Origin: Rhodoluna limnophila
Lineage (GTDB): Bacteria > Actinomycetota > Actinomycetes > Actinomycetales > Microbacteriaceae
Length of the DNA: 64,000 nucleotides
Assembly: GCF_005845365.1 (NCBI RefSeq)
Contig: NZ_CP040509.1
Coordinates: forward strand, 1,054,001-1,118,000
Reading direction: 5' to 3'
In this document: positions 1 to 64,000 of the stretch, one piece after another
How positions within the stretch are numbered: the first letter of the stretch is position 1
How the letters are laid out: each line of letters begins with the position of its first letter
Program-made: the position numbers and the translations under genes
Notes under the pieces: model-generated
Databases searched by the model: none
What the model was told of the DNA's origin: nothing
What the model saw: the letters and a program-made list of their open reading frames with translations, nothing else

Positions 1-175
1 GGCCCGGTTCGAGATTCTTCAGGTTTTGGCTTAGCAAGCTGTGCAGCCAAGTCAGCCGATCTGGCCCAGACACAGAAATGACTCCGCGTGGACCAAGGAA
101 GGTTGCCGCTTTACCATCAGCAAGCTCGCGCTGCTCAATCATCGGATTCGAAAAATGAAAAGCAGCTGGAATCAA
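1..175 (-). CDS. ygfZ: YgfZ/GcvT-family folate-binding protein, N-terminal part (runs off the window)
   Basis: Only the first 58 or so codons are present; the gene continues past base 1. Reading from a TTG at 175 gives a peptide with NPMIEQREL, then GPRGVISVSGPDRLTWLHSL, the typical opening of the YgfZ/GcvT aminomethyltransferase-like family, which binds tetrahydrofolate and is linked to Fe-S cluster maintenance and tRNA modification. The frame is closed by the stop of the upstream gene at 179-181, so the start must lie after it; TTG at 175 is the first candidate and ATG at 142 is an alternative, but the conserved NP..EQR region before 142 favours the TTG. It follows the FABP-like gene by 3 nt, so it is probably co-transcribed. 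The family call is firm; the start is tentative. Confidence 0.75.
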   Translation of the reverse strand, partial: MIPAAFHFSNPMIEQRELADGKAATFLGPRGVISVSGPDRLTWLHSLLSQNLKNLEPG

Positions 176-178
176 AAT

Positions 179-784
179 TTAACCTACGCGTTCAAGGCGT
201 GCCGAGGCGTGTGGCTTGAGGTCGGCACCTGGCAAAGCAATCTCCCACACCCAAAGCAAGGCGTTTTCGACTAGGCCGTAAAGACGGGTTGAGTGACGGT
301 AAGTCTTTGAGCCTTCAAATGCGATTCCGCTTGCCGAGGCTAGGTCGACTCGAGCGCCTTTGATTTTTCCGTTGTAGAGCTCGGCAGCGCCGCCTGGGTG
401 AAGCATTGACACCTGGATGTCGAAGCCTCCCTCTTTGTTTCGAAGCTTCTCGAGGTCCTCGTGAGTTTTTAGTGATTTGTCACCGGTTCCGACCATCAAG
501 CCAGGACCGTGATCGGCACTTTCGGACGGGCGTGCCATGCGCCAATAGCCAATTTCGCTGGGCAAAATTGTGCCCGATTCATCGATAAGTTCAGCCGACG
601 ATACGTAGGTCATGGCATTGGAGCCATCGTGGGCAAACTCCACGCGCTGCTTGAATTCGTATTCAACCGGGGTCTCGTCAGACTCGTTTAGCTTGTAGCT
701 AATTACGCCGGTACCCTCCCACTTGCCCACCAAAAAGGCAAATGGTGTGAGCTCCAGCGGAAGACCCTCTGGAAGAACGAACAA
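179..784 (-). CDS. FABP/nitrobindin-like heme-binding beta-barrel protein
   Basis: 201 residues. The N-terminal LPLELTPFAFLVGKWEGTG and C-terminal YGLVENALLWVWEIAL are hallmarks of the actinobacterial FABP-like family (DUF1794, THAP4 heme-binding/nitrobindin fold; Mycobacterium Rv2717c is the studied relative). Family members form a ten-stranded beta barrel that may bind heme and isomerise peroxynitrite. The GxWxGxG signature is residues 21-27, and a histidine stands before the C-terminal strand (YRHSTRL), but I cannot prove from sequence that it ligates heme. The start is TTG at 784, directly abutting the stop of the 36-residue upstream gene (TAG at 785-787), so translation is probably coupled. 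The ygfZ-like gene follows by 3 nt. Confidence 0.8.
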   Translation of the reverse strand: MFVLPEGLPLELTPFAFLVGKWEGTGVISYKLNESDETPVEYEFKQRVEFAHDGSNAMTYVSSAELIDESGTILPSEIGYWRMARPSESADHGPGLMVGTGDKSLKTHEDLEKLRNKEGGFDIQVSMLHPGGAAELYNGKIKGARVDLASASGIAFEGSKTYRHSTRLYGLVENALLWVWEIALPGADLKPHASARLERVG

Positions 785-895
785 CTACTTTTGCCCCTTG
801 AACAGCTTGTACAGCACAAGTGCAGACACGCCAGCAATGGCAAGTGAGGCCAAAACAAGGAGGCCCGTGAAGAAGATTTCTAGAGCAAGAATCAT
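785..895 (-). CDS. Small single-pass membrane protein (36 aa)
   Basis: A short gene starting ATG at 895 and ending TAG at 785. The product begins MILALEIFFTGLLVLAS, has one hydrophobic helix (about residues 2-29) and ends in a short basic tail YKLFKGQK. Small proteins with the same plan and a YKL(Y/F)KGQ-type tail occur in Microbacteriaceae and related actinobacteria next to the FABP-like gene, from memory of the family; no function is known to me. The stop codon abuts the TTG start of the next gene, which argues that it is real and translated. Confidence 0.6.
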   Translation of the reverse strand: MILALEIFFTGLLVLASLAIAGVSALVLYKLFKGQK

Positions 896-904
896 AATAA
901 AAGT

Positions 905-1168
905 CTAACCCCTGACTGCTAAGTACAGGGTTGCCGCCGCAAGAATCAGATAACTTCCGCCGCCAACGTAAACCAACCTTCGCACGAAGCCTTCAGCTTG
1001 AGCCCGGAACAATTGAACCAGCGATACAGTCGCAATCGATCCCGCCAATATGGCCCCAAAGCGCGCCTCAATCTGATTGTTGTCGAGCTGCGGCTGCAGC
1101 AGTGAAATCACTGTCAGGCCGGCAACGGCAAGCCAGATGAGCAGAATTTCAGTCCAGTTAGATTTCAC
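905..1168 (-). CDS. Hypothetical membrane protein (87 aa)
   Basis: The 87-residue product has three hydrophobic segments (about residues 7-25, 38-54 and 67-84) separated by short polar loops (LQPQLDNNQIEARF, RAQAEGFVRR). No motif points to a function. It is first in a minus-strand run of four genes (this one, the 36-aa protein, the FABP-like protein, the YgfZ-like protein) with gaps of 9, 0 and 3 nt. The start ATG at 1168 lies about 70 bp from the divergent response-regulator gene, so the region between them must hold both promoters. A conserved but uncharacterised membrane protein is the best description. Confidence 0.6.
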   Translation of the reverse strand: MKSNWTEILLIWLAVAGLTVISLLQPQLDNNQIEARFGAILAGSIATVSLVQLFRAQAEGFVRRLVYVGGGSYLILAAATLYLAVRG

Positions 1169-1188
1169 AAAACAATCATGCCCTATTC

Positions 1189-1198
1189 ACTTGCAAGT
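1189..1198. promoter_or_regulatory. Palindrome between divergent genes
   Basis: ACTTGCAAGT is a perfect 10-bp palindrome inside a longer imperfect one (TTCACTTGCAAGTAAA), midway between the 87-aa membrane protein gene and the divergent response-regulator gene. It could be an operator for either promoter. That is position-based inference; no protein is known to bind it. Confidence 0.25.
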
Positions 1199-1235
1199 AA
1201 AGGTCTAGACTTGGGGTTGGGAAATGGAGAGAGAC

Positions 1236-1922
1236 ATGGCTCAAATCTTGGTTTTGTCGGCGTCAGCCGAATCCGAGATTTTGCCTGCCCTTGGGTTTCT
1301 AAGTCATCGAGTTCGCCAAATTGCGGCTGAGCCAGCAAACCTAGTTAACGCTCCCGGCCACGACCTAATTTTTCTCGACGCTCGCCGCGACCTTGCCAGC
1401 GCAAAGTCTCTCTCAAAAATCTTGCAAACCACCGGGATCAGCGCTCCACTTATTTTGGTAGTTACCGAAGGTGGCCTTGCAGCGGTGACCGCTGAGTGGG
1501 CCGCGACCGACATCATTCTTGAGAGCGCCGGCCCAGGCGAAATCGATGCCCGAATTCGACTTGCAATTGGCCGCCAGACCCAGACCGAAAAGGTTGACAA
1601 GATCCATGCCTCTGGTGTGGTCATCGATGAGGGCAACTACTCGGCCAAGGTTCACGGTCGACCATTGGACCTTACTTATAAAGAATTTGAATTGCTGCGC
1701 TTTTTGGCTCAGCACCCGGGCCGCGTTTTTACCCGTGAACAATTGCTGAGCGAAGTTTGGGGTTACGACTACTTTGGTGGTACCCGAACCGTGGATGTTC
1801 ACATTCGGCGCCTGCGCGCCAAACTCGGAGATCTTGAGGCGCTCATCGGAACCGTTCGAAATGTTGGTTACCGATTCAATTTGCCTGAAGACTCGGACGC
1901 AATGTCTTCAAGCATTCGTTAA
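1236..1922 (+). CDS. GlnR-type orphan response regulator (winged helix)
   Basis: About 228 residues from ATG 1236. That start is preferred over the in-frame ATG at 1224 because GGAG at 1226-1229 is well spaced for it. The N-terminus resembles an atypical receiver domain (LIFLDARRD around residues 47-55). The C-terminus is an OmpR-type winged helix: [41 protein letters not shown] and a final [24 protein letters not shown] is characteristic of the GlnR/orphan group that controls nitrogen and, in some actinobacteria, phosphate genes. No sensor kinase lies nearby, as expected for GlnR, which works without phosphorylation. Its neighbours are ppk, a MutT1-like gene and pst, so a role in phosphate or nitrogen balance is plausible. 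The exact regulon is inference. Confidence 0.75.
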
Positions 1923-1939
1923 CTCTCTCTTTACCCAAC
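1918..1939 (+). promoter_or_regulatory. Weak PHO-box-like direct repeat upstream of ppk
   Basis: GTTAACT at 1918 and CTTTACC at 1929 are spaced by 11 nt, the phase of actinobacterial PHO-box units (GTTCACC consensus), and point towards ppk. The first unit overlaps the stop codon of the regulator gene. The match is poorer than at pstS and pit, and there is little room for a normal promoter before the ATG at 1958, so this is only a candidate. Confidence 0.25.
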
Positions 1940-1957
1940 CGTGGCAGGATAAAGAGT

Positions 1958-4087
1958 ATGTCTTCTGAAGAAACCATGGCCATTGCTGTTCCTGACCTAG
2001 GCACCGAACTGCGTGCGGACCGCTTTTTAGACCGCGAGCTGAGCTGGCTGGCATTTAACCAGCGCGTGCTGGAACTTGCCGAAGACCCAAACCTGCACCT
2101 GCTTGAGCGGGTTAACTTTCTGGCAATTTTTGCCTCTAACCTCGATGAATTCTTCATGGTTCGAGTTGCCGGCCTAAAGCGAAGAATTGCAACTGGGCTT
2201 GCTGTGACCTCTAGCTCAGGGCTTTCTCCTCAGGATGTACTGAGTGAAATTAGCCGCGAGGCACACCTGCTGCAAAGCCGCCACGCAAGCCTATTTATCG
2301 ACACCATCAAGCCAGCCATGCGCGAAAAGGGCATCCGGATTGTCCGCTGGGCTGCCCTCGATGAGGCTGAAAAATCTTCACTCCACGATTATTTCCAGAA
2401 CCAGATTTTTCCGGTGCTGACCCCGCTTGCCGTTGACCCAGCCCACCCATTCCCTTACATTTCTGGTCTTTCGCTGAACCTAGCGGTCGTAGTACGCAAC
2501 CCTGACAACGGCAAGGAGCACTTTGCCCGCGTGAAGGTCCCGCCGCTACTTCCACGCTTTGTGCGCATCCCGGGCAACACCGGTGTCACCGATGCACGAT
2601 TTGTGCCGCTCGAGGACATCATCGGTGAATTTATGGGTCTGCTTTTTCCGGGTATGGATGTTCTTCAGCAGCACACCTTTAGGGTTACTCGAAATGAAGA
2701 CCTTGAGGTTGACGAGGACGAGGGCGAGAACCTATTGGTTGCCCTTGAGAAAGAACTTTTGCGCCGCCGCTTTGGCCCACCGGTTCGACTCGAGGTGGCC
2801 AACGACATCAACCCTCAGGTTCTCGAGCTACTGATTCGCGAACTTGATATCTCAGATGAAGATGTTTACCACCTACCGTCTCCGCTTGACCTGACCGGTC
2901 TTTTTGAGATTGCATCGCTGAAGCGAGCCGACCTGCACTACCCACCTCACCCGGTGATCACCAACCGGTTCTTGCAGCCGGTTGAGGACAAAGATGTAAG
3001 TATTTTTGCGGCTATGCGCCAGCGGGATATTTTGGTTCACCACCCATACGAGTCGTTCTCAACCTCGGTCCAAGCTTTCGTCGAGCAGGCAGCAGCCGAC
3101 CCTAAGGTGCTAGCTATCAAGCAAACCCTTTACCGCACCTCGGGTGACTCACCAATTGTTGACGCGTTGATTGATGCAGCAGAAGCCGGTAAGCAGGTCT
3201 TGGCGCTAGTCGAGATCAAGGCCAGATTTGATGAGCAAAACAACATTGCCTGGGCACGCAAACTAGAGCAAGCCGGTGTTCACGTGGTTTATGGAATCGT
3301 TGGCCTCAAGACCCACTGCAAGCTTGCACTGGTGATTCGCCAAGAAGGCAACCAGCTCAAGCGCTACTGCCACGTTGGCACCGGAAACTACAACCCAAAA
3401 ACCGCCCGTTTTTACGAGGACTACGGTCTATTCACCTCGCGGGATTCAGTCGGCGAAGACCTCACCAAGTTGTTCAACCAACTTTCCGGCTATGCACCTG
3501 ACTCACAGTTCAAGTCGCTTTTGGTTTCTCCGAACGGTGTGCGTCAGGGTCTGCTCGAGCGCATCCAACGTGAGATTGATTTCAAGGCGGCTGGGCACGA
3601 TGCTCGCATCCGAGTCAAGGTCAACTCTTTGGTGGACGAAGAAATTATCGATGCGCTATACAAAGCCTCGAATGCCGGCGTAAAGGTTGAGGTTCTGGTG
3701 CGTGGAATGTGTGCCTTGCGACCAGGCGTACCAGGCCTCAGCGAAAACATCACCGTTAGATCTGTGCTGGGCCGATACCTTGAGCACTCGCGTATTTTTG
3801 GTTTCAATGGCGGGGGCGACCCAGCATTGTTCATCGGATCAGCCGACATGATGCACCGAAACCTTGACCGCCGCGTCGAGGCCTTGGTACGAATTTCTCA
3901 GCCTGACCACATCAAAGAGCTCAACAGCTTCTTTGATTTGGCGATGGATGACAACTCGGCATCTTGGCACCTTGGCGCCAACGGCAAATGGTCCCGCCAC
4001 CAGTACACCCTCGAGGGCACTCCACTCACCGATGTTCAGGACCACATCATGGCGGATGTCTATTCAAAGCGAAAGTCGCGCGTCTAG
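1958..4087 (+). CDS. ppk: Polyphosphate kinase 1
   Basis: 709 residues, normal PPK1 length. It transfers the gamma phosphate of ATP reversibly to long-chain polyphosphate. The N-terminal domain opens with [16 protein letters not shown] and [22 protein letters not shown], the family signature. The two phospholipase-D-like catalytic domains carry [17 protein letters not shown], whose His472 corresponds to the phosphorylated histidine, and [13 protein letters not shown] with the second catalytic His633. The next gene overlaps its stop by 1 nt (TAGTG), so ppk and the MutT1-like gene are translationally coupled, the same pairing as in mycobacteria. pstSCAB lies 2 kb downstream on the other strand, so phosphate storage and uptake are clustered. 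The start ATG 1958 follows an AGGA element about 9 nt away. Confidence 0.96.
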
Positions 4088-5067
4088 TGACGATTTTTGC
4101 AGCAGGCGCCGTTCTTTGGCGTGAGGTAGAGGGCAAACTTTCGGTCGCAGTGATTCACAGGTCACGCCACAATGACTGGAGCTGGCCAAAAGGCAAAGTT
4201 GACCCAGGCGAGTCACTGCTTGAAACCGCAGTTCGCGAGATCAAAGAAGAGACCGGCCTTAGCGTGAAACTCGGTCAACATCTAAAAGTTGTTAACTACA
4301 CCGTTCCATCTGGCGCGCCAAAAGAAGTCCATTATTGGGCAGCAAGGGTAACGGATTCTGCCCTGGCCAAATCAACCTTTGAGCCGTCTGAAGAGGTTGC
4401 CAAGGTTGACTGGATGCCACCGAGCGAAGTCATGAGCTTACTGACCTACCAGTTTGACCGAGACGTGCTTGAAGTATTTCTAAAACAGCACGAAGCTGGC
4501 CTTTTGCACACCAAACCAATTCTGGTTTTACGCCACGCAAAGGCAACGCTGCGCACCGATTGGTACGGTGGCAAACCTAAGGACGACGGTAGTCGCCCTC
4601 TGCTGCCGGCAGGTTCGGAGCAAGCCGAAAAACTAATCCCGGCTCTGGCAGCTTTTGGAATCAAGCGCGTTATCACCAGCCCTTGGCTGCGTTGTGTGAG
4701 CACTGTCGCGCCATATGCAAACGCGCGAAACCTGAAAATTATTGAACGTTCTCAGCTGAGCGAATTAGGCAATAAAAAGGGCCCAAAGCGGACTCAAAAT
4801 GTGGTCCACGACATTATCGAAGATGGCCGACCGAGCATTATTTGCTCACATCGCCCAGCCCTGCCAACCATTTTGAATACTCTTGCAGAGTTTGCCGACG
4901 AAAAGTTGTCCAAGCGCATTCTGAACGCTCGCGACCTCAAACCGGCCGAATTTGTTGTAATTCATATGACTAAATTGGTGCCCGGAAAAAAGCGCAAGGT
5001 GGTCTCGGTTGAGCGTTACACCGCCCAGCCGCCGGTGGACTCAACCATCGAATCGGCCGTCGCTTAG
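4087..5067 (+). CDS. mutT1: NUDIX hydrolase fused to histidine phosphatase (MutT1-like)
   Basis: 326 residues from a GTG at 4087 that shares one base with the ppk stop codon. The frame is open further upstream, but that stretch lies inside ppk and is not conserved. The N-terminal NUDIX domain has a complete box at about residues 36-58 (GKVDPGES, then REIKEETGL). The C-terminal domain is of the SixA/histidine phosphatase type: VLRHAKATLR, with the nucleophile His near residue 150, TSPWLRC, and CSHRP with the second catalytic His. This two-domain plan next to ppk matches mycobacterial MutT1, which hydrolyses 8-oxo-(d)GTP and diadenosine polyphosphates. Family knowledge supports nucleotide sanitation; the link to polyphosphate is contextual. 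Confidence 0.88.
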   Translation: MTIFAAGAVLWREVEGKLSVAVIHRSRHNDWSWPKGKVDPGESLLETAVREIKEETGLSVKLGQHLKVVNYTVPSGAPKEVHYWAARVTDSALAKSTFEPSEEVAKVDWMPPSEVMSLLTYQFDRDVLEVFLKQHEAGLLHTKPILVLRHAKATLRTDWYGGKPKDDGSRPLLPAGSEQAEKLIPALAAFGIKRVITSPWLRCVSTVAPYANARNLKIIERSQLSELGNKKGPKRTQNVVHDIIEDGRPSIICSHRPALPTILNTLAEFADEKLSKRILNARDLKPAEFVVIHMTKLVPGKKRKVVSVERYTAQPPVDSTIESAVA

Positions 5068-5076
5068 ACTGTCACG

Positions 5077-5967
5077 ATGAAGAAAACCTCATGGGCAGCA
5101 CTTGCCCTTATTAGTGTTGCCGTTTCATGGGGTGCCGCATTTGTGCTGATGAAAGACGCCATTGCCGATCAGCCTTTTTATGATTTTCTAGCGATCAGAT
5201 TTACCATCGCGGCGGCAGTCCTGATTGTTTTCAAGCCAAAGGTTTTGCTGGCTTTTGACAAGACCACTGTTAAACACGGAGTGCTGCTCGGTGCCCTCCT
5301 TGCCGTTGCCTACTTCACCCAAACCATCGGTCTTGAGCTGGCATCAGCTGCCATCACCGGCTTTATCACCGGGCTTTACGTGGTTTTGGTGCCAATTTTT
5401 GGTTGGTTACTTTACCGCTCTAAGGTCAACAAGCGCCTGGTTTGGGGCGTGATTCTTGCCACCGGCGCACTTGCGCTCATCTCAATCAACGGGTTCTCCA
5501 TCGGTGTTGGCGAACTATGGGTAATGCTGTGTGCCGCCCTATTTGCCGCGCACATTATTGGCCTTAGCAAACTCAGCCCAGGCAAGGACGTGTACGCCTT
5601 GACCGTACTTCAGCTTCTAACGGTTGCCGCCATGAGTTGGGTTGGTGCCCTGGCCACAGATGGCTATCAGGCTCCGGTTGACGGTGCCGGCTGGTTTGCC
5701 GTGCTGTTCACTGCGATTTTCGCCACCGCGCTGGCCTTCTTGGTTCAAACTTGGGCGCAATCGATTATGGACGCCTCACGCGTTGCAATTCTGCTGACCG
5801 GAGAGGTGGCATGGACCGCAATTATCGCGGTTGCAGTAGGTCAAGAAGAGCTTGGGCTCAAGACTCTCATCGGTGGAGCGCTGATGACCGCCGCGATGCT
5901 AATTGTTGAATGGCCTTCAAAGAACAAGGATGAGCCGGAGGTTCTGCTCGAACCTCTTGTGCACTAG
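5077..5967 (+). CDS. EamA/DMT-family transporter
   Basis: 296 residues with about ten predicted membrane helices in two tandem EamA halves. The first half opens with AALALISVAVSWGAAFVLMKDAI, and the end of that half has ITGFITGLYVVLVPIFGWLLY, the usual family pattern. The second half ends TGEVAWTAIIAVAVGQEELGL, then a helix and a charged tail. Members export amino acids or other metabolites across the cytoplasmic membrane; the substrate cannot be read from sequence. It begins 9 nt after the MutT1-like gene and so is probably in the ppk operon. It converges on pstB, with 8 nt between the stop codons and no visible terminator hairpin. Confidence 0.85.
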   Translation: MKKTSWAALALISVAVSWGAAFVLMKDAIADQPFYDFLAIRFTIAAAVLIVFKPKVLLAFDKTTVKHGVLLGALLAVAYFTQTIGLELASAAITGFITGLYVVLVPIFGWLLYRSKVNKRLVWGVILATGALALISINGFSIGVGELWVMLCAALFAAHIIGLSKLSPGKDVYALTVLQLLTVAAMSWVGALATDGYQAPVDGAGWFAVLFTAIFATALAFLVQTWAQSIMDASRVAILLTGEVAWTAIIAVAVGQEELGLKTLIGGALMTAAMLIVEWPSKNKDEPEVLLEPLVH

Positions 5968-5975
5968 TCGCTGGA

Positions 5976-6755
5976 TTACCCGAAGCGCCCTGAGATGTAG
6001 TCCTCGGTCATTTTCTCGCTAGGGTTACTGAAGATCACCTCGGTCTTGTCGAACTCAATCAACTTGCCCGGTGCCCCAGTGGCCGCGATGTTGAAGAAGG
6101 CAGTTTTGTCTGAAATGCGGCTGGCCTGCTGCATGTTGTGAGTCACAATCACAATCGTGTAGCTGTCTTTTAGCTCAAGAACGAGGTCTTCGATGGCCTG
6201 CGTAGAAATTGGGTCAAGGGCTGAAGTCGGCTCATCCATCAAGAGAACCTGTGGTTCAACCGCAATTGCGCGGGCGATGCAAAGGCGCTGCTGCTGGCCA
6301 CCTGATAGTCCGGCACCAGGTCGGTCCAGACGGTCCTTTACTTCGTTCCACAAGTTAGCGCTGCGCAGTGATTTTTCGACAAGTTCTTCGGCAGCTGACT
6401 TTGACTGTTTCTCGTTGTTCAATTTAAATCCGGCGAGAACGTTGTCACGAATCGACATGGTTGGGAACGGGTTCGGGCGCTGGAAGACCATGCCTACTTC
6501 ACGTCGAACCAAAACTGGGTCCACGCCGGCTCCATAGAGGTCCTTACCGTCAATTAGAACTTGACCCTTGGCTGAAGCACCCGGAATTACCTCATGCATG
6601 CGGTTTAGAGTCCGGAGCAAAGTTGACTTTCCGCAGCCAGATGGACCGATGAACGCGGTCACACTCTTTGGTTCAATATCAAGATTCACGCCTTCAACAG
6701 CAAGAAAGCTGCCGTAGTAGACGTTGAGGTCTTTGATTTCGATTCTCTTGGCCAT
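5976..6755 (-). CDS. pstB: Phosphate ABC transporter ATP-binding protein PstB
   Basis: 259 residues from ATG 6755; the frame extends further upstream but that part overlaps pstA and is not PstB-like. The product starts [20 protein letters not shown]. Walker A is GPSGCGKST (residues 37-45), the ABC signature is [14 protein letters not shown] and Walker B is [13 protein letters not shown], followed by the switch histidine in [11 protein letters not shown]. These are the standard PstB motifs. It energises high-affinity phosphate import with PstC and PstA. It starts 8 nt after pstA with AGGGA as ribosome-binding site, and is the last gene of pstSCAB. No phoU follows. Confidence 0.97.
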
Positions 6756-6763
6756 TTGATTCC

Positions 6764-7639
6764 CTATCGAGATAGCTTGCGGTTGAAATAAGCGGAAAGC
6801 GCCCGGGCCCCAAGGTTTAGGGCAAGCACCAAAACAATCAAAACTAGGGCTCCGGCCCAAGCACGATCAATGTACGCCTGGGCATCGGCACCCTGGCTTG
6901 AGTAAGACGAGTAAACAAACACAGGCAGAGTCATCATTCGTTCGTAGAACGGGTTGTAGTTCATGCTCTGGGTAAAACCGGCAACGATTAGCAGGGGCGC
7001 TGTTTCACCGATTACGCGCGAGATGGCAATCATGATTCCGGTGATGATTCCGGCAGACGAGCTAGGCAACACGACCTTCATGACGGTTAGCCACTTCGGA
7101 ACACCTAGTGCGTAGGAAGCCTCGCGAAGTTCGTTAGGGACCAGTTTCAGCATTTCTTCAGCAGACCTGATTACCACTGGAGTCATCAGCAAGCTAAGTG
7201 CAACTGCTCCGGCAAAGCCCATTCGTACACCAGGGCCAAACGCGATCGCAAATAGGGCAAACGCAAATAGGCCGGCAACAATCGACGGAATACCAGTCAT
7301 TACGTCAACGAATACAGTGACAGCACGGGCCAGGCGGCCCCGCCCATATTCAACCAAGTAAATTGCGGTGAGCAAACCGATCGGAACCGAAATGAGCGTT
7401 GCCAGCAACGTGATTTCGACCGTACCAATGATGGCGTGCAGCGCACCTCCACCAGCACCCACAACATTGCGCATCGAGAGTGTGAAGAAATCTAGGTCGA
7501 AGCGCGCAGCCCCTTGAGAGACCGCGGTAAATAGCAGCGAGATGAGAGGAAGGATGGCGACACCAAAAGCCGCGAAGATGGCAACCGTGGCAAGACGGTT
7601 CTTCAGGTGGCGACGCTTTGCAAGGGTCAAGAATCGCAT
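6764..7639 (-). CDS. pstA: Phosphate ABC transporter permease PstA
   Basis: 291 residues with six predicted membrane helices and the binding-protein-dependent permease (EAA) loop: [22 protein letters not shown] followed by [12 protein letters not shown]. The segment [21 protein letters not shown] is typical of PstA. Together with PstC it forms the inner-membrane channel for phosphate. Its ATG at 7639 overlaps the pstC stop codon by one base (TAATG), and pstB follows after 8 nt. The length is normal and nothing is missing. Confidence 0.96.
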
Positions 7640-8556
7640 TAGTTTGCTCCTGAGAACTCGCGGCGACGATTAACAATGGCTCTGGCTGACATGTTTACCA
7701 CCAAGGTGATAGCAAACAGGACTAGGCCAGAAGCAATTAGTAGGTTCACACCCAGGCCGCTTGCCTCTGGAAAGTTCAGGGCAATATTTGCCGCGATGGT
7801 ATTTGAGTTGGTTGAGGTAAGCAGGGCAAATGAAATAACGGCAGCCGGTGAGAGAACCATTGCCACCGCCATGGTTTCACCGAGTGCTCGACCTAGGCCA
7901 AGCATTGCTGCCGAAATCAAACCTGGGCGCCCAAATGGCAAAACGGCCATCCGGATCATCTCCCATTTGGTTGCACCCAAAGCCAGTGCTGCCTCTTCGT
8001 GCAGTTTTGGGGTCTGGAGGAATATCTCTCGAGCCATGGCACTCATAATCGGCAAAATCATGATGGCAAGCACAATTGACACCGTAAGAATTGTTCGGCC
8101 GGTACCGGACACCTGGCCGGTAAAAATAGGCAAGAATCCTAGATTTTCGTTGAGCCAAACATAGGCCGGCTGAACTGCTGGAGCCAAAACTTGAATACCC
8201 CAGAGCCCAAAGACCACCGATGGAATAGCGGCCAAAAGGTCGATTACGTAACCGAGGCTTTGGGCCAGTTTTCTTGGCGCATAGTGAGAGATAAATAGGC
8301 CGATGCCGATGGCGAGTGGAGTTGCAATTGCCAAAGCAATTAGAGCGGAGAAAATAGTTCCGAATACGAATGGCACCACGTAGGCCAAGAAGCCATTTTC
8401 GGCGTTTGGGAGATCTGCCGGGTTAGCAATCAGTGCAGGCCATGCCTGAACCATCAAAAATATTGCTACCGCAGCCAGCGCTGCAAGGATCACAGAACCT
8501 GACCAGATGGTTAGACCGCTGAATATACGGTCTGCCAAACGGATTTTGGTCTTCAT
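7639..8556 (-). CDS. pstC: Phosphate ABC transporter permease PstC
   Basis: 305 residues from ATG 8556, preceded by a CAGGAG ribosome-binding site; the frame is open for 29 more codons, but those lie in the hairpin region between pstS and pstC. It has six predicted helices and the EAA loop ALGATKWEMIRMAVLPFGRPGL, followed by GRALGETMAVAMVL, which is highly typical of PstC. It is partner of PstA in the phosphate channel. It lies 62 nt after the terminator-like hairpin that follows pstS, so it is probably translated from read-through transcripts at a lower level than pstS. Confidence 0.96.
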   Translation of the reverse strand: MKTKIRLADRIFSGLTIWSGSVILAALAAVAIFLMVQAWPALIANPADLPNAENGFLAYVVPFVFGTIFSALIALAIATPLAIGIGLFISHYAPRKLAQSLGYVIDLLAAIPSVVFGLWGIQVLAPAVQPAYVWLNENLGFLPIFTGQVSGTGRTILTVSIVLAIMILPIMSAMAREIFLQTPKLHEEAALALGATKWEMIRMAVLPFGRPGLISAAMLGLGRALGETMAVAMVLSPAAVISFALLTSTNSNTIAANIALNFPEASGLGVNLLIASGLVLFAITLVVNMSARAIVNRRREFSGAN

Positions 8557-8617
8557 CTCACTCCTGTTTACCTGAATCACGAAGCTGAAATCGGTGGAAA
8601 TTAACCTGTAAAACAAA

Positions 8618-8652
8618 GGTGCCTGCTTAAGACTACGCCCCAAGCAGGCACC
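8618..8652 (-). terminator. Hairpin between pstS and pstC (partial terminator)
   Basis: Reading the minus strand, GGTGCCTGCTT (8652-8642) pairs perfectly with AAGCAGGCACC (8628-8618) around a 13-nt loop and is followed directly by TTTGTTTTAC. This has the form of an intrinsic terminator 10 nt after the pstS stop codon. As pstCAB have no other obvious promoter, it is probably leaky and gives more PstS than membrane components. Confidence 0.7.
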
Positions 8653-8662
8653 CCCGCACTAC

Positions 8663-9739
8663 TTACTTGATTGCTGAAACTACAGCGGTAACCTTTGCGG
8701 TTAGAGCGGCACTCAGTGGTGCTGAGCCAGCTGAGGCTGCAGCGTGTGCCTGGCCCTCGGTGCTAACTAGGTATGAGGCGTAAGCCTTTACCAATGCACC
8801 CACGGTTGGGTCTGCGTACTCGTTGCAACCGATTAGGTAGCTAACTAGAACTAGCGGGTAAGCGCCTGCTGCAGTAGTTGCACGGTCAATCTTGATTGCA
8901 AGGTCAGTTGCATCGCGGCCCTCAACTGCAGGTGACGCATCAACAATTGCTGCAGCTGACTCGTTGCTTAGCGCTACAAATTCTTCGCCAACCTTTAGCT
9001 TGGCGATTGAAAGCGAGCCAGCCTTTGAAGCGTCTGCGTAACCGATGGTGTTGGTTCCGTTAGTTACAGCATCAACAACACCCGAGGTACCCTTGGCACC
9101 CTCACCTGACTGGTAAGGGAATACGTCGCTAACTTCGCCATCCCAGATTGACTCTGCGGTCTTGCTTAGGTAGTCAGAGAAGTTTTTGGTGGTACCTGAA
9201 TCATCTGAACGGTGAACCGCAGTGATGTTAGCTGCCGGCAGGTTTGCCTCTGGGTTGAGAGCAACGATTGCTGCGTCGTTCCACTTGGTGATGTCGCCCT
9301 TGAAGATTCCAGCAATTGTTGCTGCATCAAGGTTCAAGTCAGTCACGCCCTCAACGTTGAAGATAACGGCGATAGGAGAAATGTAAACCGGAACCTCGAA
9401 AGGAGTGGTTCCAGGAGCACAGGCAGCAAAGGTTAGAGCCAATTCTTCGTCTTTTAGGTAAGAGTCAGAGCCGGCGAAGTTGACTGCACCAGAGATAAAT
9501 GATTCGCGACCAGCACCTGAACCGGTTGGGTCGTAGTTGATGGTGACTGCGCCGTTGGCAGTCTGGAAAGCCGCAATCCAGGCTTCCTGAGCACTACCCA
9601 TTGCAGATGAACCAGCACCATTTAGGGTGCCGCTTAGAGAGTCACCGTTGGTTGCGCCTTCATTTGCGGCACAGCCGGTGAGAGCAATAGTTCCAGCGAT
9701 TGCAAGGCCTGCAATCTTCAGTGCTGATTTCTTGATCAT
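8663..9739 (-). CDS. pstS: Phosphate-binding lipoprotein PstS
   Basis: 358 residues. The signal peptide ends in the lipobox LTGC with Cys23 as the lipidated residue, so the protein sits on the outer face of the membrane. The mature part has the phosphate-binding signatures LNGAGSSAMGSAQEAWIAAF, YDPTGSGAGRESF and AVHRSDDSGTTKNFSDYLSK, which supply the Ser/Gly/Asp/Arg ligands of phosphate. It is the first gene of pstSCAB. A PHO-box-like repeat lies just upstream and a hairpin just downstream, both suggesting phosphate-controlled, high-level expression. The ribosome-binding site is AAAGGGA. Confidence 0.96.
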   Translation of the reverse strand: MIKKSALKIAGLAIAGTIALTGCAANEGATNGDSLSGTLNGAGSSAMGSAQEAWIAAFQTANGAVTINYDPTGSGAGRESFISGAVNFAGSDSYLKDEELALTFAACAPGTTPFEVPVYISPIAVIFNVEGVTDLNLDAATIAGIFKGDITKWNDAAIVALNPEANLPAANITAVHRSDDSGTTKNFSDYLSKTAESIWDGEVSDVFPYQSGEGAKGTSGVVDAVTNGTNTIGYADASKAGSLSIAKLKVGEEFVALSNESAAAIVDASPAVEGRDATDLAIKIDRATTAAGAYPLVLVSYLIGCNEYADPTVGALVKAYASYLVSTEGQAHAAASAGSAPLSAALTAKVTAVVSAIK

Positions 9740-9785
9740 TTAGTGTGTATTCCCTTTCATGTGAGTACATGAATAGGGTAAAAAG

Positions 9786-9818
9786 CCAAGGTTAATTGAG
9801 GCAGTTTGTTTGGTTAAC
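9786..9818 (-). promoter_or_regulatory. PHO-box-like direct repeats upstream of pstS
   Basis: On the minus strand three 11-nt units run GTTAACCAAAC, AAACTGCCTCA, ATTAACCTTGG towards pstS. The outer two match the PHO-box core (GTTCACC/GTTAACC) and are exactly 22 nt apart; the middle one is degenerate. A possible -10 (TACCCT) follows, so the repeats would occupy the -35 region, as at PhoP-activated promoters in Streptomyces. The pit gene has the same repeats. Confidence 0.6.
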
Positions 9819-9843
9819 AAAAGGTGTACAAATCATTCATTTT

Positions 9844-11358
9844 TCAAATTGCGTCTGATTCGACCCAGTCGAGGGTCTTAGTGACAGCTTTCTGCCAGTC
9901 ACGGTAGTACTTTTCCACTTGGGCAGATGGCATCGTCGGGTTCCAACGCCGATCTTCGTGCCAGTTTGCTCGAAGCTCTGCTAGCCCGGACCAGAAACCA
10001 ACGGCCAATCCCGCAACGTAGGCAGCACCCAGGGCCGTGGTTTCGGTGACTACCGGGCGGACCACCGGAACGCCAAGAATGTCAGCCTGAAATTGCATCA
10101 GGGTTTCATTTGCCGTCATACCGCCGTCAACCTTTAGCTGGGTTAGCTTGACCCCAGCATCGGCATTGACGGCATCTAGAACATCGCGAGTTTGGTACGC
10201 GGCCGCTTCAAGTGCGGCCCGAGCAATGTGTCCACGATTGACGAATCTCGTCAGACCGACCAGCGCCCCGCGAGCATCCGAGCGCCAATAAGGCGCGAAC
10301 AGGCCCGAGAATGCCGGAACAAAATAGGCACCGCCGTTATCAGGCACGGTTTTTGCTAGTTCCTCAACCTCAGCAGAAGAGGCAAAAAGACCAAGGTTGT
10401 CTCTGAGCCACTGGATCAGCGATCCGGTTACCGCGATTGAGCCCTCTAGAGCGTAGTGCGCTGGGGCATCACCCAACTTGAAGCCAACCGTGGTGAGCAG
10501 CCCATTCTTGCTCTGTACGATTTGCTCGCCGGTTTGAAACATCAAAAAGTTGCCGGTTCCGTAGGTGTTCTTTGACTCCCCTGCGTCAAAAGCTGCCTGC
10601 CCAAACGTTGCAGCCTGCTGATCGCCAAGAATGCCGGCGATCGGAACGCCGGCCAATTCCGATTCGCTAGCTACGGCACCGTAAATTTCTGATGAGCTCA
10701 CAATGCGCGGAAGCATTGAGATCGGGATGCCGAATTCTTGGAGCAGGTCAGCGCGCCAACTCAAGGTTTGGAGATCCATCAACAGAGTGCGCGATGCGTT
10801 GGTAACGTCGGTCAGGTGCAGGCCGCCATCTAGGCCACCGGTTAGATTCCAAAGCAACCAACTGTCCATGGTTCCAAAACGCAGCTGGCCAGCGTCAGCC
10901 TTTTCTCTAGCGCCCGGTACATTTTCTAGAATCCAGATAATTTTGGTAGCCGAAAAATAGGTGGCTAGCGGTAATCCGAGGCTTGATTTGTATCGGTCTA
11001 CCCCCGATTCGCCAGCTAGCCGATCGACGATGTCCTGGGTGCGGGTGTCTTGCCAAACAATAGCGTTGTAGATGGGCTCGCCAGTCGTGGCATCCCAGAC
11101 CATTGCTGTCTCACGCTGATTCGTGATGCCGACCGCTGCGATATCCGCAGCACCAAGGCCCGCCTCGCGCAAAGCTCCAGAGATCACATATTGGGTGTTG
11201 GCCCAAATCTCATCTGGATTATGCTCCACCCAACCTGGTTGCGGAAAAATCTGCTCGTGCTCTTTTTGACTCGAAGCAACCTTTTCGCCGTCGTGATTGA
11301 AGATTATTGCCCTCGTGCTGGTGGTGCCTTGGTCTACAGCCAAAACAAAATTTCTCAT
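9844..11358 (-). CDS. glpK: Glycerol kinase
   Basis: 504 residues, standard length for the FGGY kinase GlpK, which makes sn-glycerol 3-phosphate from glycerol and ATP. Motifs: [20 protein letters not shown] at the N-terminus, [23 protein letters not shown] with the substrate-binding Arg-Glu, [27 protein letters not shown] with the catalytic Asp, and the C-terminal [19 protein letters not shown]. The start ATG overlaps the glpD stop by 4 nt (ATGA), so glpD-glpK form an operon. No glycerol facilitator (glpF) is present in this window, so uptake must be by diffusion or by a gene elsewhere. Confidence 0.97.
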
Positions 11359-13010
11359 GACAGGCTCCGCTGAGCCTTGGCTATTTCTGCCTGCGTGCGC
11401 GGCTCAGACCATCCAAGTAATTGCTGCATCTCAGTAGCAACCTCAGCAATTACCGCATCGGTGGCCTCACCGGTAAAAGCAAGGCTGGTTCGGCGCATCA
11501 AGATGTCGACTAGGCGCACGGCCATTTCTTTTTCAACGATGTACCGCAACTCACCGGTCGAAAGTTTGTCGGTGGACTTGAAGGGGGAGTCGCCAATAGC
11601 GCTCAAAAACTCGATTACCTCTGCCGCTCGCATGCCATAGCGCTCCAGCAAGAGCAACGCCCGGTCTTGGCCAACCAAGGTGGCGTGCTCGGCAAGCCAT
11701 ACATCACGGGCCTTGTCATTTTTAGGGAAATCCTTGGCTCCACCAATGGCCAAATTCTTGGTCGAAATTCGGCGATCAAGCCCGAGTGCAGCCAGTGCCT
11801 CCTTGGCCAGGTGCTCAGCCAGGGCCCTGAAAGTTGTCCATTTGCCGCCGACCAGACTCAATAATGGTGTCTCAGTGCCAGGCAGGACGCCCTCCACGAT
11901 TCGGTAATCGCGTGAGACAAACCCCGGAGCAGTGTCTTCGTGGCGAGGTAGCGGGCGGACGCCCGAATACTTATAAACAATCTGGCTGCGATGAACCCGA
12001 ATGTTCGGAAATACCTCACCAATTAAGCCAAAGAAATAGTCAATTTCTTCTTCGGTGCAAACGGCCGGTTCGTTGATGTCAGCCTCTAGATCACTGGTTC
12101 CAACCAGCACCCGACCCTTTAGCGGGTAAATCAAAACAATGCGGCCATCGGCATTTTCGAAGAACATCTCGCGGCCATCGCAAGCTGCCAGCAATTCTGG
12201 GTGGTCAAGCACGATGTGGGAGCCTTTGGTTCCGCCCATAAACTGCGAAGCCTCACCCAGCGCTTGGTTTGTCAGGTCCGTCCACGGACCCGAGGCGTTG
12301 ATGACCAAATCGGCAGAAAACTCAAAACTAGTTCCGGTTTCACGGTCCTTGAGCACGACTCGATTGGCAGAGACACCAACCGCCTCAACGTAATTGGCAG
12401 CTCGGGCATGGGCACCCTCACCCAAGCCATCAAGCAAAACATCAAGGGCTAGGCGCTCAGGTTCGTGAACCGAAGCATCAAAGTAAGTAGCAGTGTATTT
12501 GACTGTTGGGTCTAGCGCGGGCAACTCTTGCAATGACTTTTTGCGACCGAGGAATCTATGCGGTGGGACGGTGCCACCGCCGCTTGAAAACGAGTCGTAA
12601 ATGCTCAGCCCGAGCTTAATCAGGAGAGCACCGCGCTGGGTTGGTTTGCTCTGCTTGTGAGTCAAAAACCGCATCGGCGCTGCAAGAATGCCCGAAAATG
12701 TGGTGAAGATTGGAATCGTAGTCTGCAGTGGCTTGACATAGTGCGGTGCGATCTTGAGCAGTCCATTCCGCTCGGTTACCGACTCGCGAACCAGTCGGAA
12801 CTCGCCATTTTCGAGGTACCGAATACCGCCGTGGATCATGTGCGAACTAGCTGCTGATGCCCCTGAGGCAAAGTCATTGCGCTCGACAAGGGCTACCTTG
12901 ACGCCCTGCAAGCTGAGGTCTCTAAAGGTTGCCAAACCGTTGATGCCACCACCGATGATTAGCACTTGGGCGTGGTTGTCTGCCATCAGAGCGGAAACGT
13001 TTGGTCGCAT
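11355..13010 (-). CDS. glpD: Glycerol-3-phosphate dehydrogenase (FAD)
   Basis: 551 residues from ATG 13010. The frame is open to 13079, but that extension approaches the tRNA-Lys gene on the other strand and lacks family similarity. The FAD-binding fold is [21 protein letters not shown] followed by [24 protein letters not shown], the GlpD signature. The central part has [12 protein letters not shown] and [10 protein letters not shown], and the C-terminal DAO_C domain includes [22 protein letters not shown]. It oxidises glycerol 3-phosphate to dihydroxyacetone phosphate at the membrane. It is first gene of glpD-glpK, with a 4-nt overlap. Confidence 0.95.
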
Positions 13011-13092
13011 AGTGCTATTCAACCCTAAAAACTTGAACCCAGACCGATTGCGGCTTGTTAGACTTGTAGACGTTGTCATTCGTGACGCACAT

Positions 13093-13169
13093 GGGCCTCT
13101 AGCTCAGTTGGTTAGAGCAACGGACTTTTAATCCGTGGGTCGTCGGTTCGATCCCGACGGGGCCTACCA
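13093..13169 (+). tRNA. tRNA-Lys (anticodon TTT)
   Basis: A 77-nt cloverleaf with encoded CCA end. The acceptor GGGCCTC pairs with GGGGCCT (with G-U wobbles), the D arm is GCTC/GAGC, the anticodon stem ACGGA/TCCGT encloses loop CTTTTAA with anticodon TTT, and the T arm is GTCGG-TTCGATC-CCGAC. An intrinsic terminator starts 4 nt after the CCA. Confidence 0.97.
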
Positions 13170-13172
13170 AAC

Positions 13173-13206
13173 AAAAATGCACCTCCATTAAAGGGGGTGC
13201 ATTTTC
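13173..13206 (+). terminator. Intrinsic terminator after tRNA-Lys
   Basis: AAAATGCACCTCC (13174-13186) pairs with GGGGGTGCATTTT (13193-13205) around the 6-nt loop ATTAAA, giving a 13-14 bp stem whose 3' side ends in TTTT. It closes the tRNA transcript. The next 75 bases up to 13280, at the end of the convergent pilus operon, hold no other clear element. Confidence 0.85.
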
Positions 13207-13280
13207 GTTTGGTGGTCGTCGACGAATGCGCCGACCGGTCGCCATTTCATTTAGTAATTAGGACGAAAGACTGCTGACCT

Positions 13281-13886
13281 CTAGTTGGCCAGGGTGAATA
13301 GCTGGGCCGCGATGTCAGCTGTCACATCGTTGCCCTTTGCTGGTACAGCCTCGGCGATTACAAATTTTGAGATCAAAATGTATCTTGAAGCCTGGCCAAG
13401 TGCCTCAACAAAATCAGAAATTTCCGCCTGCGTGCCGGAAACAGAAACTGACAGCTCCGAAACAAAGAATGAACCAGAAGGCAGCTTGGCTACAGCCTGA
13501 TCGAATTCCGCAGTTGCTACCGACTGAGTCGGCGCGACGTACTGCTGAGGAGCAGAAACACTTAAATTCTGTACTGCCACCGAATTCTCGCTAGCTACGC
13601 CATCGAGTTCGGCCATTACTTCAACGATGTGAAGTTGATTGGGAACCAGAAGTCTTTGCTTGGTGACAGAAATTAGTAGGTTCACTTTGTCAGCGGCATT
13701 TTCCTTGAGAGTTTCCAAAAATTGCCGATGGTTCACATTTTCATCCCGCACTGTCTCGCTGGCGGAATCGAGGGATCGCACCTGCACAAGCGTTGGCATT
13801 ATTCCCAGAAAAATAGTGGCCAAAACAACGACAACCATCAGGGCACCCGCACCAATAGTCCAAGAGTTTTTAGATTTCACGATCAC
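13281..13886 (-). CDS. pilO: PilO-like pilus alignment protein
   Basis: 201 residues: a short cytoplasmic N-terminus, one membrane helix (about residues 11-31), then a coiled-coil-prone stretch (SLDSASETVRDENVNHRQFL) and a C-terminal ferredoxin-like region. This is the PilO plan. PilO pairs with PilN and links the cytoplasmic PilM ring to the pilus shaft. Sequence similarity in this family is weak, so the call rests on topology, length and position as last gene of pilM-pilN-pilO. It overlaps pilN by 4 nt. In this single-membrane organism no PilP or PilQ secretin is expected, and none follows. Confidence 0.7.
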   Translation of the reverse strand: MIVKSKNSWTIGAGALMVVVVLATIFLGIMPTLVQVRSLDSASETVRDENVNHRQFLETLKENAADKVNLLISVTKQRLLVPNQLHIVEVMAELDGVASENSVAVQNLSVSAPQQYVAPTQSVATAEFDQAVAKLPSGSFFVSELSVSVSGTQAEISDFVEALGQASRYILISKFVIAEAVPAKGNDVTADIAAQLFTLAN

Positions 13887-14539
13887 CCTCCATTCACTTG
13901 GGAAGCCTGTGACAGAGCCTCAACCCCAAGGCTAATTGTCAGTGTGGCTTCAAACCCGTTGGATTTTTGATTCAGTTCCGTTACGAGCGCATTTGAATAG
14001 CCTGGCCACTGCCGGGCATCGAGCAAAAAGTACTCCATTCCCGCAAAAGTAGGAGTAAACATCGAAACCTTTGCGGTTACGATGATGGGCTTACCTGTAA
14101 GTGGCTCCACCACAGTCGGCGATTCAGTCGATGAAGGTGCCGAAAGATTAAGACTCAAGATTCTGCCACCGTCAGGCACGGCGTCATGTATGTGGCCGAT
14201 TAAGTGAGACCAGTCGACGTGGGCTGCTTTCGCAACGGTGACGGCCGAATTCAGAAGACGGGACTCATCGATTAGCAGGACTATGTCGGAGTATTGAGCC
14301 TGCTCGGTAAGGATTTCAGTCGTCTCATCTCTGGCAGTGAAAAGGTTGGCTTCACTCGTAAATTTGAGCGACTGAACGCCTGCGTAGCCAAGCCCACAAG
14401 CCACTAGGACTAAGAGGCTAACCAGGGCCAGGCGATGACGGGCCTGCCTTGCCTCATGGAGCGCCTTGATTCTTGGAGGCAGAAAATTTGCTCGCGGTGT
14501 TTGACCGACACGAGGCATTCTGGAGAGCTTGTTTGCCAT
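13883..14539 (-). CDS. pilN: PilN-like pilus assembly protein
   Basis: 218 residues. A basic cytoplasmic tail of about 38 residues (including LPPRIKALHEARQARHR) leads to one membrane helix (ALVSLLVLVACGLGYAGVQS) and an extracytoplasmic domain. PilN uses its cytoplasmic tail to bind PilM and its outer domain to bind PilO; the NxLPP element (here NFLPPRI, residues 18-24) is the PilM-binding motif, close to the usual INLLP form. It starts 1 nt inside the pilM stop (TAATG) and overlaps pilO by 4 nt. Confidence 0.75.
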   Translation of the reverse strand: MANKLSRMPRVGQTPRANFLPPRIKALHEARQARHRLALVSLLVLVACGLGYAGVQSLKFTSEANLFTARDETTEILTEQAQYSDIVLLIDESRLLNSAVTVAKAAHVDWSHLIGHIHDAVPDGGRILSLNLSAPSSTESPTVVEPLTGKPIIVTAKVSMFTPTFAGMEYFLLDARQWPGYSNALVTELNQKSNGFEATLTISLGVEALSQASQVNGG

Positions 14540-15582
14540 TAGTGACTGCCTCCGATCGCTAAACCAATTGCGAGGGCAAAACGACGAATTTTCTCGTCTG
14601 AAGCCCCGAGTTTTGACGATGTTTTAATCTGGTGGACATCGCCATCGATGATGACAGGCAGGTCCACGACTTTAGCTAGGGCATCAGCGAGGCCGGTCAA
14701 TTTTGCGCCACCACCGGATAAAATCAACTGCCCGACTTTGCGGCCGCTTTCATCGTGCGATTGTTCGAAGTAGTCGAGTGTGTTTTTAATACCAGCAACA
14801 AAGTCGCCGATTACTCGTTCAATGCTCGTCAGGGCCTCGACTTCATCCTTATTCTTTGAATCAAATTTGACTTTGGTCTTCAAAGAGTGCGCTTCGGCCT
14901 CGGACAGTTTCAAATCAATCATGAGGGCGTGATCTACGTCGAGCCCACCAACCGGGATTACTCGGACAAATAAAGGAATGCCTCCCTTTGTGATAACCAC
15001 ATTTGTTGCCCCGGCACCGATATCGATTAGAGCTTGCAACTGGTTTTTGTCCTTGGGTATTTTGTGCACTCTCAGGAGGGCGAATGGTACAAAATCAACC
15101 GCAATCGGCCTCAACCTTGCTGCCATTAGGCAGTCCACTAACGAATCAACACTGGCACGTTCCGCCGCAACAGCCAACCCGCGAATAGCTGGCCCAGTCT
15201 CATCGTGCGTATCTTCGGCCGGATAGAAATCCAGAAATAATTGGTTTGGTTCCACTGGAAGAATGCCTTCCATCATGAAAGGCAAAGATTCACGAATTCT
15301 CTGCATACTCATCAATGGAACGGTCAATTCTCGTGCAAAGACATGGAGGCTGCCGGCAGCCACGACCACTTTGCGAGTCTTGAAGCCAGCCTGCTTCCAC
15401 AAATCGACTAGCAACTTGGTCAAAGCAGCACGATCAACAACCTCGCCGGCTTCAATTACACCCTCGGGCAGCGAGATTTCTACCAGCTTTTCGACCTCGG
15501 CCTCGGCACTGGATGCGTGCCGCACTTGGGCAGCTCGTAAAGTTGCAAACCCTACGTCTATACCTACGACTCTATGTGCCAC
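14539..15582 (-). CDS. pilM: Type IV pilus assembly ATPase-like protein PilM
   Basis: 347 residues of the actin/FtsA-like fold. VVGIDVGFATLRAAQV at the N-terminus is the phosphate-1 motif, QALIDIGAGATNVVITKGG the phosphate-2 motif, and LILSGGGAKLTGLADAL the adenosine motif. PilM is the cytoplasmic ring of the alignment complex and couples PilB/PilT/PilC to PilN-PilO. It is cytoplasmic, with no membrane segment. It follows pilD by 18 nt and is translationally coupled to pilN. The call is solid within the pilus operon context. Confidence 0.9.
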   Translation of the reverse strand: MAHRVVGIDVGFATLRAAQVRHASSAEAEVEKLVEISLPEGVIEAGEVVDRAALTKLLVDLWKQAGFKTRKVVVAAGSLHVFARELTVPLMSMQRIRESLPFMMEGILPVEPNQLFLDFYPAEDTHDETGPAIRGLAVAAERASVDSLVDCLMAARLRPIAVDFVPFALLRVHKIPKDKNQLQALIDIGAGATNVVITKGGIPLFVRVIPVGGLDVDHALMIDLKLSEAEAHSLKTKVKFDSKNKDEVEALTSIERVIGDFVAGIKNTLDYFEQSHDESGRKVGQLILSGGGAKLTGLADALAKVVDLPVIIDGDVHQIKTSSKLGASDEKIRRFALAIGLAIGGSH

Positions 15583-15600
15583 AATTTCATCCCCTTCGAA

Positions 15601-16446
15601 TCAGCCTACGGCACTACTTAACTGAACGCGCAAAAACTCAAGGTAGGAATTCCAGAGTGCGCCCCCAAACCACAGACCCAAAACGGTACCGACAATCATC
15701 CAAGGACCGAATGGGATAGCCGTTTTACGCCCCGCTTTGCCGAGCCAAATGAGAACTAGACCAAAGATGCTTGCCAAGGCAAAGGGAAATAGTGCCCCAA
15801 GTATGGCCTCGCCCCAGCCGAACCAGGCGAGAATAAACCCCAGAGATCCTGAGAGCTTAAAGTCCCCCATGCCCATAGCACGCGGAAAGAAAAAGACCAA
15901 CACGCCATACACGGCGAGAAAACTCAGACAGCCAACTGCCCCACGGATTAGTGAATCACTGTCACCTGAAATTAGGGATGCGGCTACAAGACTGGAAAGG
16001 CAAACCAGATAAATTGATGTGACTATTGCATCTGGCAACTCCATTGTCTTGACATCGATTGCAGCCAAGGCAATTCCTGCTGAACCAAACCAGAGCATTG
16101 CCACCAGAACAAGCACCCCCGCGGCAGCTTGTTCTTCTGAAAACCAAGCCCAGTCGCTAAAAGCCCAATAGGTGACACCACCAAAGTAGGCGGCCGTTAC
16201 CATTTCTAATGTTGGGTACAGGGTGGAAATAGGTCCTCTACATGTCCTACAGCGACCACCGAGCAACACCCAGGAGAGAAGCGGTACGTTATCAAACCAC
16301 CGAATTTTCGCTCGACAGCCTGGGCAATGACTACGTTCACGAACTAAATCTGATTGCCCCGAAACGGTTCGAGTAACCACTACCCCAAGAAAAGAACCAA
16401 TTGCAAGTCCCAGCAAGGTTGCGATCGCAACCAACAGATTCGTCAT
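15601..16446 (-). CDS. pilD: Prepilin peptidase / N-methyltransferase
   Basis: 281 residues, A24 family. It has an N-terminal zinc-binding domain with two CxxC pairs (HCPGCRAKI and GRCRTCRGPI) between membrane helices, and two catalytic aspartates in ALAAIDVKTMELPD and MGMGDFKLSG. About seven to eight membrane helices. It removes the leader from type IV prepilins and methylates the new N-terminus. Four prepilin-like products are encoded just upstream in the same operon. It may also serve the Tad-type pilin near 57 kb, whose locus lacks its own peptidase. It overlaps the preceding gene by 4 nt. Confidence 0.93.
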   Translation of the reverse strand: MTNLLVAIATLLGLAIGSFLGVVVTRTVSGQSDLVRERSHCPGCRAKIRWFDNVPLLSWVLLGGRCRTCRGPISTLYPTLEMVTAAYFGGVTYWAFSDWAWFSEEQAAAGVLVLVAMLWFGSAGIALAAIDVKTMELPDAIVTSIYLVCLSSLVAASLISGDSDSLIRGAVGCLSFLAVYGVLVFFFPRAMGMGDFKLSGSLGFILAWFGWGEAILGALFPFALASIFGLVLIWLGKAGRKTAIPFGPWMIVGTVLGLWFGGALWNSYLEFLRVQLSSAVG

Positions 16447-18215
16447 TCGCCGCTGTCACTTCGGTTGCGTTGTGAAACTAAGGCCCCGAGCTTATAAGTG
16501 GCTGGGTAGATTGGCCCGCCGCCGATATTGGTCCCTGGCACACCGATGGGTATGTACTCGAGAACTCTAGTGCCACCGCCGCCAGACATGTCACCAGAGT
16601 AAAGCTGGCCCTGCCATTGGGTTCCGTTGTTGATTGCGATTGAGCATGAGGCGTAGACCATGGCAACAACGTGATCTGCAATTACCGAAGGTGTATTTAC
16701 CTGAAAGTCACCTGCACGCCGAACGCATTGTGGGCCTTCTACAGTAGGCTGCGCATCAGGAATAACGAACCACATCCGATGCGTTGCACCGTCGGCTGAC
16801 GAAATGTTCACGACATCGAAATTGAAATCATTTCCAATAAATGCAACATCTGTTTTTAGAGCCAGTTCTACATCACCGGCGACAGTGGCACAGCCACGTG
16901 CGTCGACAACGGTTGGTGCAGAAAGATTTTTCAACTGTTGATAAAACGGATACAGGACACCCGAAGGCGTTGTACTGCTCGAGTCCCCTAGTCTGCAACC
17001 GAGATTTGCAGGCCAATCAAGTTCGGTCTGGAACCCAGTAGCCTGCCAATCGGCAAAATCGTACTCAAAATCGATCCAGTCCGGAACCTCGGGAGCAGGT
17101 TTGGGCGTCGGCGCAACTATTCCAGCTGACTCAAATGAAATTGTTCCTGTGACCAACCCCTGAGCCAGCAATTCGCTTGCCGCAGCAGCGTTGCGCAACC
17201 GCCCGAACGATAGCGTCCCCCCAATATTTATGTTGCCCGTAACGCGGCCAGTATCCACAAAATTTAGGTTTCCCGGAGTAGTAATCGAACCGCCAACCGT
17301 GGAAGCCACAGAAACTGTTGAGCCTGCAGCAATTGTGCTACCCACGCTGCTGCCCTGAACGATGGTTACGGCCCCCGTTGCTTCAATACGACCAATGACC
17401 GCCCCGTGAATTGTCGCTGTGCCATTTGCATACAGACTTCCGCCTACGCGCACTGTGCTGTTTGAGAGGGTGACCCCGGCTCCTGAAGAAATTACGTCTC
17501 CATCGACACGCGATTGTGTAGTCATTGAGATGGAACCCGATGCTATTGCAGACCCTTTGACCCAACAACTATTCGTTAGCATCGCGCTGCCGGACGGCAC
17601 TCGAAGGGTCCCCTCGATAACCGTTGGGCCAGTGCAGTCGAAGTCACCCGATCTGATAGCGATATCGCCCCCTTGACCCCCAGGTGAAAGCACCTCGTAC
17701 GTGTCGAGTTGCCCACCACCAAACAAGTACATCGCGGCTCCTGCGGATGAGGGGCCCGGTCCGGCGCTGCCATAGGAAAAAATGGCCTCAAGAATTTTCG
17801 AGTCTCCCGAACCCCGACCAAGGATTCCCTTCGAGTCGGCCCACCCAGTAGAAATTATCCGCACGTACGTAGTTGTGCTCTGTGGGCAGCCACGCACCCA
17901 GTTTTCTCCGTCCGTTGACCGCCATACTGTGGCCCGGAAAGTTGGCGTCCCAGATTTTTCGTACGTTCCCGACACGGCTTCACAGCTACCCGACCTATTC
18001 AAGCCAGCCACTGCAACTGCGACTCCGCCCTCGGATGCCGCCTGAGATTGGATTTCTGCGCGCGCTATGGTAGAAAACGTGAATGCCGATGTAATGGCGG
18101 ATGCAATCAGCGCGACAACTATTAACCCGACTGCCATCACACCCACAACGGCGAGAAGCGCAGAACCAGTTGATGCAGGTGCCCTTTTGGGCTTCTTGAA
18201 GGTGTTCAGAAACAT
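16443..18215 (-). CDS. Large PilX-like protein with bactofilin-like repeat region
   Basis: 590 residues, not assignable to one known family. The N-terminus (GSALLAVVGVMAVGLIVVAL, then a long helix ending AASEGGVAVAVAGLNR) resembles PilX/pilus-accessory N-termini. Residues about 185-345 contain short repeated beta-strand units of the kind V.G....G.....S.V.G.I, as in polymer-forming bactofilin/DUF583 beta-solenoids (for example VDGDVISSGAGVTLSNSTV and GGSLYANGTATIHGAVIG). The C-terminal 200 residues are a separate domain with several cysteines (LGCRLGDSS, ARGCATVAG, PQCVRRAG, YASCSIAIN). It lies between the minor pilins and pilD and overlaps both neighbours, so it is part of the operon. A tip-located minor pilin or adhesin with a solenoid stalk is my inference. 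Confidence 0.65.
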   Translation of the reverse strand: MFLNTFKKPKRAPASTGSALLAVVGVMAVGLIVVALIASAITSAFTFSTIARAEIQSQAASEGGVAVAVAGLNRSGSCEAVSGTYEKSGTPTFRATVWRSTDGENWVRGCPQSTTTYVRIISTGWADSKGILGRGSGDSKILEAIFSYGSAGPGPSSAGAAMYLFGGGQLDTYEVLSPGGQGGDIAIRSGDFDCTGPTVIEGTLRVPSGSAMLTNSCWVKGSAIASGSISMTTQSRVDGDVISSGAGVTLSNSTVRVGGSLYANGTATIHGAVIGRIEATGAVTIVQGSSVGSTIAAGSTVSVASTVGGSITTPGNLNFVDTGRVTGNINIGGTLSFGRLRNAAAASELLAQGLVTGTISFESAGIVAPTPKPAPEVPDWIDFEYDFADWQATGFQTELDWPANLGCRLGDSSSTTPSGVLYPFYQQLKNLSAPTVVDARGCATVAGDVELALKTDVAFIGNDFNFDVVNISSADGATHRMWFVIPDAQPTVEGPQCVRRAGDFQVNTPSVIADHVVAMVYASCSIAINNGTQWQGQLYSGDMSGGGGTRVLEYIPIGVPGTNIGGGPIYPATYKLGALVSQRNRSDSGE

Positions 18216-18808
18216 GGCTCACTCTCCCAAGTGCCGGCAACAGCAGAGACTGTTTTACGAATACTCACTGGCGGTGTGCCCGCCAATTTTGAGTCAAAAA
18301 ATAAACTCAAACGGGACCCGCTCAGACTAAAAATTCCACTCGTGTTTTTCGCGATAATGCCTTCGCCAAGAACTAACCATTGATCTCGCTCCTCAGCAGT
18401 TGGAACTGGAATCGCGGTGGAAGATCGATGAAAAAGTACTCGCCCATCGCCTTGGGACTCGAAATACCAAGCTAAACAAGTCCAAGAAATATTTGCCCCT
18501 GCTGTGGCACTCCTTGCAACAACGAACTGGTCGGCGGTGTTGACGCTGTCAAGCCGAACAGCGGTCGCATTTCGAATGCCAGTGTCAACGCTTTTTGCAA
18601 TTAGCTGCGCTTGTTGCGAGGCACTTGAACCATTTACAACATTTCTTTGGACATTCAGCATCGTGGAGAGCATTCCCGCAAGCATGGTCAGCACAATCAG
18701 CGTTAAGGCTGAGTAGAGCAAGACCTCGATCAGGCCAACACCCTTAGTCGATGTAAATTTTGGACAAGCTTTGAGGAACCTCGATAAGCCGGTCATTTTA
18801 GTTTGCAC
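18206..18808 (-). CDS. PilW-like minor prepilin
   Basis: 200 residues. A basic leader ends in STKG, followed by VGLIEVLLYSALTLIVLTML. This is a class III prepilin signal with cleavage after Gly, Glu at mature position 5 and a hydrophobic helix, although Val replaces the usual Phe at position 1. The rest is a soluble domain. The long N-terminal leader is about 24 residues. It sits between a PilV-like gene (11-nt overlap) and the 590-residue protein (10-nt overlap), as minor pilins usually do. It probably forms part of the tip complex that starts pilus assembly. The exact minor-pilin name is uncertain because these proteins diverge strongly. Confidence 0.7.
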   Translation of the reverse strand: MQTKMTGLSRFLKACPKFTSTKGVGLIEVLLYSALTLIVLTMLAGMLSTMLNVQRNVVNGSSASQQAQLIAKSVDTGIRNATAVRLDSVNTADQFVVARSATAGANISWTCLAWYFESQGDGRVLFHRSSTAIPVPTAEERDQWLVLGEGIIAKNTSGIFSLSGSRLSLFFDSKLAGTPPVSIRKTVSAVAGTWESEPCF

Positions 18809-19226
18809 TTTGAAGATAGATGAGCGTCGTTGCTCTAACGAGTTCCTGATTTCTATCCAAACGGCTTACCGAAACAGTCAAGGCAACAGTGCCTGGATAG
18901 AACGTAGGGCAGGCGGCTAACTCGTCGGCGACGTGCAGTGTTATTCCTCGAGAATCCGTTGTATCAGGAAATGTCGAGGCGAGGAAGGCCACCACGGAAT
19001 CGCAGGTGGATCCGGCCTGACGAGCTGCATCCAGCCTCGATGAGAGGAGATGAGTTGCCATCGAGAGCACTGCATTATTCGTTGATTGCTGAATTCCGGC
19101 TAGAAGCGCTGGGACAAGAGCCAGTGAAAGGGTGGCCAAAACAAACATGGCCACAACAATTTCTACGAGACTGAAACCCTGGTTTGAGACCGTTGACTTT
19201 GACTTGACTTTTCTTAGCATCTTCAA
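18798..19226 (-). CDS. PilV-like minor prepilin
   Basis: 142 residues. The leader ends NQG and is followed by FSLVEIVVAMFVLATLSLALVP, an almost textbook prepilin motif with Phe at +1 and Glu at +5. The short globular part has two cysteines (STCDSVV and LAACPTF) that may form a disulfide. FSLVE(I/V)..AM is commonly seen in PilV/PilI-type minor pilins. The gene starts 30 nt after the hairpin that follows pilA, and overlaps the PilW-like gene by 11 nt. It is likely a low-abundance priming subunit. Confidence 0.8.
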   Translation of the reverse strand: MKMLRKVKSKSTVSNQGFSLVEIVVAMFVLATLSLALVPALLAGIQQSTNNAVLSMATHLLSSRLDAARQAGSTCDSVVAFLASTFPDTTDSRGITLHVADELAACPTFYPGTVALTVSVSRLDRNQELVRATTLIYLQSAN

Positions 19227-19255
19227 CCCCCGCCCCGAAAATTTTCAAGTAAGTA

Positions 19256-19293
19256 CCTGTGTGGGGTGTCAGCTATGCAACACCCCACACAGG
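19256..19293 (-). terminator. Strong hairpin after pilA (attenuator or mRNA-stabilising)
   Basis: CCTGTGTGGGGTGT (19256-19269) pairs perfectly with ACACCCCACACAGG (19280-19293): a 14-bp stem with a 10-nt loop, 14 nt after the pilA stop. No long U-run follows on the minus strand (TACTTACTTGAAAATTTTC), so it may terminate only partly or protect the pilA message from 3' decay. Either would give more major than minor pilin. Confidence 0.7.
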
Positions 19294-19307
19294 GAACATT
19301 GGTCAGG

Positions 19308-19721
19308 CTATGGACAAACCCCAGTAGCAACGCCACCGGTAGGCCCAACATGGAAATTGGCACCAGTCGCTGACAATGACTGGATGCAGAAGGTACCTGC
19401 CGGTGGAGTTTGATCGATGGTCACGGTAACACCATCCGACTGCACGAACCCGAAGGTTTCTAGATCAGTCGTCGACAATGTGAAGTTGCCAGAGTTAGAC
19501 ACAGAGTACGAAATCATTGCGACCTTGGCGTTGGCCAAGTCTGATTTTGCAGCTGAGTCCTTGGCCTGGTCCTGCTGACCCAGAAAGATTGGGATGGCGA
19601 TGGCCGAAAGGATTCCGATAATCAAGACCACTACCAAAAGTTCAATGAGCGAGAAGCCCTTCTGGTTTTTGGTCTTGGTCTCAGTAAGGCCCCCAAGGCG
19701 TTTGATGAGTTTGTTGTTCAT
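19308..19721 (-). CDS. pilA: Major type IV pilin
   Basis: 137 residues from ATG 19721, which has a perfect TAGGAGGT ribosome-binding site; an upstream in-frame ATG at 19757 lacks one. A 22-residue leader ends KNQKG, then FSLIELLVVVLIIGILSAIA, the classic prepilin motif with Phe+1 and Glu+5. The mature pilin has about 115 residues and a C-terminal cysteine pair (TFCIQ and GVCP), typical of the disulfide-bonded D-region of type IVa pilins. The strong ribosome-binding site, the promoter-sized gap upstream (99 nt) and the hairpin downstream all suggest it is the abundant fibre subunit. Confidence 0.93.
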   Translation of the reverse strand: MNNKLIKRLGGLTETKTKNQKGFSLIELLVVVLIIGILSAIAIPIFLGQQDQAKDSAAKSDLANAKVAMISYSVSNSGNFTLSTTDLETFGFVQSDGVTVTIDQTPPAGTFCIQSLSATGANFHVGPTGGVATGVCP

Positions 19722-19793
19722 TTTGTACCTCCTATATTTTTGTGGTGCTATCCCCAAACATACTCTTGTCCAGGAAAATCTCGAGTGTCGTCT

Positions 19794-19811
19794 TTAAGAA
19801 TTAACTCTTAA
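19794..19811. promoter_or_regulatory. AT-rich palindrome upstream of pilA
   Basis: TTAAGAATTAACTCTTAA at 19794-19811 is an inverted repeat (TTAAGA/TCTTAA) 9 nt after the pilC stop and 73 nt before the pilA start. It could be a regulator site for a separate pilA promoter or a weak end-of-pilC element. No convincing -35/-10 pair was found, so the role is open. Confidence 0.3.
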
Positions 19812-19820
19812 TCGCTTGCC

Positions 19821-21050
19821 TCAACGAATCACGTTAAAAATCGTGAAGATTGGCAAGTACAAAGTCACGATCATGCCACCAATCACAATGCCAATAAATG
19901 CAATCATCAGCGGCTCGATAAGAGCAGTTAGCTGAGTTGTTGTGGCATGAATTTCTTGATCGTAAAAATCAGCAATCTTGCCTAGCATGACTTCGAGCGA
20001 ACCGGCGTCTTCACCCACGGAAATCATTTGCGTGACCATTGGTGGGAACATTTTTTCACTTGCCATAGGCTGTGAAACCGTGGTGCCAAGGCGCACAGAT
20101 TCTTGTACGCGAGCCAACGAGCCCTCAACTTGCCAATTGCCCGCAGTGCTAGCAACAACACCCAGTGCCTGCATGATTGGAACACCCGCGCCGATCATGC
20201 TTGAAAAATTCCTAGTAAATCTAGCAATGGCAATTTTCTTAAAGAGCGGCCCGAACACTGGAATTTTGAGTTTGATTGGATCGATGATTTTGCGGATCCA
20301 TGGCTTATTTTTGTTTTTCCCCCACCATGCAAAAAATGCAAGACCAACGACCAGCAGGATGGGTGAACCCCAAGCCGCTATTGGCGACAAAGTAACCAGA
20401 ACTTGGGTTGGCCAAGGAAGCACTCCACCGAGGTCTTTAAACATATTTTCAAAGACCGGCACGATAAAAATTAGCATCGCAATAACGCCAACAACTGCCA
20501 TTAGAAGGACTGCCACAGGATAGGTCATCGACGAGCGAATTGATGCCCTGAGCCTGGCCTCAGATTCGAAGGTATCTGCGATTGAATTCAATGCTTTGTC
20601 AAGGAATCCACCAGTCTCGCCGGCTCGAACCAAACTAGTCATAATTTGCGGAAATATTTCCTGGTGCCGCTCTAGGGCCATGGATAGGGTCATTCCCGAT
20701 TGAACATCAACACGAACATCGACCAGGGCTCTGGCCAGGCGAGGTTTCTCAGTTTGTGAAGCCAAAATTGAAAGCGCCTTCGTTAACGGTAGACCCGACG
20801 ACACCATCGTCGACAACTGCCGAGTCGCAACGGCAAGGTCTTTTGGTGAAACCGTCCGATTTAGTTCGGGTAGACGGAACGGATTTCTAACCTCGGTCAA
20901 AACGCTGGCTTCGGTGATTTCAACCGGAGTCAAACCCTCAGATCGCAAGAGGTCAAGCACCGTGAGACGAGCATCAGCATCGATTCGGCCATTAACCAAC
21001 TGCCCTTTATCGTTCCTCGCCTTGTAGGAGAAACTAGTAGTCCTTGCCAT
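19821..21050 (-). CDS. pilC: Type IV pilus platform protein PilC
   Basis: 409 residues, two tandem T2SSF domains as in PilC/GspF. The N-terminus FSYKARNDKGQLVNGRIDA is typical. Signatures include LVRAGETGGFLDKALNSIAD (first half), ARFTRNFSSMIGAGVPIMQAL and MISVGEDAGSLEVMLGKIADFYDQE (second half). There are three membrane helices (near residues 170-195, 215-240 and 375-400). PilC is the inner-membrane platform turned by PilB or PilT. It follows pilT after 9 nt. Full length and intact. Confidence 0.95.
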   Translation of the reverse strand: MARTTSFSYKARNDKGQLVNGRIDADARLTVLDLLRSEGLTPVEITEASVLTEVRNPFRLPELNRTVSPKDLAVATRQLSTMVSSGLPLTKALSILASQTEKPRLARALVDVRVDVQSGMTLSMALERHQEIFPQIMTSLVRAGETGGFLDKALNSIADTFESEARLRASIRSSMTYPVAVLLMAVVGVIAMLIFIVPVFENMFKDLGGVLPWPTQVLVTLSPIAAWGSPILLVVGLAFFAWWGKNKNKPWIRKIIDPIKLKIPVFGPLFKKIAIARFTRNFSSMIGAGVPIMQALGVVASTAGNWQVEGSLARVQESVRLGTTVSQPMASEKMFPPMVTQMISVGEDAGSLEVMLGKIADFYDQEIHATTTQLTALIEPLMIAFIGIVIGGMIVTLYLPIFTIFNVIR

Positions 21051-21059
21051 CTGCCGCTC

Positions 21060-22214
21060 CTACCTAGGTTTTTTTCCGTGGGGATTCATCTTCGAGTCCG
21101 CCTCTACTGCCAAGAACCCATGACCACGGCCAATTAGCTTCATCAAGGCTTCACGATCATGTGCCACGTCATACGCCGCCTGCAAGGAAATCAGTCTGGA
21201 CTGCACTCGGTTCGCTAAGTCTTGATCAAGACCCTGCATACCTTCATCCTTGCCGGCCATCATGGTGGTAGGTATTTGGAAAGCTTTGTTTTCTCGAATC
21301 ATGTTGGCAATAGCTGGATTGACGACAAGAATTTCAGAAGCGGCCACCCTACCCTTACCGCTGATGTGAGGTACCAGGACCTGGCTGACAATGCCCCGCA
21401 GTGTTAGGGCAAGTTGAATTCGTATCTGAGCTTGCTGATCCGCAGGAAACACGTCGACAATACGATTGATTGTCTGTGCGGCATCCTGAGTATGAAGGGT
21501 GGCGAACACTAGGTGCCCGGTTTCAGCCGCAGTCAAAGCGGCTGAGATAGTCTCGTAGTCTCTCAGTTCACCAATCAAAATCACGTCCGGGTCTTGCCGA
21601 AGCACGTGTCGGAGAGCATCCGCAAAACTATGGGTGTCTGAGCCAACTTCGCGTTGGTTCACCATGGCTTTGTCGCTGGAATGAACAAACTCAATGGGGT
21701 CTTCGACCGTCATAATGTGCACCGCACGAGAATGATTGATCCGATCAATCATTGCGGCTAGGGTGGTGGACTTTCCGGACCCAGTCGGCCCGGTAACCAA
21801 AACCAAACCACGAGGTAGCTCGGTAAAACTTGCCAAGACTTCCGGTACACCCAGCGCTTCTAGGCTCAAAATTTTCTCAGGAATTACACGGATGGCAGCG
21901 CCCATGCAGTTCTGCTGGAGGTACAGATTTATCCTGAACCTGATTGCGTTATTGAGCTTGAATGAAAAATCTAACTCCAGATCAGCTTCAAATCGATTGC
22001 GTTGCTCCTCGTTGAGAAGGCTCATTAAGTAGGCTTCAACATCCGCTTTGGACCAAACGCCTGCACCCGGCAGATTCATTAGCGCACCGTCAACGCGAAT
22101 CTTCGGAACAGCATCACAAATTACATGCAAATCGGATGCTCGAAGATTCGGGAGGCTTTCAAGCACACTGAGGATGGCAAGCTCCGGTGCGCTGGTGCGA
22201 TGTAGATTACTCAT
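21060..22214 (-). CDS. pilT: Pilus retraction ATPase PilT
   Basis: 384 residues. Walker A is VTGPTGSGKST (residues 141-150), the Asp box lies in MTVEDPIEFVHSSDKAMVNQREVG, Walker B is DPDVILIGELRDYETI and the His box is HLVFATLHTQDAAQTINR. Residues AIANMIRENKAFQIPTTM correspond to the AIRNLIRE motif needed for retraction in PilT, which separates it from PilB. It powers depolymerisation of the pilus and hence twitching or DNA pulling. It begins 2 nt after pilB and precedes pilC by 9 nt. Confidence 0.94.
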   Translation of the reverse strand: MSNLHRTSAPELAILSVLESLPNLRASDLHVICDAVPKIRVDGALMNLPGAGVWSKADVEAYLMSLLNEEQRNRFEADLELDFSFKLNNAIRFRINLYLQQNCMGAAIRVIPEKILSLEALGVPEVLASFTELPRGLVLVTGPTGSGKSTTLAAMIDRINHSRAVHIMTVEDPIEFVHSSDKAMVNQREVGSDTHSFADALRHVLRQDPDVILIGELRDYETISAALTAAETGHLVFATLHTQDAAQTINRIVDVFPADQQAQIRIQLALTLRGIVSQVLVPHISGKGRVAASEILVVNPAIANMIRENKAFQIPTTMMAGKDEGMQGLDQDLANRVQSRLISLQAAYDVAHDREALMKLIGRGHGFLAVEADSKMNPHGKKPR

Positions 22215-22216
22215 AA

Positions 22217-23884
22217 TTAGGCCACCACCCTTAGCACTTCTTCGATGCTGGTTAAACCTTCGGCGACCTTGGCAAATCCGTCATCGCGCAGGGTTGACAT
22301 TCCTTCGCTAATTGCAAGAGCCTCAATTTCCGAACTTGAAGCACGGTCGAGAATAAGGCGTTCTATACCTTCGGTAATGGGCATGACTTCATGAATAGCC
22401 AGGCGGCCTCGGTACCCAGTTTTTGAGCACCGGTTGCATCCTCCTGGCCCAAAGAAGGTTGCATCTTTATGCTTGGGGCTATCCAAGAAACCTGCAGCTT
22501 TTAGATGTGACTGCTTCGGCTCAAATTCAATTTTGCATTCACCGCAAAGCCGCCTAGCGAGCCTCTGCGCCATTACACAGTCAAGTGCCGAAGCAACGAG
22601 AAAAGGCTCGACACCCAATTCGATAAGCCGAGTAACGGCGCTAGGGGCGTCATTGGTGTGAAGTGTGGAAAGCACTAGGTGACCGGTTAGGGCTGACTCA
22701 ACGGCTATCTGCGCGGTTTCGCGGTCTCTAATCTCACCCACCATCACGATGTTTGGGTCAGCGCGCAGGATGGAGCGAAGTGCATTCGCGAAGGTTAGAC
22801 CTGCCCGCTGGTTTACCTGCATTTGATTGATACCGAGCATTCGATACTCAATCGGATCTTCAATTGTGATGACATTAACCTCGGGGCCAGAAACGACACC
22901 CAGGCTGGCGTATAAAGTGGTCGTCTTTCCGGAGCCGGTTGGTCCAGTAACCAGAGTCATACCCCAAGGTTTTTCGACAGCACTCCGATAGGCCTCTAGG
23001 TTCTCGGGCCTCAACCCAAGCTCCTCGAAAGTCATGTTGGTGGTGCGGCTGTCCAAAATTCGGAGGACTATCTTCTCGCCCCAAACTGTTGGAAGGCTTG
23101 CAACGCGAAGATCACGGGTCTCTGAACCAGACGTAAAGGTCATGCGCCCATCTTGGGGAATTCGTCGTTCCGAGATATCCATGTCACTCATAACTTTGAT
23201 TCGTGACAGAATCTCAGCCTGAATACTTTTTGGTTGCCGCTGGGACTCATGTAAGACTCCATCAATCCGGAACCGGATCCTGAGATCATGCTCTCCCGGC
23301 TCCAAATGGATATCTGAGGCGCGATCTTGGATTGCCTGAGCAATGAGCAGGTTCACGAAACGAACAATTGGGGCATTTTTTTCAGAATCATCATCAATTA
23401 TCTTGATTGCTTGCTTGGCATGCCCCTGTTGAATTTCGCTACTTAGACTCGTCAGCTCTTCGTCAGATCTTAGGAATGTGTTGATCGCAGTTAGTATCTC
23501 CTCGCGGGAAGCTACTACCGGCTCAATAATCATTTTTGTGGCCGCACGCACATCATCGATTGCGACGACATTGGTCGGGTCGGACACGGCAAGGGTTAGA
23601 ATGTTGCCCTGTTGTTCCAGCGGTAGCAAAGTGTGTCGTCTGCAAAGTTCTGCCGGGATCAGGGCGATAGTAGTGGCGTTGACTGGGTAATCCTTTACGC
23701 TCACAAACTTAGTGTTACTCCTAGCTGCTGCGGCCTCTGCCATATCGCGGCTAGTAATTAGACCTTTTTTTAGAAGGAGATTCGCCAACTCCTCGTCAGA
23801 GTCAGCAATTCCCTGAAATTCCTCGATTTGCTCGCGAGAAATTAATTTTTTAGTGACAAAAATGTCGATTAGTGACCGATACAT
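22217..23884 (-). CDS. pilB: Pilus extension ATPase PilB
   Basis: 555 residues. An N-terminal MshEN-type domain (residues about 1-140) precedes the GspE/PilB ATPase domain with Walker A GPTGSGKTT (314-322), Asp box TIEDPIEYRMLGINQMQVN, Walker B DPNIVMVGEIRDRETAQ, and His box HLVLSTLHTNDAPSAV. A tetracysteine zinc motif (LCGECKIEF then GGCNRCSKTGYRGR) lies near residues 462-505, as in true assembly ATPases. It drives pilin polymerisation. It starts 3 nt after the solute-binding lipoprotein gene, so the two are on one transcript. Confidence 0.96.
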   Translation of the reverse strand: MYRSLIDIFVTKKLISREQIEEFQGIADSDEELANLLLKKGLITSRDMAEAAAARSNTKFVSVKDYPVNATTIALIPAELCRRHTLLPLEQQGNILTLAVSDPTNVVAIDDVRAATKMIIEPVVASREEILTAINTFLRSDEELTSLSSEIQQGHAKQAIKIIDDDSEKNAPIVRFVNLLIAQAIQDRASDIHLEPGEHDLRIRFRIDGVLHESQRQPKSIQAEILSRIKVMSDMDISERRIPQDGRMTFTSGSETRDLRVASLPTVWGEKIVLRILDSRTTNMTFEELGLRPENLEAYRSAVEKPWGMTLVTGPTGSGKTTTLYASLGVVSGPEVNVITIEDPIEYRMLGINQMQVNQRAGLTFANALRSILRADPNIVMVGEIRDRETAQIAVESALTGHLVLSTLHTNDAPSAVTRLIELGVEPFLVASALDCVMAQRLARRLCGECKIEFEPKQSHLKAAGFLDSPKHKDATFFGPGGCNRCSKTGYRGRLAIHEVMPITEGIERLILDRASSSEIEALAISEGMSTLRDDGFAKVAEGLTSIEEVLRVVA

Positions 23885-23887
23885 TCT

Positions 23888-24775
23888 CTACTCTTCCCCG
23901 TTCACTGTTGCCTGCGCCATGGCGCCCGCCTGAACACCCCAAGAGGCAAGAATTGTGCGATAGGTTCCGTCATTAATCGAAGCTTGTGTGGCCAGCTGCA
24001 GAGCCTTTGCCAACGAGCTACCTTTCGCAACTGGAAAACTGTAATCGAAAAGGTCATACGGCTCTTCAATAGCCTTTAGCTTGCTCCCAGATTGCTTAAC
24101 CGCGTATAACGTAACCGGCGAATCGGCAACAAATGCATCCACGCGACCAATCAACAACGCCTCTGAGGCATCCTGCTGGTTGTCATAGCTCAAGACCTTC
24201 AGCTCGGCGCGACCCTGGTCAAGGCACTGTTGGCTCCGAGCAGGTAATTCCTCTTGCTCCTGAAAAATTCCGGACTGAACTGCGATTCTCAAACCACAGG
24301 CATTCCTCGGATCAATTTGCTGTTGACCAGACTTTTGAGCCCAAAGGCTGCCCGCGGAATAATAATTGACCATGTCGACTAACATCCTGCGTTCCGGGGT
24401 ATCAAACATTGAAGAAACAGCTGTGTCTACACGGTTGGCCTCGACGGCCGGAATGATTGAATCAAACCTGTAGTTCTGAAATCGAACGCTGACGCCTAGT
24501 TTGTTTGCGATTTGCTCGACGAGTTCGACTTCCCAACCTGAAAAAGATCCGTCGATGGCCTTGAATTCGTTTGGCGGATACGTCGCATCGATTGCGACTC
24601 TAATCAACCCTGAGTTTCTAATGCTGGCGGGCAGTGCCGCGCGCGCCTCTGCATCGACTAGCGGGTGCGAGCTTTGCGAAGGACTCGGTGAGGGCTGACC
24701 AGAGTTTGAGGTGCATGAGGCCAGGCCCAGCCCAATGCATGCCAGAGTTGCGACAAACAGCAATCTTCGTTTCAT
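23888..24775 (-). CDS. Family 3 solute-binding lipoprotein at head of the pilus operon
   Basis: 295 residues. The signal peptide ends in lipobox LASC with Cys21, then a Ser/Pro-rich linker. The mature part begins IRNSGLIRVAIDATYPPNEFKAIDG and has GWEVELVEQIANKLGVSVRF and ANRVDTAVSSMFDTPERR, the SBP_bac_3 family pattern for amino acids or similar small molecules. No permease or ATPase gene is adjacent. The next gene, pilB, starts 3 nt after its stop, and this is the first gene of the whole pilus cluster. It may sense a nutrient for pilus function, or may serve an ABC transporter encoded elsewhere. The role is inference; the family is clear. Confidence 0.85.
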   Translation of the reverse strand: MKRRLLFVATLACIGLGLASCTSNSGQPSPSPSQSSHPLVDAEARAALPASIRNSGLIRVAIDATYPPNEFKAIDGSFSGWEVELVEQIANKLGVSVRFQNYRFDSIIPAVEANRVDTAVSSMFDTPERRMLVDMVNYYSAGSLWAQKSGQQQIDPRNACGLRIAVQSGIFQEQEELPARSQQCLDQGRAELKVLSYDNQQDASEALLIGRVDAFVADSPVTLYAVKQSGSKLKAIEEPYDLFDYSFPVAKGSSLAKALQLATQASINDGTYRTILASWGVQAGAMAQATVNGEE

Positions 24776-24803
24776 TCGCTCACGTCCCCTTGCGCAATCA
24801 AAC

Positions 24804-24824
24804 CACTAGCAAAATCTCCTAGTG
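24804..24824. promoter_or_regulatory. Inverted repeat upstream of the pilus operon
   Basis: CACTAG (24804-24809) and CTAGTG (24819-24824) form a 6-bp inverted repeat with a 9-nt spacer, about 30 bp upstream of the first operon gene. It could be an operator or part of a leader hairpin for the 11-kb pilus transcript. Rest of the 24776-24893 gap shows nothing definite. Confidence 0.25.
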
Positions 24825-24893
24825 ATTCTTAAACCTAGCGCCTCGCGCGAAAAAGTTTGCATTCAAAATATCTAGGCGATCTTTTCGGGAAGA

Positions 24894-25316
24894 TCAATCG
24901 ACTGATTTACAAGCCACAAACCAGGTCAGGGCAGCGGCAATCGCAAGACCCAGGAAGACCGCCAACCAATCAACCCGATTGTTTAAGCCTTCGGCCAAAA
25001 CCACCTGAACTCTGGGCATCGAATCCGATAGCCACAGAATGAGGAGTGTTTGCAGCGAGAAATAACCGAAGATTCCCACCATTAGCCACGCAGATGCAGT
25101 TCTTTTGAGCAGAGACAGCGTCCATTCCAGAAACAAACTCGCGACCGCCACAATGGCTACAAAAAACCCAATGTCAATAAAGAAATATGGGTGCAGAGAG
25201 TGTGACTGTGCAATCAGCACCTTTTCAATAGTTAGTGCGATAGTTCCAAAAACCAAAACAATCGTGACCGACCAAGGCGACCGAGGGAAGGCGCCTTGCG
25301 TCCAAGGGTTAATCAT
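24894..25316 (-). CDS. Hypothetical membrane protein (140 aa)
   Basis: 140 residues from ATG 25316; the frame is open further, but this ATG overlaps the stop of the upstream acyltransferase by 8 nt, the normal arrangement here. Four hydrophobic segments alternate with short polar loops (LIAQSHSLHPYF, WTLSLLKRTAS, WLSDSMPRVQVVLAEGLNNRVD). No known domain is visible. Co-transcription with the O-acyltransferase suggests a part in cell-surface modification, but that is only context. Confidence 0.6.
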   Translation of the reverse strand: MINPWTQGAFPRSPWSVTIVLVFGTIALTIEKVLIAQSHSLHPYFFIDIGFFVAIVAVASLFLEWTLSLLKRTASAWLMVGIFGYFSLQTLLILWLSDSMPRVQVVLAEGLNNRVDWLAVFLGLAIAAALTWFVACKSVD

Positions 25317-27354
25317 TGCCCAACAGTAGCAAGACGTGGGGTTCAAAGTACGGTGCGAGTGTGCGAGCAAATGTACCGGTTAGATGGTTCTCCCCGCGGT
25401 AAACCACCGCGTTTCCGATAACCGGAAGGCACTTGGTTTCAGTGCAATAAACATCATCGAAGTTCACCAAAACCACACGCTCTGAATCAATGCGGTTTAC
25501 GGCACCTATTTGAGCATCGAAATCAAACGCGTCCTCACGACTGATGGAACAATCTGCATTTGGATTGTTTGCGAGGCAACCCAGGACGTCATCGATGTGC
25601 TTTGGGCTGTCCTTAATGGCCAAAACGGGAATGCCCGCTGCCGTCAGTTGCCGCCACAATTTGGCTGTACCGGTGATTGCGTAGTTTTGCTCATCAGCAC
25701 CGGCCGGCTCAGCCCAGTCAACGCCGCTCCACTGCGATGTAACCAACAACGAGAATTTTCGGTCAATCAATTCCGCTTTCACGTTTGCTACCCACTTGGC
25801 GCACGCGGAGGTTAGAACTTGATCTTGAACGCGCTGCGCCAAGGTAAACGGGCAACCGCCTTTGGTGTAAACCGTAAGGCTCCAGTTGCGAGATTTGGCG
25901 AGGCGCTGGAAGGCACCGGCGTAGTGATTGGCATGCGAGTCACCCACCAACGCAATAGAGACATCACTGGTGCCGACAACCAATTCACACGCGCCAGGCT
26001 GCGAGTCACCGCGACTCAAACTGCCGCAAGCTTTGGTGGCAGCACTGGTGTCTGAAGGCGCCGAAATTACCGATGGATAAAGCCGGTTTAACTCCGGATT
26101 AGAGCAAGGATTCTGCCCAGGCGCGCGAGCTGCGGCACCAAAGCAAGCCTCTGCTTCGACGGCCGTTGACACCAAAACATCATTGGCAATCACACGCTCA
26201 GCCTGAGCGGCGGCTGCCCCAGATACGGCCACCAAGGCGGCCGTTGCCAGAGCCAATGCGCTAAAGGTTTTTCTGCGATTGCTGCGCCCGAAAACACCAC
26301 CTACTAAGAATGGTTTCTCGATGAATTTGGATGTGAAGGCGGCCAGCAAGAGTGTCATGCCGAGGACAATCAATTTTGAAGTCATCGAAGCGTCTAGGCC
26401 CAAGACAAATGGGGCCAGGATGAGTATTGGCCAATGCCAGAGGTAAATGGAATAGGAGCGATCGCCCACCCATTGAATTGGAGCTAGGCCGGCTACCCTT
26501 GCCAGCCATCCGTCGTTGACATTGGCCCAAATGACTAGAGCTGTTCCGAGAACCGGGATAAGCGCCCATGAACCTGGAAATGGCAGGCTTGAGTCAAAAA
26601 ATACTCCGGCACCAGCAACGGCAAGCAGCCCGGTAACCGCCATTGTTTGGGCAACTTTTTGTTTGGTCACAACCGGCGCAAATGCCAGCAGCGCACCGAC
26701 ACCAAACTCCCAAGCTCTCACCGGGGTCGAGAAGTATGCAATTGCCGGTTCTGAATGGGTTTGAATAACTCCGTAAACAAAGGAGGCAACCGTTAGCAGC
26801 AACAGTGCAGCGAATATCGAACGCCTTCTGAAGCGCTTTGAGAATTTACCGACCACAAAGAGTGTGCCGGCAATAATCAGTGGCCAGGCTAGGTAAAACT
26901 GCTCTTCTACCGAAAGCGACCAAAAATGCTGGGTTGGTGACGAGGCATTACCAAGCGCCAGGTAGTCGACTGAGTCGGCCGCCAGAATCCAGTTTTCAAA
27001 GTAGAGCGCCGATGCCTGAATCTCTTCGAGCCACTGACCCCACAGGGACATCGGTGTTGAAAAATAGACCGCAATACCGGTAACTAAAAGCACAAAGAAT
27101 GAGGCCGGCAATAGGCGGCGAACCCGTTTTGCCCAGAATTTAGTGATTGAAAACTTTGATTTAGCAACATCGCGCAAAATGTGCGAAGTGATCAGGTAGC
27201 CAGAAATCACAAAGAAAACGTCAACGCCGATAAAGCCGCCGGTGAGCCGTTGGGGCCAAAGGTGGTAAAGCACCACCAAGCCCACAGCGATCGTCCTCAG
27301 CGCCTGAATGTCGATGCGTATTACCGGAGGTCGACCAATCGATTGCGTTGGCAA
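25309..27354 (-). CDS. OafA-type O-acyltransferase with C-terminal SGNH domain
   Basis: 681 residues. The N-terminal acyltransferase 3 domain (residues about 10-345, ten helices) has DIQALRTIAVGLVVLYHL, GGFIGVDVFFVISGYLIT, FWAKRVRRLLPA and SLSVEEQFYLAWPLI. The extracytoplasmic C-terminal domain (about 430-681) has the SGNH nucleophile block VALVGDSHANHYAGAF. Such proteins O-acetylate cell-wall or surface polysaccharides; the inner domain passes an acyl group outward and the SGNH domain transfers it. The catalytic Asp-x-x-His block at the end reads RGENHLT, with Gly in the place of Asp, which may weaken or change the transferase step. First of two coupled genes. Confidence 0.88.
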   Translation of the reverse strand: MPTQSIGRPPVIRIDIQALRTIAVGLVVLYHLWPQRLTGGFIGVDVFFVISGYLITSHILRDVAKSKFSITKFWAKRVRRLLPASFFVLLVTGIAVYFSTPMSLWGQWLEEIQASALYFENWILAADSVDYLALGNASSPTQHFWSLSVEEQFYLAWPLIIAGTLFVVGKFSKRFRRRSIFAALLLLTVASFVYGVIQTHSEPAIAYFSTPVRAWEFGVGALLAFAPVVTKQKVAQTMAVTGLLAVAGAGVFFDSSLPFPGSWALIPVLGTALVIWANVNDGWLARVAGLAPIQWVGDRSYSIYLWHWPILILAPFVLGLDASMTSKLIVLGMTLLLAAFTSKFIEKPFLVGGVFGRSNRRKTFSALALATAALVAVSGAAAAQAERVIANDVLVSTAVEAEACFGAAARAPGQNPCSNPELNRLYPSVISAPSDTSAATKACGSLSRGDSQPGACELVVGTSDVSIALVGDSHANHYAGAFQRLAKSRNWSLTVYTKGGCPFTLAQRVQDQVLTSACAKWVANVKAELIDRKFSLLVTSQWSGVDWAEPAGADEQNYAITGTAKLWRQLTAAGIPVLAIKDSPKHIDDVLGCLANNPNADCSISREDAFDFDAQIGAVNRIDSERVVLVNFDDVYCTETKCLPVIGNAVVYRGENHLTGTFARTLAPYFEPHVLLLLGND

Positions 27355-27400
27355 AATGCTCCCTGTTGCGAAGTTTTGTTCAGGCCATCAGGCCACAAAG

Positions 27401-27508
27401 TTAATCAGATTTTTTGTTTGCAGCTTTGGTCTGCTTGTCTAGGCGCTTTTCTTTCAAGCTCTTAGCGGCAACTTTTTTAACGTTCTTTTGCTGCGATTTT
27501 TCTGCCAT
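27401..27508 (-). CDS. Small lysine-rich protein (35 aa)
   Basis: ATG 27508 with a CGGAG ribosome-binding site; TAA at 27401. The product is MAEKSQQKNVKKVAAKSLKE followed by KRLDKQTKAANKKSD: about one-third lysine, strongly basic and without hydrophobic segments. Similar tiny SLKEKR-containing proteins occur in actinobacteria, from memory; function unknown. RNA or DNA binding is a guess from charge only. It lies between DUF2871 and the acyltransferase on the same strand. Confidence 0.55.
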   Translation of the reverse strand: MAEKSQQKNVKKVAAKSLKEKRLDKQTKAANKKSD

Positions 27509-27571
27509 TTTGGACTCCGTTCGGAAGCCCGATTGACCTCTAGTTCAGACTAGTTGAGTTTGCCGCTTAAT

Positions 27572-27997
27572 CTAGCTCTTCTCAGCCTTTGCCCAGATTT
27601 TGATACCGAGGATGATCAGCAGCAAGCCAAGTGCCAGCGACAACATGATGTGCCCCAGGCCGGCGATTCCGGCTATGGCACCCGACTCGACCTCAGTACC
27701 CAGCACGGACTGAATTCCACGGAGAACCATGATCGAAGTACTCAAAACCAAACCCGCGTTGTAAAGCCAAAAGAAAGTCTTGAAGCGCCAGTCATCAGAG
27801 AGTTTGAAGGCATTGTCAAGCAACAGCACAATCAAAAAGACTAAGAAACCGAGGGTAAGTAGGTGGGTGTGAACCACGCTCAGTTGGGTGTACTGACCTG
27901 CCTCAAACTCATTCAGTTTGGTGAATTCTCGGTAAAAGACACCCGAAGATAGCCCCAAAACAAGATAAATTGCCGAAGCAATAAAAGATTTCTTCAA
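27572..27997 (-). CDS. DUF2871-like membrane protein
   Basis: 141 residues from TTG 27997, chosen because GAGGAG lies 7 nt upstream; the frame runs further to an ATG at 28057 but that would approach the divergent SDR gene closely. Four helices, with conserved-looking histidines at helix ends (VVHTHLLTLGFL and GLGHIMLSLALG). The arrangement resembles DUF2871, a small family distantly similar to parts of heme-copper oxidase subunit I. Whether it binds heme cannot be told from sequence. Divergent from the SDR gene at 28073. Confidence 0.65.
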   Translation of the reverse strand: MKKSFIASAIYLVLGLSSGVFYREFTKLNEFEAGQYTQLSVVHTHLLTLGFLVFLIVLLLDNAFKLSDDWRFKTFFWLYNAGLVLSTSIMVLRGIQSVLGTEVESGAIAGIAGLGHIMLSLALGLLLIILGIKIWAKAEKS

Positions 27998-28072
27998 TTC
28001 AAACTCCTCGCTCCAATCCTGCCACGGAAATCTTTTGTGAACCCCGCCGGTTGGCATGCACAGGAGGCCTAA

Positions 28073-28768
28073 ATGAGTGAACTACAAGGGCGACAAATAT
28101 TGGTGGTTGGTGCCAGTGGCGCCTTTGGAAACGAATTTTGTACTCAGTTAGAGGCATCAGGCGCGAAAGTGATCGGGACGGCTCGGAACGCAGATTCGGC
28201 CGCCAGACTTCAGCCCCAACTTGCACAACGTTTGTTGTTGAATCTTGAGGAACCTGAATCGATTCAGACCCTCACCAACTACCTGAATGCCAGCCAGACC
28301 AGCATCGATGGAATTGTCTTCGCGTCTGGATTAGTGGCTTTTGGCTCGGTAACCGAAACACCTCCGGCCGTTTTGCAACGCCTGATGCAAGTTAACGCTC
28401 TGGGGCAAATTGATTTGGTTCAGCAAATGATCCCGGCACTGGTCCAGGCAGCGACAGCAAGCCGAGCCCCATTTGTGGTTTCCATCAGCGGCGTAATTGC
28501 AGAGCGGCCCATGGCCGGGCTTTCGGCTTACTCAGCCAGCAAGGCCGCACTACACGCCTACGCCACCGCCGCCCAGCGTGAGTACCAAAAGCTTGGAATC
28601 AGGTGGCTTGATGCTCGTCCGGGGCACACCGAATCGGGGTTAGCGAATCGGGCTATTGCCGGAACCGCCCCTAACTTTGGGGTCGGCATGGCCGTAGATC
28701 TGGTGATTGGGCGCATAATCAAAGCAGTGCTCGATGACGAGAAGGACCTGCCAAGTGGAAGCTTCTAA
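28073..28768 (+). CDS. Short-chain dehydrogenase/reductase
   Basis: 231 residues. The N-terminal Rossmann motif is VVGASGAFGNEF (TGxxxGxG variant), followed by the cofactor segment GTARNADSAARL. The catalytic block is SISGVIAERPMAGLSAYSASKAALHAYA: Ser, Tyr and Lys of the SDR triad are all present (YSASK). The substrate is unknown. The next gene, also an SDR-like enzyme, overlaps its 3' end by 14 nt from a GTG start, so they are co-expressed and may act in one pathway. Confidence 0.88.
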   Translation: MSELQGRQILVVGASGAFGNEFCTQLEASGAKVIGTARNADSAARLQPQLAQRLLLNLEEPESIQTLTNYLNASQTSIDGIVFASGLVAFGSVTETPPAVLQRLMQVNALGQIDLVQQMIPALVQAATASRAPFVVSISGVIAERPMAGLSAYSASKAALHAYATAAQREYQKLGIRWLDARPGHTESGLANRAIAGTAPNFGVGMAVDLVIGRIIKAVLDDEKDLPSGSF

Positions 28769-30278
28769 CCAAGACCTGCCATTACTGCGCTCCGCAGATG
28801 GAAAGCCCGCCCTGTGCTTGGTGACCGGGGCAACCGGCTACATTGGCGGTCGATTGATTGTTGAGCTCTTAAAACACGGATACCGCGTGCGGATTTTGGC
28901 GCGAAACCCAGAGCGGTTGAAGTACCACCCTTGGATTGATCAGGTCGAAGTTGCAGAGGGAGACGCTCAGGATCGAGCTGCCCTCGACCGTGCGCTTGCA
29001 GGCGTTGATGTTGCCTACTACTTGCTACACGCACTGATGTCCAAGGACAATTTTGAGTCTCAAGAACGGACGATGGCCGAAAGCTTCGGAGAAGTGGCTA
29101 AAGAATGCAACGTGAGGCGCATCGTTTACCTCGGCGGAATCATTGCACCAAATGAAGTTATGTCACCGCACCTTCAGGCCAGGGCTGATACCGGTGAGAT
29201 TCTTCGAGCCTCGGGGGTATCAACAATCGAACTTCGTGCCGGCGTTGTGATCGGCTCTGGCTCGGCCTCTTTCGAAATGCTGCGCTATCTGACCGAACGT
29301 CTGCCAATCATGACCGTACCCAAGTGGGTCAACGTTCGAATCCAGCCGATTGCCGTTAGAGACGTATTGCGTTACCTCGTAGGCGCCGCGACAATCAACC
29401 CAACTATTAGTGGGGCATTCGACATCGGTGGCCCACAGGTCTTCACGTATAAAGAAATGATGCAGCAGTATGCCGAGGCTGCTGGGCTTCGCCGAAGAAT
29501 CATCATCCCTGTTCCAGTTCTGACACCAAGGCTTTCATCGGGGTGGGTTGGCCTTGTGACGCCGGTGCCCTACACCTTAGCCAAACGCCTAGTAGCCAGC
29601 CTCAAGAATGAAGTGGTAGCTGCCGATGACAGCATTCGCGGGCTAGTGCCAGACCCACCCGGCGGCCTAACGCCATTCAAACGAGCGGTGCAATTGGCGC
29701 TTACCAAAATCAAGGATGCCCGCGTAGAGACCAGGTGGAGTGATGCATCGATTCCGGGAACACCATCTGAACCACTTCCTACCGACCCAAGCTGGGCCGG
29801 CGGAACCCTCTACAAAGATGTCCGGACGGTTCACTCACCTGACTCGGTCGAGGACGTTTGGAAGCGAGTTGAGGCCATCGGCGGAGACAACGGGTACTCG
29901 ATAGCAACCTGGGCCTGGCAACTTCGAGGTTTTATTGACCGCATGTTTGGCGGGGTTGGTCTGAGACGCGGAAGGCGCGACCCGAACACCCTTCAGGTCG
30001 GCGATGCTTTGGACTTTTGGCGGGTCGAAGAGATTATCAAGCCAAAGCTGCTGCGTTTGCGTGCCGAAATGAAAATGCCAGGACTTGCCTGGCTGGAATT
30101 TGGCATCGAAGAAGACCCGGAGACCGGTGGATCAATTTTGACTCAGGTGGCTATCTACGCTCCGAAGGGGCTGCTCGGTCACGCCTATTGGTGGGCGGTT
30201 TGGCCGATGCACGGATTTGTGTTCCCGTCTATGGCCAGAACAGCCGCCCTAGCAAAAAAGAGCTCCTCGAAGCGTTAG
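28755..30278 (+). CDS. NAD(P)-binding SDR-like protein with C-terminal DUF2867
   Basis: About 507 residues from GTG 28755, which has AGAAGGA upstream; an ATG at 28734 is the alternative. The N-terminal NmrA/atypical SDR domain has LCLVTGATGYIGGRLIVELL, RILARNPERL and ALMSKDNFESQERTMAESF. Residues about 330-500 match DUF2867 (VWKRVEAIGGDNGYSIATWAW, then FWRVEEIIKPKLLRLRAEMK and WPMHGFVFPSMA). Such two-domain proteins are widespread in actinobacteria but their reaction is unknown; binding of NAD(P) is expected from the glycine-rich loop. Coupled to the upstream SDR. Its stop overlaps the convergent gluconokinase stop by 4 nt. Confidence 0.8.
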   Translation: MEASNQDLPLLRSADGKPALCLVTGATGYIGGRLIVELLKHGYRVRILARNPERLKYHPWIDQVEVAEGDAQDRAALDRALAGVDVAYYLLHALMSKDNFESQERTMAESFGEVAKECNVRRIVYLGGIIAPNEVMSPHLQARADTGEILRASGVSTIELRAGVVIGSGSASFEMLRYLTERLPIMTVPKWVNVRIQPIAVRDVLRYLVGAATINPTISGAFDIGGPQVFTYKEMMQQYAEAAGLRRRIIIPVPVLTPRLSSGWVGLVTPVPYTLAKRLVASLKNEVVAADDSIRGLVPDPPGGLTPFKRAVQLALTKIKDARVETRWSDASIPGTPSEPLPTDPSWAGGTLYKDVRTVHSPDSVEDVWKRVEAIGGDNGYSIATWAWQLRGFIDRMFGGVGLRRGRRDPNTLQVGDALDFWRVEEIIKPKLLRLRAEMKMPGLAWLEFGIEEDPETGGSILTQVAIYAPKGLLGHAYWWAVWPMHGFVFPSMARTAALAKKSSSKR

Positions 30279-30763
30279 TGGATTACTGCGTCAACCTGAT
30301 CACTAACCGATTGGGCCATGTCCAACTGGATTCCAGTTTCGTCGGACTCAAGTGGCTCAAGGTCTAGTAGTTGTGAGTCAAGCAGCCTGACCGGCATGAA
30401 GTGACCAGTGCGCTTAGACAGGCGCTCTAAAAGCGCGATTCGCGAGCCATGCGGGTGTACAAAAAACGCTTCTGGCGCGATTGACCTGATTTGATCTCGA
30501 TACTTGCGCTTTAGCGCAGAGCAGGCGATCACTAGATTCTCATTTGCGCCCGCAGCCTGGGCCAGTTTTTGACCTACGGCTTCAAGCCATGGCAATCGGT
30601 CCTCATCAGTCAGCGGTTCACCGGCTGTCATTTTGGCTACATTACCCAAAGGGTGCAGGTCATCCCCATCGATAAAGTCACCACCAATAGCCTCAGCCAG
30701 CGCCTTGCCAAGTGTTGACTTTCCGCAACCCGAGACGCCCATAACGACGATCTGATCGGCCAT
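30275..30763 (-). CDS. gntK: Gluconokinase (GntK/thermoresistant type)
   Basis: 162 residues. P-loop [20 protein letters not shown], then FIDGDDLHPLGNVAKMTAGEPLTDEDRLPWL and ACSALKRKYRDQIR, which together identify small gluconokinases. It phosphorylates D-gluconate to 6-phosphogluconate for the pentose phosphate or Entner-Doudoroff route. Length is usual for the family. No gluconate permease or regulator is beside it. It is last gene in a minus-strand run after the PhnA-like gene (7-nt gap). Confidence 0.93.
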   Translation of the reverse strand: MADQIVVMGVSGCGKSTLGKALAEAIGGDFIDGDDLHPLGNVAKMTAGEPLTDEDRLPWLEAVGQKLAQAAGANENLVIACSALKRKYRDQIRSIAPEAFFVHPHGSRIALLERLSKRTGHFMPVRLLDSQLLDLEPLESDETGIQLDMAQSVSDQVDAVIH

Positions 30764-30770
30764 CGAATGC

Positions 30771-31130
30771 CTAGAGAACTTTCTTAACCACGCTTGACTT
30801 GAGCATCATTGGACCAAAGCCATCGACTTTCGCATCGATGTCGTGGCCATCAGCACCTTTCACGAGGCGAATGTTGCGAACCTTAGTGCCAACTTTGATT
30901 GCCGACGATGCGCCCTTAACCTTGAGGTCCTTGGCGATGGTAACAGTGTCTCCATCAGACAAAATATTGCCGACAGAATCTTTCACAACGCGTGCTGTTT
31001 CAGGTGAATCGGAATCGCTATCATCGGCAGCAACCCACTCATGAGCGCATTCTGGACAGACCAAAAGGGCACCCATCTCATAGGTGTACTCGCATGCGCA
31101 CTGGGGGCATGGAGGCAATTGATCAGCCAT
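30771..31130 (-). CDS. phnA: PhnA/YjdM-family zinc-ribbon protein
   Basis: 119 residues. The N-terminal zinc ribbon has [21 protein letters not shown] (CxxC...CxxC, residues 8-30), then HEW. The C-terminal SH3-like domain carries [42 protein letters not shown] and [22 protein letters not shown], the conserved YjdM (formerly PhnA) sequence. Despite the old name, a direct part in phosphonate use is not established. It is translationally coupled to the DUF1737 gene upstream (1-nt overlap, TAATG). Confidence 0.93.
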
Positions 31131-31369
31131 TAGACGTGAACTACTGCCTGGCCAACAATTACGTTTTCACCGTTGAAAGTCATAGCGGGCGAGCCGTGAA
31201 GTTTGTAGCCGTTTTCTAGGTGCAAGCTAACTTTCGAACAAAACTCTGAGTTATCAATTCCGGTAAGCATTTTGTAAGGCTTGGTGAAATCTGGGGTTGC
31301 TGGGGCTTCAGCGTTTGCCGAGGGCAAAGCGCAACTCTCCCACTCTTGTGAGTCATTTTGTTCAGTCAT
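31130..31369 (-). CDS. DUF1737 domain protein
   Basis: 79 residues. After an acidic N-terminal tail, residues 32-79 match DUF1737: [20 protein letters not shown], then [27 protein letters not shown]. These small proteins are widespread but unstudied. The stop overlaps the ATG of the PhnA-like gene, so the two are made together. Ahead of it lies the terminator that closes the pit transcript, so this gene must have its own promoter in the short gap or depend on read-through. Confidence 0.8.
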
Positions 31370-31398
31370 GCTTCAAGTTTGCCACAGTGGATAAAGAA

Positions 31399-31427
31399 AA
31401 ACCCCGACCAGTTGAAGGCTGGGGTTG
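31399..31427 (-). terminator. Intrinsic terminator after the pit operon
   Basis: On the minus strand AACCCC (31426-31421) pairs with GGGGTT (31405-31400), with partial pairing further in, and the right arm runs into TTTTTC. It lies 17 nt after the stop of the 90-residue membrane protein gene and ends the pit transcript. Confidence 0.75.
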
Positions 31428-31442
31428 ATCAGTAAACGCTAA

Positions 31443-31715
31443 TTAGCCCATGTGGAAATACGGAACGATTAGGTAAATTCCGTAGAGCACTGATGCTGCA
31501 CAAATGGTGAACATCACGTATGCGCCAATTCGGAACAACACCTCGCGTGGATTGGTCGAATCGCGCACCTCGAGCGATGGGCTCTTTTCAGTGGTTTCTA
31601 GAATGTGGCGAGCGTTGGTCAACCAACGCATGCCCAACGAAAATGCTGCGGTGATAAAAACGCTGGCACCGATGGCTACTCCAGCCACTAGCAATAGGGA
31701 ATCCCACTTAATCAT
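31443..31715 (-). CDS. Small membrane protein linked to Pit (90 aa)
   Basis: 90 residues with two membrane helices (about residues 8-30 and 63-86) joined by a charged stretch (NARHILETTEKSPSLEVRDS). The C-terminal segment ICAASVLYGIYLIVPYFHMG resembles small proteins found directly after pit genes in Microbacteriaceae, from memory. The ATG overlaps the pit stop by 1 nt (TAATG), so it is very probably an accessory protein of the phosphate transporter. No direct function is known. Confidence 0.65.
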   Translation of the reverse strand: MIKWDSLLLVAGVAIGASVFITAAFSLGMRWLTNARHILETTEKSPSLEVRDSTNPREVLFRIGAYVMFTICAASVLYGIYLIVPYFHMG

Positions 31716-32944
31716 TATTTGCCACCCTTTGCATTTGCTGCTGCCTTTTTAGCTGCTGCTGCGGCTTTTGCCGCTGCCTTACGAACCTCACGCGGTGAGG
31801 CAATTACCTCAGATGCGCCTTCAACTTCACTCAAAACATTGGTGTGAGTGATTCGGTTGCGACGTGAAATCTGGAAAATTGCGATTGAACCGGCAACCAC
31901 CAAAACGGTGTCAGCCAAAAGACCAACCGGGCCAGACAGCACTAGAAGTGCAGAAAGAGCACCGACACCACCTGCAGCAGGAAGCGTTAGCAACCAACCG
32001 GTCACAATGTGACCAGCCTTGGTCCAACGGATCTGACCACCTTTGCGACCAAGGCCAGCACCCATCACACCACCAGAAGCCACCTGAGTGGTTGAAAGCG
32101 CAAAACCGAGGTTGCTTGAAGCCAAAATTGTGGCTGCGGTTGAAACCTCTGATGCCAGACCCTGTGCCGGCTTGATCTCTGAAAGACCGGTGCCCATGGT
32201 CTTGATGATTCGCCATCCACCAGCGTAGGTGCCTGCTGCAATGGCAACGGCAGCACCGATGATTACCCACCACTCAACGTGGTCACCGGTGGACTGTAGG
32301 CCAGCGGCCACTAGAACCAAAGTGATGACACCCATGGTCTTCTGTGCATCGTTGGTTCCGTGCGACAGTGCAACAAGTGATGAAGTGAAAACCTGACCAA
32401 CCTTGAAGTTGGTACGACCGGTTCCAATGCCTGTGGCCTTGCGGGCCTCTTGTGAACGAGCGGTTAGGAAGTAAGCCACGCGGGTAGCCAAGAAAGCTGC
32501 CAAACCGGCAATCACCGGAGCGAATAGCGATGGCAAGACCAGCTTTTCGAGCACAGCTGGGTAGTTGACAGCAGCAAAACCGCCGTAAACCAAAGCCGCA
32601 CCGATGAGGCCGCCGAAGAGAGCGTGTGATGAAGATGAAGGAAGACCTAGCAACCAAGTGGTTAGGTTCCAAAGAATGGCGCCGGTCAGACCAGCAAAAA
32701 CCATTTCAGGGCCGATGTTTACGCCCTCGCTGATCAACGAAACCGAAATTGCCTTGGCAACAGCGGTTGACAGGAACGCACCGGCAAAGTTCATCAGCGC
32801 TGCGATTAGAACGGCAGTGCGAGGCTTAAGTGCACCAGTCGCAATAGCGGTGGCACTCGAGTTTGCGGTGTCGTGAAAACCGTTGGTGAAGTCAAAGAAA
32901 AGCGCAAGGCCAACAACGAGCCCCACTACGAGTATTGGATCCAC
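31715..32944 (-). CDS. pit: Low-affinity inorganic phosphate transporter Pit
   Basis: 409 residues, about ten helices. Both PiT-family signatures are present: GFHDTANSSATAIATGALKP near the N-terminus (the GxNDxxN motif in its HDTANS variant) and SLVALSHGTNDAQKTMGVI in the middle. It imports phosphate, often as a metal-phosphate complex, using the proton gradient. The C-terminal tail is rich in Ala and Lys (EVRKAAAKAAAAAKK). A PHO-box-like repeat precedes it, which is notable because pit genes are often constitutive. It is coupled to the 90-residue membrane protein. Confidence 0.95.
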   Translation of the reverse strand: MDPILVVGLVVGLALFFDFTNGFHDTANSSATAIATGALKPRTAVLIAALMNFAGAFLSTAVAKAISVSLISEGVNIGPEMVFAGLTGAILWNLTTWLLGLPSSSSHALFGGLIGAALVYGGFAAVNYPAVLEKLVLPSLFAPVIAGLAAFLATRVAYFLTARSQEARKATGIGTGRTNFKVGQVFTSSLVALSHGTNDAQKTMGVITLVLVAAGLQSTGDHVEWWVIIGAAVAIAAGTYAGGWRIIKTMGTGLSEIKPAQGLASEVSTAATILASSNLGFALSTTQVASGGVMGAGLGRKGGQIRWTKAGHIVTGWLLTLPAAGGVGALSALLVLSGPVGLLADTVLVVAGSIAIFQISRRNRITHTNVLSEVEGASEVIASPREVRKAAAKAAAAAKKAAANAKGGK

Positions 32945-33009
32945 GGGATACTTTCTACTTAGTGACCGGGAGATTGACGCTTAGCAAACGGAAGCCAAAC
33001 ATCCTGTTT

Positions 33010-33042
33010 ACTTTAGAAACTAAAGGTTAACGCAAGGTGAAC
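33010..33042 (-). promoter_or_regulatory. PHO-box-like direct repeats upstream of pit
   Basis: On the minus strand GTTCACCTTGC (33042-33032) is followed immediately by GTTAACCTTTA (33031-33021): two adjacent 11-nt units, the first an exact GTTCACC core. A third unit GTTTCTAAAGT is weak and contains a possible -10 (TAAAGT). The box begins 6 nt after the galM stop codon. It matches the element upstream of pstS. Confidence 0.6.
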
Positions 33043-33047
33043 AACGG

Positions 33048-33977
33048 CTACCTACTGAATACTGTAATACCCCAGCTGGCACCCCAGATTTGACCGGGTT
33101 GCAGCCAAATCAGATCTTGCCCGGTATTGAAAGAATTTGCCGCCGACGTCTGCGGTTCAATGGCAACGGCCTTGATCAAACTGTGGGCTGCCGGGTAGTT
33201 ATCTGGGCTAAAAATGCAGGTGTGCTTCAGCTCATTGGATTGCCATAGGTCAACCACCGTGCCGTCGGGGGCTTCAAGGTAGGTGTGCGCCTTGCCACCC
33301 TTATCAATTACCAAATCAGTGAATGAGTTATCTAAGTGGGCCTGACTCAAGAGTCGGCCAGAAGTTAGGTCAAACTCGGTGCCTGCGGTGGCAACTGTAT
33401 GCACCGGCAGCATGCGTTCATCGGTGAGCACCACCGATACGGCTGTTGAGGTCAACACCAATTCAGCGGTATCAAATGGGCTAATTTGCAGGTACGGGTG
33501 GCTACCGATAGCAAATGGCGCCTCTGATGCTGACTGGTTTAGAGCCTCAAATTCAACGGCCATGCCGTCATCGGTGAGCGCGTAGGTAACCCGGATTTCT
33601 AGCTCGAAGGGGTAACCAGAAACGGCAGGTAGCTTAGCCTGCAGAACAATCGCGTCCTCAGTCCTCCGCAGAACTTCGTACTCGTGATCCAAGAGCAGTC
33701 CGTGATTGGACAATCGATTAATAGGGTCTGTGATGGGCAGCTGCTGCGGTCCAGCGCTCGACATCCAACGCGCCTCATCCAGGCGATTGACCCACGGGGC
33801 CATAACAACTCCCTCGAGGAAAGCTGTGCGGGAGCGATTTGGGCCTGGAACCAAGAACTCACGGCCGTCGATTTGAAGTGAAACCAATGCCGCTGCGACA
33901 CTCGAAATAACGGCAGAGAGTTCTCCGTTAGGGCTGGTTTTTTTGAGGCTAAACTGTACCCCAGAGGCAGATGGCAT
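33048..33977 (-). CDS. galM: Aldose 1-epimerase (galactose mutarotase)
   Basis: 309 residues of the galactose mutarotase fold. Recognisable parts are FLEGVVMAPWVNRLDEARW (substrate-binding Asn-Arg region), LSNHGLLLDHEYEVL with the catalytic His, PFAIGSHPYLQIS with the second His, and LEAPDGTVVDLWQSNELKH. It interconverts alpha and beta anomers of galactose or glucose before phosphorylation. Divergent from galT-galK, with a 60-bp shared upstream region, which groups it with the Leloir pathway. UDP-galactose 4-epimerase (galE) is not in this window. Confidence 0.88.
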   Translation of the reverse strand: MPSASGVQFSLKKTSPNGELSAVISSVAAALVSLQIDGREFLVPGPNRSRTAFLEGVVMAPWVNRLDEARWMSSAGPQQLPITDPINRLSNHGLLLDHEYEVLRRTEDAIVLQAKLPAVSGYPFELEIRVTYALTDDGMAVEFEALNQSASEAPFAIGSHPYLQISPFDTAELVLTSTAVSVVLTDERMLPVHTVATAGTEFDLTSGRLLSQAHLDNSFTDLVIDKGGKAHTYLEAPDGTVVDLWQSNELKHTCIFSPDNYPAAHSLIKAVAIEPQTSAANSFNTGQDLIWLQPGQIWGASWGITVFSR

Positions 33978-34037
33978 GCCTCTAGCCTAGCGAGCAAGCT
34001 GGGTCAATCTGCAGATAAAACTTTAGGCAAAGGGCGC

Positions 34038-35132
34038 ATGACCAGCTCAAGAAAGCTTTCAACCAAACTGGCTGACGGCCGTGACCTTTTTTACTTCGAT
34101 GATGCCGACTCCACGCTGCCTGCTGATCGCAGTCCAGACTCTCGTGAACTCGGCGAGCGCCCAGCGGTTGCCCAGATGCGACTGGATTCGCTAACCGGCG
34201 AATGGATCTCAGTTGCCGCTGCAAGACACAACCGAGCATTCTTGCCACCGGCTAACCAGTGCCCACTGTGCCCAACTACCGAGAGCAATAAATCAGAACT
34301 GCCAGACAACTTTGATGTTGCGGTTTTTGAAAACAAGAGCCCTTCATTTGGTCCTTCACTACTTGAGGTTGACGAACCAAACTATTCAGTCATCGAAAAC
34401 CTCGAACTTGGCAGCACCCGCGATTCAATTGGCCGCTGTGAAGTTGTAGTTTTCAGCCCGGAGCACCTTGGTTCACTTGGCCAGATGCCAGTTTCTAGAG
34501 TGCGGACCGTTATTGATGCCTGGACCGATCGCACCGCCGAACTCAAAGCCCTACCGGGTGTTCGTCAGGTGTTCCCGTTCGAAAACCGCGGCCAAGAAAT
34601 CGGTGTGACGCTTCACCACCCACACGGGCAGATTTACTCTTACCCATACGTGACACCGCGCACGCGCAAAGTTCTTGACTCAATCAAGGCCTACGGGCCA
34701 GATCTGTTTGCCGACACCCTGGCGTTTGAACAGAAGAGTGACCGAGTGGTGATTGCAGGATCACACTTCACCGCCTACGTACCTTTTGCAGCACGCTGGC
34801 CGATTGAGATTCACCTGCTACCTCACCGCCATGTGAACGACTTCACCGGCTTGACCGATGAAGAACGCGACGAACTAGCTGTCATTTATTCACGTTTGCT
34901 TCGAGCCCTCGACCGCATCTATGACACTCCAACTCCATACATTGCGGCTTGGCACCAGGCTCCGTCTGTTCCTGGCGGAGAAAACGTCAGACTGCAGCTT
35001 CAAATCACCTCTCCTCGCCGTGCAGAAGACAAGCTCAAGTACTTGGCCGGCTCTGAGAGCGCGATGGGCGCATTTATTGCGGACTTCCCGCCAGAAGTAT
35101 CAGCCGAGCTAATTAGGGGCGCACTCAAGTGA
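34038..35132 (+). CDS. galT: Galactose-1-phosphate uridylyltransferase
   Basis: 364 residues. The catalytic HPHGQ motif lies in GVTLHHPHGQIYSYPYV, and the N-terminal zinc site is CPLCPTTESN. Other signatures are FENRGQEIG, ARWPIEIHLLPHRHV and PYIAAWHQAP. It exchanges UDP-glucose and galactose 1-phosphate. The start ATG 34038 has AAAGGG upstream. The galK start overlaps its stop by 4 nt (GTGA), so galT-galK are coupled. All catalytic residues seem intact. Confidence 0.95.
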   Translation: MTSSRKLSTKLADGRDLFYFDDADSTLPADRSPDSRELGERPAVAQMRLDSLTGEWISVAAARHNRAFLPPANQCPLCPTTESNKSELPDNFDVAVFENKSPSFGPSLLEVDEPNYSVIENLELGSTRDSIGRCEVVVFSPEHLGSLGQMPVSRVRTVIDAWTDRTAELKALPGVRQVFPFENRGQEIGVTLHHPHGQIYSYPYVTPRTRKVLDSIKAYGPDLFADTLAFEQKSDRVVIAGSHFTAYVPFAARWPIEIHLLPHRHVNDFTGLTDEERDELAVIYSRLLRALDRIYDTPTPYIAAWHQAPSVPGGENVRLQLQITSPRRAEDKLKYLAGSESAMGAFIADFPPEVSAELIRGALK

Positions 35133-36286
35133 CCAACGAACTTGTTTCAAAAACATCGATGGGCTTTGCCGAGCTTTTTGGCTACCAGCCGACTGGCGTT
35201 TGGTCAGCACCCGGGCGAGTAAACCTAATCGGTGAGCACACTGATTACAACGAGGGTTTTGTCTTTCCGTTTGCCATCAACCGCCGCACATTTGCGGCAA
35301 TTGCTCTGCGTGATGACAACCTAGTGCGCGTCTCCTCCAGCTTTTCACCGGTGATTCATGAAACCGATGTAACCAATATCACTAAAACCGATGACAACGA
35401 TTGGGCCGCCTACCCATTCGGTGTGGCCTGGTCAATCCAGCAGTTGTCGAAGGTAACTGCCACGGGTTTTGATTGCTACATCGAGTCTGATGTTCCAGTT
35501 GGTGCCGGCCTGTCTTCATCAGCTGCGATTGAATGCGCTGTTTCTTCGGCACTCAATGACCTATGGAATGCCGGTTTGGACCGCCGGGCCTTGGCTCGGG
35601 CCGGACAGATGGGCGAGAACGAAATTGTTGGCGCACCTACCGGAATCATGGACCAGTCAGCTTCACTTCTCGGTGAAACCGACCACGGCGTATTTTTGGA
35701 CTGCCGCAGCCTAGAGGCAAAGCCGATTGCACTTGGATTTGCTGAAGCCGGACTTGAACTTCTGATTATCGACACAAAGGTCGCTCACCGCTTGGTCGAT
35801 GGCGGGTACGCGGCTCGTCGCGCAGCCTGCGAGGCTGGAGCTGCGGTCATGGGTGTAACAAGCCTGCGTGAACTTAGCGCCGATGACCTGAGCAAGGCCA
35901 AAGAACTTCTCGACGACGTCACTTTTCGCCGAGTTCGCCACGTAGTGACCGAGAACCAGCGTGTTCTAGACACCATCGACACTCTTGCAAACCAGGGCCC
36001 TCGTGCTATTGGTGAGCTTATGCATGCTTCGCACGTCTCACTGCGTGACGACTTTGAAGTCTCGGTCGATGAACTAGACACCGCAGTTGAGACAGCTATG
36101 CGCCACGGCGCCATCGGTGCACGAATGACCGGCGGCGGCTTTGGCGGTGCTGCAATTGCGCTAACCCCGGTAGAGCTAATTAGCGAGGTCACCCTTTCGG
36201 TCATGGCCGAGTTTGAAGCTTTGGGTTATGCCAAGCCAGACATTTTTGCCGTATCACCGGCACCAGGAGCCATTCGCGAAATTTAG
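35129..36286 (+). CDS. galK: Galactokinase
   Basis: 385 residues, GHMP kinase. The N-terminal galactokinase signature is GRVNLIGEHTDYNEGFVFPF, the GHMP ATP-binding motif is VPVGAGLSSSAAIECAV, and the C-terminal GHMP motif is GARMTGGGFGGAAIAL. The catalytic Asp is in MDQSASLLG. It phosphorylates galactose at C1. The start is GTG 35129, overlapping galT by 4 nt. Its stop overlaps the convergent aldehyde dehydrogenase stop by 3 nt. Confidence 0.96.
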   Translation: MTNELVSKTSMGFAELFGYQPTGVWSAPGRVNLIGEHTDYNEGFVFPFAINRRTFAAIALRDDNLVRVSSSFSPVIHETDVTNITKTDDNDWAAYPFGVAWSIQQLSKVTATGFDCYIESDVPVGAGLSSSAAIECAVSSALNDLWNAGLDRRALARAGQMGENEIVGAPTGIMDQSASLLGETDHGVFLDCRSLEAKPIALGFAEAGLELLIIDTKVAHRLVDGGYAARRAACEAGAAVMGVTSLRELSADDLSKAKELLDDVTFRRVRHVVTENQRVLDTIDTLANQGPRAIGELMHASHVSLRDDFEVSVDELDTAVETAMRHGAIGARMTGGGFGGAAIALTPVELISEVTLSVMAEFEALGYAKPDIFAVSPAPGAIREI

Positions 36287-37752
36287 AGGAATGGATCCGG
36301 AGTCATAACGTACTTGGTCTCTAGGTACTCTTGGATTCCCTCGACGCCACCCTCGCGGCCGGTACCTGACTCTTTTACGCCACCGAATGGTGCTGCTGCG
36401 TTAGAGACCAAACCGGTGTTGAGACCAGTCATTCCGGTGTCAAGCGACTCAACCAAACGCAAGCCGCGCTTTAGGTCCTGCGTAAAGGCGTAGCTGATCA
36501 AACCGTATTCGGTGTCATTGGCCAGCGCTACTGCCTCGTCTTCAGTTTTGAAGCGCACGATTGGTGCCACTGGGCCAAAGATTTCTTCTTTCAAAATCGT
36601 CGAGCCAGGCTGAACGTTATCGAGAACGGTAGGCGTAAAGAAATATCCGTCACCGGCAACTGACTGACCACCGGTAATCACCTGGCCACCCTCACGAACA
36701 GTGGCCTCAACAAGGCGCTCCATGTTTGCCCGCGCACGCTGATCAATGACCGGTCCACAGGTGGTGTCAGCATCGATACCGCGGCCAAGCTGAAGTTGAC
36801 CCATACGAGCGGCGAACCGGTGAGCAAATTCCTCAGCAACTGATTCGTGAACAATAAACCGGTTGGCTGCGGTGCAGGCTTGGCCGATATTGCGCATTTT
36901 GGCCAACATCGCGCCGTTGACCGCAGCATCCAGATCAGCGTCGGCAAAGACCAGAAACGGTGCGTTGCCGCCAAGCTCCATTGATGTCCGCAGCACCCGC
37001 TCGGCAGACTGTTCCAGCAACTTTCGACCCACAGCTGTAGACCCGGTGAAGGTGATTTTCCGTAGTCGGCGGTCCGAAATTATCGGTGCTGAAGTAGCTG
37101 CCGAAGTGGAGGTGGTGATTACGTTGATGACGCCGGCTGGCACCCCTGCTTCTTCAAAAGTCTTGACCAAAAGCAGCGTGGTCAGCGGGGTTAGTTCGGC
37201 CGGCTTAACAACGATGGTGCAACCGGCGGCCAAGGCCGGACCGATTTTGCGCGTTGCCATTGCCAGCGGAAAGTTCCACGGCGTAATTGCGAAGGCCGGG
37301 CCAACCGGTCGCTTAGCCACCAGCATGCGACCGGTTCCTTCAGGAGAAGAGCCGTAGCGCCCAGTAATGCGAACGGCCTCTTCGCTGAACCAGCGCAAAA
37401 ACTCGTTGCCGTAAGTCACCTCGCCGCGCGCCTCGGCAATTGGCTTTCCCATTTCGAGTGAAATCAGCATGGCAAACTCTTCAGCGCGCTCACGAACCAA
37501 ATCAAAAGTTCGGCGCAAGATCTCGGCTCGCTCACGTGGCGCTGTCCTGGCCCACTTGGCCTGAGCTGCGTCGGCGGCGGCAAGCGCCGCGAGTCCGTCT
37601 TGAGCATTGGCATTGGCTATTTCAAGCAGTACTTTGCCGGTGGCAGGGTCTTCAACTGCGATGGCGTTCTCGCCACGCCCTTCGACCCACTGCCCATCGA
37701 TGTATAGCCCAGTTGGGACTTTAGCGAGTAGTTCTGCTTCAGATAGCGTCAT
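36283..37752 (-). CDS. gabD: NAD(P)-dependent succinate-semialdehyde dehydrogenase
   Basis: 489 residues from ATG 37752, chosen for the AAGGA upstream and because an earlier ATG at 37800 would run into the preceding gene. Aldehyde dehydrogenase motifs: ITPWNFPLAMATRKIGPALAAG, the catalytic Glu in MELGGNAPFLVFADADLD, and the catalytic Cys in NIGQACTAANRF. ELTPLTTLLLV, GFHVGG-type C-terminal features (NTGLVSNAAAPFGGVKESG.GREGG) fit the SSADH/GabD subgroup, which converts succinic semialdehyde to succinate. The exact substrate is inferred from subgroup. No gabT is nearby. Confidence 0.88.
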   Translation of the reverse strand: MTLSEAELLAKVPTGLYIDGQWVEGRGENAIAVEDPATGKVLLEIANANAQDGLAALAAADAAQAKWARTAPRERAEILRRTFDLVRERAEEFAMLISLEMGKPIAEARGEVTYGNEFLRWFSEEAVRITGRYGSSPEGTGRMLVAKRPVGPAFAITPWNFPLAMATRKIGPALAAGCTIVVKPAELTPLTTLLLVKTFEEAGVPAGVINVITTSTSAATSAPIISDRRLRKITFTGSTAVGRKLLEQSAERVLRTSMELGGNAPFLVFADADLDAAVNGAMLAKMRNIGQACTAANRFIVHESVAEEFAHRFAARMGQLQLGRGIDADTTCGPVIDQRARANMERLVEATVREGGQVITGGQSVAGDGYFFTPTVLDNVQPGSTILKEEIFGPVAPIVRFKTEDEAVALANDTEYGLISYAFTQDLKRGLRLVESLDTGMTGLNTGLVSNAAAPFGGVKESGTGREGGVEGIQEYLETKYVMTPDPFL

Positions 37753-37772
37753 TGCTTTTCCTTCTTCTTCAA

Positions 37773-39149
37773 CTACTCGTTCGAGAGTTGATCTCCGCAT
37801 CGATAAAAACCTGTAACTAGGTCGTCAATAGCTTGCTTGGCCTCCGAGGTGACGTTACCCAGGGCATACACCGCGAAGGTCAGGCTGGTGCCATCTTTGG
37901 CATCGATAAATCCTGCCAGCGTGTAGCCGCGCTTAATCCATCCGGTTTTGGCATGAACCTTGCCGATGGCATCAGAGTTTTCGCCCTTGAAGCGGCTCGC
38001 GAGTGATCCCGATTCTCCGGACACCGGTAGCGACTGATTGATTAGCGAGAAAACACCCTCGCCCTTTTGGACAAAGAGCATTAGATCAGCGATGTACTTT
38101 GGTGAAACAGAGTTCAAGTCGCTAAGACCGGATCCGTCTCTAAAAGTCATGCTCGTGGCATCAAGTTCGGTGCCCGCGAGGGCTTTTTTAAAGGCGGTGT
38201 TAATTGACGAGAATGAGCCGTCAAAACCTAGGTCCAGAGACACCAGGCGAGCCAGCGCTTCAGCCTGGGTATTGTCCGAAACCTGCAGCATGTGGGTAAT
38301 CCACTTACTTATTGGCTGCGATGAAACCTTGGCAATTTGAGTGGCACCGGCGGTCATCGCGCCTTCAACAACAGTGGCGCCAGTTGCCGCGCTGCCTAGT
38401 GCTTGCTTGAAGTACTTGCCGGCATTAGCAACCGGCTTGGCGCTGCGCCAAGAAGTTTCGGCTGCCGGATTGGAGCGGTCACCGTCTACCTGTAACGCGG
38501 TTACCTCAGACATGTAGCCCTCAGTTTGTTCGCTGCGCTCCCAGCTGGAATCCCACTTGGGACCAGTGAAAAGGGTGGAGTCAAGGATGATTTTGGTGAT
38601 TGGCACTCCGGCCATTTTTTGCTTCACGGCTACAGCGAGTGTCGAAAGCTTTGGTGCATCTCGATAAACAGACTGCGAGCCAGCTGCCGTGCGGGACAAA
38701 GTCACGTCACCGCCACCCACCAAAATAATGGTGCCAGGGTCGCTGGCATCTTGATAAACCCGGGTTTCAACGCGATAGTTTGGCCCAAGGGTCAACAGCG
38801 CTGCAGCGGCGGTTACGGTTTTCATCACCGAGGCTGTTGCCGCCGGAGTATCTCCGTTGCGGTCAAAAAGAACTTCTTTGGTTTCGGCATTCAAAACTGT
38901 TGCCGAGAGCGTTGCTAGCCGAGGATCGGTTGCCAACTCAGCTACTGAACAGGCACGAACATCACTTGGCGACGGGCTAGGGCTTGCTGAAGCAGAGGAT
39001 GAAACTGTTGGAGTGCTGCTTGCGGTTGGTTGGGCACCGAACCCAGTAAAGGTAAAGCCGCCGATGATTATTGCCAAAACACCAACTCCGGCGCCAGCAC
39101 CGATCAGAGCCTGCTTTAGATAAGGGAAGCCGCCCTTTGAATCTGCCAA
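37773..39149 (-). CDS. dacB: PBP4-type D-Ala-D-Ala carboxypeptidase (membrane-anchored)
   Basis: 458 residues, peptidase family S13. An N-terminal membrane helix (residues 12-32) and a Ser/Pro-rich linker anchor it to the outside of the membrane. Active-site motifs are SVMK (Ser107-Lys110), SDN in MLQVSDNTQAE, and KTG in VHAKTGWIKRG. Such enzymes trim or cut peptidoglycan cross-links. A second, similar gene lies 0.6 kb upstream on the same strand. It follows the divergent CopC-like gene by a 35-bp shared upstream region. Confidence 0.93.
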   Translation of the reverse strand: MADSKGGFPYLKQALIGAGAGVGVLAIIIGGFTFTGFGAQPTASSTPTVSSSASASPSPSPSDVRACSVAELATDPRLATLSATVLNAETKEVLFDRNGDTPAATASVMKTVTAAAALLTLGPNYRVETRVYQDASDPGTIILVGGGDVTLSRTAAGSQSVYRDAPKLSTLAVAVKQKMAGVPITKIILDSTLFTGPKWDSSWERSEQTEGYMSEVTALQVDGDRSNPAAETSWRSAKPVANAGKYFKQALGSAATGATVVEGAMTAGATQIAKVSSQPISKWITHMLQVSDNTQAEALARLVSLDLGFDGSFSSINTAFKKALAGTELDATSMTFRDGSGLSDLNSVSPKYIADLMLFVQKGEGVFSLINQSLPVSGESGSLASRFKGENSDAIGKVHAKTGWIKRGYTLAGFIDAKDGTSLTFAVYALGNVTSEAKQAIDDLVTGFYRCGDQLSNE

Positions 39150-39184
39150 TTATTCTCCAAAAAATCGTTCTGTACACTTCTAGT

Positions 39185-39772
39185 ATGAACCGTCTTTTGA
39201 AGTTTATTGCCGCGCTTGCCCTAACAGTCGTGACCATTTTTGGCACTCAATTGGTGGCAAATGCACACACCGATGAACTGGTCACCTATCCTGAGGCGGA
39301 CTCAATTGTCGACGGCGGGTACATCCCGATTGAAATGACCTTTGCAGAGCCGCTCATGATCATGGAAGACGGCTCTGGGCATGAGATTGCAGTTACCGAC
39401 CCAAACGGTGATGTCGTAAAGCTGCAGTGTGCAATTCGCACCGGCGTTGACTCTATGACCACCACCATTGCCAGCAACGTGGAAGGCCAGCACACCGTGG
39501 CCTGGCGCTCAGTATCAGAGGACGGCCACCCGGTTTCTGGCAGCTTTGCTTTTCAAGTGCGTGCGGTGCCAGATTTTGAGGTGCCAGCAAACACCAATCT
39601 GATGTGCCCGGAGGGTGAGCCGACTGATGTGGATGACCCATCGGTTATCAGCCAAGCGGATGACGCTGAAGTAGACGGCCTAGCTGGATTCCTAACCGTA
39701 TTGGCGATTGCCCTACCACTGGTGGCCATCCTGGGCATCATCGTGGTTTTGATTCGCCGAAAGAAGGCCTAG
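39185..39772 (+). CDS. CopC-domain copper-resistance-like protein
   Basis: 195 residues from ATG 39185; an upstream in-frame ATG at 39071 lies inside the divergent dacB. A signal peptide ends near NAHTDELV, and mature His1 is the usual first Cu(II) ligand of CopC. The immunoglobulin-like domain has SIVDGGYIPIEMTFAEPL and HTVAWRSVSEDGHPVSGSFAFQV, where DGHP supplies the conserved Asp-His. A C-terminal helix and RRKKA tail anchor it. No ribosome-binding site is visible; TACACT at 39173-39178 would place the transcript start at the ATG, so it may be leaderless. CopD is not adjacent. Confidence 0.85.
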   Translation: MNRLLKFIAALALTVVTIFGTQLVANAHTDELVTYPEADSIVDGGYIPIEMTFAEPLMIMEDGSGHEIAVTDPNGDVVKLQCAIRTGVDSMTTTIASNVEGQHTVAWRSVSEDGHPVSGSFAFQVRAVPDFEVPANTNLMCPEGEPTDVDDPSVISQADDAEVDGLAGFLTVLAIALPLVAILGIIVVLIRRKKA

Positions 39773-39776
39773 GCCG

Positions 39777-41141
39777 CTATTCAGTTAGGTTTGCACCGCA
39801 GGTGTAAAACCTGGTTGCCAACGTATCAATGGCTCCGCGAGTGGCTCCGTTGACGTACTTGCCATCAGCGGTTCTAGCAAAAATTGAGTAGGCCAATCGC
39901 GAACCATCGGCCGCATCAATCACACCAGCCAGGCTGTAAAGCCCCGGGATAAATCCGGTTTTACCCTTGACGGCACCGCGCGCAGAGATGTTTTTACCGG
40001 TAAACCGATAGGCCAATCCGCCCTTGACTCCAGCTACCGGCAAGTAGCTTTCCAGTGGTGCAAGAGTTGGATGCCCGTTGGCAACGCTAACCATCAACTC
40101 AGTGATGAGCTTGGGCGTAACTCGGTTTGCCTGCGCCAAGCCCGAGCCATCTTTCATGATCAACTTCGATGAATCGATACCGAGGTCGGTGAGCATCTCT
40201 TTTACCATCGGTTCGATCGAGGAAAAGGCAGCCGGCAGCCCAGTGGCTTTTGCCGCGTGACGCGCGATGAATTCCGTTTCGGTGTTGTCTGAAACCACGG
40301 TTGCGTGATCCATCCAGGTGGTAATTGGTTGGCTCTCAATGGAAGTCAGCAGTACAGCGCCGGCAGGAGTCTTGCCCTCGACTATTTTGGCCTTTTTGGC
40401 CAGACCGCCAAGTGCGGTTTTGAACAGGTTGCCGGTTCGGCCAATCGGGTCGTTGCTTCGATAACCGCTGTAATCGGTTTTCGAAAGATCAGGACTAGCG
40501 CGGTCGGCATCGGTCTGAAGAGCAGTAATTTTTGAAATGTATCCGTTGGTGCGGTCCGAGGCCTTCCATGCTGGGTTGTAGCTTGGCCCCGAGAAGAAAC
40601 TGCTGTCCAAAATTATCTTGCTGATCGGAACCTCGGCTGTCCAATTGCTATAGACCTTATTGGCCAGCGTGAACATTCGGGTGGCCCGTTCGTAGGTCGT
40701 AAACCCATCTTTGGTAACCTGACTCAACGTGTGGTCTCCCCCACCCTTGAGCACAATTGTGCCGGGCTCGCCGGGCACGGTAAACACTTTGGTGGTGGCC
40801 TTATAGTCCACCGGCAAATAGGTCAGTGCGGCCGAAACACTCAAAACCTTTAACACCGATGCCGACGGCGTTTGATAGGTTCCCCGCTCGTTGATCAAGA
40901 CCTCGCCGGTTTCAACGTTCACAACGTATGCGTACAGCTTTGCTAGATCTGGGTTAGCCATCGCGGTATTTGCCGAACAGGGCTGAGAAGTTGCCGAAGC
41001 CGAAGGCGTTGGCGTTGCGGTGGGCGATGCACTAGGGCTTGGCGATGCCTCATCAACGGCCACCGCCGGCCCCGCCACGGCAGCCACAACTAGGGCCGCT
41101 GAGACAGCGACCCCTGCTATTGCTCTGCTGAACTTAACCAT
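39777..41141 (-). CDS. dacB: PBP4-type D-Ala-D-Ala carboxypeptidase (secreted)
   Basis: 454 residues, family S13. It has a signal peptide with AVAGPAVAVD as likely cleavage region and a long Ser/Pro/Thr linker (residues 31-53). Motifs: SVLK (Ser95-Lys98), SDN in ATVVSDNTETEF, and KTG in AVKGKTGFIPGLY. Both this protein and its neighbour share the pattern of paired motifs and SGPxYxPxWxxS segments, so they are paralogs from an old duplication now separated by the CopC-like gene. The stop is 4 nt from the end of that convergent gene. Confidence 0.92.
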   Translation of the reverse strand: MVKFSRAIAGVAVSAALVVAAVAGPAVAVDEASPSPSASPTATPTPSASATSQPCSANTAMANPDLAKLYAYVVNVETGEVLINERGTYQTPSASVLKVLSVSAALTYLPVDYKATTKVFTVPGEPGTIVLKGGGDHTLSQVTKDGFTTYERATRMFTLANKVYSNWTAEVPISKIILDSSFFSGPSYNPAWKASDRTNGYISKITALQTDADRASPDLSKTDYSGYRSNDPIGRTGNLFKTALGGLAKKAKIVEGKTPAGAVLLTSIESQPITTWMDHATVVSDNTETEFIARHAAKATGLPAAFSSIEPMVKEMLTDLGIDSSKLIMKDGSGLAQANRVTPKLITELMVSVANGHPTLAPLESYLPVAGVKGGLAYRFTGKNISARGAVKGKTGFIPGLYSLAGVIDAADGSRLAYSIFARTADGKYVNGATRGAIDTLATRFYTCGANLTE

Positions 41142-41168
41142 TTGATTCCAGTTTGCCCAACCACAAGC

Positions 41169-42560
41169 CTAAAGTTCGACTGCCTCGCCGTCCTCAGGCG
41201 CATGGCTCTTCCAGCCGAGTTGCGACCGAATTCGGTTGCTAAACACGTCAGCCGCGCCGGCCTCACCGTGGACCACCAGTACCTGACCAGGCTCCTCCGA
41301 GATTGTCTTGAGCCAATCGACCAATTCGTCTGCATCGGCGTGCACTGAGAACGAGCCCATCTGTTCGATCTGAGCTTTGACTGGAACAAAGACGCCGTGC
41401 ATTTTGACCTCTTGCTCGCCATCTGCCAATCGACGGCCTCGAGTACCCATGGCCTGAAAACCAACCAGAATCACCGTGTGGAGCTGATTTGGAAGCATGT
41501 CTCTGAGGTGATGCACAACGCGCCCGCCGGTAGCCATGCCCGATGCAGAGATGATGATGCAAGGCGACTTTGGGTTGTTGATGGTCTTGGATTGCTCAAC
41601 CGTTTCCAACTCGACAAGGGTGCCCGGATTGAACGGATCTTTACCTCGCCACTCGGCAACAATCTCAGGGCGAATCTCGGCAGAGCCCTCATCAATGGCC
41701 TCGCGGTAAAACCGGAGTGCCTTGAGGGCCATCGGTGAATCGGCATAAACCGGAACCCTAGGTATACGCCCGGCTTCCATCAGTTCGCGAATTTCCACCA
41801 AGATTACCTCGGTGCGGTCCACCGCAAATGCAGGAATTAAGACCGAGCCCCCGCGCTGGATGGTCTGAGAGATTGCCTGCTCAAAGTTTGTGCTTGGCTG
41901 CACGTGCTCACGGTCACCGTAGGTTGACTCGGTGATTACCGCGTCGTATCGCTGCTGGGGAATGTCTTCAGGTGGCGCAAGCAGCGGGTGGTGTTCGCGC
42001 CCCATGTCGCCGGTGAACAGCAACTTTTTACCAAAGAACTCAACCACCACAAATGCTGCGCCAAGGATGTGGCCGGCAGGGTAAAAAGTCACGTAGGTTT
42101 CTTCGGCTACCTTGACGCGTTCGCGAAACGGGTGAACAGCAAACTGCTCAACAGCCTGTGCAGCGTCTTTCTCTTCGTAGAGCGCCTGCGGTGGGTTGTG
42201 CTTTGAGAATCCTTTTTTAGCCGCGTACTTGGCGTCCTCCGTTTGAATGCGCGCAGAGTCTCGCAGAACCACCTCAGCCAATTTTCCGGTGTACTTCGAT
42301 AGGTGAATCTTTCCGCGGAAACCATCCTTGACCAGCTTTGGAATGTAGCCACAGTGATCCAAGTGCGCATGAGTCAAAATTACGGCGCTCAGTTCAGCCG
42401 GGTCAATTGGCAGCGGGCTCCAGTTTTTTAGCCGCAGCTCTTTTAGGCCCTGAAATAATCCGGCGTCAACCATTACTTTGGTCTGCCCGCAAGAAAGTAA
42501 GAATCGGCTACCGGTTACTGTTCCGGCCGCCCCCAAAAATCGAATCGAAACTTTGCTCAT
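41169..42560 (-). CDS. MBL-fold beta-CASP hydrolase (CPSF/RNase-like)
   Basis: 463 residues. The metallo-beta-lactamase domain has TVTGSRFLL, the zinc motif THAHLDHCGYIPKL, GHILGAAF and TGDMGREHHPLL. The beta-CASP part has ITESTYGDREH, RGGSVLIPAFAVDRTEVIL and IIISASGMATGGRVVHHL, and the C-terminal zinc histidine is in VVHGEAG. This is the YSH1/CPSF-like group, expected to act as a nuclease on RNA in the cytoplasm; no bacterial substrate is established. Divergent from the P-type ATPase gene with 45 bp between starts. Confidence 0.88.
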   Translation of the reverse strand: MSKVSIRFLGAAGTVTGSRFLLSCGQTKVMVDAGLFQGLKELRLKNWSPLPIDPAELSAVILTHAHLDHCGYIPKLVKDGFRGKIHLSKYTGKLAEVVLRDSARIQTEDAKYAAKKGFSKHNPPQALYEEKDAAQAVEQFAVHPFRERVKVAEETYVTFYPAGHILGAAFVVVEFFGKKLLFTGDMGREHHPLLAPPEDIPQQRYDAVITESTYGDREHVQPSTNFEQAISQTIQRGGSVLIPAFAVDRTEVILVEIRELMEAGRIPRVPVYADSPMALKALRFYREAIDEGSAEIRPEIVAEWRGKDPFNPGTLVELETVEQSKTINNPKSPCIIISASGMATGGRVVHHLRDMLPNQLHTVILVGFQAMGTRGRRLADGEQEVKMHGVFVPVKAQIEQMGSFSVHADADELVDWLKTISEEPGQVLVVHGEAGAADVFSNRIRSQLGWKSHAPEDGEAVEL

Positions 42561-42605
42561 AGCCTGAGTCTAAGTCTGACCACCCTTAAGTGGCACACTT
42601 GAATT

Positions 42606-44417
42606 ATGAGCAAGGTTTTTAGGAACAACTATTTCTTGGTGGGTGCGACCCTGCTCAGCCTTGCCATCGGACTGACCCTCCAATATTTAGGCAGCGAATT
42701 CTCAGGACTAGTTGCATTTGGTGTAGGCGCTTCAATTGGTCTTTACCTGTCGTCATGGCTGCTGGTTAGAGCCATCAAAAATCGCGAGATGGGCAGCGAT
42801 GTACTGGCATTGATTTCGATCCTGGCCACAATGCTCACCGGCGAATGGCTGGCGGCAAGTGTGGTTTCGGTGATGCTGGCCTCGGGGCGGGCCCTAGAGA
42901 CCTGGGCTGAGGGCCGGGCACAAAACCAACTCAAGGCGCTACTTGATCGAGCACCACGGGTAGCCCACGTAATTCGTGCAGATTCAGAAATTATTGACAT
43001 CGGCATCAACGAAGTCAAAGTCGGAGACCGCCTTTTGGTTCGCTCGGGAGAAGTTGTTCCGATTGACGGCACGCTCGTCAATGCAGGCACATTCGATGAG
43101 TCAGCGCTGACCGGTGAACCCCTGCCGGTTTACCGGGCCGCTCAAGAAGCAGTTCAATCGGGAGTTTTAAACTCGGATGGCCAAGTCGAATTAATCACTA
43201 CGGCCACCTCTGCTAATTCAACATATTCGAACCTGATTCGTCTGGTTCAACAGGCTCAGGCAAACACCGCCAACGGCGTCCGCGTGGCAAATCGCTGGGC
43301 GGTGGCCTTTGTTCCGTTTGCAATAGGCCTTGCCCTCTTGACCTGGATCATTACCGGAGAACTCGCTACGGCCGTTGCTGTAATTGTTGCGGCAACCCCG
43401 TGCCCGCTCATCTTGGCTGTGCCGGTTGCTGTTATTTCTGGCATGTCACGCGCAGCCAGCCTGGGCGCAATTATCAAGGGCGGTGCAGCGCTTGAGCAGT
43501 TGGCCCGAGCTAAAACCGTGTTGCTCGATAAAACTGGAACCCTGACCCAGGGCGGCCCTGAAATCAGCACAATTCGATTTGCCGAAGGCGCAGACGTTGA
43601 TTTGGTTCTGAATCTGGCAGCCTCTCTCGACCAGAGCAGCCCTCACGTTGTGGCACGCGCTTTGGTCACCGAGGCCAAGCGCCGCGGCCTCAGCCTGAGC
43701 CATGCCACCGAGGTCAGCGAGGTGCACGGGCACGGCCTCAGCGGAACCGTGAACGGACACCACGTCACGGTTGGTCAGCCGAGTGGTGCACTGCCTGAAT
43801 GGGCAAACATCGATAACGCCCTTTTGGTGGCAGTGACCGTAGACGGCAAACTATCGGCCATCATCGGCCTCGATGACCCGCTCAGAGATGAATCAAAAAC
43901 CACGGTTCAAAACCTTCGCAAACTTGGTGTTGACCGCGTTATTTTGGTTTCGGGCGACCGCCAGACAACAGCGACCGATGTCGGCCAGGCGGTTGGAGCA
44001 GACGAGGCCTACGGAGCTTGCAGCCCAGAGCAAAAACTTGTAATTCTGCGGAGCGAAATGTCCAACTCCAAAGGCGCCGTTATTGCTGTCGGTGACGGGA
44101 TAAATGATGCTCCGGCACTTGCCGCTGCACACGTTGGTGTGGCGATGGGCGCTCGCGGAGCCACTGCAGCCAGTGAGGCAGCCGATGTCGTGATTGTTGA
44201 GGATTCGATCAGGCACCTGGCACTAGCGATTGATGCGGCCCAAGGAGCCAGAAAACGCGCGCTTCAGGCGGCTGGTGTTGGAATGGGCCTAGCCGTGGTG
44301 GCTATGTTTGCTGCGGCCTTTGGGCTAATCAATGCAACCGGCAGCGCAGTGAGCCAAGAAGCTATTGACGTTGCCGCAATTATGTGGGCCCTAGTGCCAC
44401 CCAAAAAGCGCGTTTAG
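42606..44417 (+). CDS. Heavy-metal P1B-type ATPase
   Basis: 603 residues, short because there is no N-terminal metal-binding (HMA) domain. The transmembrane metal site is ATPCPLILAVPVAV, the actuator loop has FDESALTGEPLPV, the phosphorylation site is LLDKTGTLTQGG with Asp near residue 313, and the hinge is VGDGINDAPALAAAHVGVAMG. SPHVVARAL is the nucleotide-binding HP/SP region with P..H variant. TPC-type ATPases export zinc, cadmium or other divalent metals; the true cation is not determined. Only two or three helices follow the hinge. The stop overlaps the convergent trkA stop by 4 nt. Confidence 0.9.
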   Translation: MSKVFRNNYFLVGATLLSLAIGLTLQYLGSEFSGLVAFGVGASIGLYLSSWLLVRAIKNREMGSDVLALISILATMLTGEWLAASVVSVMLASGRALETWAEGRAQNQLKALLDRAPRVAHVIRADSEIIDIGINEVKVGDRLLVRSGEVVPIDGTLVNAGTFDESALTGEPLPVYRAAQEAVQSGVLNSDGQVELITTATSANSTYSNLIRLVQQAQANTANGVRVANRWAVAFVPFAIGLALLTWIITGELATAVAVIVAATPCPLILAVPVAVISGMSRAASLGAIIKGGAALEQLARAKTVLLDKTGTLTQGGPEISTIRFAEGADVDLVLNLAASLDQSSPHVVARALVTEAKRRGLSLSHATEVSEVHGHGLSGTVNGHHVTVGQPSGALPEWANIDNALLVAVTVDGKLSAIIGLDDPLRDESKTTVQNLRKLGVDRVILVSGDRQTTATDVGQAVGADEAYGACSPEQKLVILRSEMSNSKGAVIAVGDGINDAPALAAAHVGVAMGARGATAASEAADVVIVEDSIRHLALAIDAAQGARKRALQAAGVGMGLAVVAMFAAAFGLINATGSAVSQEAIDVAAIMWALVPPKKRV

Positions 44418-45103
44418 TCCAGCTGGACGAACTCGTCTAGCGGGGCCTTGCGCCCGGCCACAACCAAGAAGTCACCGGTGTTCAAAACGGTGTCTGGGAA
44501 AGCCGGAGAGTACTCACTGTCACCGTGGCTGGTGGCCACAACGGTCACACCGTAGGTGCTGCGAATCTTTAGGTCGGCAAGGGTCTGACCGCTGAATGAC
44601 TCAGGGCAAACCGCCTTGACCATCACAAAATCTTCATCGATGTGCACGTAGTCAAGAGATTCACCCGAGACCATGTGGGCCACGCGGCGACCCATCTCAT
44701 ACTCTGGGAAGATCACGTGATGCGCACCAAGCTGCTGCAGAATCTTGCCGTGAGACTTTGAGTTTGCCTTGGCCCAAACCTGCTTGATGCCCAGCTGCAG
44801 CAAAAGCGATGTGGTCAAAATGCTTGATTCAAGATCAGCACCGATGGCCACCACCGCTGAATCAACATCGGCTAAACCGAGCTCTCTAAGTGTTTCTTCG
44901 TCAGTGGTGTCTGCCGTAACCACGTGGGTCAGCTCGCCAGCTAGCGACTGCACAAGACGCTCATCCGTGTCGATGCCCAGCACCTGGTGACCGCTGGCGA
45001 CCAGCTCAAGCGCCAGTGCCGAACCGAATCGGCCGAGGCCGATTACGGCAACGTTCGCCGCGTGAAAGCCGCGCTTGCGAGTTGGTTTGTTTGACTTAGG
45101 CAT
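44414..45103 (-). CDS. trkA: Potassium uptake regulatory protein TrkA/KtrA
   Basis: 229 residues. The RCK_N domain has NVAVIGLGRFGSALALELVASGHQVLGIDTD, a Rossmann NAD/ATP-binding fold with GxGxxG and the terminal acidic residue. The RCK_C domain (residues about 140-229) has TLADLKIRSTYGVTVVATSH and LNTGDFLVVAGRK. It gates the TrkH channel from the cytoplasm. It lies 36 nt after trkH, so the two form the K+ uptake operon. A basic N-terminal tail (KSNKPTRKRGFH) is a small extension. Confidence 0.94.
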   Translation of the reverse strand: MPKSNKPTRKRGFHAANVAVIGLGRFGSALALELVASGHQVLGIDTDERLVQSLAGELTHVVTADTTDEETLRELGLADVDSAVVAIGADLESSILTTSLLLQLGIKQVWAKANSKSHGKILQQLGAHHVIFPEYEMGRRVAHMVSGESLDYVHIDEDFVMVKAVCPESFSGQTLADLKIRSTYGVTVVATSHGDSEYSPAFPDTVLNTGDFLVVAGRKAPLDEFVQLD

Positions 45104-45139
45104 GAGGCCACCTTCTTTTCAATGATTACTGTAACTGCG

Positions 45140-46513
45140 CTAGCCAATTAGTGGCCTCTCGCGCGGATATTCAAAGTGTCGTTTTGTCCTGCGAAGTGCA
45201 AGTGAGGTAGCCACGACGATTGGACCGAGGCGACCAAACAACATCAAAAGAGTCACTAGGAACTTATCTGCTTCGGGCAAATTTGGGGTCACTCCAGCGG
45301 TCAGACCCACAGTTCCGACGGCAGAAAATACCTCAAGCAGGATTTGGTCGAGTGTGAAGTTGGTGGTCAGGCGCATCAGGATTGTTGCTCCAACAATCAC
45401 AAATGCAGTAATACCCACAATGGTCAAAGCTTGGCGCTGCATCGAACGTGGAAGCCTGCGGTTTCCGATGTTGACCGCAGCCTCACCACGAATCTCGGTA
45501 TAGATAATGAAGAACAAAACCACCGCAGTGCCAATTTTGATACCGCCCGAGGTAGACACGCTGGCACCACCGATAAACATCAGGATGTCAGTCACCAACA
45601 GAGTGCTCGGGGTCATGTTCAGGTAGTCCACCGAATTAAAGCCAGCCGTGCGAGGCATTACTGAAGCAAAGATACTGTCGAGAACTTTGTCCAAAGGAGT
45701 TAGCGGCCCAAAGGTTTTGGGGTTATTCCATTCCAAGAATCCGACCGCAATGGTGCCAACAATTAGCAGCACGAAACTGCCCCACAAAACGATTCTGCTA
45801 TTGAGAGACCACTGGGCAGGCATGGTGTAGTTCAATTCGCGATTGAATTTCTCGGCAAGCCATAGTTTGGAGCGGTCGCGAATCTCAACGATTGTAGGGA
45901 AACCGACACTGGCCAAGAACACTGTGACAAATATCGGAACCAGGATCCAACCATCTCGCGCAAACTGAATCATGCTGTCTGAGTAGAGAGCGAAACCCGC
46001 GTTGTTGAAAGCCGACAGGGCGTGAAAGGCGCCGTGCCCTAGGGCTTTGGCTAGGTCGTAGTCATAGTGGGTCAAAAACCGAACGGTCAGGAACACAAAG
46101 AGCAGTCCCTGGAAAAAAAGCATGATCTTTAGAACGTTTCGCAACATGGCTTTAACGTCAGCGCCAGCAGTGCCGACTTCTGAGCTGGTGGACATTCTAT
46201 TTTTGAGTGACACTCGGCCGTCTAGGAGCAACGCAACTAAGGTGGCAAAACTGACGATTCCGAAGCCTCCCACTTGAATTAGGAGCGCAATCACGACGTG
46301 TCCAAAAAGATTCCAATGCGTCTCAACGTCGAGAGTTGAAAGCCCAGTTACCGTGGTCGCTGAGGTCGCTGTGAAAAGCGAATCTAGAAATGGCGTTTGC
46401 TCGCCCGAGTTTGTGGCAATTGGCAGGCATAGCAAAAATGTGCCCGCGAGAATGATTGCGGTGAACGCCACAGCCACGAGCTGGCTTGGGTGCAGTCCTT
46501 GGCGACTGGACAT
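45140..46513 (-). CDS. trkH: Potassium transporter TrkH/KtrB
   Basis: 457 residues with eight to ten helices in four repeat units. The selectivity-filter loops include TSATTVTGLSTLDVETHWN, HALSAFNNAGFALY and MPRTAGFNSVDY, and the fourth loop in SAVGTVGLTAGVTP; conserved glycines are present in each. It moves K+ (with Na+ or H+) into the cell together with TrkA encoded just downstream. The start ATG 46513 lies 62 nt downstream of the tRNA-Thr gene on the same strand. Confidence 0.94.
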   Translation of the reverse strand: MSSRQGLHPSQLVAVAFTAIILAGTFLLCLPIATNSGEQTPFLDSLFTATSATTVTGLSTLDVETHWNLFGHVVIALLIQVGGFGIVSFATLVALLLDGRVSLKNRMSTSSEVGTAGADVKAMLRNVLKIMLFFQGLLFVFLTVRFLTHYDYDLAKALGHGAFHALSAFNNAGFALYSDSMIQFARDGWILVPIFVTVFLASVGFPTIVEIRDRSKLWLAEKFNRELNYTMPAQWSLNSRIVLWGSFVLLIVGTIAVGFLEWNNPKTFGPLTPLDKVLDSIFASVMPRTAGFNSVDYLNMTPSTLLVTDILMFIGGASVSTSGGIKIGTAVVLFFIIYTEIRGEAAVNIGNRRLPRSMQRQALTIVGITAFVIVGATILMRLTTNFTLDQILLEVFSAVGTVGLTAGVTPNLPEADKFLVTLLMLFGRLGPIVVATSLALRRTKRHFEYPRERPLIG

Positions 46514-46575
46514 TCAGATACCTCTTCCGGAGACATCCAAAAGCCTACTCCTTTGGAGCGCCTAAAGAGCCTCAG

Positions 46576-46648
46576 AGCCACCTTGGGGAATTGAACCCCA
46601 GACCTGCTCTTTACGAGGGAGCTGCTCTACCAACTGAGCTAAGGCGGC
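46576..46648 (-). tRNA. tRNA-Thr (anticodon CGT)
   Basis: 73 nt without an encoded CCA. The acceptor GCCGCCT pairs with AGGTGGC, D arm GCTC/GAGC, anticodon loop CTCGTAA with anticodon CGT, and T arm CTGGGG... TTCAATT ...CCCCA. The anticodon stem GCTCC/AGAGC has a C-A mismatch at its loop-closing pair (31-39). Other arms are intact, so it is probably functional. Confidence 0.92.
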
Positions 46649-46674
46649 GTGCTGCTAATAGCAACTGAAAAAGT

Positions 46675-47652
46675 TTACTGCTGCGGCAGCACTCCGATGC
46701 GTTTTAGTCGCGCGATTGCGCCATCTTCGATCGGGCTTTCAGGACCAATTGCAACTCGCATGGCACGCAGCACAAATCGAGTTAGAGGCTGAATAATCCA
46801 TCGCGGTTTGGCCTTGAGCCCCAGTTCAGATCTAAATTCTGGCCTCATCGACACCACTGCCGCATCGAACAGCAGGTTGTAGATTGGCTTGGCCAGACCG
46901 GGTAGGGGCGGATTCTTGATGAATTTCACAACATCGATGGTGTCTTCAGTTGCCGCCAAAATGCCGGCATCTCTGATTTCGTCTATCGCAGCCGTTAGCT
47001 CAACCTGGGTCATCGGTGTGGTTTTTAGACCTAGAGGAGCAACTGAAACACTCCACTGCGAGATGTAGTTATCGGCACCCGAAGGTGCCTGACCCTTTGG
47101 AATCGGTCGTGAAGCAAACATTTCGTGCGCCACCAGAAATGACTCCATGAACGCAATGTGAACCCACAGCAGCAAGTCTTTATCTGCTGCCCGATAATCG
47201 CGCACCTCGCCCGAGCCGGTCTGATAACTTCCGGTCACGGTTTTGTGAAGCCGATTTACGCGCCCGGCTTCATTCATAACCGCAGCCCTTGAGCCAAAGG
47301 TGGTAACGGTTAGCCATCGAATGGTTCCGGCCAACCTACCTAGTGGATCCTGTTCGTAACGCGAGTGATCCTTGACTCCGGTGAGGGAGCCAGGGTGTAG
47401 CGCCTGCATCAAAAGCGCTCGAATTCCACCGACGAGCGTTCCGAAATCTGCATGGACCACCCAGGGTGCATCAGACGGCACAAAGAATCCGGGTTCGTCA
47501 CCAGCGGCGATTACCTCAAGCCATGGCGGAACACCATCTGGGTCACCCGAGAGCAGGCGCCGAAACCGTTTGGAAAGGTTTTCTTGTAATGCATTGTTTG
47601 ACAAGTAGTTGCGCCTAACCTTATTTACGACATCTCGAGAAAGAGCAACCAT
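46675..47652 (-). CDS. MpaB/DUF2236-family oxygenase-like protein
   Basis: 325 residues if started at ATG 47652. WVVHADFGTLVGGIRALLMQALHPGSLTGVKDHSRYEQDPLG and the later LLWVHIAFMESFLVAHEMF carry the conserved histidines of the DUF2236 (MpaB/latex oxygenase-like) family, which bind heme or act as oxygenases. Its real reaction is unknown. The start is doubtful: ATG 47652 shares bases with the start of the divergent gene and lacks a ribosome-binding site, while TTG 47604 has TTAGG upstream and keeps all conserved blocks. Situated beside tRNA-Thr, on the same strand. Confidence 0.8.
   Translation of the reverse strand: MVALSRDVVNKVRRNYLSNNALQENLSKRFRRLLSGDPDGVPPWLEVIAAGDEPGFFVPSDAPWVVHADFGTLVGGIRALLMQALHPGSLTGVKDHSRYEQDPLGRLAGTIRWLTVTTFGSRAAVMNEAGRVNRLHKTVTGSYQTGSGEVRDYRAADKDLLLWVHIAFMESFLVAHEMFASRPIPKGQAPSGADNYISQWSVSVAPLGLKTTPMTQVELTAAIDEIRDAGILAATEDTIDVVKFIKNPPLPGLAKPIYNLLFDAAVVSMRPEFRSELGLKAKPRWIIQPLTRFVLRAMRVAIGPESPIEDGAIARLKRIGVLPQQ
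47598..47627 (+). promoter_or_regulatory. Candidate promoter for the 127-aa membrane protein
   Basis: A perfect -35 TTGACA at 47598-47603 is followed after 18 nt by TATTTA at 47622-47627, 23 nt ahead of the ATG at 47651. It overlaps the possible 5' end of the divergent MpaB-like gene. The -10 is only fair. Confidence 0.45.
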
Positions 47653-48034
47653 GAAAGAACTAGATCTAATCCAGCTTTGGGTAAAAGCCCGCAATCACAT
47701 CATTGTTTCTCAACTTGCGCCAACTGCTCTGCTAATTTTTGCAATTGCAATTTTGCCAAGTATGACCATGGCGTCGCTCACCCACCAGATGGCCTTCATC
47801 TTGGTGTTGCTTTCGAGTGGTGTGCTGGGTGCAGCAGCTCAGATTTCTTCGGCCAATGAAGCCACCGCGATTGCCCAAGACCTGCGCAACCTCGATTCAA
47901 TGTCTGCTGTTTCAGCACGGATTGCCGCGACTGCTCCATGGCTGGTAATCGTCAAGTTTGGTACCCCGGCAATCTTCACCCTCACCTACATCGCAATTTT
48001 GATGCAGCTTTTCTTGGGCTACATGCGCTACTAA
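47651..48034 (+). CDS. Hypothetical membrane protein (127 aa)
   Basis: 127 residues from ATG 47651, after GAAAGAG; the frame is open 14 codons further but that has no ribosome-binding site. It has a polar N-terminus (MKELDLIQLWVKARNHIIVS) and three hydrophobic stretches (APTALLIFAIAILPS, AFILVLLSSGVLGAAAQ and FGTPAIFTLTYIAILMQLFLG). I do not recognise a family. It stands alone between the divergent MpaB-like gene and a strong terminator, so it is a monocistronic unit. Confidence 0.6.
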   Translation: MKELDLIQLWVKARNHIIVSQLAPTALLIFAIAILPSMTMASLTHQMAFILVLLSSGVLGAAAQISSANEATAIAQDLRNLDSMSAVSARIAATAPWLVIVKFGTPAIFTLTYIAILMQLFLGYMRY

Positions 48035-48044
48035 TCAAAACGAC

Positions 48045-48090
48045 AGAAACCCCCGACCTTGGTTCTAAGGAGCACAAGTCGGGGGTTTCT
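48045..48090. terminator. Strong, probably bidirectional terminator
   Basis: AGAAACCCCCGACCTT (48045-48060) pairs with AAGTCGGGGGTTTCT (48076-48090) with one bulged base, followed by TTTTT on the plus strand. It ends the 127-aa gene and, since the minus strand continues with TCGTTTTG, may also end the convergent symporter gene stopping at 48098. Confidence 0.85.
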
Positions 48091-48097
48091 TTTTGTC

Positions 48098-49750
48098 TTA
48101 GTGCTGGACCGCCTTGCCAATTGCGGCGCCGGTCATTGAGCGAACCTCAAGTTCGGCGTACTTAGCGGTGTTGTTCTCGTTAGAGGTAACGGTACCCAAC
48201 CAGCCCATAAAGAATCCAAATGGGATTGAGACGATACCCGGGTTATTCAATGGAAAGTAGTTGAACTTCACACAGTCAACAGCCTCTGGCAAGCACTTGA
48301 TAAAGCTGGTCTCGGCACCCGATACGTTGCCTGAGAACACCAACAGCACCAATGCCATGCCAAGGCCGCCGTAGATAGCCCAGACTGCTCCGCGAGTGTT
48401 GAAGCGCTTCCAGAACAGCGAGAACAGCACGGCGGGCAGGTTAGCCGATGCTGCGATGGCAAAGGCAATTGCCACAAGGAAGGCAACGTTTAGACCCTGG
48501 GCCCCAATAGCCAGCACGATTGAAACCGCACCAATCAAAATGGCAGCAATTCGAGCCACGTTGACCTCTTTTTTAGGGTCAACATTGCCCTTCTTGATCA
48601 CGTTGGCATAGAAGTCGTGCGCAAACGATGACGAGCTAGCCAGAGTCAAACCTGCAACTACGGCCAGGATGGTCGCAAAGGCAATCGCACCGATAATCGC
48701 AAGCATCGTCGCACCGCCGGTTTCGCCGGCAATGTTTGTGCCCAGCTCTTTGGCCAGCAGCGGAGCCGCCAGGTTGCCGCCCTTGTCAGCCTCTTTAATT
48801 GCCGTTGACCCCACCAAAGCAGCGGCGCCAAATCCAAGGGCAATAGTCATCAGATAGAACACACCGATGTTTCCGATAGCCCAGTTCACCGAGGTTCGGG
48901 CGGCTTTTGCGGTTGGCACTGTGTAGAAGCGGATCAGGATGTGAGGCAGACCCGCGGTTCCGAGAACTAAAGCCAAACCAAGTGAAATTAGGTCCAGCTT
49001 GTTCATCAGGGTCTTGAATGGGTCACCCTCAACCTCAACGCCATACTTGTTGCCCGGGTTCAAGAACTCTGGGTTGCCGCTGAGTTTTTGCGCCTGACCA
49101 AGCATCGCGCTGATGTCGAACCCAAATCGGGCCAGCACCATGATGGTCAAGACCGTGGCACCAATCATCAGCAAGAAAGCTTTGACAATTTGCACGTACG
49201 TGGTGCCCTTCATGCCACCCACAGTTACGTAAACAATCATCAAAATGCCAACCACACCGATAATCAGGTTCTTAGCTGCAGTGTCGGTTGGGTCAATTCC
49301 AAGCAGGAGCGCAACGAGGCTTCCGGCACCGACCATTTGGGCCAGTAGGTAGAAGATTGAGACCACAACGGTAGATGCCGATGCTGCTGAGCGGACCGGG
49401 CGCTGCTTCATTCGGAACGCAACCACGTCACCCATGGTGAAACGCCCAGAGTTTCTAAGCGGCTCAGCAACGAGTAGCAACGCCACCAGCCAAGCAACCA
49501 AGAAGCCGATTGAATACAAGAAACCGTCGTATCCGGCGAGCGCGATCATTCCGGCGATTCCGAGGAATGAGGCTGCCGACATGTAGTCACCGGCGATGGC
49601 TAGGCCATTTTGGAAACCTGAGAACGAGGCTCCGCCGTCATAAAAGTCCGAGGAGTTTTTCTTGTTTGACTTACCCGCCCGAATAACCAGGACCAGGGTG
49701 AAGAGTACGAAAACAACAAACAGAATGGTGGAGAGAGTTGTCGAGTTCAT
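48098..49750 (-). CDS. actP: Cation/acetate symporter (ActP-like)
   Basis: 550 residues, sodium:solute symporter family with about 13 helices. The sodium-site and family signatures include FSGFQNGLAIAGDYMSAASFLGIAGMIALAGYDGF, FRMKQRPVRSAAS and GGMKGTTYVQIVKAFLL, in order as in ActP. Short-chain carboxylates such as acetate, or pyruvate, are the usual substrates. The DUF485 (YjcH-like) gene precedes it with a 4-nt overlap, the classic actP pairing. Acetyl-CoA synthetase is encoded 9 kb away (59.2 kb), which supports acetate use. Confidence 0.9.
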   Translation of the reverse strand: MNSTTLSTILFVVFVLFTLVLVIRAGKSNKKNSSDFYDGGASFSGFQNGLAIAGDYMSAASFLGIAGMIALAGYDGFLYSIGFLVAWLVALLLVAEPLRNSGRFTMGDVVAFRMKQRPVRSAASASTVVVSIFYLLAQMVGAGSLVALLLGIDPTDTAAKNLIIGVVGILMIVYVTVGGMKGTTYVQIVKAFLLMIGATVLTIMVLARFGFDISAMLGQAQKLSGNPEFLNPGNKYGVEVEGDPFKTLMNKLDLISLGLALVLGTAGLPHILIRFYTVPTAKAARTSVNWAIGNIGVFYLMTIALGFGAAALVGSTAIKEADKGGNLAAPLLAKELGTNIAGETGGATMLAIIGAIAFATILAVVAGLTLASSSSFAHDFYANVIKKGNVDPKKEVNVARIAAILIGAVSIVLAIGAQGLNVAFLVAIAFAIAASANLPAVLFSLFWKRFNTRGAVWAIYGGLGMALVLLVFSGNVSGAETSFIKCLPEAVDCVKFNYFPLNNPGIVSIPFGFFMGWLGTVTSNENNTAKYAELEVRSMTGAAIGKAVQH

Positions 49751-50118
49751 GCTTTGTGCCCAATCTGCTCGTTGATCTTGTCTCTCAGCGAGTCAGAAGC
49801 AGCATCGAGGTGCTTACTGGAATGGCGCTCGTAAAGCCAAGCAATAAAAAAGGTTGATGCAAACTGCAAAACGCCAAGGATGATGGCGATGTTTATGTTG
49901 GGTGCCACCTCAGTGCTTACCCAATCACGGGCAAAAGCAGTGAGGAGGATGTAACCGAAATACCAAACCAGGAAAGCTACGGTCACCGGAAACGCGAAGC
50001 CGCGGAACCGACGCTTTAGATCCTGGAATTCGGGGCTGGCCTGAGTTTCGGCCCACACCCTTTCATTCTCTGAAGATCCCAATTGAACTCCAATGTCCAA
50101 GAAATCACGCTGGGGCAT
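49747..50118 (-). CDS. DUF485 membrane protein (YjcH-like)
   Basis: 123 residues with two membrane helices (about 43-63 and 76-98). The DUF485 signature is EFQDLKRRFRGFAFPVTVAFLVWYFGYILLTAFARD. It is paired with ActP-type symporters across bacteria and probably assists their insertion or activity; this is not proven. The 4-nt overlap (ATGA) with the symporter gene indicates coupling. Confidence 0.88.
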   Translation of the reverse strand: MPQRDFLDIGVQLGSSENERVWAETQASPEFQDLKRRFRGFAFPVTVAFLVWYFGYILLTAFARDWVSTEVAPNINIAIILGVLQFASTFFIAWLYERHSSKHLDAASDSLRDKINEQIGHKA

Positions 50119-50200
50119 CTTTGCCGAAGCGTAGGGTGCTGGGGCACTCTAGCCTGAGCCTATCCAAAACTGGAAAAGATTTTTACAAAAAATAGATAGG

Positions 50201-50214
50201 TAACGATTTCGTTA
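50201..50214. promoter_or_regulatory. Palindrome upstream of the acetate-transport genes
   Basis: TAACGATTTCGTTA is a 6-bp inverted repeat with a 2-nt centre, about 85 bp before the DUF485 start and 5 bp after the stop of the upstream peptidase-like gene. It may be an operator for the DUF485-symporter transcript or a small hairpin at the end of the upstream gene. Role unproven. Confidence 0.3.
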
Positions 50215-50218
50215 TGGA

Positions 50219-51739
50219 CTAGCAATTCGGGTCTTCGGTTGGCACTACATCCTTGATGAAATAGTCGTCAACTACCTGCTCGATGCACTTGCTACCCTGG
50301 CCGTAAGCGGTGTGCCCCTCGCCGTTCCAAGTGACTAACTGCGCGTTTTCTAGAACCTCATTAGCCAGCGCAACTGCGTCTGCATAAGGGGTTGCAGGGT
50401 CACCGGTGGTGCCGATAACAAGAATCGTCTTGGAACCTGAAGCCGCGTAACTTTCTGGTCGTTCGGCAACCGGAAAAGGCCACATCTCGCAGCCGAGGGC
50501 GCCGTTTTGCCAGTATCTTCCGAACACGCTGCTGGCTTCGAGGGCAATTGCGTTTTGAGCGGCCATTGACACTGCATCACTGGCAGATCGGGAATCCAGG
50601 CATGAGATGGCAACGTTGGCCTCCATCTGGTTGGAGCCGTACTTACCAGTCTCATCGCGCTCGTTATAGGTGTCAGCCAACAGGATGAAGGTCGTACCGT
50701 CACCAGATTTGAGCTCGCTAAATGCCTGACTCAAGTAGGGCCAGTAACCCTGACTGTAGAGGGGCATAATCATGCCCGTGATAGCTCCCCAGATGGTCAG
50801 CTCTCTGCCGTCTTGAGTTGCAACCGGATTCTTCTCAAGCTTCAGCAAAAGAGCCGAAATCTGACTCAGTGCCGAACTCATGCTCCCGGTAAAAGGGCAG
50901 TCCGAGGTTTCGAGGCAATCGGCGAGGAAGTTCTTTAGGGCTTGATCAAAACCAACGAGTTGCCCGATGCTCTGCTCTTCATCTGACTTTGTTGGGTCGA
51001 TGGCTCCGTCAAGGACCATCCGACCAACCCTGGCTGGATACAGTTCGGCATAGGTGGCCCCCAAAAAGGTTCCGTAGCTGAAGCCCAGATAGTTGATTTG
51101 CTCTTCGCCAAAAACCGCTCGCAGAATGTCCATGTCACGAGCCGCCGAAACAGTATCGATGTAAGCCAACTCTGGGCCGGTGTTAGCCAAGCACGCGTCG
51201 GCAAAGACCCGGTAAGCCTGACGAGTTAGAGCGATGTCCTCGGCACTATTGAGTTCGGCATCATTTTGGCCGTACAAGAGGTCATCGGTGTCTTTTGCAT
51301 TTAGGCACTTGACCGTGGGCTCGCTGGCGCCTACACCACGCGGGTCAAAACCCACGAGGTTGTAACTGTTGCGTAGGGTATCGGTGCCCAGCTGCTCTGC
51401 TGAATTCATGATCCAGCTGTAGCCAGAACCACCCGGCCCACCCGGGTTGAAGATGATGGAACCGAGCGATTCGGCTTGGTCTGCTTTACGGTAGGCAACT
51501 GCCAGAGTTAGTGAACCCGCAGATGGGTCTTGCCAGTTAAGCGGAACCTCAACCTCTCCGCAATAGGTTTGCTCGCCACCGCACGCTGACCAACTGACCG
51601 ATTGGGTATAGAAACTCTTTAGATCTGCAGATATCGATGGGTCTTCCAGCGGCTCGGGGCCTTGGACCGGAGCGGCACAGCCGGTCAGCAACATCACCGA
51701 GGCAACTGCGGCGGCGAGCAACTTTCCGAACCTTTGCAC
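50219..51739 (-). CDS. Secreted tripeptidyl-aminopeptidase-like alpha/beta hydrolase (lipoprotein)
   Basis: 506 residues from a GTG at 51739 that overlaps the holB stop by one base. Lipobox LLTGC with Cys near residue 21, so membrane-anchored on the outside. The hydrolase has IIFNPGGPGGSGYSWI (oxyanion-hole HGGPG-type), VGFDPRGVGAS, the nucleophile elbow LGFSYGTFLGATYAELYP and the late His in NGEGHTAYGQG. The TAP-like C-terminal domain (ILVIGTTGDPATPYADAVALANEV) carries the acidic residue. It is likely to release amino acids or short peptides from extracellular peptides; the specificity is unknown. Confidence 0.9.
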   Translation of the reverse strand: MQRFGKLLAAAVASVMLLTGCAAPVQGPEPLEDPSISADLKSFYTQSVSWSACGGEQTYCGEVEVPLNWQDPSAGSLTLAVAYRKADQAESLGSIIFNPGGPGGSGYSWIMNSAEQLGTDTLRNSYNLVGFDPRGVGASEPTVKCLNAKDTDDLLYGQNDAELNSAEDIALTRQAYRVFADACLANTGPELAYIDTVSAARDMDILRAVFGEEQINYLGFSYGTFLGATYAELYPARVGRMVLDGAIDPTKSDEEQSIGQLVGFDQALKNFLADCLETSDCPFTGSMSSALSQISALLLKLEKNPVATQDGRELTIWGAITGMIMPLYSQGYWPYLSQAFSELKSGDGTTFILLADTYNERDETGKYGSNQMEANVAISCLDSRSASDAVSMAAQNAIALEASSVFGRYWQNGALGCEMWPFPVAERPESYAASGSKTILVIGTTGDPATPYADAVALANEVLENAQLVTWNGEGHTAYGQGSKCIEQVVDDYFIKDVVPTEDPNC

Positions 51740-52902
51740 TAGGCGACCTTTCGGCGGAGAGCAACCGCCAGCGCCTCAAGCGCCATCAAGTCGCGAACAT
51801 TCGAGTCGATGCGAATTCTCGCGGTAGCGATAGCCTCGAGTTTTTTTATAGTTTCGGCACTCGTAGTCGAGTTTGCGACTTCGGTCGCACCCGGGCGCAT
51901 CTCTTCATTCACTAGCGGAACGTTTGCTGAAATCTGCATCGTCAGAATGTCGCGGTATAGCGACATTAGGTCTACCAAAATACGGTCCAGGCCATCGCGC
52001 ACACTTCGAGTCGCTCGACGCTTTTGGCTTTCTTCCATGGCCTTGAGGTCAGACTTTAGGTTGTTAGGAATAGCATCGCCCGGCTGCAATCCAAGCGACT
52101 TGAGCATCGCGGCCTTTTCTTCGGCATCTCTCTCGACCGTTAACGCCTCGGCATCTTTTTTGGCAATTTCAAGCCATCGCTCGGCAGTGTTGACTGCCGA
52201 TGTAACACCGGTAATAGCCAGTGCAGCCATCAGTGTTTCGCGACGCCGGCTTCTTGCCTCGCTGCTGGTTGCCAGACGGCGAGCCATACCGATGTGGCTT
52301 TGAGCCTCAGCAGCAACCTGATGCGCTAACTTGGCATCGATTCCATTGCCCTCGATTAGCAGGCGAGCAACCTCCTCGATCGCTGGAACTTTGAGCCCAA
52401 CCCGGCGCACGCGCGAACGAATGGTAGGTAGCATGTCTGCCTCTGATGGCGCGCAAAGCAGCCAGATGGTTCCGGCAGGTGGCTCTTCGAGGGCTTTCAA
52501 TAGCACGTTGGAGGAACGCTCCTGCATGCGGTCGGCATCTTCAATCAACATGATTCGAAGTTTTCCGAGCGAACCACCAAACTGCGAATTAGCAACAAGC
52601 TCACGTACTTCGTCAATCGAGATGACCACGCGCTCAGTGGCTAGTACAGAAATATCTGGGTGGCTACCCGCAGCAGCCATGACGCAACTCTTGCACTGGC
52701 CGCAACCGTCATCGGGGCACAGCAGAGCAGCAGCAAAGGCGTGGGCCAGATTTGATCGGCCGGATCCCGGTGGGCCCGTCATCAACCAGGCGTGGTGAAC
52801 ACCCTGACTCTTGTGCTCGACTGCCTGCTGAAGTTGACCGACCGCCTCAGGCTGACCCAAGAGATCACGCCAGACCGGCTTAAATTCTTGAGTTTGGGTC
52901 AT
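51739..52902 (-). CDS. holB: DNA polymerase III subunit delta-prime
   Basis: 387 residues. AAA+ clamp-loader fold: WLMTGPPGSGRSNLAHAFAAALLC with the P-loop, a cysteine cluster CPDDGCGQCKSCVMA for the small zinc module, MLIEDADRMQERSSNVLLKALEEPPAGTIWLL (Walker B and sensor region), and TIRSRVRRVGL, a divergent SRC motif. It loads the sliding clamp with the gamma/tau and delta subunits. The tmk gene ends 0 nt before it, and the whole tmk-holB order is usual for actinobacteria. Confidence 0.93.
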   Translation of the reverse strand: MTQTQEFKPVWRDLLGQPEAVGQLQQAVEHKSQGVHHAWLMTGPPGSGRSNLAHAFAAALLCPDDGCGQCKSCVMAAAGSHPDISVLATERVVISIDEVRELVANSQFGGSLGKLRIMLIEDADRMQERSSNVLLKALEEPPAGTIWLLCAPSEADMLPTIRSRVRRVGLKVPAIEEVARLLIEGNGIDAKLAHQVAAEAQSHIGMARRLATSSEARSRRRETLMAALAITGVTSAVNTAERWLEIAKKDAEALTVERDAEEKAAMLKSLGLQPGDAIPNNLKSDLKAMEESQKRRATRSVRDGLDRILVDLMSLYRDILTMQISANVPLVNEEMRPGATEVANSTTSAETIKKLEAIATARIRIDSNVRDLMALEALAVALRRKVA

Positions 52903-53526
52903 CTATCTAGCCAATAGTTCATCTACGCGGGCACGGATACTGGTTTGCATTTGCTCAACGGTTTTGCTGGCATCAACCACAAAGAATCGCTCCGGCTCAG
53001 CCGCAGCTAGGTCAAGAAACGACTGGCGAACAGCTTCAAAGAACTCGATTTTTTCGCGCTCGAGTCGATCTGGCTCCTGGCCGGTTTGGTTGCGGCGTTG
53101 GCCGGCAGCGCTGGCATCAAGATCTAGCAAAATTGTCAGGTTCGGCAGTAGGCCATCGGTGGCAAAAAGTGAAAGATCGCGAACCTGCTGAGACTTTAGA
53201 TCGCGGCCGGCACCCTGATAGGCAACCGATGAGTCTAGATACCGATCTGTGATGACTACCTGCCCGGCTTCTAGTGCTGGACGCACTTTGGTTGCCACGT
53301 GGTGGGCACGGTCAGCTGCGTAAAGCAGAGCCTCCGCTCGTGGAGCAACGTCACCCTTGCGGTGCAGCAGAAGGTGACGAATCTCCTGGCCAAGTTCGGT
53401 GCCACCAGGTTCAAAAGTTCGAACAATTTCATGACCGAGGTCACGCAAGTGCTGTTCAAGTAGGTCAGCCTGAGTGGACTTGCCGACCCCGTCAATGCCC
53501 TCGAAAGAAATAAACCAACCAGGCAT
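52903..53526 (-). CDS. tmk: Thymidylate kinase
   Basis: 207 residues. P-loop FISFEGIDGVGKSTQADLLEQHL, DR(Y/H) motif in VVITDRYLDSSVAYQGAGRDL, and the lid region RRNQTGQEPDRLEREKIEFF. It makes dTDP from dTMP and ATP, feeding DNA synthesis. It lies between topA (overlap of 1 nt at 53526) and holB, so these three form a tight replication-related cluster. Length and motifs are complete. Confidence 0.96.
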   Translation of the reverse strand: MPGWFISFEGIDGVGKSTQADLLEQHLRDLGHEIVRTFEPGGTELGQEIRHLLLHRKGDVAPRAEALLYAADRAHHVATKVRPALEAGQVVITDRYLDSSVAYQGAGRDLKSQQVRDLSLFATDGLLPNLTILLDLDASAAGQRRNQTGQEPDRLEREKIEFFEAVRQSFLDLAAAEPERFFVVDASKTVEQMQTSIRARVDELLAR

Positions 53527-56216
53527 TACTTCTTCTTTCGCGTTCCGGCCTTTACAACCTTGGTTGTGCTCGCAATCTTTTTCTTTGGCTTGCCAGCCTT
53601 GGCTGGTGCCTCACCCGGCTCGAGGCCAAGCTTTTCGCGACGAATTGCCAACAGCTCAAACGCGGTATCTGCAGACATCTCTTCGAGATTTTCATCCTTC
53701 GGAACGGTTGCGTTCACAGCTCCGTCGGTAACGTAAAGACCGAATTGGCCAGTCTTGGCGACTACTGGCAGGCCCGAGGCTGGGTCTTCGCCAAACTCCT
53801 TGAGAGGTGTTGCCGCGGTACGACGGCCTCCGTACTTAGGCTGGGCAAAAATCTCGAGCGCTACGGCTAGGTCGAGAGAAAATAGCTGATCTTCAGAGGC
53901 CAGCGAACGCGAGTCCTTGCCCTTCATTAGATACGGGCCAAATTTTCCGTTTTGAGCCGTGATTTCGGTTCCAGATTCTGGGTCTACCCCGATAGTGCGA
54001 GGCAGCGATAGCAGCGCAATTGCATCTTCAAGCGTCAAGGTCTCTGGACTCATCGTCTTGAACAGCGATGCGGTTTTTGGCTTTGCAGCGTGCTCGTCGT
54101 CCAGTGTTACGTATGGACCGTAGCGGCCATCCTTGAACAAAATATTGAAACCGGTAGAAGGGTCAACACCCATTACGCGGTCGGTGATCACCGGTGCATC
54201 GATGAGCTGCTGTGCTTTGGCTGGGGTTAGCTCATCAGGCGCTAGACCCTCTGGGATGTTCACGATACGGCGACCGTTTTCGTCGGCGCCTTCGGCTTCT
54301 GGCGAGCCCATGACCTCGATGTATGGACCGTACTTGCCGGTTCGAAGCGTGATGTCTGGGCCGATTGAGATTGAGTTGATGGCTCTAGGGTCGCTATCGC
54401 CAAGGTTCTCAACCGTTGGGCGCAAGCCTTCAGTCGATCCGCCACCGAAGTAGAACTGCTTGAGCCAGTCACTTCGATCAAGTTCACCCGACGCAATGCG
54501 GTCCAGGTCTTCTTCCATCTGGGCGGTGAAGGCATAGTCAACCAGGTTGCCAAAGTTCTCTTCCAGAAAGCGGGTAACAGTGAACGCGATCCACTCGGGA
54601 ACCAACGCCTGGCCGCGCTTTGAAACGTATCCCTTGTTGATGATGGTCGAAAGGATCGCGGCATAAGTTGACGGCCTACCGATTCCGTCTTCTTCAAGCG
54701 CCTTAACCAAAGATGCTTCAGTGAAGCGAGGTGGAGGTGAAGTTTGGTGGTCTTTAGCCACAACATCGATAGCCTTCAAAGCCTGACCAACCGTTAGGTT
54801 CGGCAGCTTCGACTCTTTTTCATCGCCGTCGCCATCGCGAGATTCATCCTGGCTTTCCTCGTATGCAGCCATGAATCCGCGGAAAATTACAACGGTTCCC
54901 GAGGCGGTAAATTCAGCCGCGGTGCCACCCGAAATTGGTGAGACGCCAATTTTTGCGGTAGTGGTCGAGACCTTGGCGTCTTGCATCTGTGATGCCACAG
55001 TGCGCTTCCAGATCAGGTCGTATAGGTCAAAAGCACGTCCACTCAAAACGCTGGCTAGCTCAGATGGGTGCTTGAAAACCTCACCGGCAGGGCGAATAGC
55101 CTCGTGGGCCTCTTGAGCATTTTTAGATTTGCCCTGGTAGACGCGCGGCTTGTCTGGCACGTACTCAGCGCCAAACATTTTTGAGGCCTGGCTGCGAGCG
55201 GCATTGATGGCCTGGGTCGAAAGCGTTGGAGAGTCGGTACGCATATAAGTGATGTGACCGTCTTGGTAGAGAGACTGAGCAGTGTCCATGGTCTGCTTGG
55301 CCGACATACGGAGTTTGCGGGATGCCTCCTGCTGCAGTGTCGAGGTGGTGAACGGCGCTGCCGGACGACGTGTGCTGGCCTTTGATTCAACCGAAGAAAC
55401 TGAGATTTTGGCGGTACCGGCCTTGACCGATTCGGCGAGCGCCTGAGCTTGCTCAGCACCCAAGAGAAGTACATCAGCAGTTAACTGACCGGCATCGTTA
55501 AAGCTCTGACCCGTGGCAATACGCTTTCCATCGATACTTTGAAGTTTCGCGACAAATTGAGGTTCTCCGGACACCTGTGAGTCAAAGGTTGCCTCAACGT
55601 CGTTATACGAAGCCGAGACAAAAGCCATACGCTCGCGTTCGCGCTCAACCACCAAACGCATGGCCGGCGATTGAACTCGACCGGCACTTAGGCCACGGTT
55701 GATCTTGCGCCAAAGAATCGGTGAAATCTCATAACCGTAGAGGCGGTCAACTACACGACGGGTTTCTTGGGCCTGAACCAGGTTGTCATCTACAGCGCGG
55801 GTGTGTTCCAGTGCCGACTGAATAGCCTCTTTGGTGATTTCGTGAAACACCATGCGCTTGACAGGAACTTTTGGTTTCAAAATTTGAAGCAAATGCCACG
55901 CGATGGCCTCACCCTCGCGGTCCTCATCGGTAGCGAGATAGAGCTCCTCAGCGCCAACGAGAGCCTTTTTTAGGTCTGAGACAGTTTTGCTTTTGCCCGG
56001 TGAAATTGCGTAGTACGGCTCAAAGTCGTTTTCAATGTCAATCGAAAACTTGGCTAGGGAGCCTTTCTTTTTGTCTGCTGGCAAGTCCTTAGGGTCAACA
56101 AGATCACGGATGTGGCCGATTGAAGCCAAGACCGTGTAGTCGTTGCCTAGATACTTCGAAATCGTTTTGGCCTTAGCCGGCGACTCAACGATTACCAATT
56201 TGTGGCTAGCAGCCAA
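53526..56216 (-). CDS. topA: DNA topoisomerase I (type IA)
   Basis: 896 residues. TOPRIM domain: KLVIVESPAKAKTISKYLG and YLATDEDREGEAIAWHLLQ with the metal-binding acidic residues. The active-site Tyr324 lies in GHITYMRTDSPTLS. RRVVDRLYGYEISPILW and SAGRVQSPAMRLVVERERE are typical. Instead of zinc ribbons, the C-terminus has four actinobacterial repeats (KTGKYGPYIEV, KDGRYGPYVTLDDE, QNGKFGPYLMKGKD and KTGQFGLYVTDG) and a lysine-rich tail, which bind DNA. It relaxes negative supercoils. It starts 30 nt after the Tad-locus genes. Confidence 0.97.
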   Translation of the reverse strand: MAASHKLVIVESPAKAKTISKYLGNDYTVLASIGHIRDLVDPKDLPADKKKGSLAKFSIDIENDFEPYYAISPGKSKTVSDLKKALVGAEELYLATDEDREGEAIAWHLLQILKPKVPVKRMVFHEITKEAIQSALEHTRAVDDNLVQAQETRRVVDRLYGYEISPILWRKINRGLSAGRVQSPAMRLVVERERERMAFVSASYNDVEATFDSQVSGEPQFVAKLQSIDGKRIATGQSFNDAGQLTADVLLLGAEQAQALAESVKAGTAKISVSSVESKASTRRPAAPFTTSTLQQEASRKLRMSAKQTMDTAQSLYQDGHITYMRTDSPTLSTQAINAARSQASKMFGAEYVPDKPRVYQGKSKNAQEAHEAIRPAGEVFKHPSELASVLSGRAFDLYDLIWKRTVASQMQDAKVSTTTAKIGVSPISGGTAAEFTASGTVVIFRGFMAAYEESQDESRDGDGDEKESKLPNLTVGQALKAIDVVAKDHQTSPPPRFTEASLVKALEEDGIGRPSTYAAILSTIINKGYVSKRGQALVPEWIAFTVTRFLEENFGNLVDYAFTAQMEEDLDRIASGELDRSDWLKQFYFGGGSTEGLRPTVENLGDSDPRAINSISIGPDITLRTGKYGPYIEVMGSPEAEGADENGRRIVNIPEGLAPDELTPAKAQQLIDAPVITDRVMGVDPSTGFNILFKDGRYGPYVTLDDEHAAKPKTASLFKTMSPETLTLEDAIALLSLPRTIGVDPESGTEITAQNGKFGPYLMKGKDSRSLASEDQLFSLDLAVALEIFAQPKYGGRRTAATPLKEFGEDPASGLPVVAKTGQFGLYVTDGAVNATVPKDENLEEMSADTAFELLAIRREKLGLEPGEAPAKAGKPKKKIASTTKVVKAGTRKKK

Positions 56217-56246
56217 ATGATGCTCCTCTTTATATGCAGATCAGGT

Positions 56247-56579
56247 TCAATAACTTGGACCCGCTCTTGCCTTTGCGGTTAGAACTATACCTAACCCATC
56301 AAGGTGGGCAGAAATCATTACCTCGAGTCCGACAATACGACACTCATCAACAATCGCCATATTCTTTAGCGCAATCTCGTTTGCTTCAACGCAAGGAAAA
56401 CCGGTGGTTAAACCCCTCAGTGAGTCAGTTGCTGCCAGGGCCATCGCCTCAGTTGCAGCCTGCAGTCGGTGCTGATTTAGCACGTTGTGGGCAACAATTT
56501 GCATCCCGCCAAACAGAGCGGTCGAAGCAACCACGGCAGCCAACGCCAGTATTGTTCCTGACCCGCGATCGGTTCTCAC
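56247..56579 (-). CDS. Rv3654c-type TadE-like protein
   Basis: 110 residues from GTG 56579, which overlaps the preceding tadE stop by 4 nt (GTGA); an earlier ATG at 56600 would overlap much more. N-terminal DRGSGTILALAAVVASTALFGG is the Rv3654c-type/TadE-like helix, followed by NQHRLQAATEAMALAATDSLRG, typical of Tad pseudopilin-like small proteins. Two cysteines (PCVEAN and DECRIV) may form a disulfide. It is last gene of the tad run and probably an accessory pilin. Confidence 0.72.
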   Translation of the reverse strand: MRTDRGSGTILALAAVVASTALFGGMQIVAHNVLNQHRLQAATEAMALAATDSLRGLTTGFPCVEANEIALKNMAIVDECRIVGLEVMISAHLDGLGIVLTAKARAGPSY

Positions 56580-56917
56580 AATCCATTCCTTCGGGCACAC
56601 TGCGTTTCAGAAAGGCTGAACATCGATTCGGGGATATCCATCAACTTGACCTCTTTATAGGCGGTCATACAGAGCAGCTCCCCCGCCTCGCTCGGTTCGA
56701 TGCGGACACCGCTTTGATCAAAGGCTTCGATGAGTTGCGCCGGATCTTCTCCGCGCGCCAAGGCCCTGGATGCCGTGGCGGCCAGTGAAACCAAATTTAT
56801 GCGCTCCATTTGAAGCCCCAGGCCACCGATGGTGACCGACATCACCAGTGCAAGTGCCGGCAACGCCAGTGCAAACTCCGCGGTAACCGAGCCTCGATCA
56901 TTCGACTGGCTGACCAT
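56576..56917 (-). CDS. TadE-family pseudopilin
   Basis: 113 residues from ATG 56917; the frame is open 13 codons further but that would lie deeper in the upstream gene. DRGSVTAEFALALPALALVMSVTIGGLGLQ is the TadE signature helix with the Glu at position 5 after the conserved Ser/Val. The remainder is short, with an ASRALARGED helix and cysteines near the end. It overlaps DUF4244 by 20 nt and the Rv3654c-type gene by 4 nt, so it is part of the operon. It is expected to be inserted in the membrane as a minor pilin. Confidence 0.78.
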   Translation of the reverse strand: MVSQSNDRGSVTAEFALALPALALVMSVTIGGLGLQMERINLVSLAATASRALARGEDPAQLIEAFDQSGVRIEPSEAGELLCMTAYKEVKLMDIPESMFSLSETQCARRNGL

Positions 56918-57095
56918 TTGGATTGGTGAAGGTAAGGGCGCTTCTAACCAAATCAAAAAGGATGGTTTTCACCTCTTCACTCCGCATGATGACAACCAGC
57001 ATTCCCGCAAACCCAACCGCCGCCATAGTGGCGATTGCATACTCAGCGGTTGCGGCTCCGGTTTCGTCCTTCAGGACCCGAATTAGTGCTTTCAT
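56898..57095 (-). CDS. DUF4244 Flp-type small pilin
   Basis: 65 residues. DETGAATAEYAIATMAAVGFAGMLVVIMRSEEVKTILFDLVRSAL is the DUF4244 signature, the actinobacterial counterpart of Flp pilins. The short basic leader and TAEYA helix indicate insertion in the membrane and polymerisation into a pseudopilus. It sits between the TadC-like gene (14 nt) and tadE (20-nt overlap). The most likely structural subunit of this reduced Tad system. Confidence 0.85.
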   Translation of the reverse strand: MKALIRVLKDETGAATAEYAIATMAAVGFAGMLVVIMRSEEVKTILFDLVRSALTFTNPNGQPVE

Positions 57096-57109
57096 TTCTT
57101 CTCCTTTAT

Positions 57110-57967
57110 TTATGTGTGGGTGAGCATGCCGATTGCCATTGGAGCAACGGCCAGTAAGACAAATGCCGGCAGCGTAAGCAAACCAAGTGGCAGCATCAGG
57201 CGAATTTGTAATTTGCTAATGGCTTGCGCCTGATGGTTTCGGTGAGCTGCCCGAATTGCTTGCGCTGCATCAAGCAGCAGGCCCCTAATTGAACTTCCGG
57301 TCTTATGGGAAAGCGCACGGCATTCCTCGAGTGAAGCCTCGGCCTCTGGGTCTGGGGTTCCGATTCCCTTGAGTGAACGAGCTTCGGATTCGGCGCGCTC
57401 GGGGCTCAGCCCAGCGCTCAGCCCGATGGCAACGGCATCGAGAAAAGCCCCCGGATCGCTGAATTGCGGGCGAGCCTTTTCGAGAATGTTTTGCACCCAC
57501 ATCTGCCCAACTATCAAAAGGGCAATTCCGACCAGAAACGACAGAAACCCAAGAATTGATCCGGTGATGGAGCCAATTGGATTTAGTCCGATCAGCTGGC
57601 CGATTACCAAAGCCGCAAAAGGCAAACCCATGATCAGCTTGGCGGTTGCCCTGGGCGCCGCATAGGCCAATTGAATGCTAGCCGACTGCGACTGTTGAGA
57701 CTCAAGCACCTCGGCCAGCCGCAGCAGGGTAGGTGTGGGTGACCCACCGAGACGATTCGCCAGTTCCCAGGTAAGTTCAAAACGCTCGGCAACATCGGGG
57801 TGGAATTTGGCGATATCTTGCTCGAGATGCCCACGCGCTTGAAGCCCCGGCACACCCGCCGCCAAAAGGCTGGCCAGCTTTCGAATGACCACAGTTGTGC
57901 GATCAGACTGGTGCTCGAGCGTCCCAGATGCCGGCGGGATTGGTTTGCCCAAGAATTTAGAAATCAC
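57110..57967 (-). CDS. TadB/TadC-like type II secretion F-domain protein
   Basis: About 285 residues from GTG 57967, which overlaps the tadA stop by 11 nt; the frame runs upstream, but that is inside tadA. It has TTVVIRKLASLLAAGVPGLQA (first F-domain half) and, after two helices (FAALVIGQLIGL, SITGSILGFLSFLVGIALLIVGQMWV), a second half DAVAIGLSAGLSPERAESEARSL, then a last helix (MLPLGLLTLPAFVLLAVAPMAIGML). A single gene does the job normally shared by TadB and TadC. It would be the platform for the TadA motor. Confidence 0.82.
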   Translation of the reverse strand: MISKFLGKPIPPASGTLEHQSDRTTVVIRKLASLLAAGVPGLQARGHLEQDIAKFHPDVAERFELTWELANRLGGSPTPTLLRLAEVLESQQSQSASIQLAYAAPRATAKLIMGLPFAALVIGQLIGLNPIGSITGSILGFLSFLVGIALLIVGQMWVQNILEKARPQFSDPGAFLDAVAIGLSAGLSPERAESEARSLKGIGTPDPEAEASLEECRALSHKTGSSIRGLLLDAAQAIRAAHRNHQAQAISKLQIRLMLPLGLLTLPAFVLLAVAPMAIGMLTHT

Positions 57968-58919
57968 GAGTGACCACCTTGAGGTTACCGCTGGCATCGA
58001 TAAAAAATGAGCCGATGGCCGACACAACCCTGGAATTGACCTGAATTACCCACGAGAATGCCGATTGAACCGATTGAGCAAACCCTTCGCGGTCAAGCGT
58101 GCTTGCAGCACCGCCCGCCAAACCACTAGCCGAGACAATCGACTGCAGGCGAGAAGGGACATCTGCGAGGGAATTTGCATGGATGGTAGCGCCGGCGCCA
58201 CTGTGCCCGGTGTTCATGGCCTGCAGCAGAGTCAGCAGTTCAATGCCACGCACCTCACCGATGGCCAACCGATCTGGGCGCATGCGCAGCGCTTCACGAA
58301 CCAACCGATCGAGGTTGACCTCACCCTTGCCCTCAATGTTGGCCTGCCGAGTTTGAAGCGAGACAAAGTTTGGGGTGGGTAGGCCAATCTCGGCGACGTC
58401 TTCGAGCGCAATCACGCGCTCGGCGACGCATTCGGCCAAAAGGGCTCGTAGCAGGGTGGTTTTGCCGCTACCGGTGGGCCCGGCAATAAGAAAATTTTGC
58501 CTAGCAGCCAGCATTTGCCGAAAAAATCCGAGCTCACGTAAGCCAAACATGCCAAAGTCGGCTAACTGATCGAGGCCAAACAACCGCTCGCGATGAATAC
58601 GAATCGATAGGTGCGTTTTGGGATTGCAAACCGATCCAATGGCTGCGTGCACACGAATGCCGTCAATCACGACGTCGGCAAAGGGGTTTGCTTGGTCTAC
58701 GTGGCGCCCACCGAGACCGATAATTTGCTGAGCTAGGGCCGCCAGCTGGCCTTCAGATTGAAAGGGGCTGACCACTGATTCAAGAGACCGCGATGACCTC
58801 TGAACCCAGACCTGTTGATAACCGTTGACCAAAATGTCGGTGACCCCAGGCATAGTCAGTAGCGAATCAAGTTGGGGCCCAAGGCTTTGAAAGGTCATGG
58901 CAACAGCCTGATTTGCCAA
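57957..58919 (-). CDS. TadA/CpaF-like secretion ATPase
   Basis: 320 residues, of the CpaF/TadA family, short compared with standard CpaF (about 400-500) because of a reduced N-terminal domain. Walker A is IAGPTGSGKTTLLRALL (residues 147-155), then ALEDVAEIGLPTPNFVSLQTRQANIEGKGEV (Asp box), DRLAIGEVRGIELLTLLQAMNTGHSGAGATIHANSLADV (Walker B and His box). It powers assembly of the DUF4244 pilin and TadE-like subunits. It is first gene of the run, and the 6C-like RNA lies just upstream. No ssd/cpaE gene precedes it. Confidence 0.9.
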   Translation of the reverse strand: MANQAVAMTFQSLGPQLDSLLTMPGVTDILVNGYQQVWVQRSSRSLESVVSPFQSEGQLAALAQQIIGLGGRHVDQANPFADVVIDGIRVHAAIGSVCNPKTHLSIRIHRERLFGLDQLADFGMFGLRELGFFRQMLAARQNFLIAGPTGSGKTTLLRALLAECVAERVIALEDVAEIGLPTPNFVSLQTRQANIEGKGEVNLDRLVREALRMRPDRLAIGEVRGIELLTLLQAMNTGHSGAGATIHANSLADVPSRLQSIVSASGLAGGAASTLDREGFAQSVQSAFSWVIQVNSRVVSAIGSFFIDASGNLKVVTRDF

Positions 58920-58959
58920 CCTGGTTTATTGGGTGGTGGCGGCAAATCTGTGCATAACC

Positions 58960-59060
58960 GTTAAATTAGGGGGCCCCAGGATCTTGGGGGAAGTTCCTGG
59001 GGCCAGGCGATACCTGATTGGGGGAATCGGTATCGCAGGTTAGGTTCAAGACCTAACGAA
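58960..59060 (-). ncRNA. 6C-type small RNA candidate
   Basis: On the minus strand, two GC-rich hairpins with C-rich loops lie in tandem: GCGATACC (59036-59029) pairs with GGTATCGC (59014-59007), inner GATT/AATC leaves the loop CCCCC; and GGCCCCAGGA (59004-58995) pairs with TCCTGGGGCC (58981-58972) with CCCCC in its loop. A third hairpin GTTAGGT/ACCTAAC (59057-59039) precedes them, and TAATTTAAC follows. Tandem C-loop hairpins define the actinobacterial 6C RNA. In M. tuberculosis the 6C RNA (B11) lies beside the tad-like locus Rv3654c-Rv3660c, the same neighbourhood. Each loop has five rather than six Cs. A possible -10 (TATTAT) is at 59069-59064. Confidence 0.75.
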
Positions 59061-59163
59061 TAAATAATAAGCGCTTTCATTGGGGTTTCATTCCCATCGA
59101 AACAGAAAATTTTATTTTTTATGGCAAGATACACAACAAGGTATTTCAAACCAAAGGACAAAG

Positions 59164-61131
59164 ATGTCTCAAGAACTAGATAACCTGCTCCACGAAACTC
59201 GGCACTTTGCTCCGACCGCAGAGTTCAAAAAGCAAGCCAACGCCCAGCCTGAACTCTATGAACAAGCCAAAAATGACCGACTAGGTTTTTGGGCCGAGCA
59301 GGCTAATAGCCTTCACTGGCACCAACCATTCACTCAGGTACTTGACTGGACCAACCCGCCATTTGCCCGGTGGTTTTACGACGGCAAAATCAACATCTCT
59401 TATAACTGCCTCGACCGTCACGTGATTGCTGGGCACGGAGACCGCGTTGCCCTCTACTTTGAGGGCGAACCAGGCGACACCAAGGAATTCACCTACGCCC
59501 AGCTAACTGAAGAGGTCAAGAGGGCCGCAAACGTCCTTATCGGTTTGGGAATCAATCCTGGTGACCGCGTGGCCATCTACATGCCGATGATTCCCGAGGC
59601 AATTATCGCGATGCAGGCAGTTGCCCGAATCGGCGCCGTGCACTCAGTTATTTTCGGTGGCTTCTCTGCAGAATCACTTCACACGCGCATCGAAGACGCA
59701 CAGGCCAAGCTGGTTATCACCGCCGACGGCGGGTACCGCAAGGGCCGCGCTAGCGCGCTAAAGCCGGCGGTCGACGAAGCTCTCGGTGGGGGCAAGTGTC
59801 CATCGGTGAAAAATGTTTTGGTCGTCAAGCGCACCGGCCAAGAGGTTGGCTGGGTTGAAGGCCGCGATCTTGACTGGGCCGAGGCCCTTGCCAGCGAAAA
59901 CCCAGAGCACGAGGCTCAAGGGTTTGAGGCCGAGCACCCGCTCTTTATTCTTTACACCTCTGGTACGACCGGCAAGCCCAAGGGTATTTTGCACACCACC
60001 GGTGGCTACCTAACCCAAGCCGCCTACACGCACAAGAATGTCTTCGACCTGCACGCTGACAGCGATGTTTACTGGTGCACAGCAGACATCGGCTGGATTA
60101 CTGGTCACAGCTATGTGACCTACGGCCCACTAGCCAATGGAGCAACCCAGGTAATTTACGAAGGCACCCCCGAGAGCCCTGACTGGGGACGCTGGTGGAG
60201 CATCGTCGAAAAATACAAGGTCTCGATTTTGTACACCGCCCCAACCGCTATTCGCAGCTTTATGAAGCTCGGCAGCCAAATTCCGAAGCAGCATGACCTC
60301 AGCAGCATCAGGGTTCTGGGCTCGGTTGGTGAACCAATCAACCCTGAGGCATGGATGTGGTACCGCAACGTAATTGGTGGCGGTAGTGCACCAATTGTTG
60401 ACACCTGGTGGCAGACCGAAACCGGCGCGATCATGATCTCTCCGCTACCGGGCATTACAACCCTAAAACCGGGTTCTGCCCAGCGCGCTCTGCCGGGTGT
60501 AAACATTGCGATTTTGGATGACGACGGTAACGGACTCGGAAACGGTCACGCCGGTCTGCTCACCATCACCGAACCGTGGCCATCAATGCTGCGCGGGATC
60601 TGGGGCGACCCAGACCGCTACAAGGAAACTTATTGGTCCAAGTTCAAGAACATCTACTTTGCCGGCGACGGCGCGAAGTTTGATGAGGAGGGCGACCTCT
60701 GGCTTCTTGGTCGAGTTGATGACGTTATGAACGTCTCTGGCCACCGTTTGTCTACAGCTGAAATTGAATCAGCCTTGGTCTCGCACCCGTTTGTGGCTGA
60801 GGCAGCTGTGGTTGGCGCCAAAGATGAGACCACCGGCCAGGCCGTAGTCGCTTTTGTAATTCTGCGACAAAACCAATTAGAAAACGCCGGTTCAGATGCT
60901 GACGTGAGCAAGATTTTGCGCGACCACGTGACTCACGAAATTGGGCCGATCGCACGGCCTCGAACCATCATGGTGGTTTCAGAATTGCCAAAGACGCGCT
61001 CGGGCAAGATCATGCGCCGACTACTTCGCGATGTTGCTGAAGACCGCCCTATCGGTGACGTAACCACACTGGCTGACACCAGTGTTATGGACATCATCAG
61101 CGGCAAGATTGCCGGAGGCGCGAACGACTAG
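59164..61131 (+). CDS. acsA: Acetyl-CoA synthetase
   Basis: 655 residues from ATG 59164, with AAAGGA upstream; an earlier in-frame ATG at 59080 lies in the intergenic AT-rich stretch. ANL-superfamily motifs: LFILYTSGTTGKPKG (P-loop), CTADIGWITGHSYVTYGPL, DTWWQTETGAIMISPLPG and the C-terminal acetylation-prone Lys in RSGKIMRRLLR. It activates acetate to acetyl-CoA with ATP. It fits the acetate symporter encoded at 48-50 kb. It ends at a clear terminator. Confidence 0.96.
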   Translation: MSQELDNLLHETRHFAPTAEFKKQANAQPELYEQAKNDRLGFWAEQANSLHWHQPFTQVLDWTNPPFARWFYDGKINISYNCLDRHVIAGHGDRVALYFEGEPGDTKEFTYAQLTEEVKRAANVLIGLGINPGDRVAIYMPMIPEAIIAMQAVARIGAVHSVIFGGFSAESLHTRIEDAQAKLVITADGGYRKGRASALKPAVDEALGGGKCPSVKNVLVVKRTGQEVGWVEGRDLDWAEALASENPEHEAQGFEAEHPLFILYTSGTTGKPKGILHTTGGYLTQAAYTHKNVFDLHADSDVYWCTADIGWITGHSYVTYGPLANGATQVIYEGTPESPDWGRWWSIVEKYKVSILYTAPTAIRSFMKLGSQIPKQHDLSSIRVLGSVGEPINPEAWMWYRNVIGGGSAPIVDTWWQTETGAIMISPLPGITTLKPGSAQRALPGVNIAILDDDGNGLGNGHAGLLTITEPWPSMLRGIWGDPDRYKETYWSKFKNIYFAGDGAKFDEEGDLWLLGRVDDVMNVSGHRLSTAEIESALVSHPFVAEAAVVGAKDETTGQAVVAFVILRQNQLENAGSDADVSKILRDHVTHEIGPIARPRTIMVVSELPKTRSGKIMRRLLRDVAEDRPIGDVTTLADTSVMDIISGKIAGGAND

Positions 61132-61152
61132 CAAGTCGCTACAATAAATGTC

Positions 61153-61189
61153 GAAGCCCCCAGCTCACTCTCTCTGTGCTGGGGGTTTC
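61153..61189 (+). terminator. Intrinsic terminator after acsA
   Basis: GAAGCCCCCAGC (61153-61164) pairs with GCTGGGGGTTTC (61178-61189), a 12-bp stem with one G-T pair and a 13-nt loop, followed by GCTTTGTTTCTT. It ends the acsA transcript 21 nt after the stop. Confidence 0.8.
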
Positions 61190-61209
61190 GCTTTGTTTCT
61201 TGCTTAGGC

Positions 61210-61812
61210 CTAAAGTGCGTCGACTAGTCCACGCGGATCGTCAGCGAAGAAATCGAGCCTGGTGACCTCAAAGGCTTTTGAGCCTTTAGTGACAAGAACG
61301 GGGTACTTCAATTCGAGAGAAACATTGGTCTGACTCATGGTCACCAAGTTCACTCGGGTCTGCCCTTCAACGTCATCGATTTGAAAACCCTTTGAAGTCT
61401 CGAAGGTGCGTTCGTCGACAAAAGCTGCGTCAATCTGGCTCTTCGGAATGGTCACCTTGAAATTTGGGCCCGAATGAACAACTAGCAGCTCCTGAATCAC
61501 AAAATGTGGGTGCGCTTTCAGGCCGGCGTAAACGCCGACCATGAATAAGAAACCCCAAATACCTAAAATCAGAATCGGCCAGCGAATGGCAGGCCAACGG
61601 CTGAGCACCACATCAAAAATCGGAATTTCCACTGCTGACAGCCCGATAAACACGAACAAAATGGTTCGCATTTCAAGGTAGTAAGAAAAAACCCGAGCCC
61701 CGGCCGGAGCGACCGTCTGTCTCCTTGCAAGCAAGTAGAGGCTGCGCCAGCCGTCGAGCTCCAGCTTGACCGAGAGCCGAAGCAATCGGGTGATGGTTTT
61801 GAAAGCTTGCAT
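61210..61812 (-). CDS. Hypothetical membrane protein (200 aa)
   Basis: 200 residues. Two membrane helices (residues about 49-68 and 75-97) separate an N-terminal region with LWRSLYLLARR-like character from a C-terminal cytosolic-looking domain of beta-strand pattern (FKVTIPKSQIDAAFVDERTF, then NVSLELKYPVLVTKG and ARLDFFADDPRGL). This resembles a small PH-like domain, but I cannot name a family. It starts at the stop of ridA (61812) with a 1-nt overlap, so it is co-translated. Confidence 0.6.
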   Translation of the reverse strand: MQAFKTITRLLRLSVKLELDGWRSLYLLARRQTVAPAGARVFSYYLEMRTILFVFIGLSAVEIPIFDVVLSRWPAIRWPILILGIWGFLFMVGVYAGLKAHPHFVIQELLVVHSGPNFKVTIPKSQIDAAFVDERTFETSKGFQIDDVEGQTRVNLVTMSQTNVSLELKYPVLVTKGSKAFEVTRLDFFADDPRGLVDAL

Positions 61813-62282
61813 TACTTAAATTCGGCGATTAGCTCTACTTCAACGGCTGAATCAAGCGGCAACACTGGCACCCCAACCGCTGATCGAGCGTGCACGCCGG
61901 CATCACCGAATACCTCACCCAAGAACTCGCTGGCGCCATTAATTACGCCAGGCTGTCCGGTGAATTCAGGAATAGATGCCACAAAGCCGACTACCTTGAC
62001 GATGCGAGTCACGCGGTCAAGGTCGCCGATTGAGAGCTTAAGTGCGGCAAGCGCGTTGAGTGCGCACAAACGGGCAAGGTCCTTAGCAACAGCTGGATCA
62101 ACCAGCCCTTCGGACTCTCCGACCTTGCCGGCAGCAGGCAATTTGCCATCGACAAAAGGCAATTGACCTGAGGTGAAGCACAGGTTTCCGGTCACAACTG
62201 ACGGCACATAGGCTGCCACTGGCAACGCAACGGCAGGCAGCGGGTAGCCAAGTTCGATTAGTCGAGCCTCAATACGTGACAT
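61812..62282 (-). CDS. RidA/YjgF family protein
   Basis: 156 residues, the YjgF/RidA fold. SRIEARLIELGYPLPAVALPVAAYVPSVVTGNLCFTSGQLPF is the N-terminal signature with conserved Ser and Gly, followed by VVKVVGFVASIPEFTGQP and a C-terminal Arg-Ser-Ala-x-Gly-Val block (HARSAVGVPVLPLDSAVEVELIAEF) that lines the substrate pocket and includes the key Arg. RidA proteins hydrolyse reactive enamine/imine intermediates. This longer subgroup (about 155 residues) is common in actinobacteria. Coupled by 1 nt to DUF4177 upstream. Confidence 0.93.
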   Translation of the reverse strand: MSRIEARLIELGYPLPAVALPVAAYVPSVVTGNLCFTSGQLPFVDGKLPAAGKVGESEGLVDPAVAKDLARLCALNALAALKLSIGDLDRVTRIVKVVGFVASIPEFTGQPGVINGASEFLGEVFGDAGVHARSAVGVPVLPLDSAVEVELIAEFK

Positions 62283-62446
62283 TAGTTTGACTCCTCGGCA
62301 ATTGGGCGCTTGAAAAACGCGATGTTGCCGCCCATGTTGTTGGCGACGATCTGAACTAGCTCCCAGCCTTCAGAACCCCAGGTGTTCAAAATCGCAGTTT
62401 CTTTGTGTAGCAACAAAGGGGTGGTGATGTACTCCCACTTCAACAT
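62282..62446 (-). CDS. DUF4177 protein (54 aa)
   Basis: 54 residues from ATG 62446 to TAA at 62282; AGAGGA lies upstream. MLKWEYITTPLLLHKETAIL and LNTWGSEGWELVQIVANNM match DUF4177, a small beta-rich domain common in actinobacteria, in which the GWELV motif is conserved. Function unknown. The stop overlaps the ridA start by one base (TAATG). It lies divergent from the PBP gene with 41 bp between starts. Confidence 0.82.
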   Translation of the reverse strand: MLKWEYITTPLLLHKETAILNTWGSEGWELVQIVANNMGGNIAFFKRPIAEESN

Positions 62447-62487
62447 TTACAGAGTCCTCTCAGGTGATGTCCGGTAACCTAGAGTTT

Positions 62488-64000
62488 ATGTCTGGTTCAC
62501 AGAACAAGTCCGCGTCTAAAGCGAGCGGCATCCTAAAATTTACCGGTTTGTCAGCCCTCGTTGGCGTACTCGGAGTGCTTCTTTTGGCCCCAATTGGCCT
62601 TGTTGGGGGCTCTGCTGCCACCACCGGCCTCAACCTCTTTGAGAACCTGCCAACCTACCTAAAGCCAGTTACTGGCTCGCAGGCGTCTACCCTTTATGCC
62701 AATGACGGCGATGAAAAAGTCGTGGTGGCAAATTTCTACCACGAGAACCGAATTTCGATCTCGTACAACGATATGTCAACCAACATCCGCAATGCGGTTG
62801 TGGCCACCGAAGATCCTCGATTCTTTGAGCACGGCGGCGTTGACTGGCTTTCACTCGCTCGCGCTACAGCAACCAACGCAATCTCAGCCGGAAACGGCCC
62901 TGGTGGTTCAACCATCACGATGCAGTACGTCAAGAACTCGTTGGTAGAGGCAGCAAACCTCGCTGGCGACAAAGAGGCCATCGCAGCCGCAACCACAGCC
63001 AGCGGCCTTGAAGGTATCGCAAGAAAGTTCAAAGAGATCCGGATGGCGATTGCGCTGGAAGGCATTTCGAGCAAGCAGGACATCCTTGCTGGGTATTTGA
63101 ACCTGTCATTCTTTGGAAACCAGATCAACGGTATTGAAGCCGCTTCAAACTACTACTTTGGCATCAAGGCAAGTGAACTAAACATTCCGCAGGCAGCACT
63201 GCTGGCGGGTATGTTGAAGTCCCCGAACGACTACAAGCCGGATGAAGAAGGCAACCTCGAGCGCGCCAAGGGCCGCCGCGACTACGTTATCGACAACATG
63301 GCCGCTGAGGGCTACATCACTGGCGCCGAGGCTGACGCCGCCAAGGCCACCCCGATTGAGGTCAACCTGACCCACACCCCTAGCGGTTGTGAGGCCAACC
63401 AAACCACCGCGTTTTTCTGTGACTTCACCGTCTGGACTATCCGCAACAATGTTGAGTTTGGCGCCACCCCAGAAGACCGCGAGAACCTGCTTCGCCGCGG
63501 TGGCCTTCAGATTTACAGCACACTCGACCTAGACGCTCAAACTGCCGCACATGAGGCAACAATGACCTGGGCGCCTTACGATGACCCAAGCCAGATTGGT
63601 TCGGCGACTGTTTCGGTTCAGGCCGGCACCGGGCGCATCCTGGCCATGGCCGAAAACCGAGTTTTTGACCAGACCCAGAGCGAGGACCTTGGCCACACCT
63701 CGGTGAACTATGCAACTGACCGCGAATACGGCGGTTCGTCAGGCTTCCAAACCGGATCTACCTACAAGGTATTCACCTTGGCACAGTGGCTGACAGCTGG
63801 CTTCCACCTGAACGACCACGTTGACGGTCGCGTCAAAGAGTGGGGTCCTGGTGACTTCTCGGCACGCTGTGGCGGAGTTGGCGGCACCTGGAAGCCAAAC
63901 AACATTGTCAAGGAGCCAGAGGACCTAACTGTGGTTCAGGCAACCACAATGTCGGTGAACACTGCCTACGTTGACATGGCCAGCCAGCTTGACCTGTGTG
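62488..64000 (+). CDS. Class A penicillin-binding protein, N-terminal part (runs off the window)
   Basis: 504 codons from ATG 62488 with no stop before the window ends. A short cytoplasmic tail and one membrane helix (GLSALVGVLGVLLLAPIGLV) precede the glycosyltransferase-51 domain with VVATEDPRFFEHGGVDW (catalytic Glu near residue 108), GGSTITMQYVKNSL (usually GGSTITQQ) and IRMAIALEGISSKQDILAGYLN. The transpeptidase domain begins with IYSTLDLDAQTAA and has the active serine in TGSTYKVFTL and SVNTAYVDMA. It makes and cross-links peptidoglycan. Its C-terminal part lies beyond the window, so PASTA domains cannot be assessed. Confidence 0.93.
   Translation, partial: MSGSQNKSASKASGILKFTGLSALVGVLGVLLLAPIGLVGGSAATTGLNLFENLPTYLKPVTGSQASTLYANDGDEKVVVANFYHENRISISYNDMSTNIRNAVVATEDPRFFEHGGVDWLSLARATATNAISAGNGPGGSTITMQYVKNSLVEAANLAGDKEAIAAATTASGLEGIARKFKEIRMAIALEGISSKQDILAGYLNLSFFGNQINGIEAASNYYFGIKASELNIPQAALLAGMLKSPNDYKPDEEGNLERAKGRRDYVIDNMAAEGYITGAEADAAKATPIEVNLTHTPSGCEANQTTAFFCDFTVWTIRNNVEFGATPEDRENLLRRGGLQIYSTLDLDAQTAAHEATMTWAPYDDPSQIGSATVSVQAGTGRILAMAENRVFDQTQSEDLGHTSVNYATDREYGGSSGFQTGSTYKVFTLAQWLTAGFHLNDHVDGRVKEWGPGDFSARCGGVGGTWKPNNIVKEPEDLTVVQATTMSVNTAYVDMASQLDLC

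Follow-up and report, generated by a model that had tools for sequence, protein, structure and literature searches.

Modular pilins are widespread (PMC8179133), and ComZ of Thermus thermophilus, a GspK-like pilin into which a beta-solenoid is inserted (PMC6561018), is the closest described counterpart of the protein analyzed here. Both reports overturn the view taken in the preliminary description that no described type IV pilus (T4P) component joins a pilin-like N terminus to a solenoid. The K subunits lack Glu5, cap the tip complex and are placed after the I and J subunits (PMC9934059; PMC10191384). The tip effector of diderm type IVa pili (T4aP), PilC/PilY1, is described as absent in monoderms (PMC9934059), and in the monoderm Streptococcus sanguinis the T4aP minor pilins PilB and PilC (with PilA) carry an adhesive module and have been proposed as tip effectors that replace it (PMC8179133, PMC9934059). 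Actinobacterial pili studied up to 2019 were assigned in a review of that year to the Tad/Flp type (PMC6916266).

The window, a stretch of 64,000 nucleotides of Rhodoluna limnophila DNA, holds a T4P operon in which one open reading frame (16443-18215, minus strand, ATG start) specifies a 590-aa protein, hereafter the solenoid pilin, for which K-type (GspK/PilK/PilX-like) minor pilin of modular build is the more apt description. All genes of the operon lie on the minus strand. Transcription would run from the extension ATPase PilB (22217..23884; PF00437 and the MshEN domain PF05157) through a PilT-like retraction ATPase (21060..22214; PF00437, E 2.3e-50) and the platform protein PilC (19821..21050; PF00482, E 7.8e-61) to a probable major pilin (19308..19757; PF07963, E 7.3e-10). 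Two Glu5 minor pilins follow, the one I-type by position (18798..19226; motif GFSLVEIVV; PF07963, E 5.3e-6) and the other J-type by position, as judged from its prepilin motif, GVGLIEVLL with Glu5, and from operon order (18206..18808). Next come the solenoid pilin, the prepilin peptidase PilD (15601..16446; PF06750 and PF01478), PilM (14539..15582; PF11104, E 3.8e-30), a protein that is PilN-like by position (13883..14539; gene order only, with no meaningful match in Pfam) and a PilO-like protein (13281..13886; PF04350, E 0.0018, under its cut-off). The solenoid pilin gene thus lies among minor pilins and pilD and overlaps both neighbors, as first described, by 4 nt with pilD and by 10 nt with the upstream minor pilin gene. 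No DNA-level tandem repeat was found, and promoter and terminator scans gave results no better than those for shuffled sequences.

The apparently first gene of the pilus operon encodes a family 3 solute-binding lipoprotein (23888-24775, minus strand; SBP_bac_3, E 4.1e-28) and ends 3 nt upstream of pilB. Lipoprotein-like open reading frames occupy the equivalent place in two relatives (locus L014, 16458-17399; locus L016, 15649-16533), which suggests a conserved sensory or accessory role.

The N terminus of the solenoid pilin carries the features expected of a prepilin. A predicted class III signal peptide spans residues 1-17 (18165..18215, minus strand) and ends at an invariant glycine, Gly17, so that the prepilin cleavage site sought at this N terminus is apparent from the motif; Gly stands at -1 before a hydrophobic helix in 35/35 homologs, and mean hydropathy across the 21 residues after it is 2.1-2.8 in every one of them. 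None of the 35 has Glu at +5, a position taken by Ala in 20. A Glu5 pilin is encoded at most 1.1 kb upstream in 34 of these homologs (two such genes, in order, in the window), and pilD lies just downstream in 30. Since the lack of Glu5 and the position after the I and J genes are the described traits of K subunits, we interpret the protein as a K-type minor pilin onto which a module has been grafted. The PilX-type N-terminal helix that had been proposed stands as regards the prepilin site, the missing Glu5 and the predicted pilin-like fold, but not as a match to the family model: Pfam PilX_N (PF14341) found nothing in the solenoid pilin at E values up to 1 and matched a single one of the 35 homologs (E 0.0014), so the PilX/K-type label derives from prepilin features rather than from PilX_N. 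The NCBIfam GspK model gave a weak match (E 0.09).

Residues 18-150 (17766..18164, minus strand) probably form the pilin domain, which contains the conserved Cys78 and Cys110. An AlphaFold2 model of residues 1-190, built from only 5 sequences and of medium confidence, comprises a helix (17-73) followed by four strands (84-147), i.e., the long N-terminal helix and antiparallel beta-sheet of a type IV prepilin. In structural comparison with VIA-align, its best match was S. sanguinis PilA (7o5y; Z 8.3 over 104 residues), itself a Glu5-less tip-complex pilin, whereas the next, unrelated entry scored Z 5.8 and the type II secretion pseudopilin entries 9a1f (Z 5.2) and 2ret (Z 5.0) ranked lower, level with unrelated structures. 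Foldseek searches with the same model returned no significant E values. The protein shares with GspK, PilK and the Pseudomonas-type PilX the absence of Glu5, the last place among the I-J-K genes, an oversized product and an expected position as tip cap; however, the insert of GspK is alpha-helical (PMC8179133), whereas here it is a solenoid. Likewise, the S. sanguinis modules are of vWA and Ig/lectin type and PilC of that species keeps Glu5, in contrast to the solenoid and end domain borne here by a Glu5-less subunit.

The center of the protein had been called bactofilin-like, and this is borne out by a Pfam Bactofilin match (PF04519) at residues 253-331 (E 8.5e-9; 36 bits, above the curated cut-off of 27.9) as well as by structure prediction. 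AlphaFold2, run on the solenoid pilin with four relatives, yielded a confident beta-solenoid (pLDDT 84-95) with rungs of about 16-21 residues, in a model that also contains the long helix at the N terminus and resolves the C-terminal part poorly. The right-handed solenoid anticipated for residues 180-345 is thus predicted, though with a somewhat longer extent, residues ~183-372 (17100..17669, minus strand). Its handedness is supported by the superposition of bactofilin 6rib (rmsd 1.7 A over 100 of its 101 residues, Z 11.9). Bactofilins are small polymer-forming proteins, and those of known structure (6rib, 2n3d) resemble our protein in the right-handed solenoid core; they differ from it in that they consist of a solenoid with short tails, whereas here the solenoid is one domain of a 590-aa, predicted exported pilin. 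Among solved structures, the top match of the solenoid was a Caldicellulosiruptor tapirin (4wa0; Z 14.6, rmsd 3.0 A, 187 residues). Tapirins are cellulose-binding proteins whose genes adjoin a T4P locus. They (4wa0, 6n2b, 6n2c) are the best structural match of this region, but many proteins have solenoid folds in common, and at the sequence level no similarity between tapirins and the solenoid pilin was detected. Foldseek placed tapirins at ranks 1-3 and ComZ at rank 5 (E 0.044), all of these being weak matches (E 0.0075 to 0.044).

A profile of 35 sequences compared with the PDB gave bactofilins as the only significant matches, and ComZ, GspK and tapirin were absent among the matches listed; a single-sequence PDB search with the solenoid pilin gave nothing useful. 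At E 0.01, the Bactofilin model recognizes no more than about half of the homologs. The left-handed hexapeptide enzymes GlmU, LpxA and LpxD reached high VIA-align scores but at 10-12 A rmsd, and we discounted them as probable handedness artefacts. DUF7305 was rejected as a family label; it matched a single homolog, below its cut-off and within the solenoid, and its occurrence does not follow that of the pilus.

Compared with ComZ (6qvi), the solenoid pilin has the same GspK-like pilin portion, large beta-solenoid and minor pilin neighbors, and ComZ too has been proposed as a tip subunit (PMC6561018). No sequence similarity between the two was detected, and the shared design does not imply homology. 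ComZ functions in a diderm host with a secretin and binds DNA, and its solenoid, similar to ice-binding proteins, separates the last two strands of the pilin (PMC6561018), whereas the solenoid here is closest to bactofilins and tapirins and is followed by a large conserved C-terminal domain.

The solenoid is neutral, rich in G, S and T and poor in aromatic residues, and its length is strikingly uneven: the stretch between Cys217 and Trp390 ranges from 63 to 233 residues across homologs, with near-constant flanks (SD 5 for the spacing between Gly17 and Cys217, SD 8 for that between Trp390 and Tyr521). An exact 18-residue quantization of solenoid length, looked for in the homolog spacings, was not clearly seen. 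The C-terminal domain (residues 379-590; 16446..17081, minus strand) is supported by conservation and composition and is modeled by AlphaFold2 mostly at low to medium confidence, its strands at low confidence. It is acidic, contains about 10% aromatics and has conserved positions at W390, C442, C497, Y521, C524 and G536, and no carbohydrate- or protein-binding module of known type was recognized in it. To call this domain cysteine-rich, as had been done, is an overstatement, with 4 of the protein's 8 cysteines in the last 210 residues; the cysteines themselves are nonetheless highly conserved overall, seven columns (78, 110, 194, 217, 442, 497 and 524) being at least 97% conserved in the 35 homologs.

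The distribution of the family ties it to the pilus. Within the genus, the solenoid pilin and PilM occur in the same 3 of 36 genomes, which are also the only ones with the solenoid pilin among 59 relatives, and one of the three (G001) has two of each. On a wider scale, 61 of 299 Microbacteriaceae genomes encode a strong homolog and 60 of these 61 are among the 146 PilM-positive genomes (Fisher p 4e-21, a value that overstates independence because the genomes are related). The single exception (G167) has a strong homolog and no PilM; it encodes PilB elsewhere in the genome and has I and J pilins directly before the gene, so no genome with a strong homolog in this set is demonstrably pilus-less. 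Both the proposed membership in the pilus machine, already indicated by operon position, and the predicted co-occurrence with pili in this family therefore hold. A phylum-level search recovered full or nearly full matches in further families, with pilin and pilD motifs around some of them, and a search for related loci with a three-sequence alignment led to four named contigs. The solenoid pilin family is present in many actinobacterial pilus operons. Six other actinobacterial T4P loci (L019, L020, L021, L022, L023 and L026) encode, at the same position, K-like proteins of ~500-710 aa with no detectable solenoid match. The occurrence of such large proteins in further PilM-positive members of the order suggests that the K position may carry different modules by lineage, through module swapping.

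G001 has two type IV pilus loci (L014 and L015) that each encode a separate solenoid K pilin; the two proteins are ~27% identical, and neither gene has a detectable pilD motif immediately downstream. In G167, an I-J-K minor pilin trio (L073, 9106-11529) stands without adjacent pilD, pilM, pilN or pilO. The patchy occurrence of the pilus locus in the small genomes of the genus (3/36) would reflect either loss or transfer.

Together with the known roles of K subunits, these features lead us to regard the solenoid pilin as probably a modular K-type tip pilin of a monoderm type IVa pilus, its solenoid arm and C-terminal domain being the most likely ligand-binding head and doing the job of PilY1. 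PilD would cut the precursor after Gly17, and the mature, Glu5-less helix would associate with the I- and J-type pilins whose genes lie immediately upstream. The resulting I-J-K complex would start pilus assembly and then end up as the tip cap, with the solenoid as a rigid arm of lineage-dependent length. The solenoid and the conserved C-terminal domain would form an exposed, most likely adhesive head that, carried outward on the tip, would take over the task that PilY1 performs in diderms. Of the tip adhesin on a stiff stalk put forward earlier, the tip position is the best reading and is expected from the K-type features, and a stalk-like solenoid is predicted; we infer the ligand binding, and an adhesin role is plausible. 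PF05567, the PilC/PilY1 beta-propeller, has no match in the solenoid pilin. PilY1 gave no match in the 59 relatives either, but control genomes were equally silent, so this search is weak as evidence of absence.

The head could instead have another ligand. The same tip pilin might be a ComZ-like DNA receptor for natural transformation, with the solenoid and the C-terminal head as its DNA-binding parts, a reading that we consider unlikely. ComZ, the nearest functional precedent for a solenoid pilin, does bind DNA (PMC6561018), and ComEC is encoded in this genome; however, ComEC occurs in nearly all members of the genus, pilus-free ones included, and since it does not track the pilus it supports neither view. 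A neutral solenoid and an acidic C-terminal domain also fit poorly with a DNA receptor, yet ComZ is likewise without an obvious positive patch (PMC6561018). It is quite unlikely that the protein has no specific ligand and serves purely as a structural tip initiator, a K subunit for assembly in which the solenoid is a spacer or cap. The great variation in solenoid length would suit a spacer, and HIJK-type complexes have been described as starting assembly (PMC9934059; PMC10191384); but a C-terminal domain of ~210 residues that keeps its length and the positions of its Cys, Trp and Tyr residues goes beyond the needs of a mere cap.

The remaining readings place the protein outside the filament. 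A cell-wall-spanning guide or scaffold on an ordinary transmembrane helix, proposed in the preliminary description as an alternative to the adhesin, could account for a hydrophobic N-terminal helix followed by an elongated solenoid, but it is very improbable given the invariant prepilin glycine, the lack of Glu5, the I-J-K gene order, the pilin-like fold and a solenoid stretch in some homologs as short as 63 residues, odd for a part that has to span the wall. Hardly credible is a bactofilin that forms a cytoskeletal polymer brought to the base of the pilus: the above-cut-off Pfam match and the close fit of 6rib would agree with it, but the solenoid lies between a pilin domain and a conserved C-terminal domain with cysteines, predicted to be extracellular, and the Bactofilin model fails at E 0.01 in about half of the homologs.

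In the literature outside subscription journals, we found no account of a pilin family with a bactofilin-like solenoid. The solenoid pilin departs from ComZ in its bactofilin/tapirin-like solenoid, which varies in length, in the conserved C-terminal domain that follows, and in its monoderm actinobacterial setting. It adds to ComZ a second solenoid-on-K-pilin design, set apart by its fold affinity, by an arm that varies in length and by its conserved end domain. More tentatively, it is possible that the K pilin that initiates the filament is itself the T4aP tip effector across many monoderm actinobacteria, in which a bactofilin-like solenoid of tunable length would hold a previously undescribed Cys-bearing ligand-binding domain beyond the cell surface in place of PilY1. 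The uncharacterized T4aP of actinobacteria hereby gain a candidate tip effector, and what monoderm T4aP display at the tip becomes directly testable through one gene.

Follow-up and report, generated by a model that had tools for sequence, protein, structure and literature searches.

A conserved PHO box ahead of the low-affinity phosphate transporter gene pit in Rhodoluna limnophila, in a predicted activator position

PhoP-type boxes ahead of actinobacterial pit genes are already known, and the pit gene of Rhodoluna adds a further case. For Streptomyces coelicolor, a review describes PhoP-protected 11-nt repeats at pitH2 and a PhoP-dependent expression that rises in starvation (PMC7866108), whereas another account, contrary to that review, has pitH2 appearing PhoP-repressed in S. 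coelicolor as well as in P. rosea (PMC8269224). In Microlunatus, PolR is reported to bind a GTTCAC repeat at two pit promoters (PMC6754071), and a pitA-lacZ fusion in M. smegmatis is described as constitutive, showing no change over 2 h of starvation (PMC2797804). For Rhodoluna itself, an estuarine study at no more than 0.6 µM P records transcription of pst and no detected transcripts of pit (PMC12422013). Where PhoP boxes lie downstream of a -10 element or over a -35 element, repression has been inferred from their position only (PMC7244524). The preliminary description of the locus studied here had called regulation of pit by such a box informative, pit genes being commonly treated as constitutive or repressed under phosphate limitation; the repeat itself is real, and the reports from S. 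coelicolor and Microlunatus precede it.

The window analyzed here is a 64,000-nt stretch of R. limnophila DNA (contig NZ_CP040509.1, positions 1,054,001 to 1,118,000). It holds pit on the minus strand (31715..32944, GTG start; Pfam PHO4, 4.4e-81), the only PHO4 gene in the 1.4-Mb genome. Read on the minus strand, positions 33042-33010 are GTTCACCTTGC-GTTAACCTTTA-GTTTCTAAAGT, 80 nt ahead of the pit GTG. Two adjacent repeat units facing pit, as had been proposed, are indeed present: unit 1 (GTTCACCTTGC, 33042-33032) has the core GTTCACC (33036..33042), and the promoter-proximal unit 2 (GTTAACCTTTA, 33031-33021) has the core GTTAACC (33025..33031). Scored as at least two GTTCACC-like direct repeats with an 11-nt period, the site reaches 13 to 14 of 14. 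The span of 33010-33042 first given for the repeats also takes in a weak third unit, GTTTCTAAAGT (33010..33020), which keeps the 11-nt register and overlaps a predicted -10 element, TAAAGT (33010..33015), 9 nt downstream of unit 2. The trinucleotide AAC follows immediately (33006..33008), and a likely ribosome-binding site, AGAAAGT, was read by eye at 32950..32956; all of these elements lie on the minus strand.

Immediately upstream of pit lies an aldose epimerase gene and no pap (DUF47) gene, which is the arrangement of PitH2-type importers. The upstream neighbor of pit varies within the genus, being galM on the same strand in the window and co-directional or divergent genes elsewhere. The pit stop codon is overlapped by a gene for a 90-aa, two-helix membrane protein (31443..31715, minus strand), which we regard as a possible Pit partner encoded in the same operon and as a candidate Pit subunit replacing Pap. 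Neither Pfam nor NCBIfam gave a family for this protein at 0.001, and a script found a similar small ORF 3' of pit in 109 of 118 loci, although by eye two of these, L023 and L026, seem unrelated; on plasmids of Streptomyces, Kitasatospora, Mycolicibacterium and Tsukamurella the small ORF after pit is annotated as 'hypothetical protein'. Elsewhere in the window, a gene for a GlnR-like regulator, ppk and pstSCAB are clustered (1224-9739), which suggests a phosphate-nitrogen neighborhood.

We found the box to be conserved in the Rhodoluna-like genus, whose named relatives are Rhodoluna MAGs. The pit gene is present in 23 of 67 genus genomes, in agreement with a reported 35% of Rhodoluna (PMC12422013), and one copy is cut by a contig end, leaving 22 promoters. 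The preliminary description had staked its reading on 11-nt repeats recurring upstream of pit in relatives, and a clear forward array is found in 17 of the 22 (L183 is counted at a score of 11, its variable base being T, and L186 is left out at 12, its match lying elsewhere, at -42); in the remaining five (L184 to L188) the array is degenerate or absent. With the near-duplicates L003 and L013 left out, 15 of 20 promoters score at least 12 of 14 on the forward strand (dinucleotide-shuffle mean 0.05) and 2 of 20 on the reverse, and among the first 12 genus loci all reach this score at spacing 11, as against 0 to 4 at other spacings. Unit 1 is conserved in the genus alignment, the G-T-T and the A of unit 2 are invariant in 11 aligned promoters, and at the position of the third unit the G is invariant and the TT mostly retained in 14. 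The AAC past the -10 is kept base by base in 13, 12 and 13 of 14 genus promoters. It is often part of TAAGGTGAAC, a reverse half-site (GGTGAAC) lying over the -10, and in the many genus members that have it, this half-site could serve repression at high occupancy.

The same operator type stands ahead of pstS (8663..9739, minus strand; above the cut-off of NCBIfam TIGR00975). Its units GTACACC and GTTAACC occupy offsets 0 and 11 (9812..9829, GTACACCTTTTGTTAACC), a promoter-proximal unit ATTAACC lies at offset 33 (9790..9796), and a predicted -10, TACCCT, at offset 49 (9775..9780), all on the minus strand. The pit box had been described as repeating this element, 23 kb away; it is of the same type, although no exact copy, with 15 of 18 bases identical. 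A sequence-only model built from 11 genus pit boxes matched the own genome twice at E <= 10. One match is pit (4e-10), the other the start of phoR (E 0.10), and the own pstS was not reported at that threshold. Run on 36 genus genomes, the model gave 31 with a match at E <= 1. The two runs together yielded 31 loci, of which 14 lie before pit (largely the sequences used for training, or near-copies of these), 13 before pstC and 2 before phoR-phoP. The matches at pst and phoR are singly weak (E 0.001 to 0.15) yet recur at Pho genes, and together with the own pstS they place a shared site before both pst and phoR-phoP. Two further matches, L174 and L181, have no counterpart among the 14 Pho and neighbor proteins compared and may mark further Pho genes. 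A PHO-box-like sequence, CATAACCTAGTGTTAACC (G000 C1 1049580-1049597, minus strand; L147), sits in the phoR-phoU intergenic region and ends two bases ahead of the ATG of the phoR/senX3-like gene. Many genus genomes (L166-L180) have a pst operon headed by pstC, whose identity with the pstC of the window is only about 33 to 39%.

A fitting regulator is encoded as well. Five OmpR-type regulators were found in the genome, and genes for a RegX3/PhoP-type regulator, a PhoR-like kinase and PhoU adjoin at 1047743-1050404 (G000), so that a cognate two-component system is present. The closest solved structure to the regulator is by far M. tuberculosis RegX3 (324 bits), followed by MtrA (208 bits).

Counting offsets from the first repeat unit and seeking the -10 as TAnnnT, we found that 15 of 17 genus pit promoters have this motif at offset 27, the exceptions by eye being the near-identical L012 and L013, as do all 20 Streptomyces-like pit promoters (family f34, genus g128). 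These 20 all carry a forward box scoring at least 12, one of them a reverse box as well, and spacing 9 reaches 12 in 8 of 20. At pstS, the own promoter and all 27 boxed promoters from other genera have TAnnnT at offset 49, which is exactly two periods beyond the 27 of pit, and the unit and the -10 thus keep their helical phase. Activation is predicted from this common phase and from E. coli PhoB, whose sites a published model sets over the -35 (PMC3348028). A forward array 9 nt from the predicted -10 is also the arrangement of a PhoP-activated PitH2-type importer. What we observe is the repeats and their conservation, an operator common to pst and phoR, a shared geometry and a regulator encoded in the genome, and we consider it probable that the pit box is a RegX3/PhoP PHO box in activator position, through which pit is switched on together with pstSCAB. 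When phosphate is short, a phosphorylated dimer of the RegX3/PhoP-type regulator would bind the 11-nt direct-repeat array, which would take the place of a missing -35, facing pit and stopping 9 nt short of the putative -10. From that position and gap, the bound regulator would be expected to recruit RNA polymerase to the predicted start site and to induce pit and the small membrane gene along with pstSCAB. The earlier suggestion that pit falls under the same regulation as pstS thus appears supported by the conservation in the genus and by the model's recovery of pst and phoR-phoP.

Resemblance by chance, to a site with no function, has in its favor that a loose pattern is common. The window contains 20 copies of the heptamer GTTCACC, a count reached by 0 of 100 shuffles, and because of this frequency it marks no site alone. 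The dimer at pit reads GTTCACCTTGCGTTAACC (33025-33042, minus strand). The 18-mer pattern has 2 occurrences in the window when 3 mismatches are allowed, which 35 of 100 shuffles match, and 45 genome-wide against 38 for a reversed-pattern control; we set both counts aside as uninformative, the 18-mer being no better than chance. The strict dimer GTTMACC-N4-GTTMACC, in contrast, occurs with at most one mismatch only twice in 1,398,704 bases, at pit (0 mismatches) and at pstS (1), with 1 for the control, in line with the original argument that recurrence at pstS makes chance less likely. As this pattern was itself derived from the pit and pstS sites, we relied on relatives, and the independent tests of the pit box are its conservation in the genus and the Pho genes recovered by the pit-only model. 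These contradict chance, which we hold to be extremely improbable. It is also very improbable, in our estimation, that the main user of the site is another regulator with a similar target, be it GlnR (window 1224-1922), MtrA or a PolR-like protein. PhoP, GlnR and MtrA are described as competing for overlapping sites (review PMC6988585), the Microlunatus regulator PolR recognizes this repeat at pit (PMC6754071), and R. limnophila has a detected GlnR_1st domain and an MtrA-like regulator recognized by eye; however, the set of genes that share the box in the genus, pst and phoR-phoP, is the one expected for RegX3/PhoP.

A more serious competitor, although still an unlikely one, keeps RegX3/PhoP as the true regulator and reverses the sign, such that pit would be repressed in starvation and uptake passed to Pst. 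E. coli pitB and the pit gene of S. meliloti are cited as repressed at low phosphate (PMC2797804), the apparent repression of pitH2 in P. rosea (PMC8269224) and the lack of detected pit transcripts in estuarine Rhodoluna at low P (PMC12422013) point the same way, and so does the conserved reverse half-site that overlaps the -10 in many genus members. Against this, the array shares its forward strand and its spacing to the -10 with pstS and with the Streptomyces-like pit promoters, and nothing resembling a -35 hexamer was seen under the repeats. We therefore continue to favor RegX3/PhoP as an activator of pit in Rhodoluna.

Outside the genus, the box at pit often lies on the other strand. Among 83 non-genus loci, mostly best identity matches, a score of at least 12 is reached by a reverse box in 29 and by a forward box in 3, with 0 to 3 reverse at other spacings. 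An evenly drawn Microbacteriaceae sample (106 of 121 other-genus genomes with pit) gave 22 reverse and 11 forward (1 both), against shuffle means of 0.10 (reverse) and 0.22 (forward) and 0 to 4 at other spacings. From other families of the class, 32 pit promoters in 30 hand-chosen genomes, the Streptomyces-like ones left out, yielded 19 reverse and 1 forward. Of 30 genomes picked for a pit score of at least 11 in reverse, 27 have a forward and 1 a reverse box at pstS, and 22 have a reverse and 1 a forward box at pit. On a quick Pit tree of 132 rows, some of them duplicates, the Rhodoluna clade and its sisters show a forward box in 20 rows, both kinds in 1, no box in 6 and a reverse box in 0, and the remaining 105 rows comprise 45 reverse, 2 forward and 58 none. 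Our first idea, that the box had flipped once, in the Rhodoluna lineage, was dropped, forward boxes being found in other genera of the family as well. In 12 such promoters TAnnnT lies at offset 27 in none and at 24 in three, and the forward strand alone is therefore no sign of activation. As for the possibility that a reverse box belongs to a divergent neighbor, which we discarded, 75 named loci whose upstream ORF strand was assigned by a crude script have a reverse box in 13 of 50 co-directional and 13 of 25 divergent cases, and a forward box in 1 of each kind. Plasmid-borne pit genes carry no box in 4 of 4 Streptomyces and in the one Kitasatospora case, score 12 in reverse in Nocardia and Tsukamurella, and 12 forward in Mycolicibacterium pallens, where pit (L374) lies two genes past an arsenate reductase gene. 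In Nonomuraea gerenzanensis, pit stands right behind a DUF47-like gene and has no box. The Microbacterium-type pit promoters L073, L080, L091 and L097 apparently contain three reverse units in the 11-nt register.

To speak of the same box at pit and pstS passes over strand and position, which probably set the regulatory sign; in many relatives the pit box is reversed. A reverse box at pit is probably not an activating one and might be repressive. We tentatively propose, as a possibility we rate below even chances, that PHO-box strand at pit acts as a polarity switch across Actinomycetes, with pit off or unactivated under reverse boxes when PhoP/RegX3 turns on pst, and co-induced with pst under forward boxes at activator spacing. 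The former arrangement would apply to many Microbacteriaceae, Micrococcaceae, mycobacteria-like and other families, and the latter to the streamlined freshwater Rhodoluna lineage and the Streptomyces-like group, which are placed apart. If true, one conserved regulator would control close pit relatives with opposite signs. We found no description of opposite PHO-box strands at pit in the literature searched, which left out most subscription papers. Forward boxes at pstS, combined with pit boxes whose strand differs between lineages, amount to a natural experiment on how the sign of a PhoB-family regulator depends on the strand and spacing of its operator. The two-orientation pattern also bears on how importer switching is rewired and may help to explain why published accounts conflict, describing pit as constitutive, as repressed or as induced. 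In this ultrasmall freshwater actinobacterium, which has a single pit gene and a single phosphate regulator, both importers are predicted to be switched on together in starvation.

The nearest described counterpart is pitH2 of S. coelicolor, which, as described, likewise has 11-nt GTTCACC direct repeats before a Pit gene without pap (DUF47) in front. The Streptomyces-like pit promoters of 20 genomes share with Rhodoluna the strand of the array and the 9-nt gap to TAnnnT. Rhodoluna differs in having two good units and a weak one where four core and two weaker units are reported for pitH2, in the overlap of its weak third unit and of the reverse half-site with the -10, and in possessing one pit gene whereas Streptomyces has two. 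Microlunatus phosphovorus resembles it in the GTTCAC repeats of 11-nt period, reported at pit, pstS and ppk, but PolR is presented there as a DevR-like regulator tied to oxygen (PMC6754071). S. meliloti pit and E. coli pitB, as cited in PMC2797804, are alike in placing a low-affinity transporter under the phosphate-starvation regulator; being PhoB-repressed, they carry the sign opposite to the activation predicted for Rhodoluna pit. Finally, the reverse PHO boxes of other actinomycetes share the unit and the 11-nt period upstream of orthologous pit genes, and differ in strand, position and predicted effect, which would be opposite or nil.

Follow-up and report, generated by a model that had tools for sequence, protein, structure and literature searches.

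The 6C RNA, also named B11, is among the few small RNAs (sRNAs) that are widespread in actinobacteria. In Mycobacterium tuberculosis, the 6C/B11 gene lies on the side of the tad-like genes. When Mycobacterium abscessus lacks B11, the genes and proteins that rise are enriched for ribosome-binding sites (RBSs) complementary to B11, which points to repression via RBS complementarity (PMC10470900). Repression by M. marinum B11 requires the C-rich loop 3 of the RNA, and compensatory changes rescue it partially (PMC12395582). The number of Cs differs between the described RNAs: the 6C loop of Corynebacterium glutamicum has 8 (PMC4046766), and the B11 loops of M. marinum have 6 and 9 (PMC12395582). 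We report here an element in Rhodoluna limnophila (Microbacteriaceae) which, judged from its sequence, is a genuine, divergent 6C (B11) RNA gene and thus a new copy of a known family.

The analysed window, a stretch of 64,000 nucleotides (53% G+C) from the 1.4-Mb R. limnophila genome, carries this 6C-family sRNA gene on the minus strand at 58963..59057, with a transcript of ~95 nt predicted from a genus covariance model, the fold and covariation. The isolated minus strand is predicted to fold into exactly three hairpins: a 5' hairpin without a C loop (hp1, 59057-59039, GTTAGGTCTTGAACCTAAC), a second one with the loop CCCCC at 59024-59020 (hp2, 59036-59007, GCGATACC-GATT-CCCCC-AATC-A-GGTATCGC), and a third, terminator-like one with the loop CCCCC at 58990-58986 (hp3, 59004-58972, GGCCCCAGGA-ACTT-CCCCC-AAGA-TCCTGGGGCC). 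At -45.4 kcal/mol, the fold of 59065-58955 is far more stable than those of shuffled sequences (-24.6 +/- 3.0 kcal/mol, z = -6.9), and none of 200 shuffles reached its stability. The initial annotation had described two tandem CCCCC-loop hairpins on this strand, and both are indeed there; its count of two for the whole element has to be corrected, as the third, conserved 5'-terminal hairpin hp1 had been missed. With hp2 and hp3, the element possesses the two consecutive C-run-loop hairpins on one strand that characterize 6C RNAs.

On the 3' side of the RNA and on the same strand lies the gene of the TadA ATPase (tadA, 57957..58919 minus, with a likely alternative ATG at 58898), which was identified by the Pfam domain T2SSE (2.9e-39) and by the NCBIfam model for TadA-family conjugal transfer-associated ATPases (5.9e-86, a match below the model's own cut-off). 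The acetyl-CoA synthetase gene acs (59164..61131 plus; Pfam AMP-binding, 6.8e-90, and ACAS_N, 3.6e-23) is divergently oriented on the 5' side, with an RBS and an ATG visible at its start. The tad locus in the window is reduced and comprises tadA, tadB/F-like and DUF4244 pilin-like genes (56898-58919 minus). Neither ssd nor the HAD hydrolase gene flanks the RNA in the window, and no ssd lies between the RNA and tadA.

The element is present in 30 of the 36 genus genomes examined. These 30 copies comprise the window copy, 22 found in other genus genomes by DNA similarity, and 7 more detected by R1, a covariance model built from genus sequences alone; the R1 match to the window copy (59060-58963, 103.4 bits) is that of a sequence contained in the training set. 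The six genomes without the element are mostly incomplete assemblies, but one of them (G020) is given as 94% complete. A BLAST similarity at 261775 turned out to be an unrelated terminator region. In all genus loci, acs lies on one side and, wherever the contig is long enough, tadA directly follows on the other, which is the position next to tad or ssd that actinobacterial 6C RNAs occupy. Across 22 aligned genus sequences, standard pairs fill 97.9% of the pair cells compared to 81.9% in shuffled alignments, and sliding the pair partners by 1-3 columns lowers the paired cells to 35-42%. Covariation of the stems in related genomes, on which the initial annotation had staked its reading, was borne out: compensatory changes occur in 13 of the 17 modelled pairs, a score reached by none of 500 shuffles. 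The hp2 loop with its flanks, UUCCCCCAA, is nearly invariant and the outer hp2 stem covaries, while the hp1 stem is kept despite divergent sequence (GTCAGC/GCTGAC, GTCGC/GCGAC and GACGGC/GCCGTC in relatives).

The direct match to the Rfam 6C model (RF01066) that the initial annotation anticipated did not materialize, as the window copy went unreported in every RF01066 search, even genome-wide at an E value of 10. The gathering cut-off of this model, 47 bits, is a detection threshold and not a biological feature. In 13 genus relatives, RF01066 matches this locus with 31.4-40.6 bits, i.e. below the cut-off, and in G160, a genome of the same family, it reaches 47.8 bits, above it. Conversely, R1 finds the 6C loci L054-L057 of the same family with E values of 6e-16 to 1e-12. 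It also recovers most of the 6C loci in other families, with E values of 2e-6 to 0.05. In G160, G059 and G089, all from the same family, the 6C RNA lies between acs and tadA, and the places of TopA and DUF4244 are also kept. R1 also recovered the RNA, likewise between acs and tadA, in two genomes from a third genus of this family in which Rfam had not detected it. In G170, the gene order is HAD-IB hydrolase, 6C, Ssd and TadA; this arrangement is the one reported for the 6C RNA of Streptomyces coelicolor (scr3558), which adjoins SCO3558 (PMC8539372). Since the models match reciprocally, RF01066 in the genus and R1 in other families, and since synteny is shared, we conclude that the element and 6C are of common descent, as the initial annotation had proposed.

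A -10 box, TATTAT (59069-59064 minus), lies 6 nt before the predicted start of the RNA. It is conserved at a fixed spacing: of the 30 genus copies, 23 have TANNNT exactly 6 nt upstream of hp1, and no other spacing within 30 nt is found in more than three. A promoter scan paired this box with ATGAAA at 59091-59086 (9 of 12 matches). The box at its conserved spacing thus places the predicted RNA start at 59057, in agreement with the start near this position suggested earlier. Downstream of hp3, the tail reads CCCCTAATTTAA in the window copy, a weak U run, and U-rich CCCCTTTTTT in relatives. A terminator scan did not call hp3, and termination at this hairpin may be leaky in the window copy because its tail is only weakly U-rich. 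Two features speak for a discrete RNA of ~100 nt, as far as this can be predicted from sequence: the conservation of the -10 box and the terminator-like form of hp3.

Very probably, the element encodes a stand-alone, trans-acting sRNA orthologous to 6C/B11, which has its own promoter and represses RBSs through its C loops. The RNA would be transcribed from a sigma-70-type promoter, starting at ~59057, would fold into the 5' hairpin and the two C-loop hairpins, and would end at hp3, which doubles as terminator. Its exposed CCCCC loops could then pair with G-runs at or beside RBSs, and this pairing would block ribosome entry and destabilize the mRNA. Independent transcription, C-loop pairing and repression are proposed here by analogy with experiments on mycobacterial B11; C-loop repression is the mechanism that best suits the element because its architecture is the same as that of B11.

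Alternatively, the RNA could act in cis on the tad operon, as a leader or attenuator, with its promoter transcribing into tadA and hp3 serving as a conditional terminator. The RNA lies on the tadA strand and ends ~45 nt upstream of the earliest tadA start, and termination could leak at the weak U run after hp3. Furthermore, tadA is co-located in all genus loci of sufficient length, and Rfam classifies 6C as 'Cis-reg'. An attenuator, however, needs no C loops, yet nothing in the element is better conserved than these. Moreover, other genera of the family (L054, L075) have a longer distance of ~280-370 nt between the RNA and tadA, and in G170 a whole gene, ssd, is inserted between the two. The C. 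glutamicum 6C/B11 is an independent RNA of ~100 nt (PMC4046766), and in mycobacteria B11 regulates distant mRNAs in trans (PMC12395582, PMC10470900). We therefore consider a cis-acting leader improbable.

Even less probable is a convergent C-loop sRNA unrelated to 6C, for example an analogue of Xanthomonas sX13. C loops are a simple motif, and sX13 was the only notable Rfam match when a narrow segment was scanned (29.4 bits, cut-off 50). Synteny with true 6C RNAs in the same family and the reciprocal model matches already disfavour such an origin, and the best other R1 match in the genome (1300083-1300166 minus, L079) is a lone terminator hairpin with 19 bits. It is hardly credible that the element is a plain transcription terminator or an inverted-repeat cluster without regulatory role, as the GC-rich hp3 and its partly U-rich tail might suggest, given that the site lies between divergent promoters with no upstream gene in need of a terminator, that the loops are conserved while the stems covary, and that the promoter is conserved as well. 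The hairpin at 1300083-1300166 was not counted as a second 6C RNA because it stands alone and, among four genomes tested, is confined to the genome analysed here and to its sister G017 (L077). It follows an unrelated ORF, and its loop, CTCTCCCCC(C)AGAG, equals that of the genus 6C hp3; it is possibly a decoy or a 3'-UTR C-loop RNA.

The loops of the window copy contain 5 and 5 Cs, which the initial annotation had considered a potentially interesting variation of the seed. This number is in fact ordinary, as the genus orthologs have 4-8 Cs and the published 6C family is itself variable; six or more Cs are hence typical of 6C RNAs, not defining. In one relative (G019, L016:1168-1263), the C run of the hp2 loop is gone (AGTTTTCAAATT) and CCCCC is retained in hp3, which fits the finding in M. 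marinum that loop 3 alone suffices. In another (G003, L069, RNA at ~1501-1597 minus), both loops have decayed (CCACCC and CCCC), giving a natural weak variant.

For the sRNA as a C-loop repressor, G-rich RBSs are plausible targets, as the initial annotation had suggested, with the DUF3073 gene (PF11273) as a concrete candidate. The 9-mer TTGGGGGAA, the complement of the whole conserved hp2 loop, has a single genomic site outside the RNA gene, and this site falls within a coding region, so that a long-seed target was rejected. As this 9-mer is nearly absent from the genome, any C-loop pairing would have to be short (5-6 bp). In G000 and G006, the combination of GGGGG and an ATG 3-12 nt downstream occurs ~1.9 times as often as its reversed version, an excess that could reflect ordinary Shine-Dalgarno sites. 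In both genomes, G5 precedes the starts of mraZ, the DUF3073 gene and a gene starting with MMTTAQSPGID. We discarded mraZ as a target, as only 12 of 30 genus genomes have G5 before this gene and just as many have AGGAG or GGAGG; in the genome analysed here, mraZ (513442, L136:331-345) has GGGGGAGCGCACATG upstream. We likewise dismissed the idea that G5 starts favour exported proteins, as the difference was too small and unreproduced: hydrophobic N-termini followed 7 of 14 clean G5 starts in G000 and 3 of 12 in G006, compared to 3 of 20 AAGGAG controls. As controls for the DUF3073 gene, G5 was found upstream of none of the 46 long ORFs in the window and upstream of acs in none of 30 genus loci, where the acs start could be confidently placed in only about 20. 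A prepilin-like gene (MLRKVKSKSTVSNQGFSLVEIVVAMFV...) at 19220 of the window (minus) carries GGGGCGGGGGTTGAAG just 5' of its ATG and is a possible 6C target.

The best candidate for a conserved target of the window 6C RNA is the DUF3073 gene, which is small and specific to actinobacteria. Of 30 genus loci, 29 have GGGGG in the RBS of this gene and none has AGGAG; of 30 genomes from other genera within the family and the order, 29 have GGGGG as well. Among 80 named records, nearly all of them Microbacteriaceae, 70 have G5 and most others G4. G4 sites occur in Aurantimicrobium and Pontimonas. The R. limnophila gene itself (L160:280-529, about 1262980-1263228) has GGGGGG. The sequence AAGGGGGU can be a working RBS, since with one G-U pair its pairing to the anti-Shine-Dalgarno is retained, and C-loop pairing would explain why G5 almost never drifts to AAGGAGG. 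Caveats to this explanation are that in high-GC genomes the conserved stretch extends further (GAGGGGGTCGACGCC), that DUF3073 also keeps G5 where no 6C was detected, that G015 has G4 with an intact 6C, and that co-variation between loops and this target was not seen. That 6C has in DUF3073 an ancient core target shared across the actinobacteria, with its RBS held as (A/G)AGGGGGU and not AAGGAGG for closure by the C loops, is a tentative proposal that we regard as somewhat less probable than its opposite. DUF3073 genes are reported to be essential in C. glutamicum, M. tuberculosis and C. diphtheriae (PMC10166564).

Our results reveal that 6C has been retained in a streamlined, freshwater-type lineage of Microbacteriaceae in which the present Rfam model fails. 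They add a genus family model, a promoter anatomy that fixes the predicted RNA ends, and DUF3073, with its nearly invariant G5 RBS, as a named candidate for a conserved target. If the DUF3073 reading holds true, 6C would be a conserved brake, acting on a gene whose essentiality is reported for three actinobacteria, which would explain its persistence even in a streamlined genome of 1.4 Mb.

Compared to known RNA systems, the element resembles 6C RNAs (RF01066) in its consecutive C-run-loop hairpins, the second of them terminator-like, in its place adjacent to tadA, and in the reciprocal profile matches with related genomes. It differs from them in having 5 Cs per loop, stems of lower G+C content, a score below Rfam detection, and an hp2 C run closed by conserved UU...AA. 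With mycobacterial B11, it shares the position on the tad side and three stem-loops, of which loops 2 and 3 are C-rich and loop 3 is the terminator (M. marinum, PMC12395582), whereas the M. marinum loops have 6 and 9 Cs instead of 5 and 5, and the RNA in the window is no longer flanked by ssd and the HAD hydrolase gene. The sX13 RNA of Xanthomonadaceae (RF02232) also displays tandem hairpins with C-rich loops and gives a covariance match of 29.4 bits, but this score is below the cut-off of 50 bits, sX13 belongs to another phylum and it has no known synteny in common with the element, so that its resemblance to the Rhodoluna RNA is likely an analogy.
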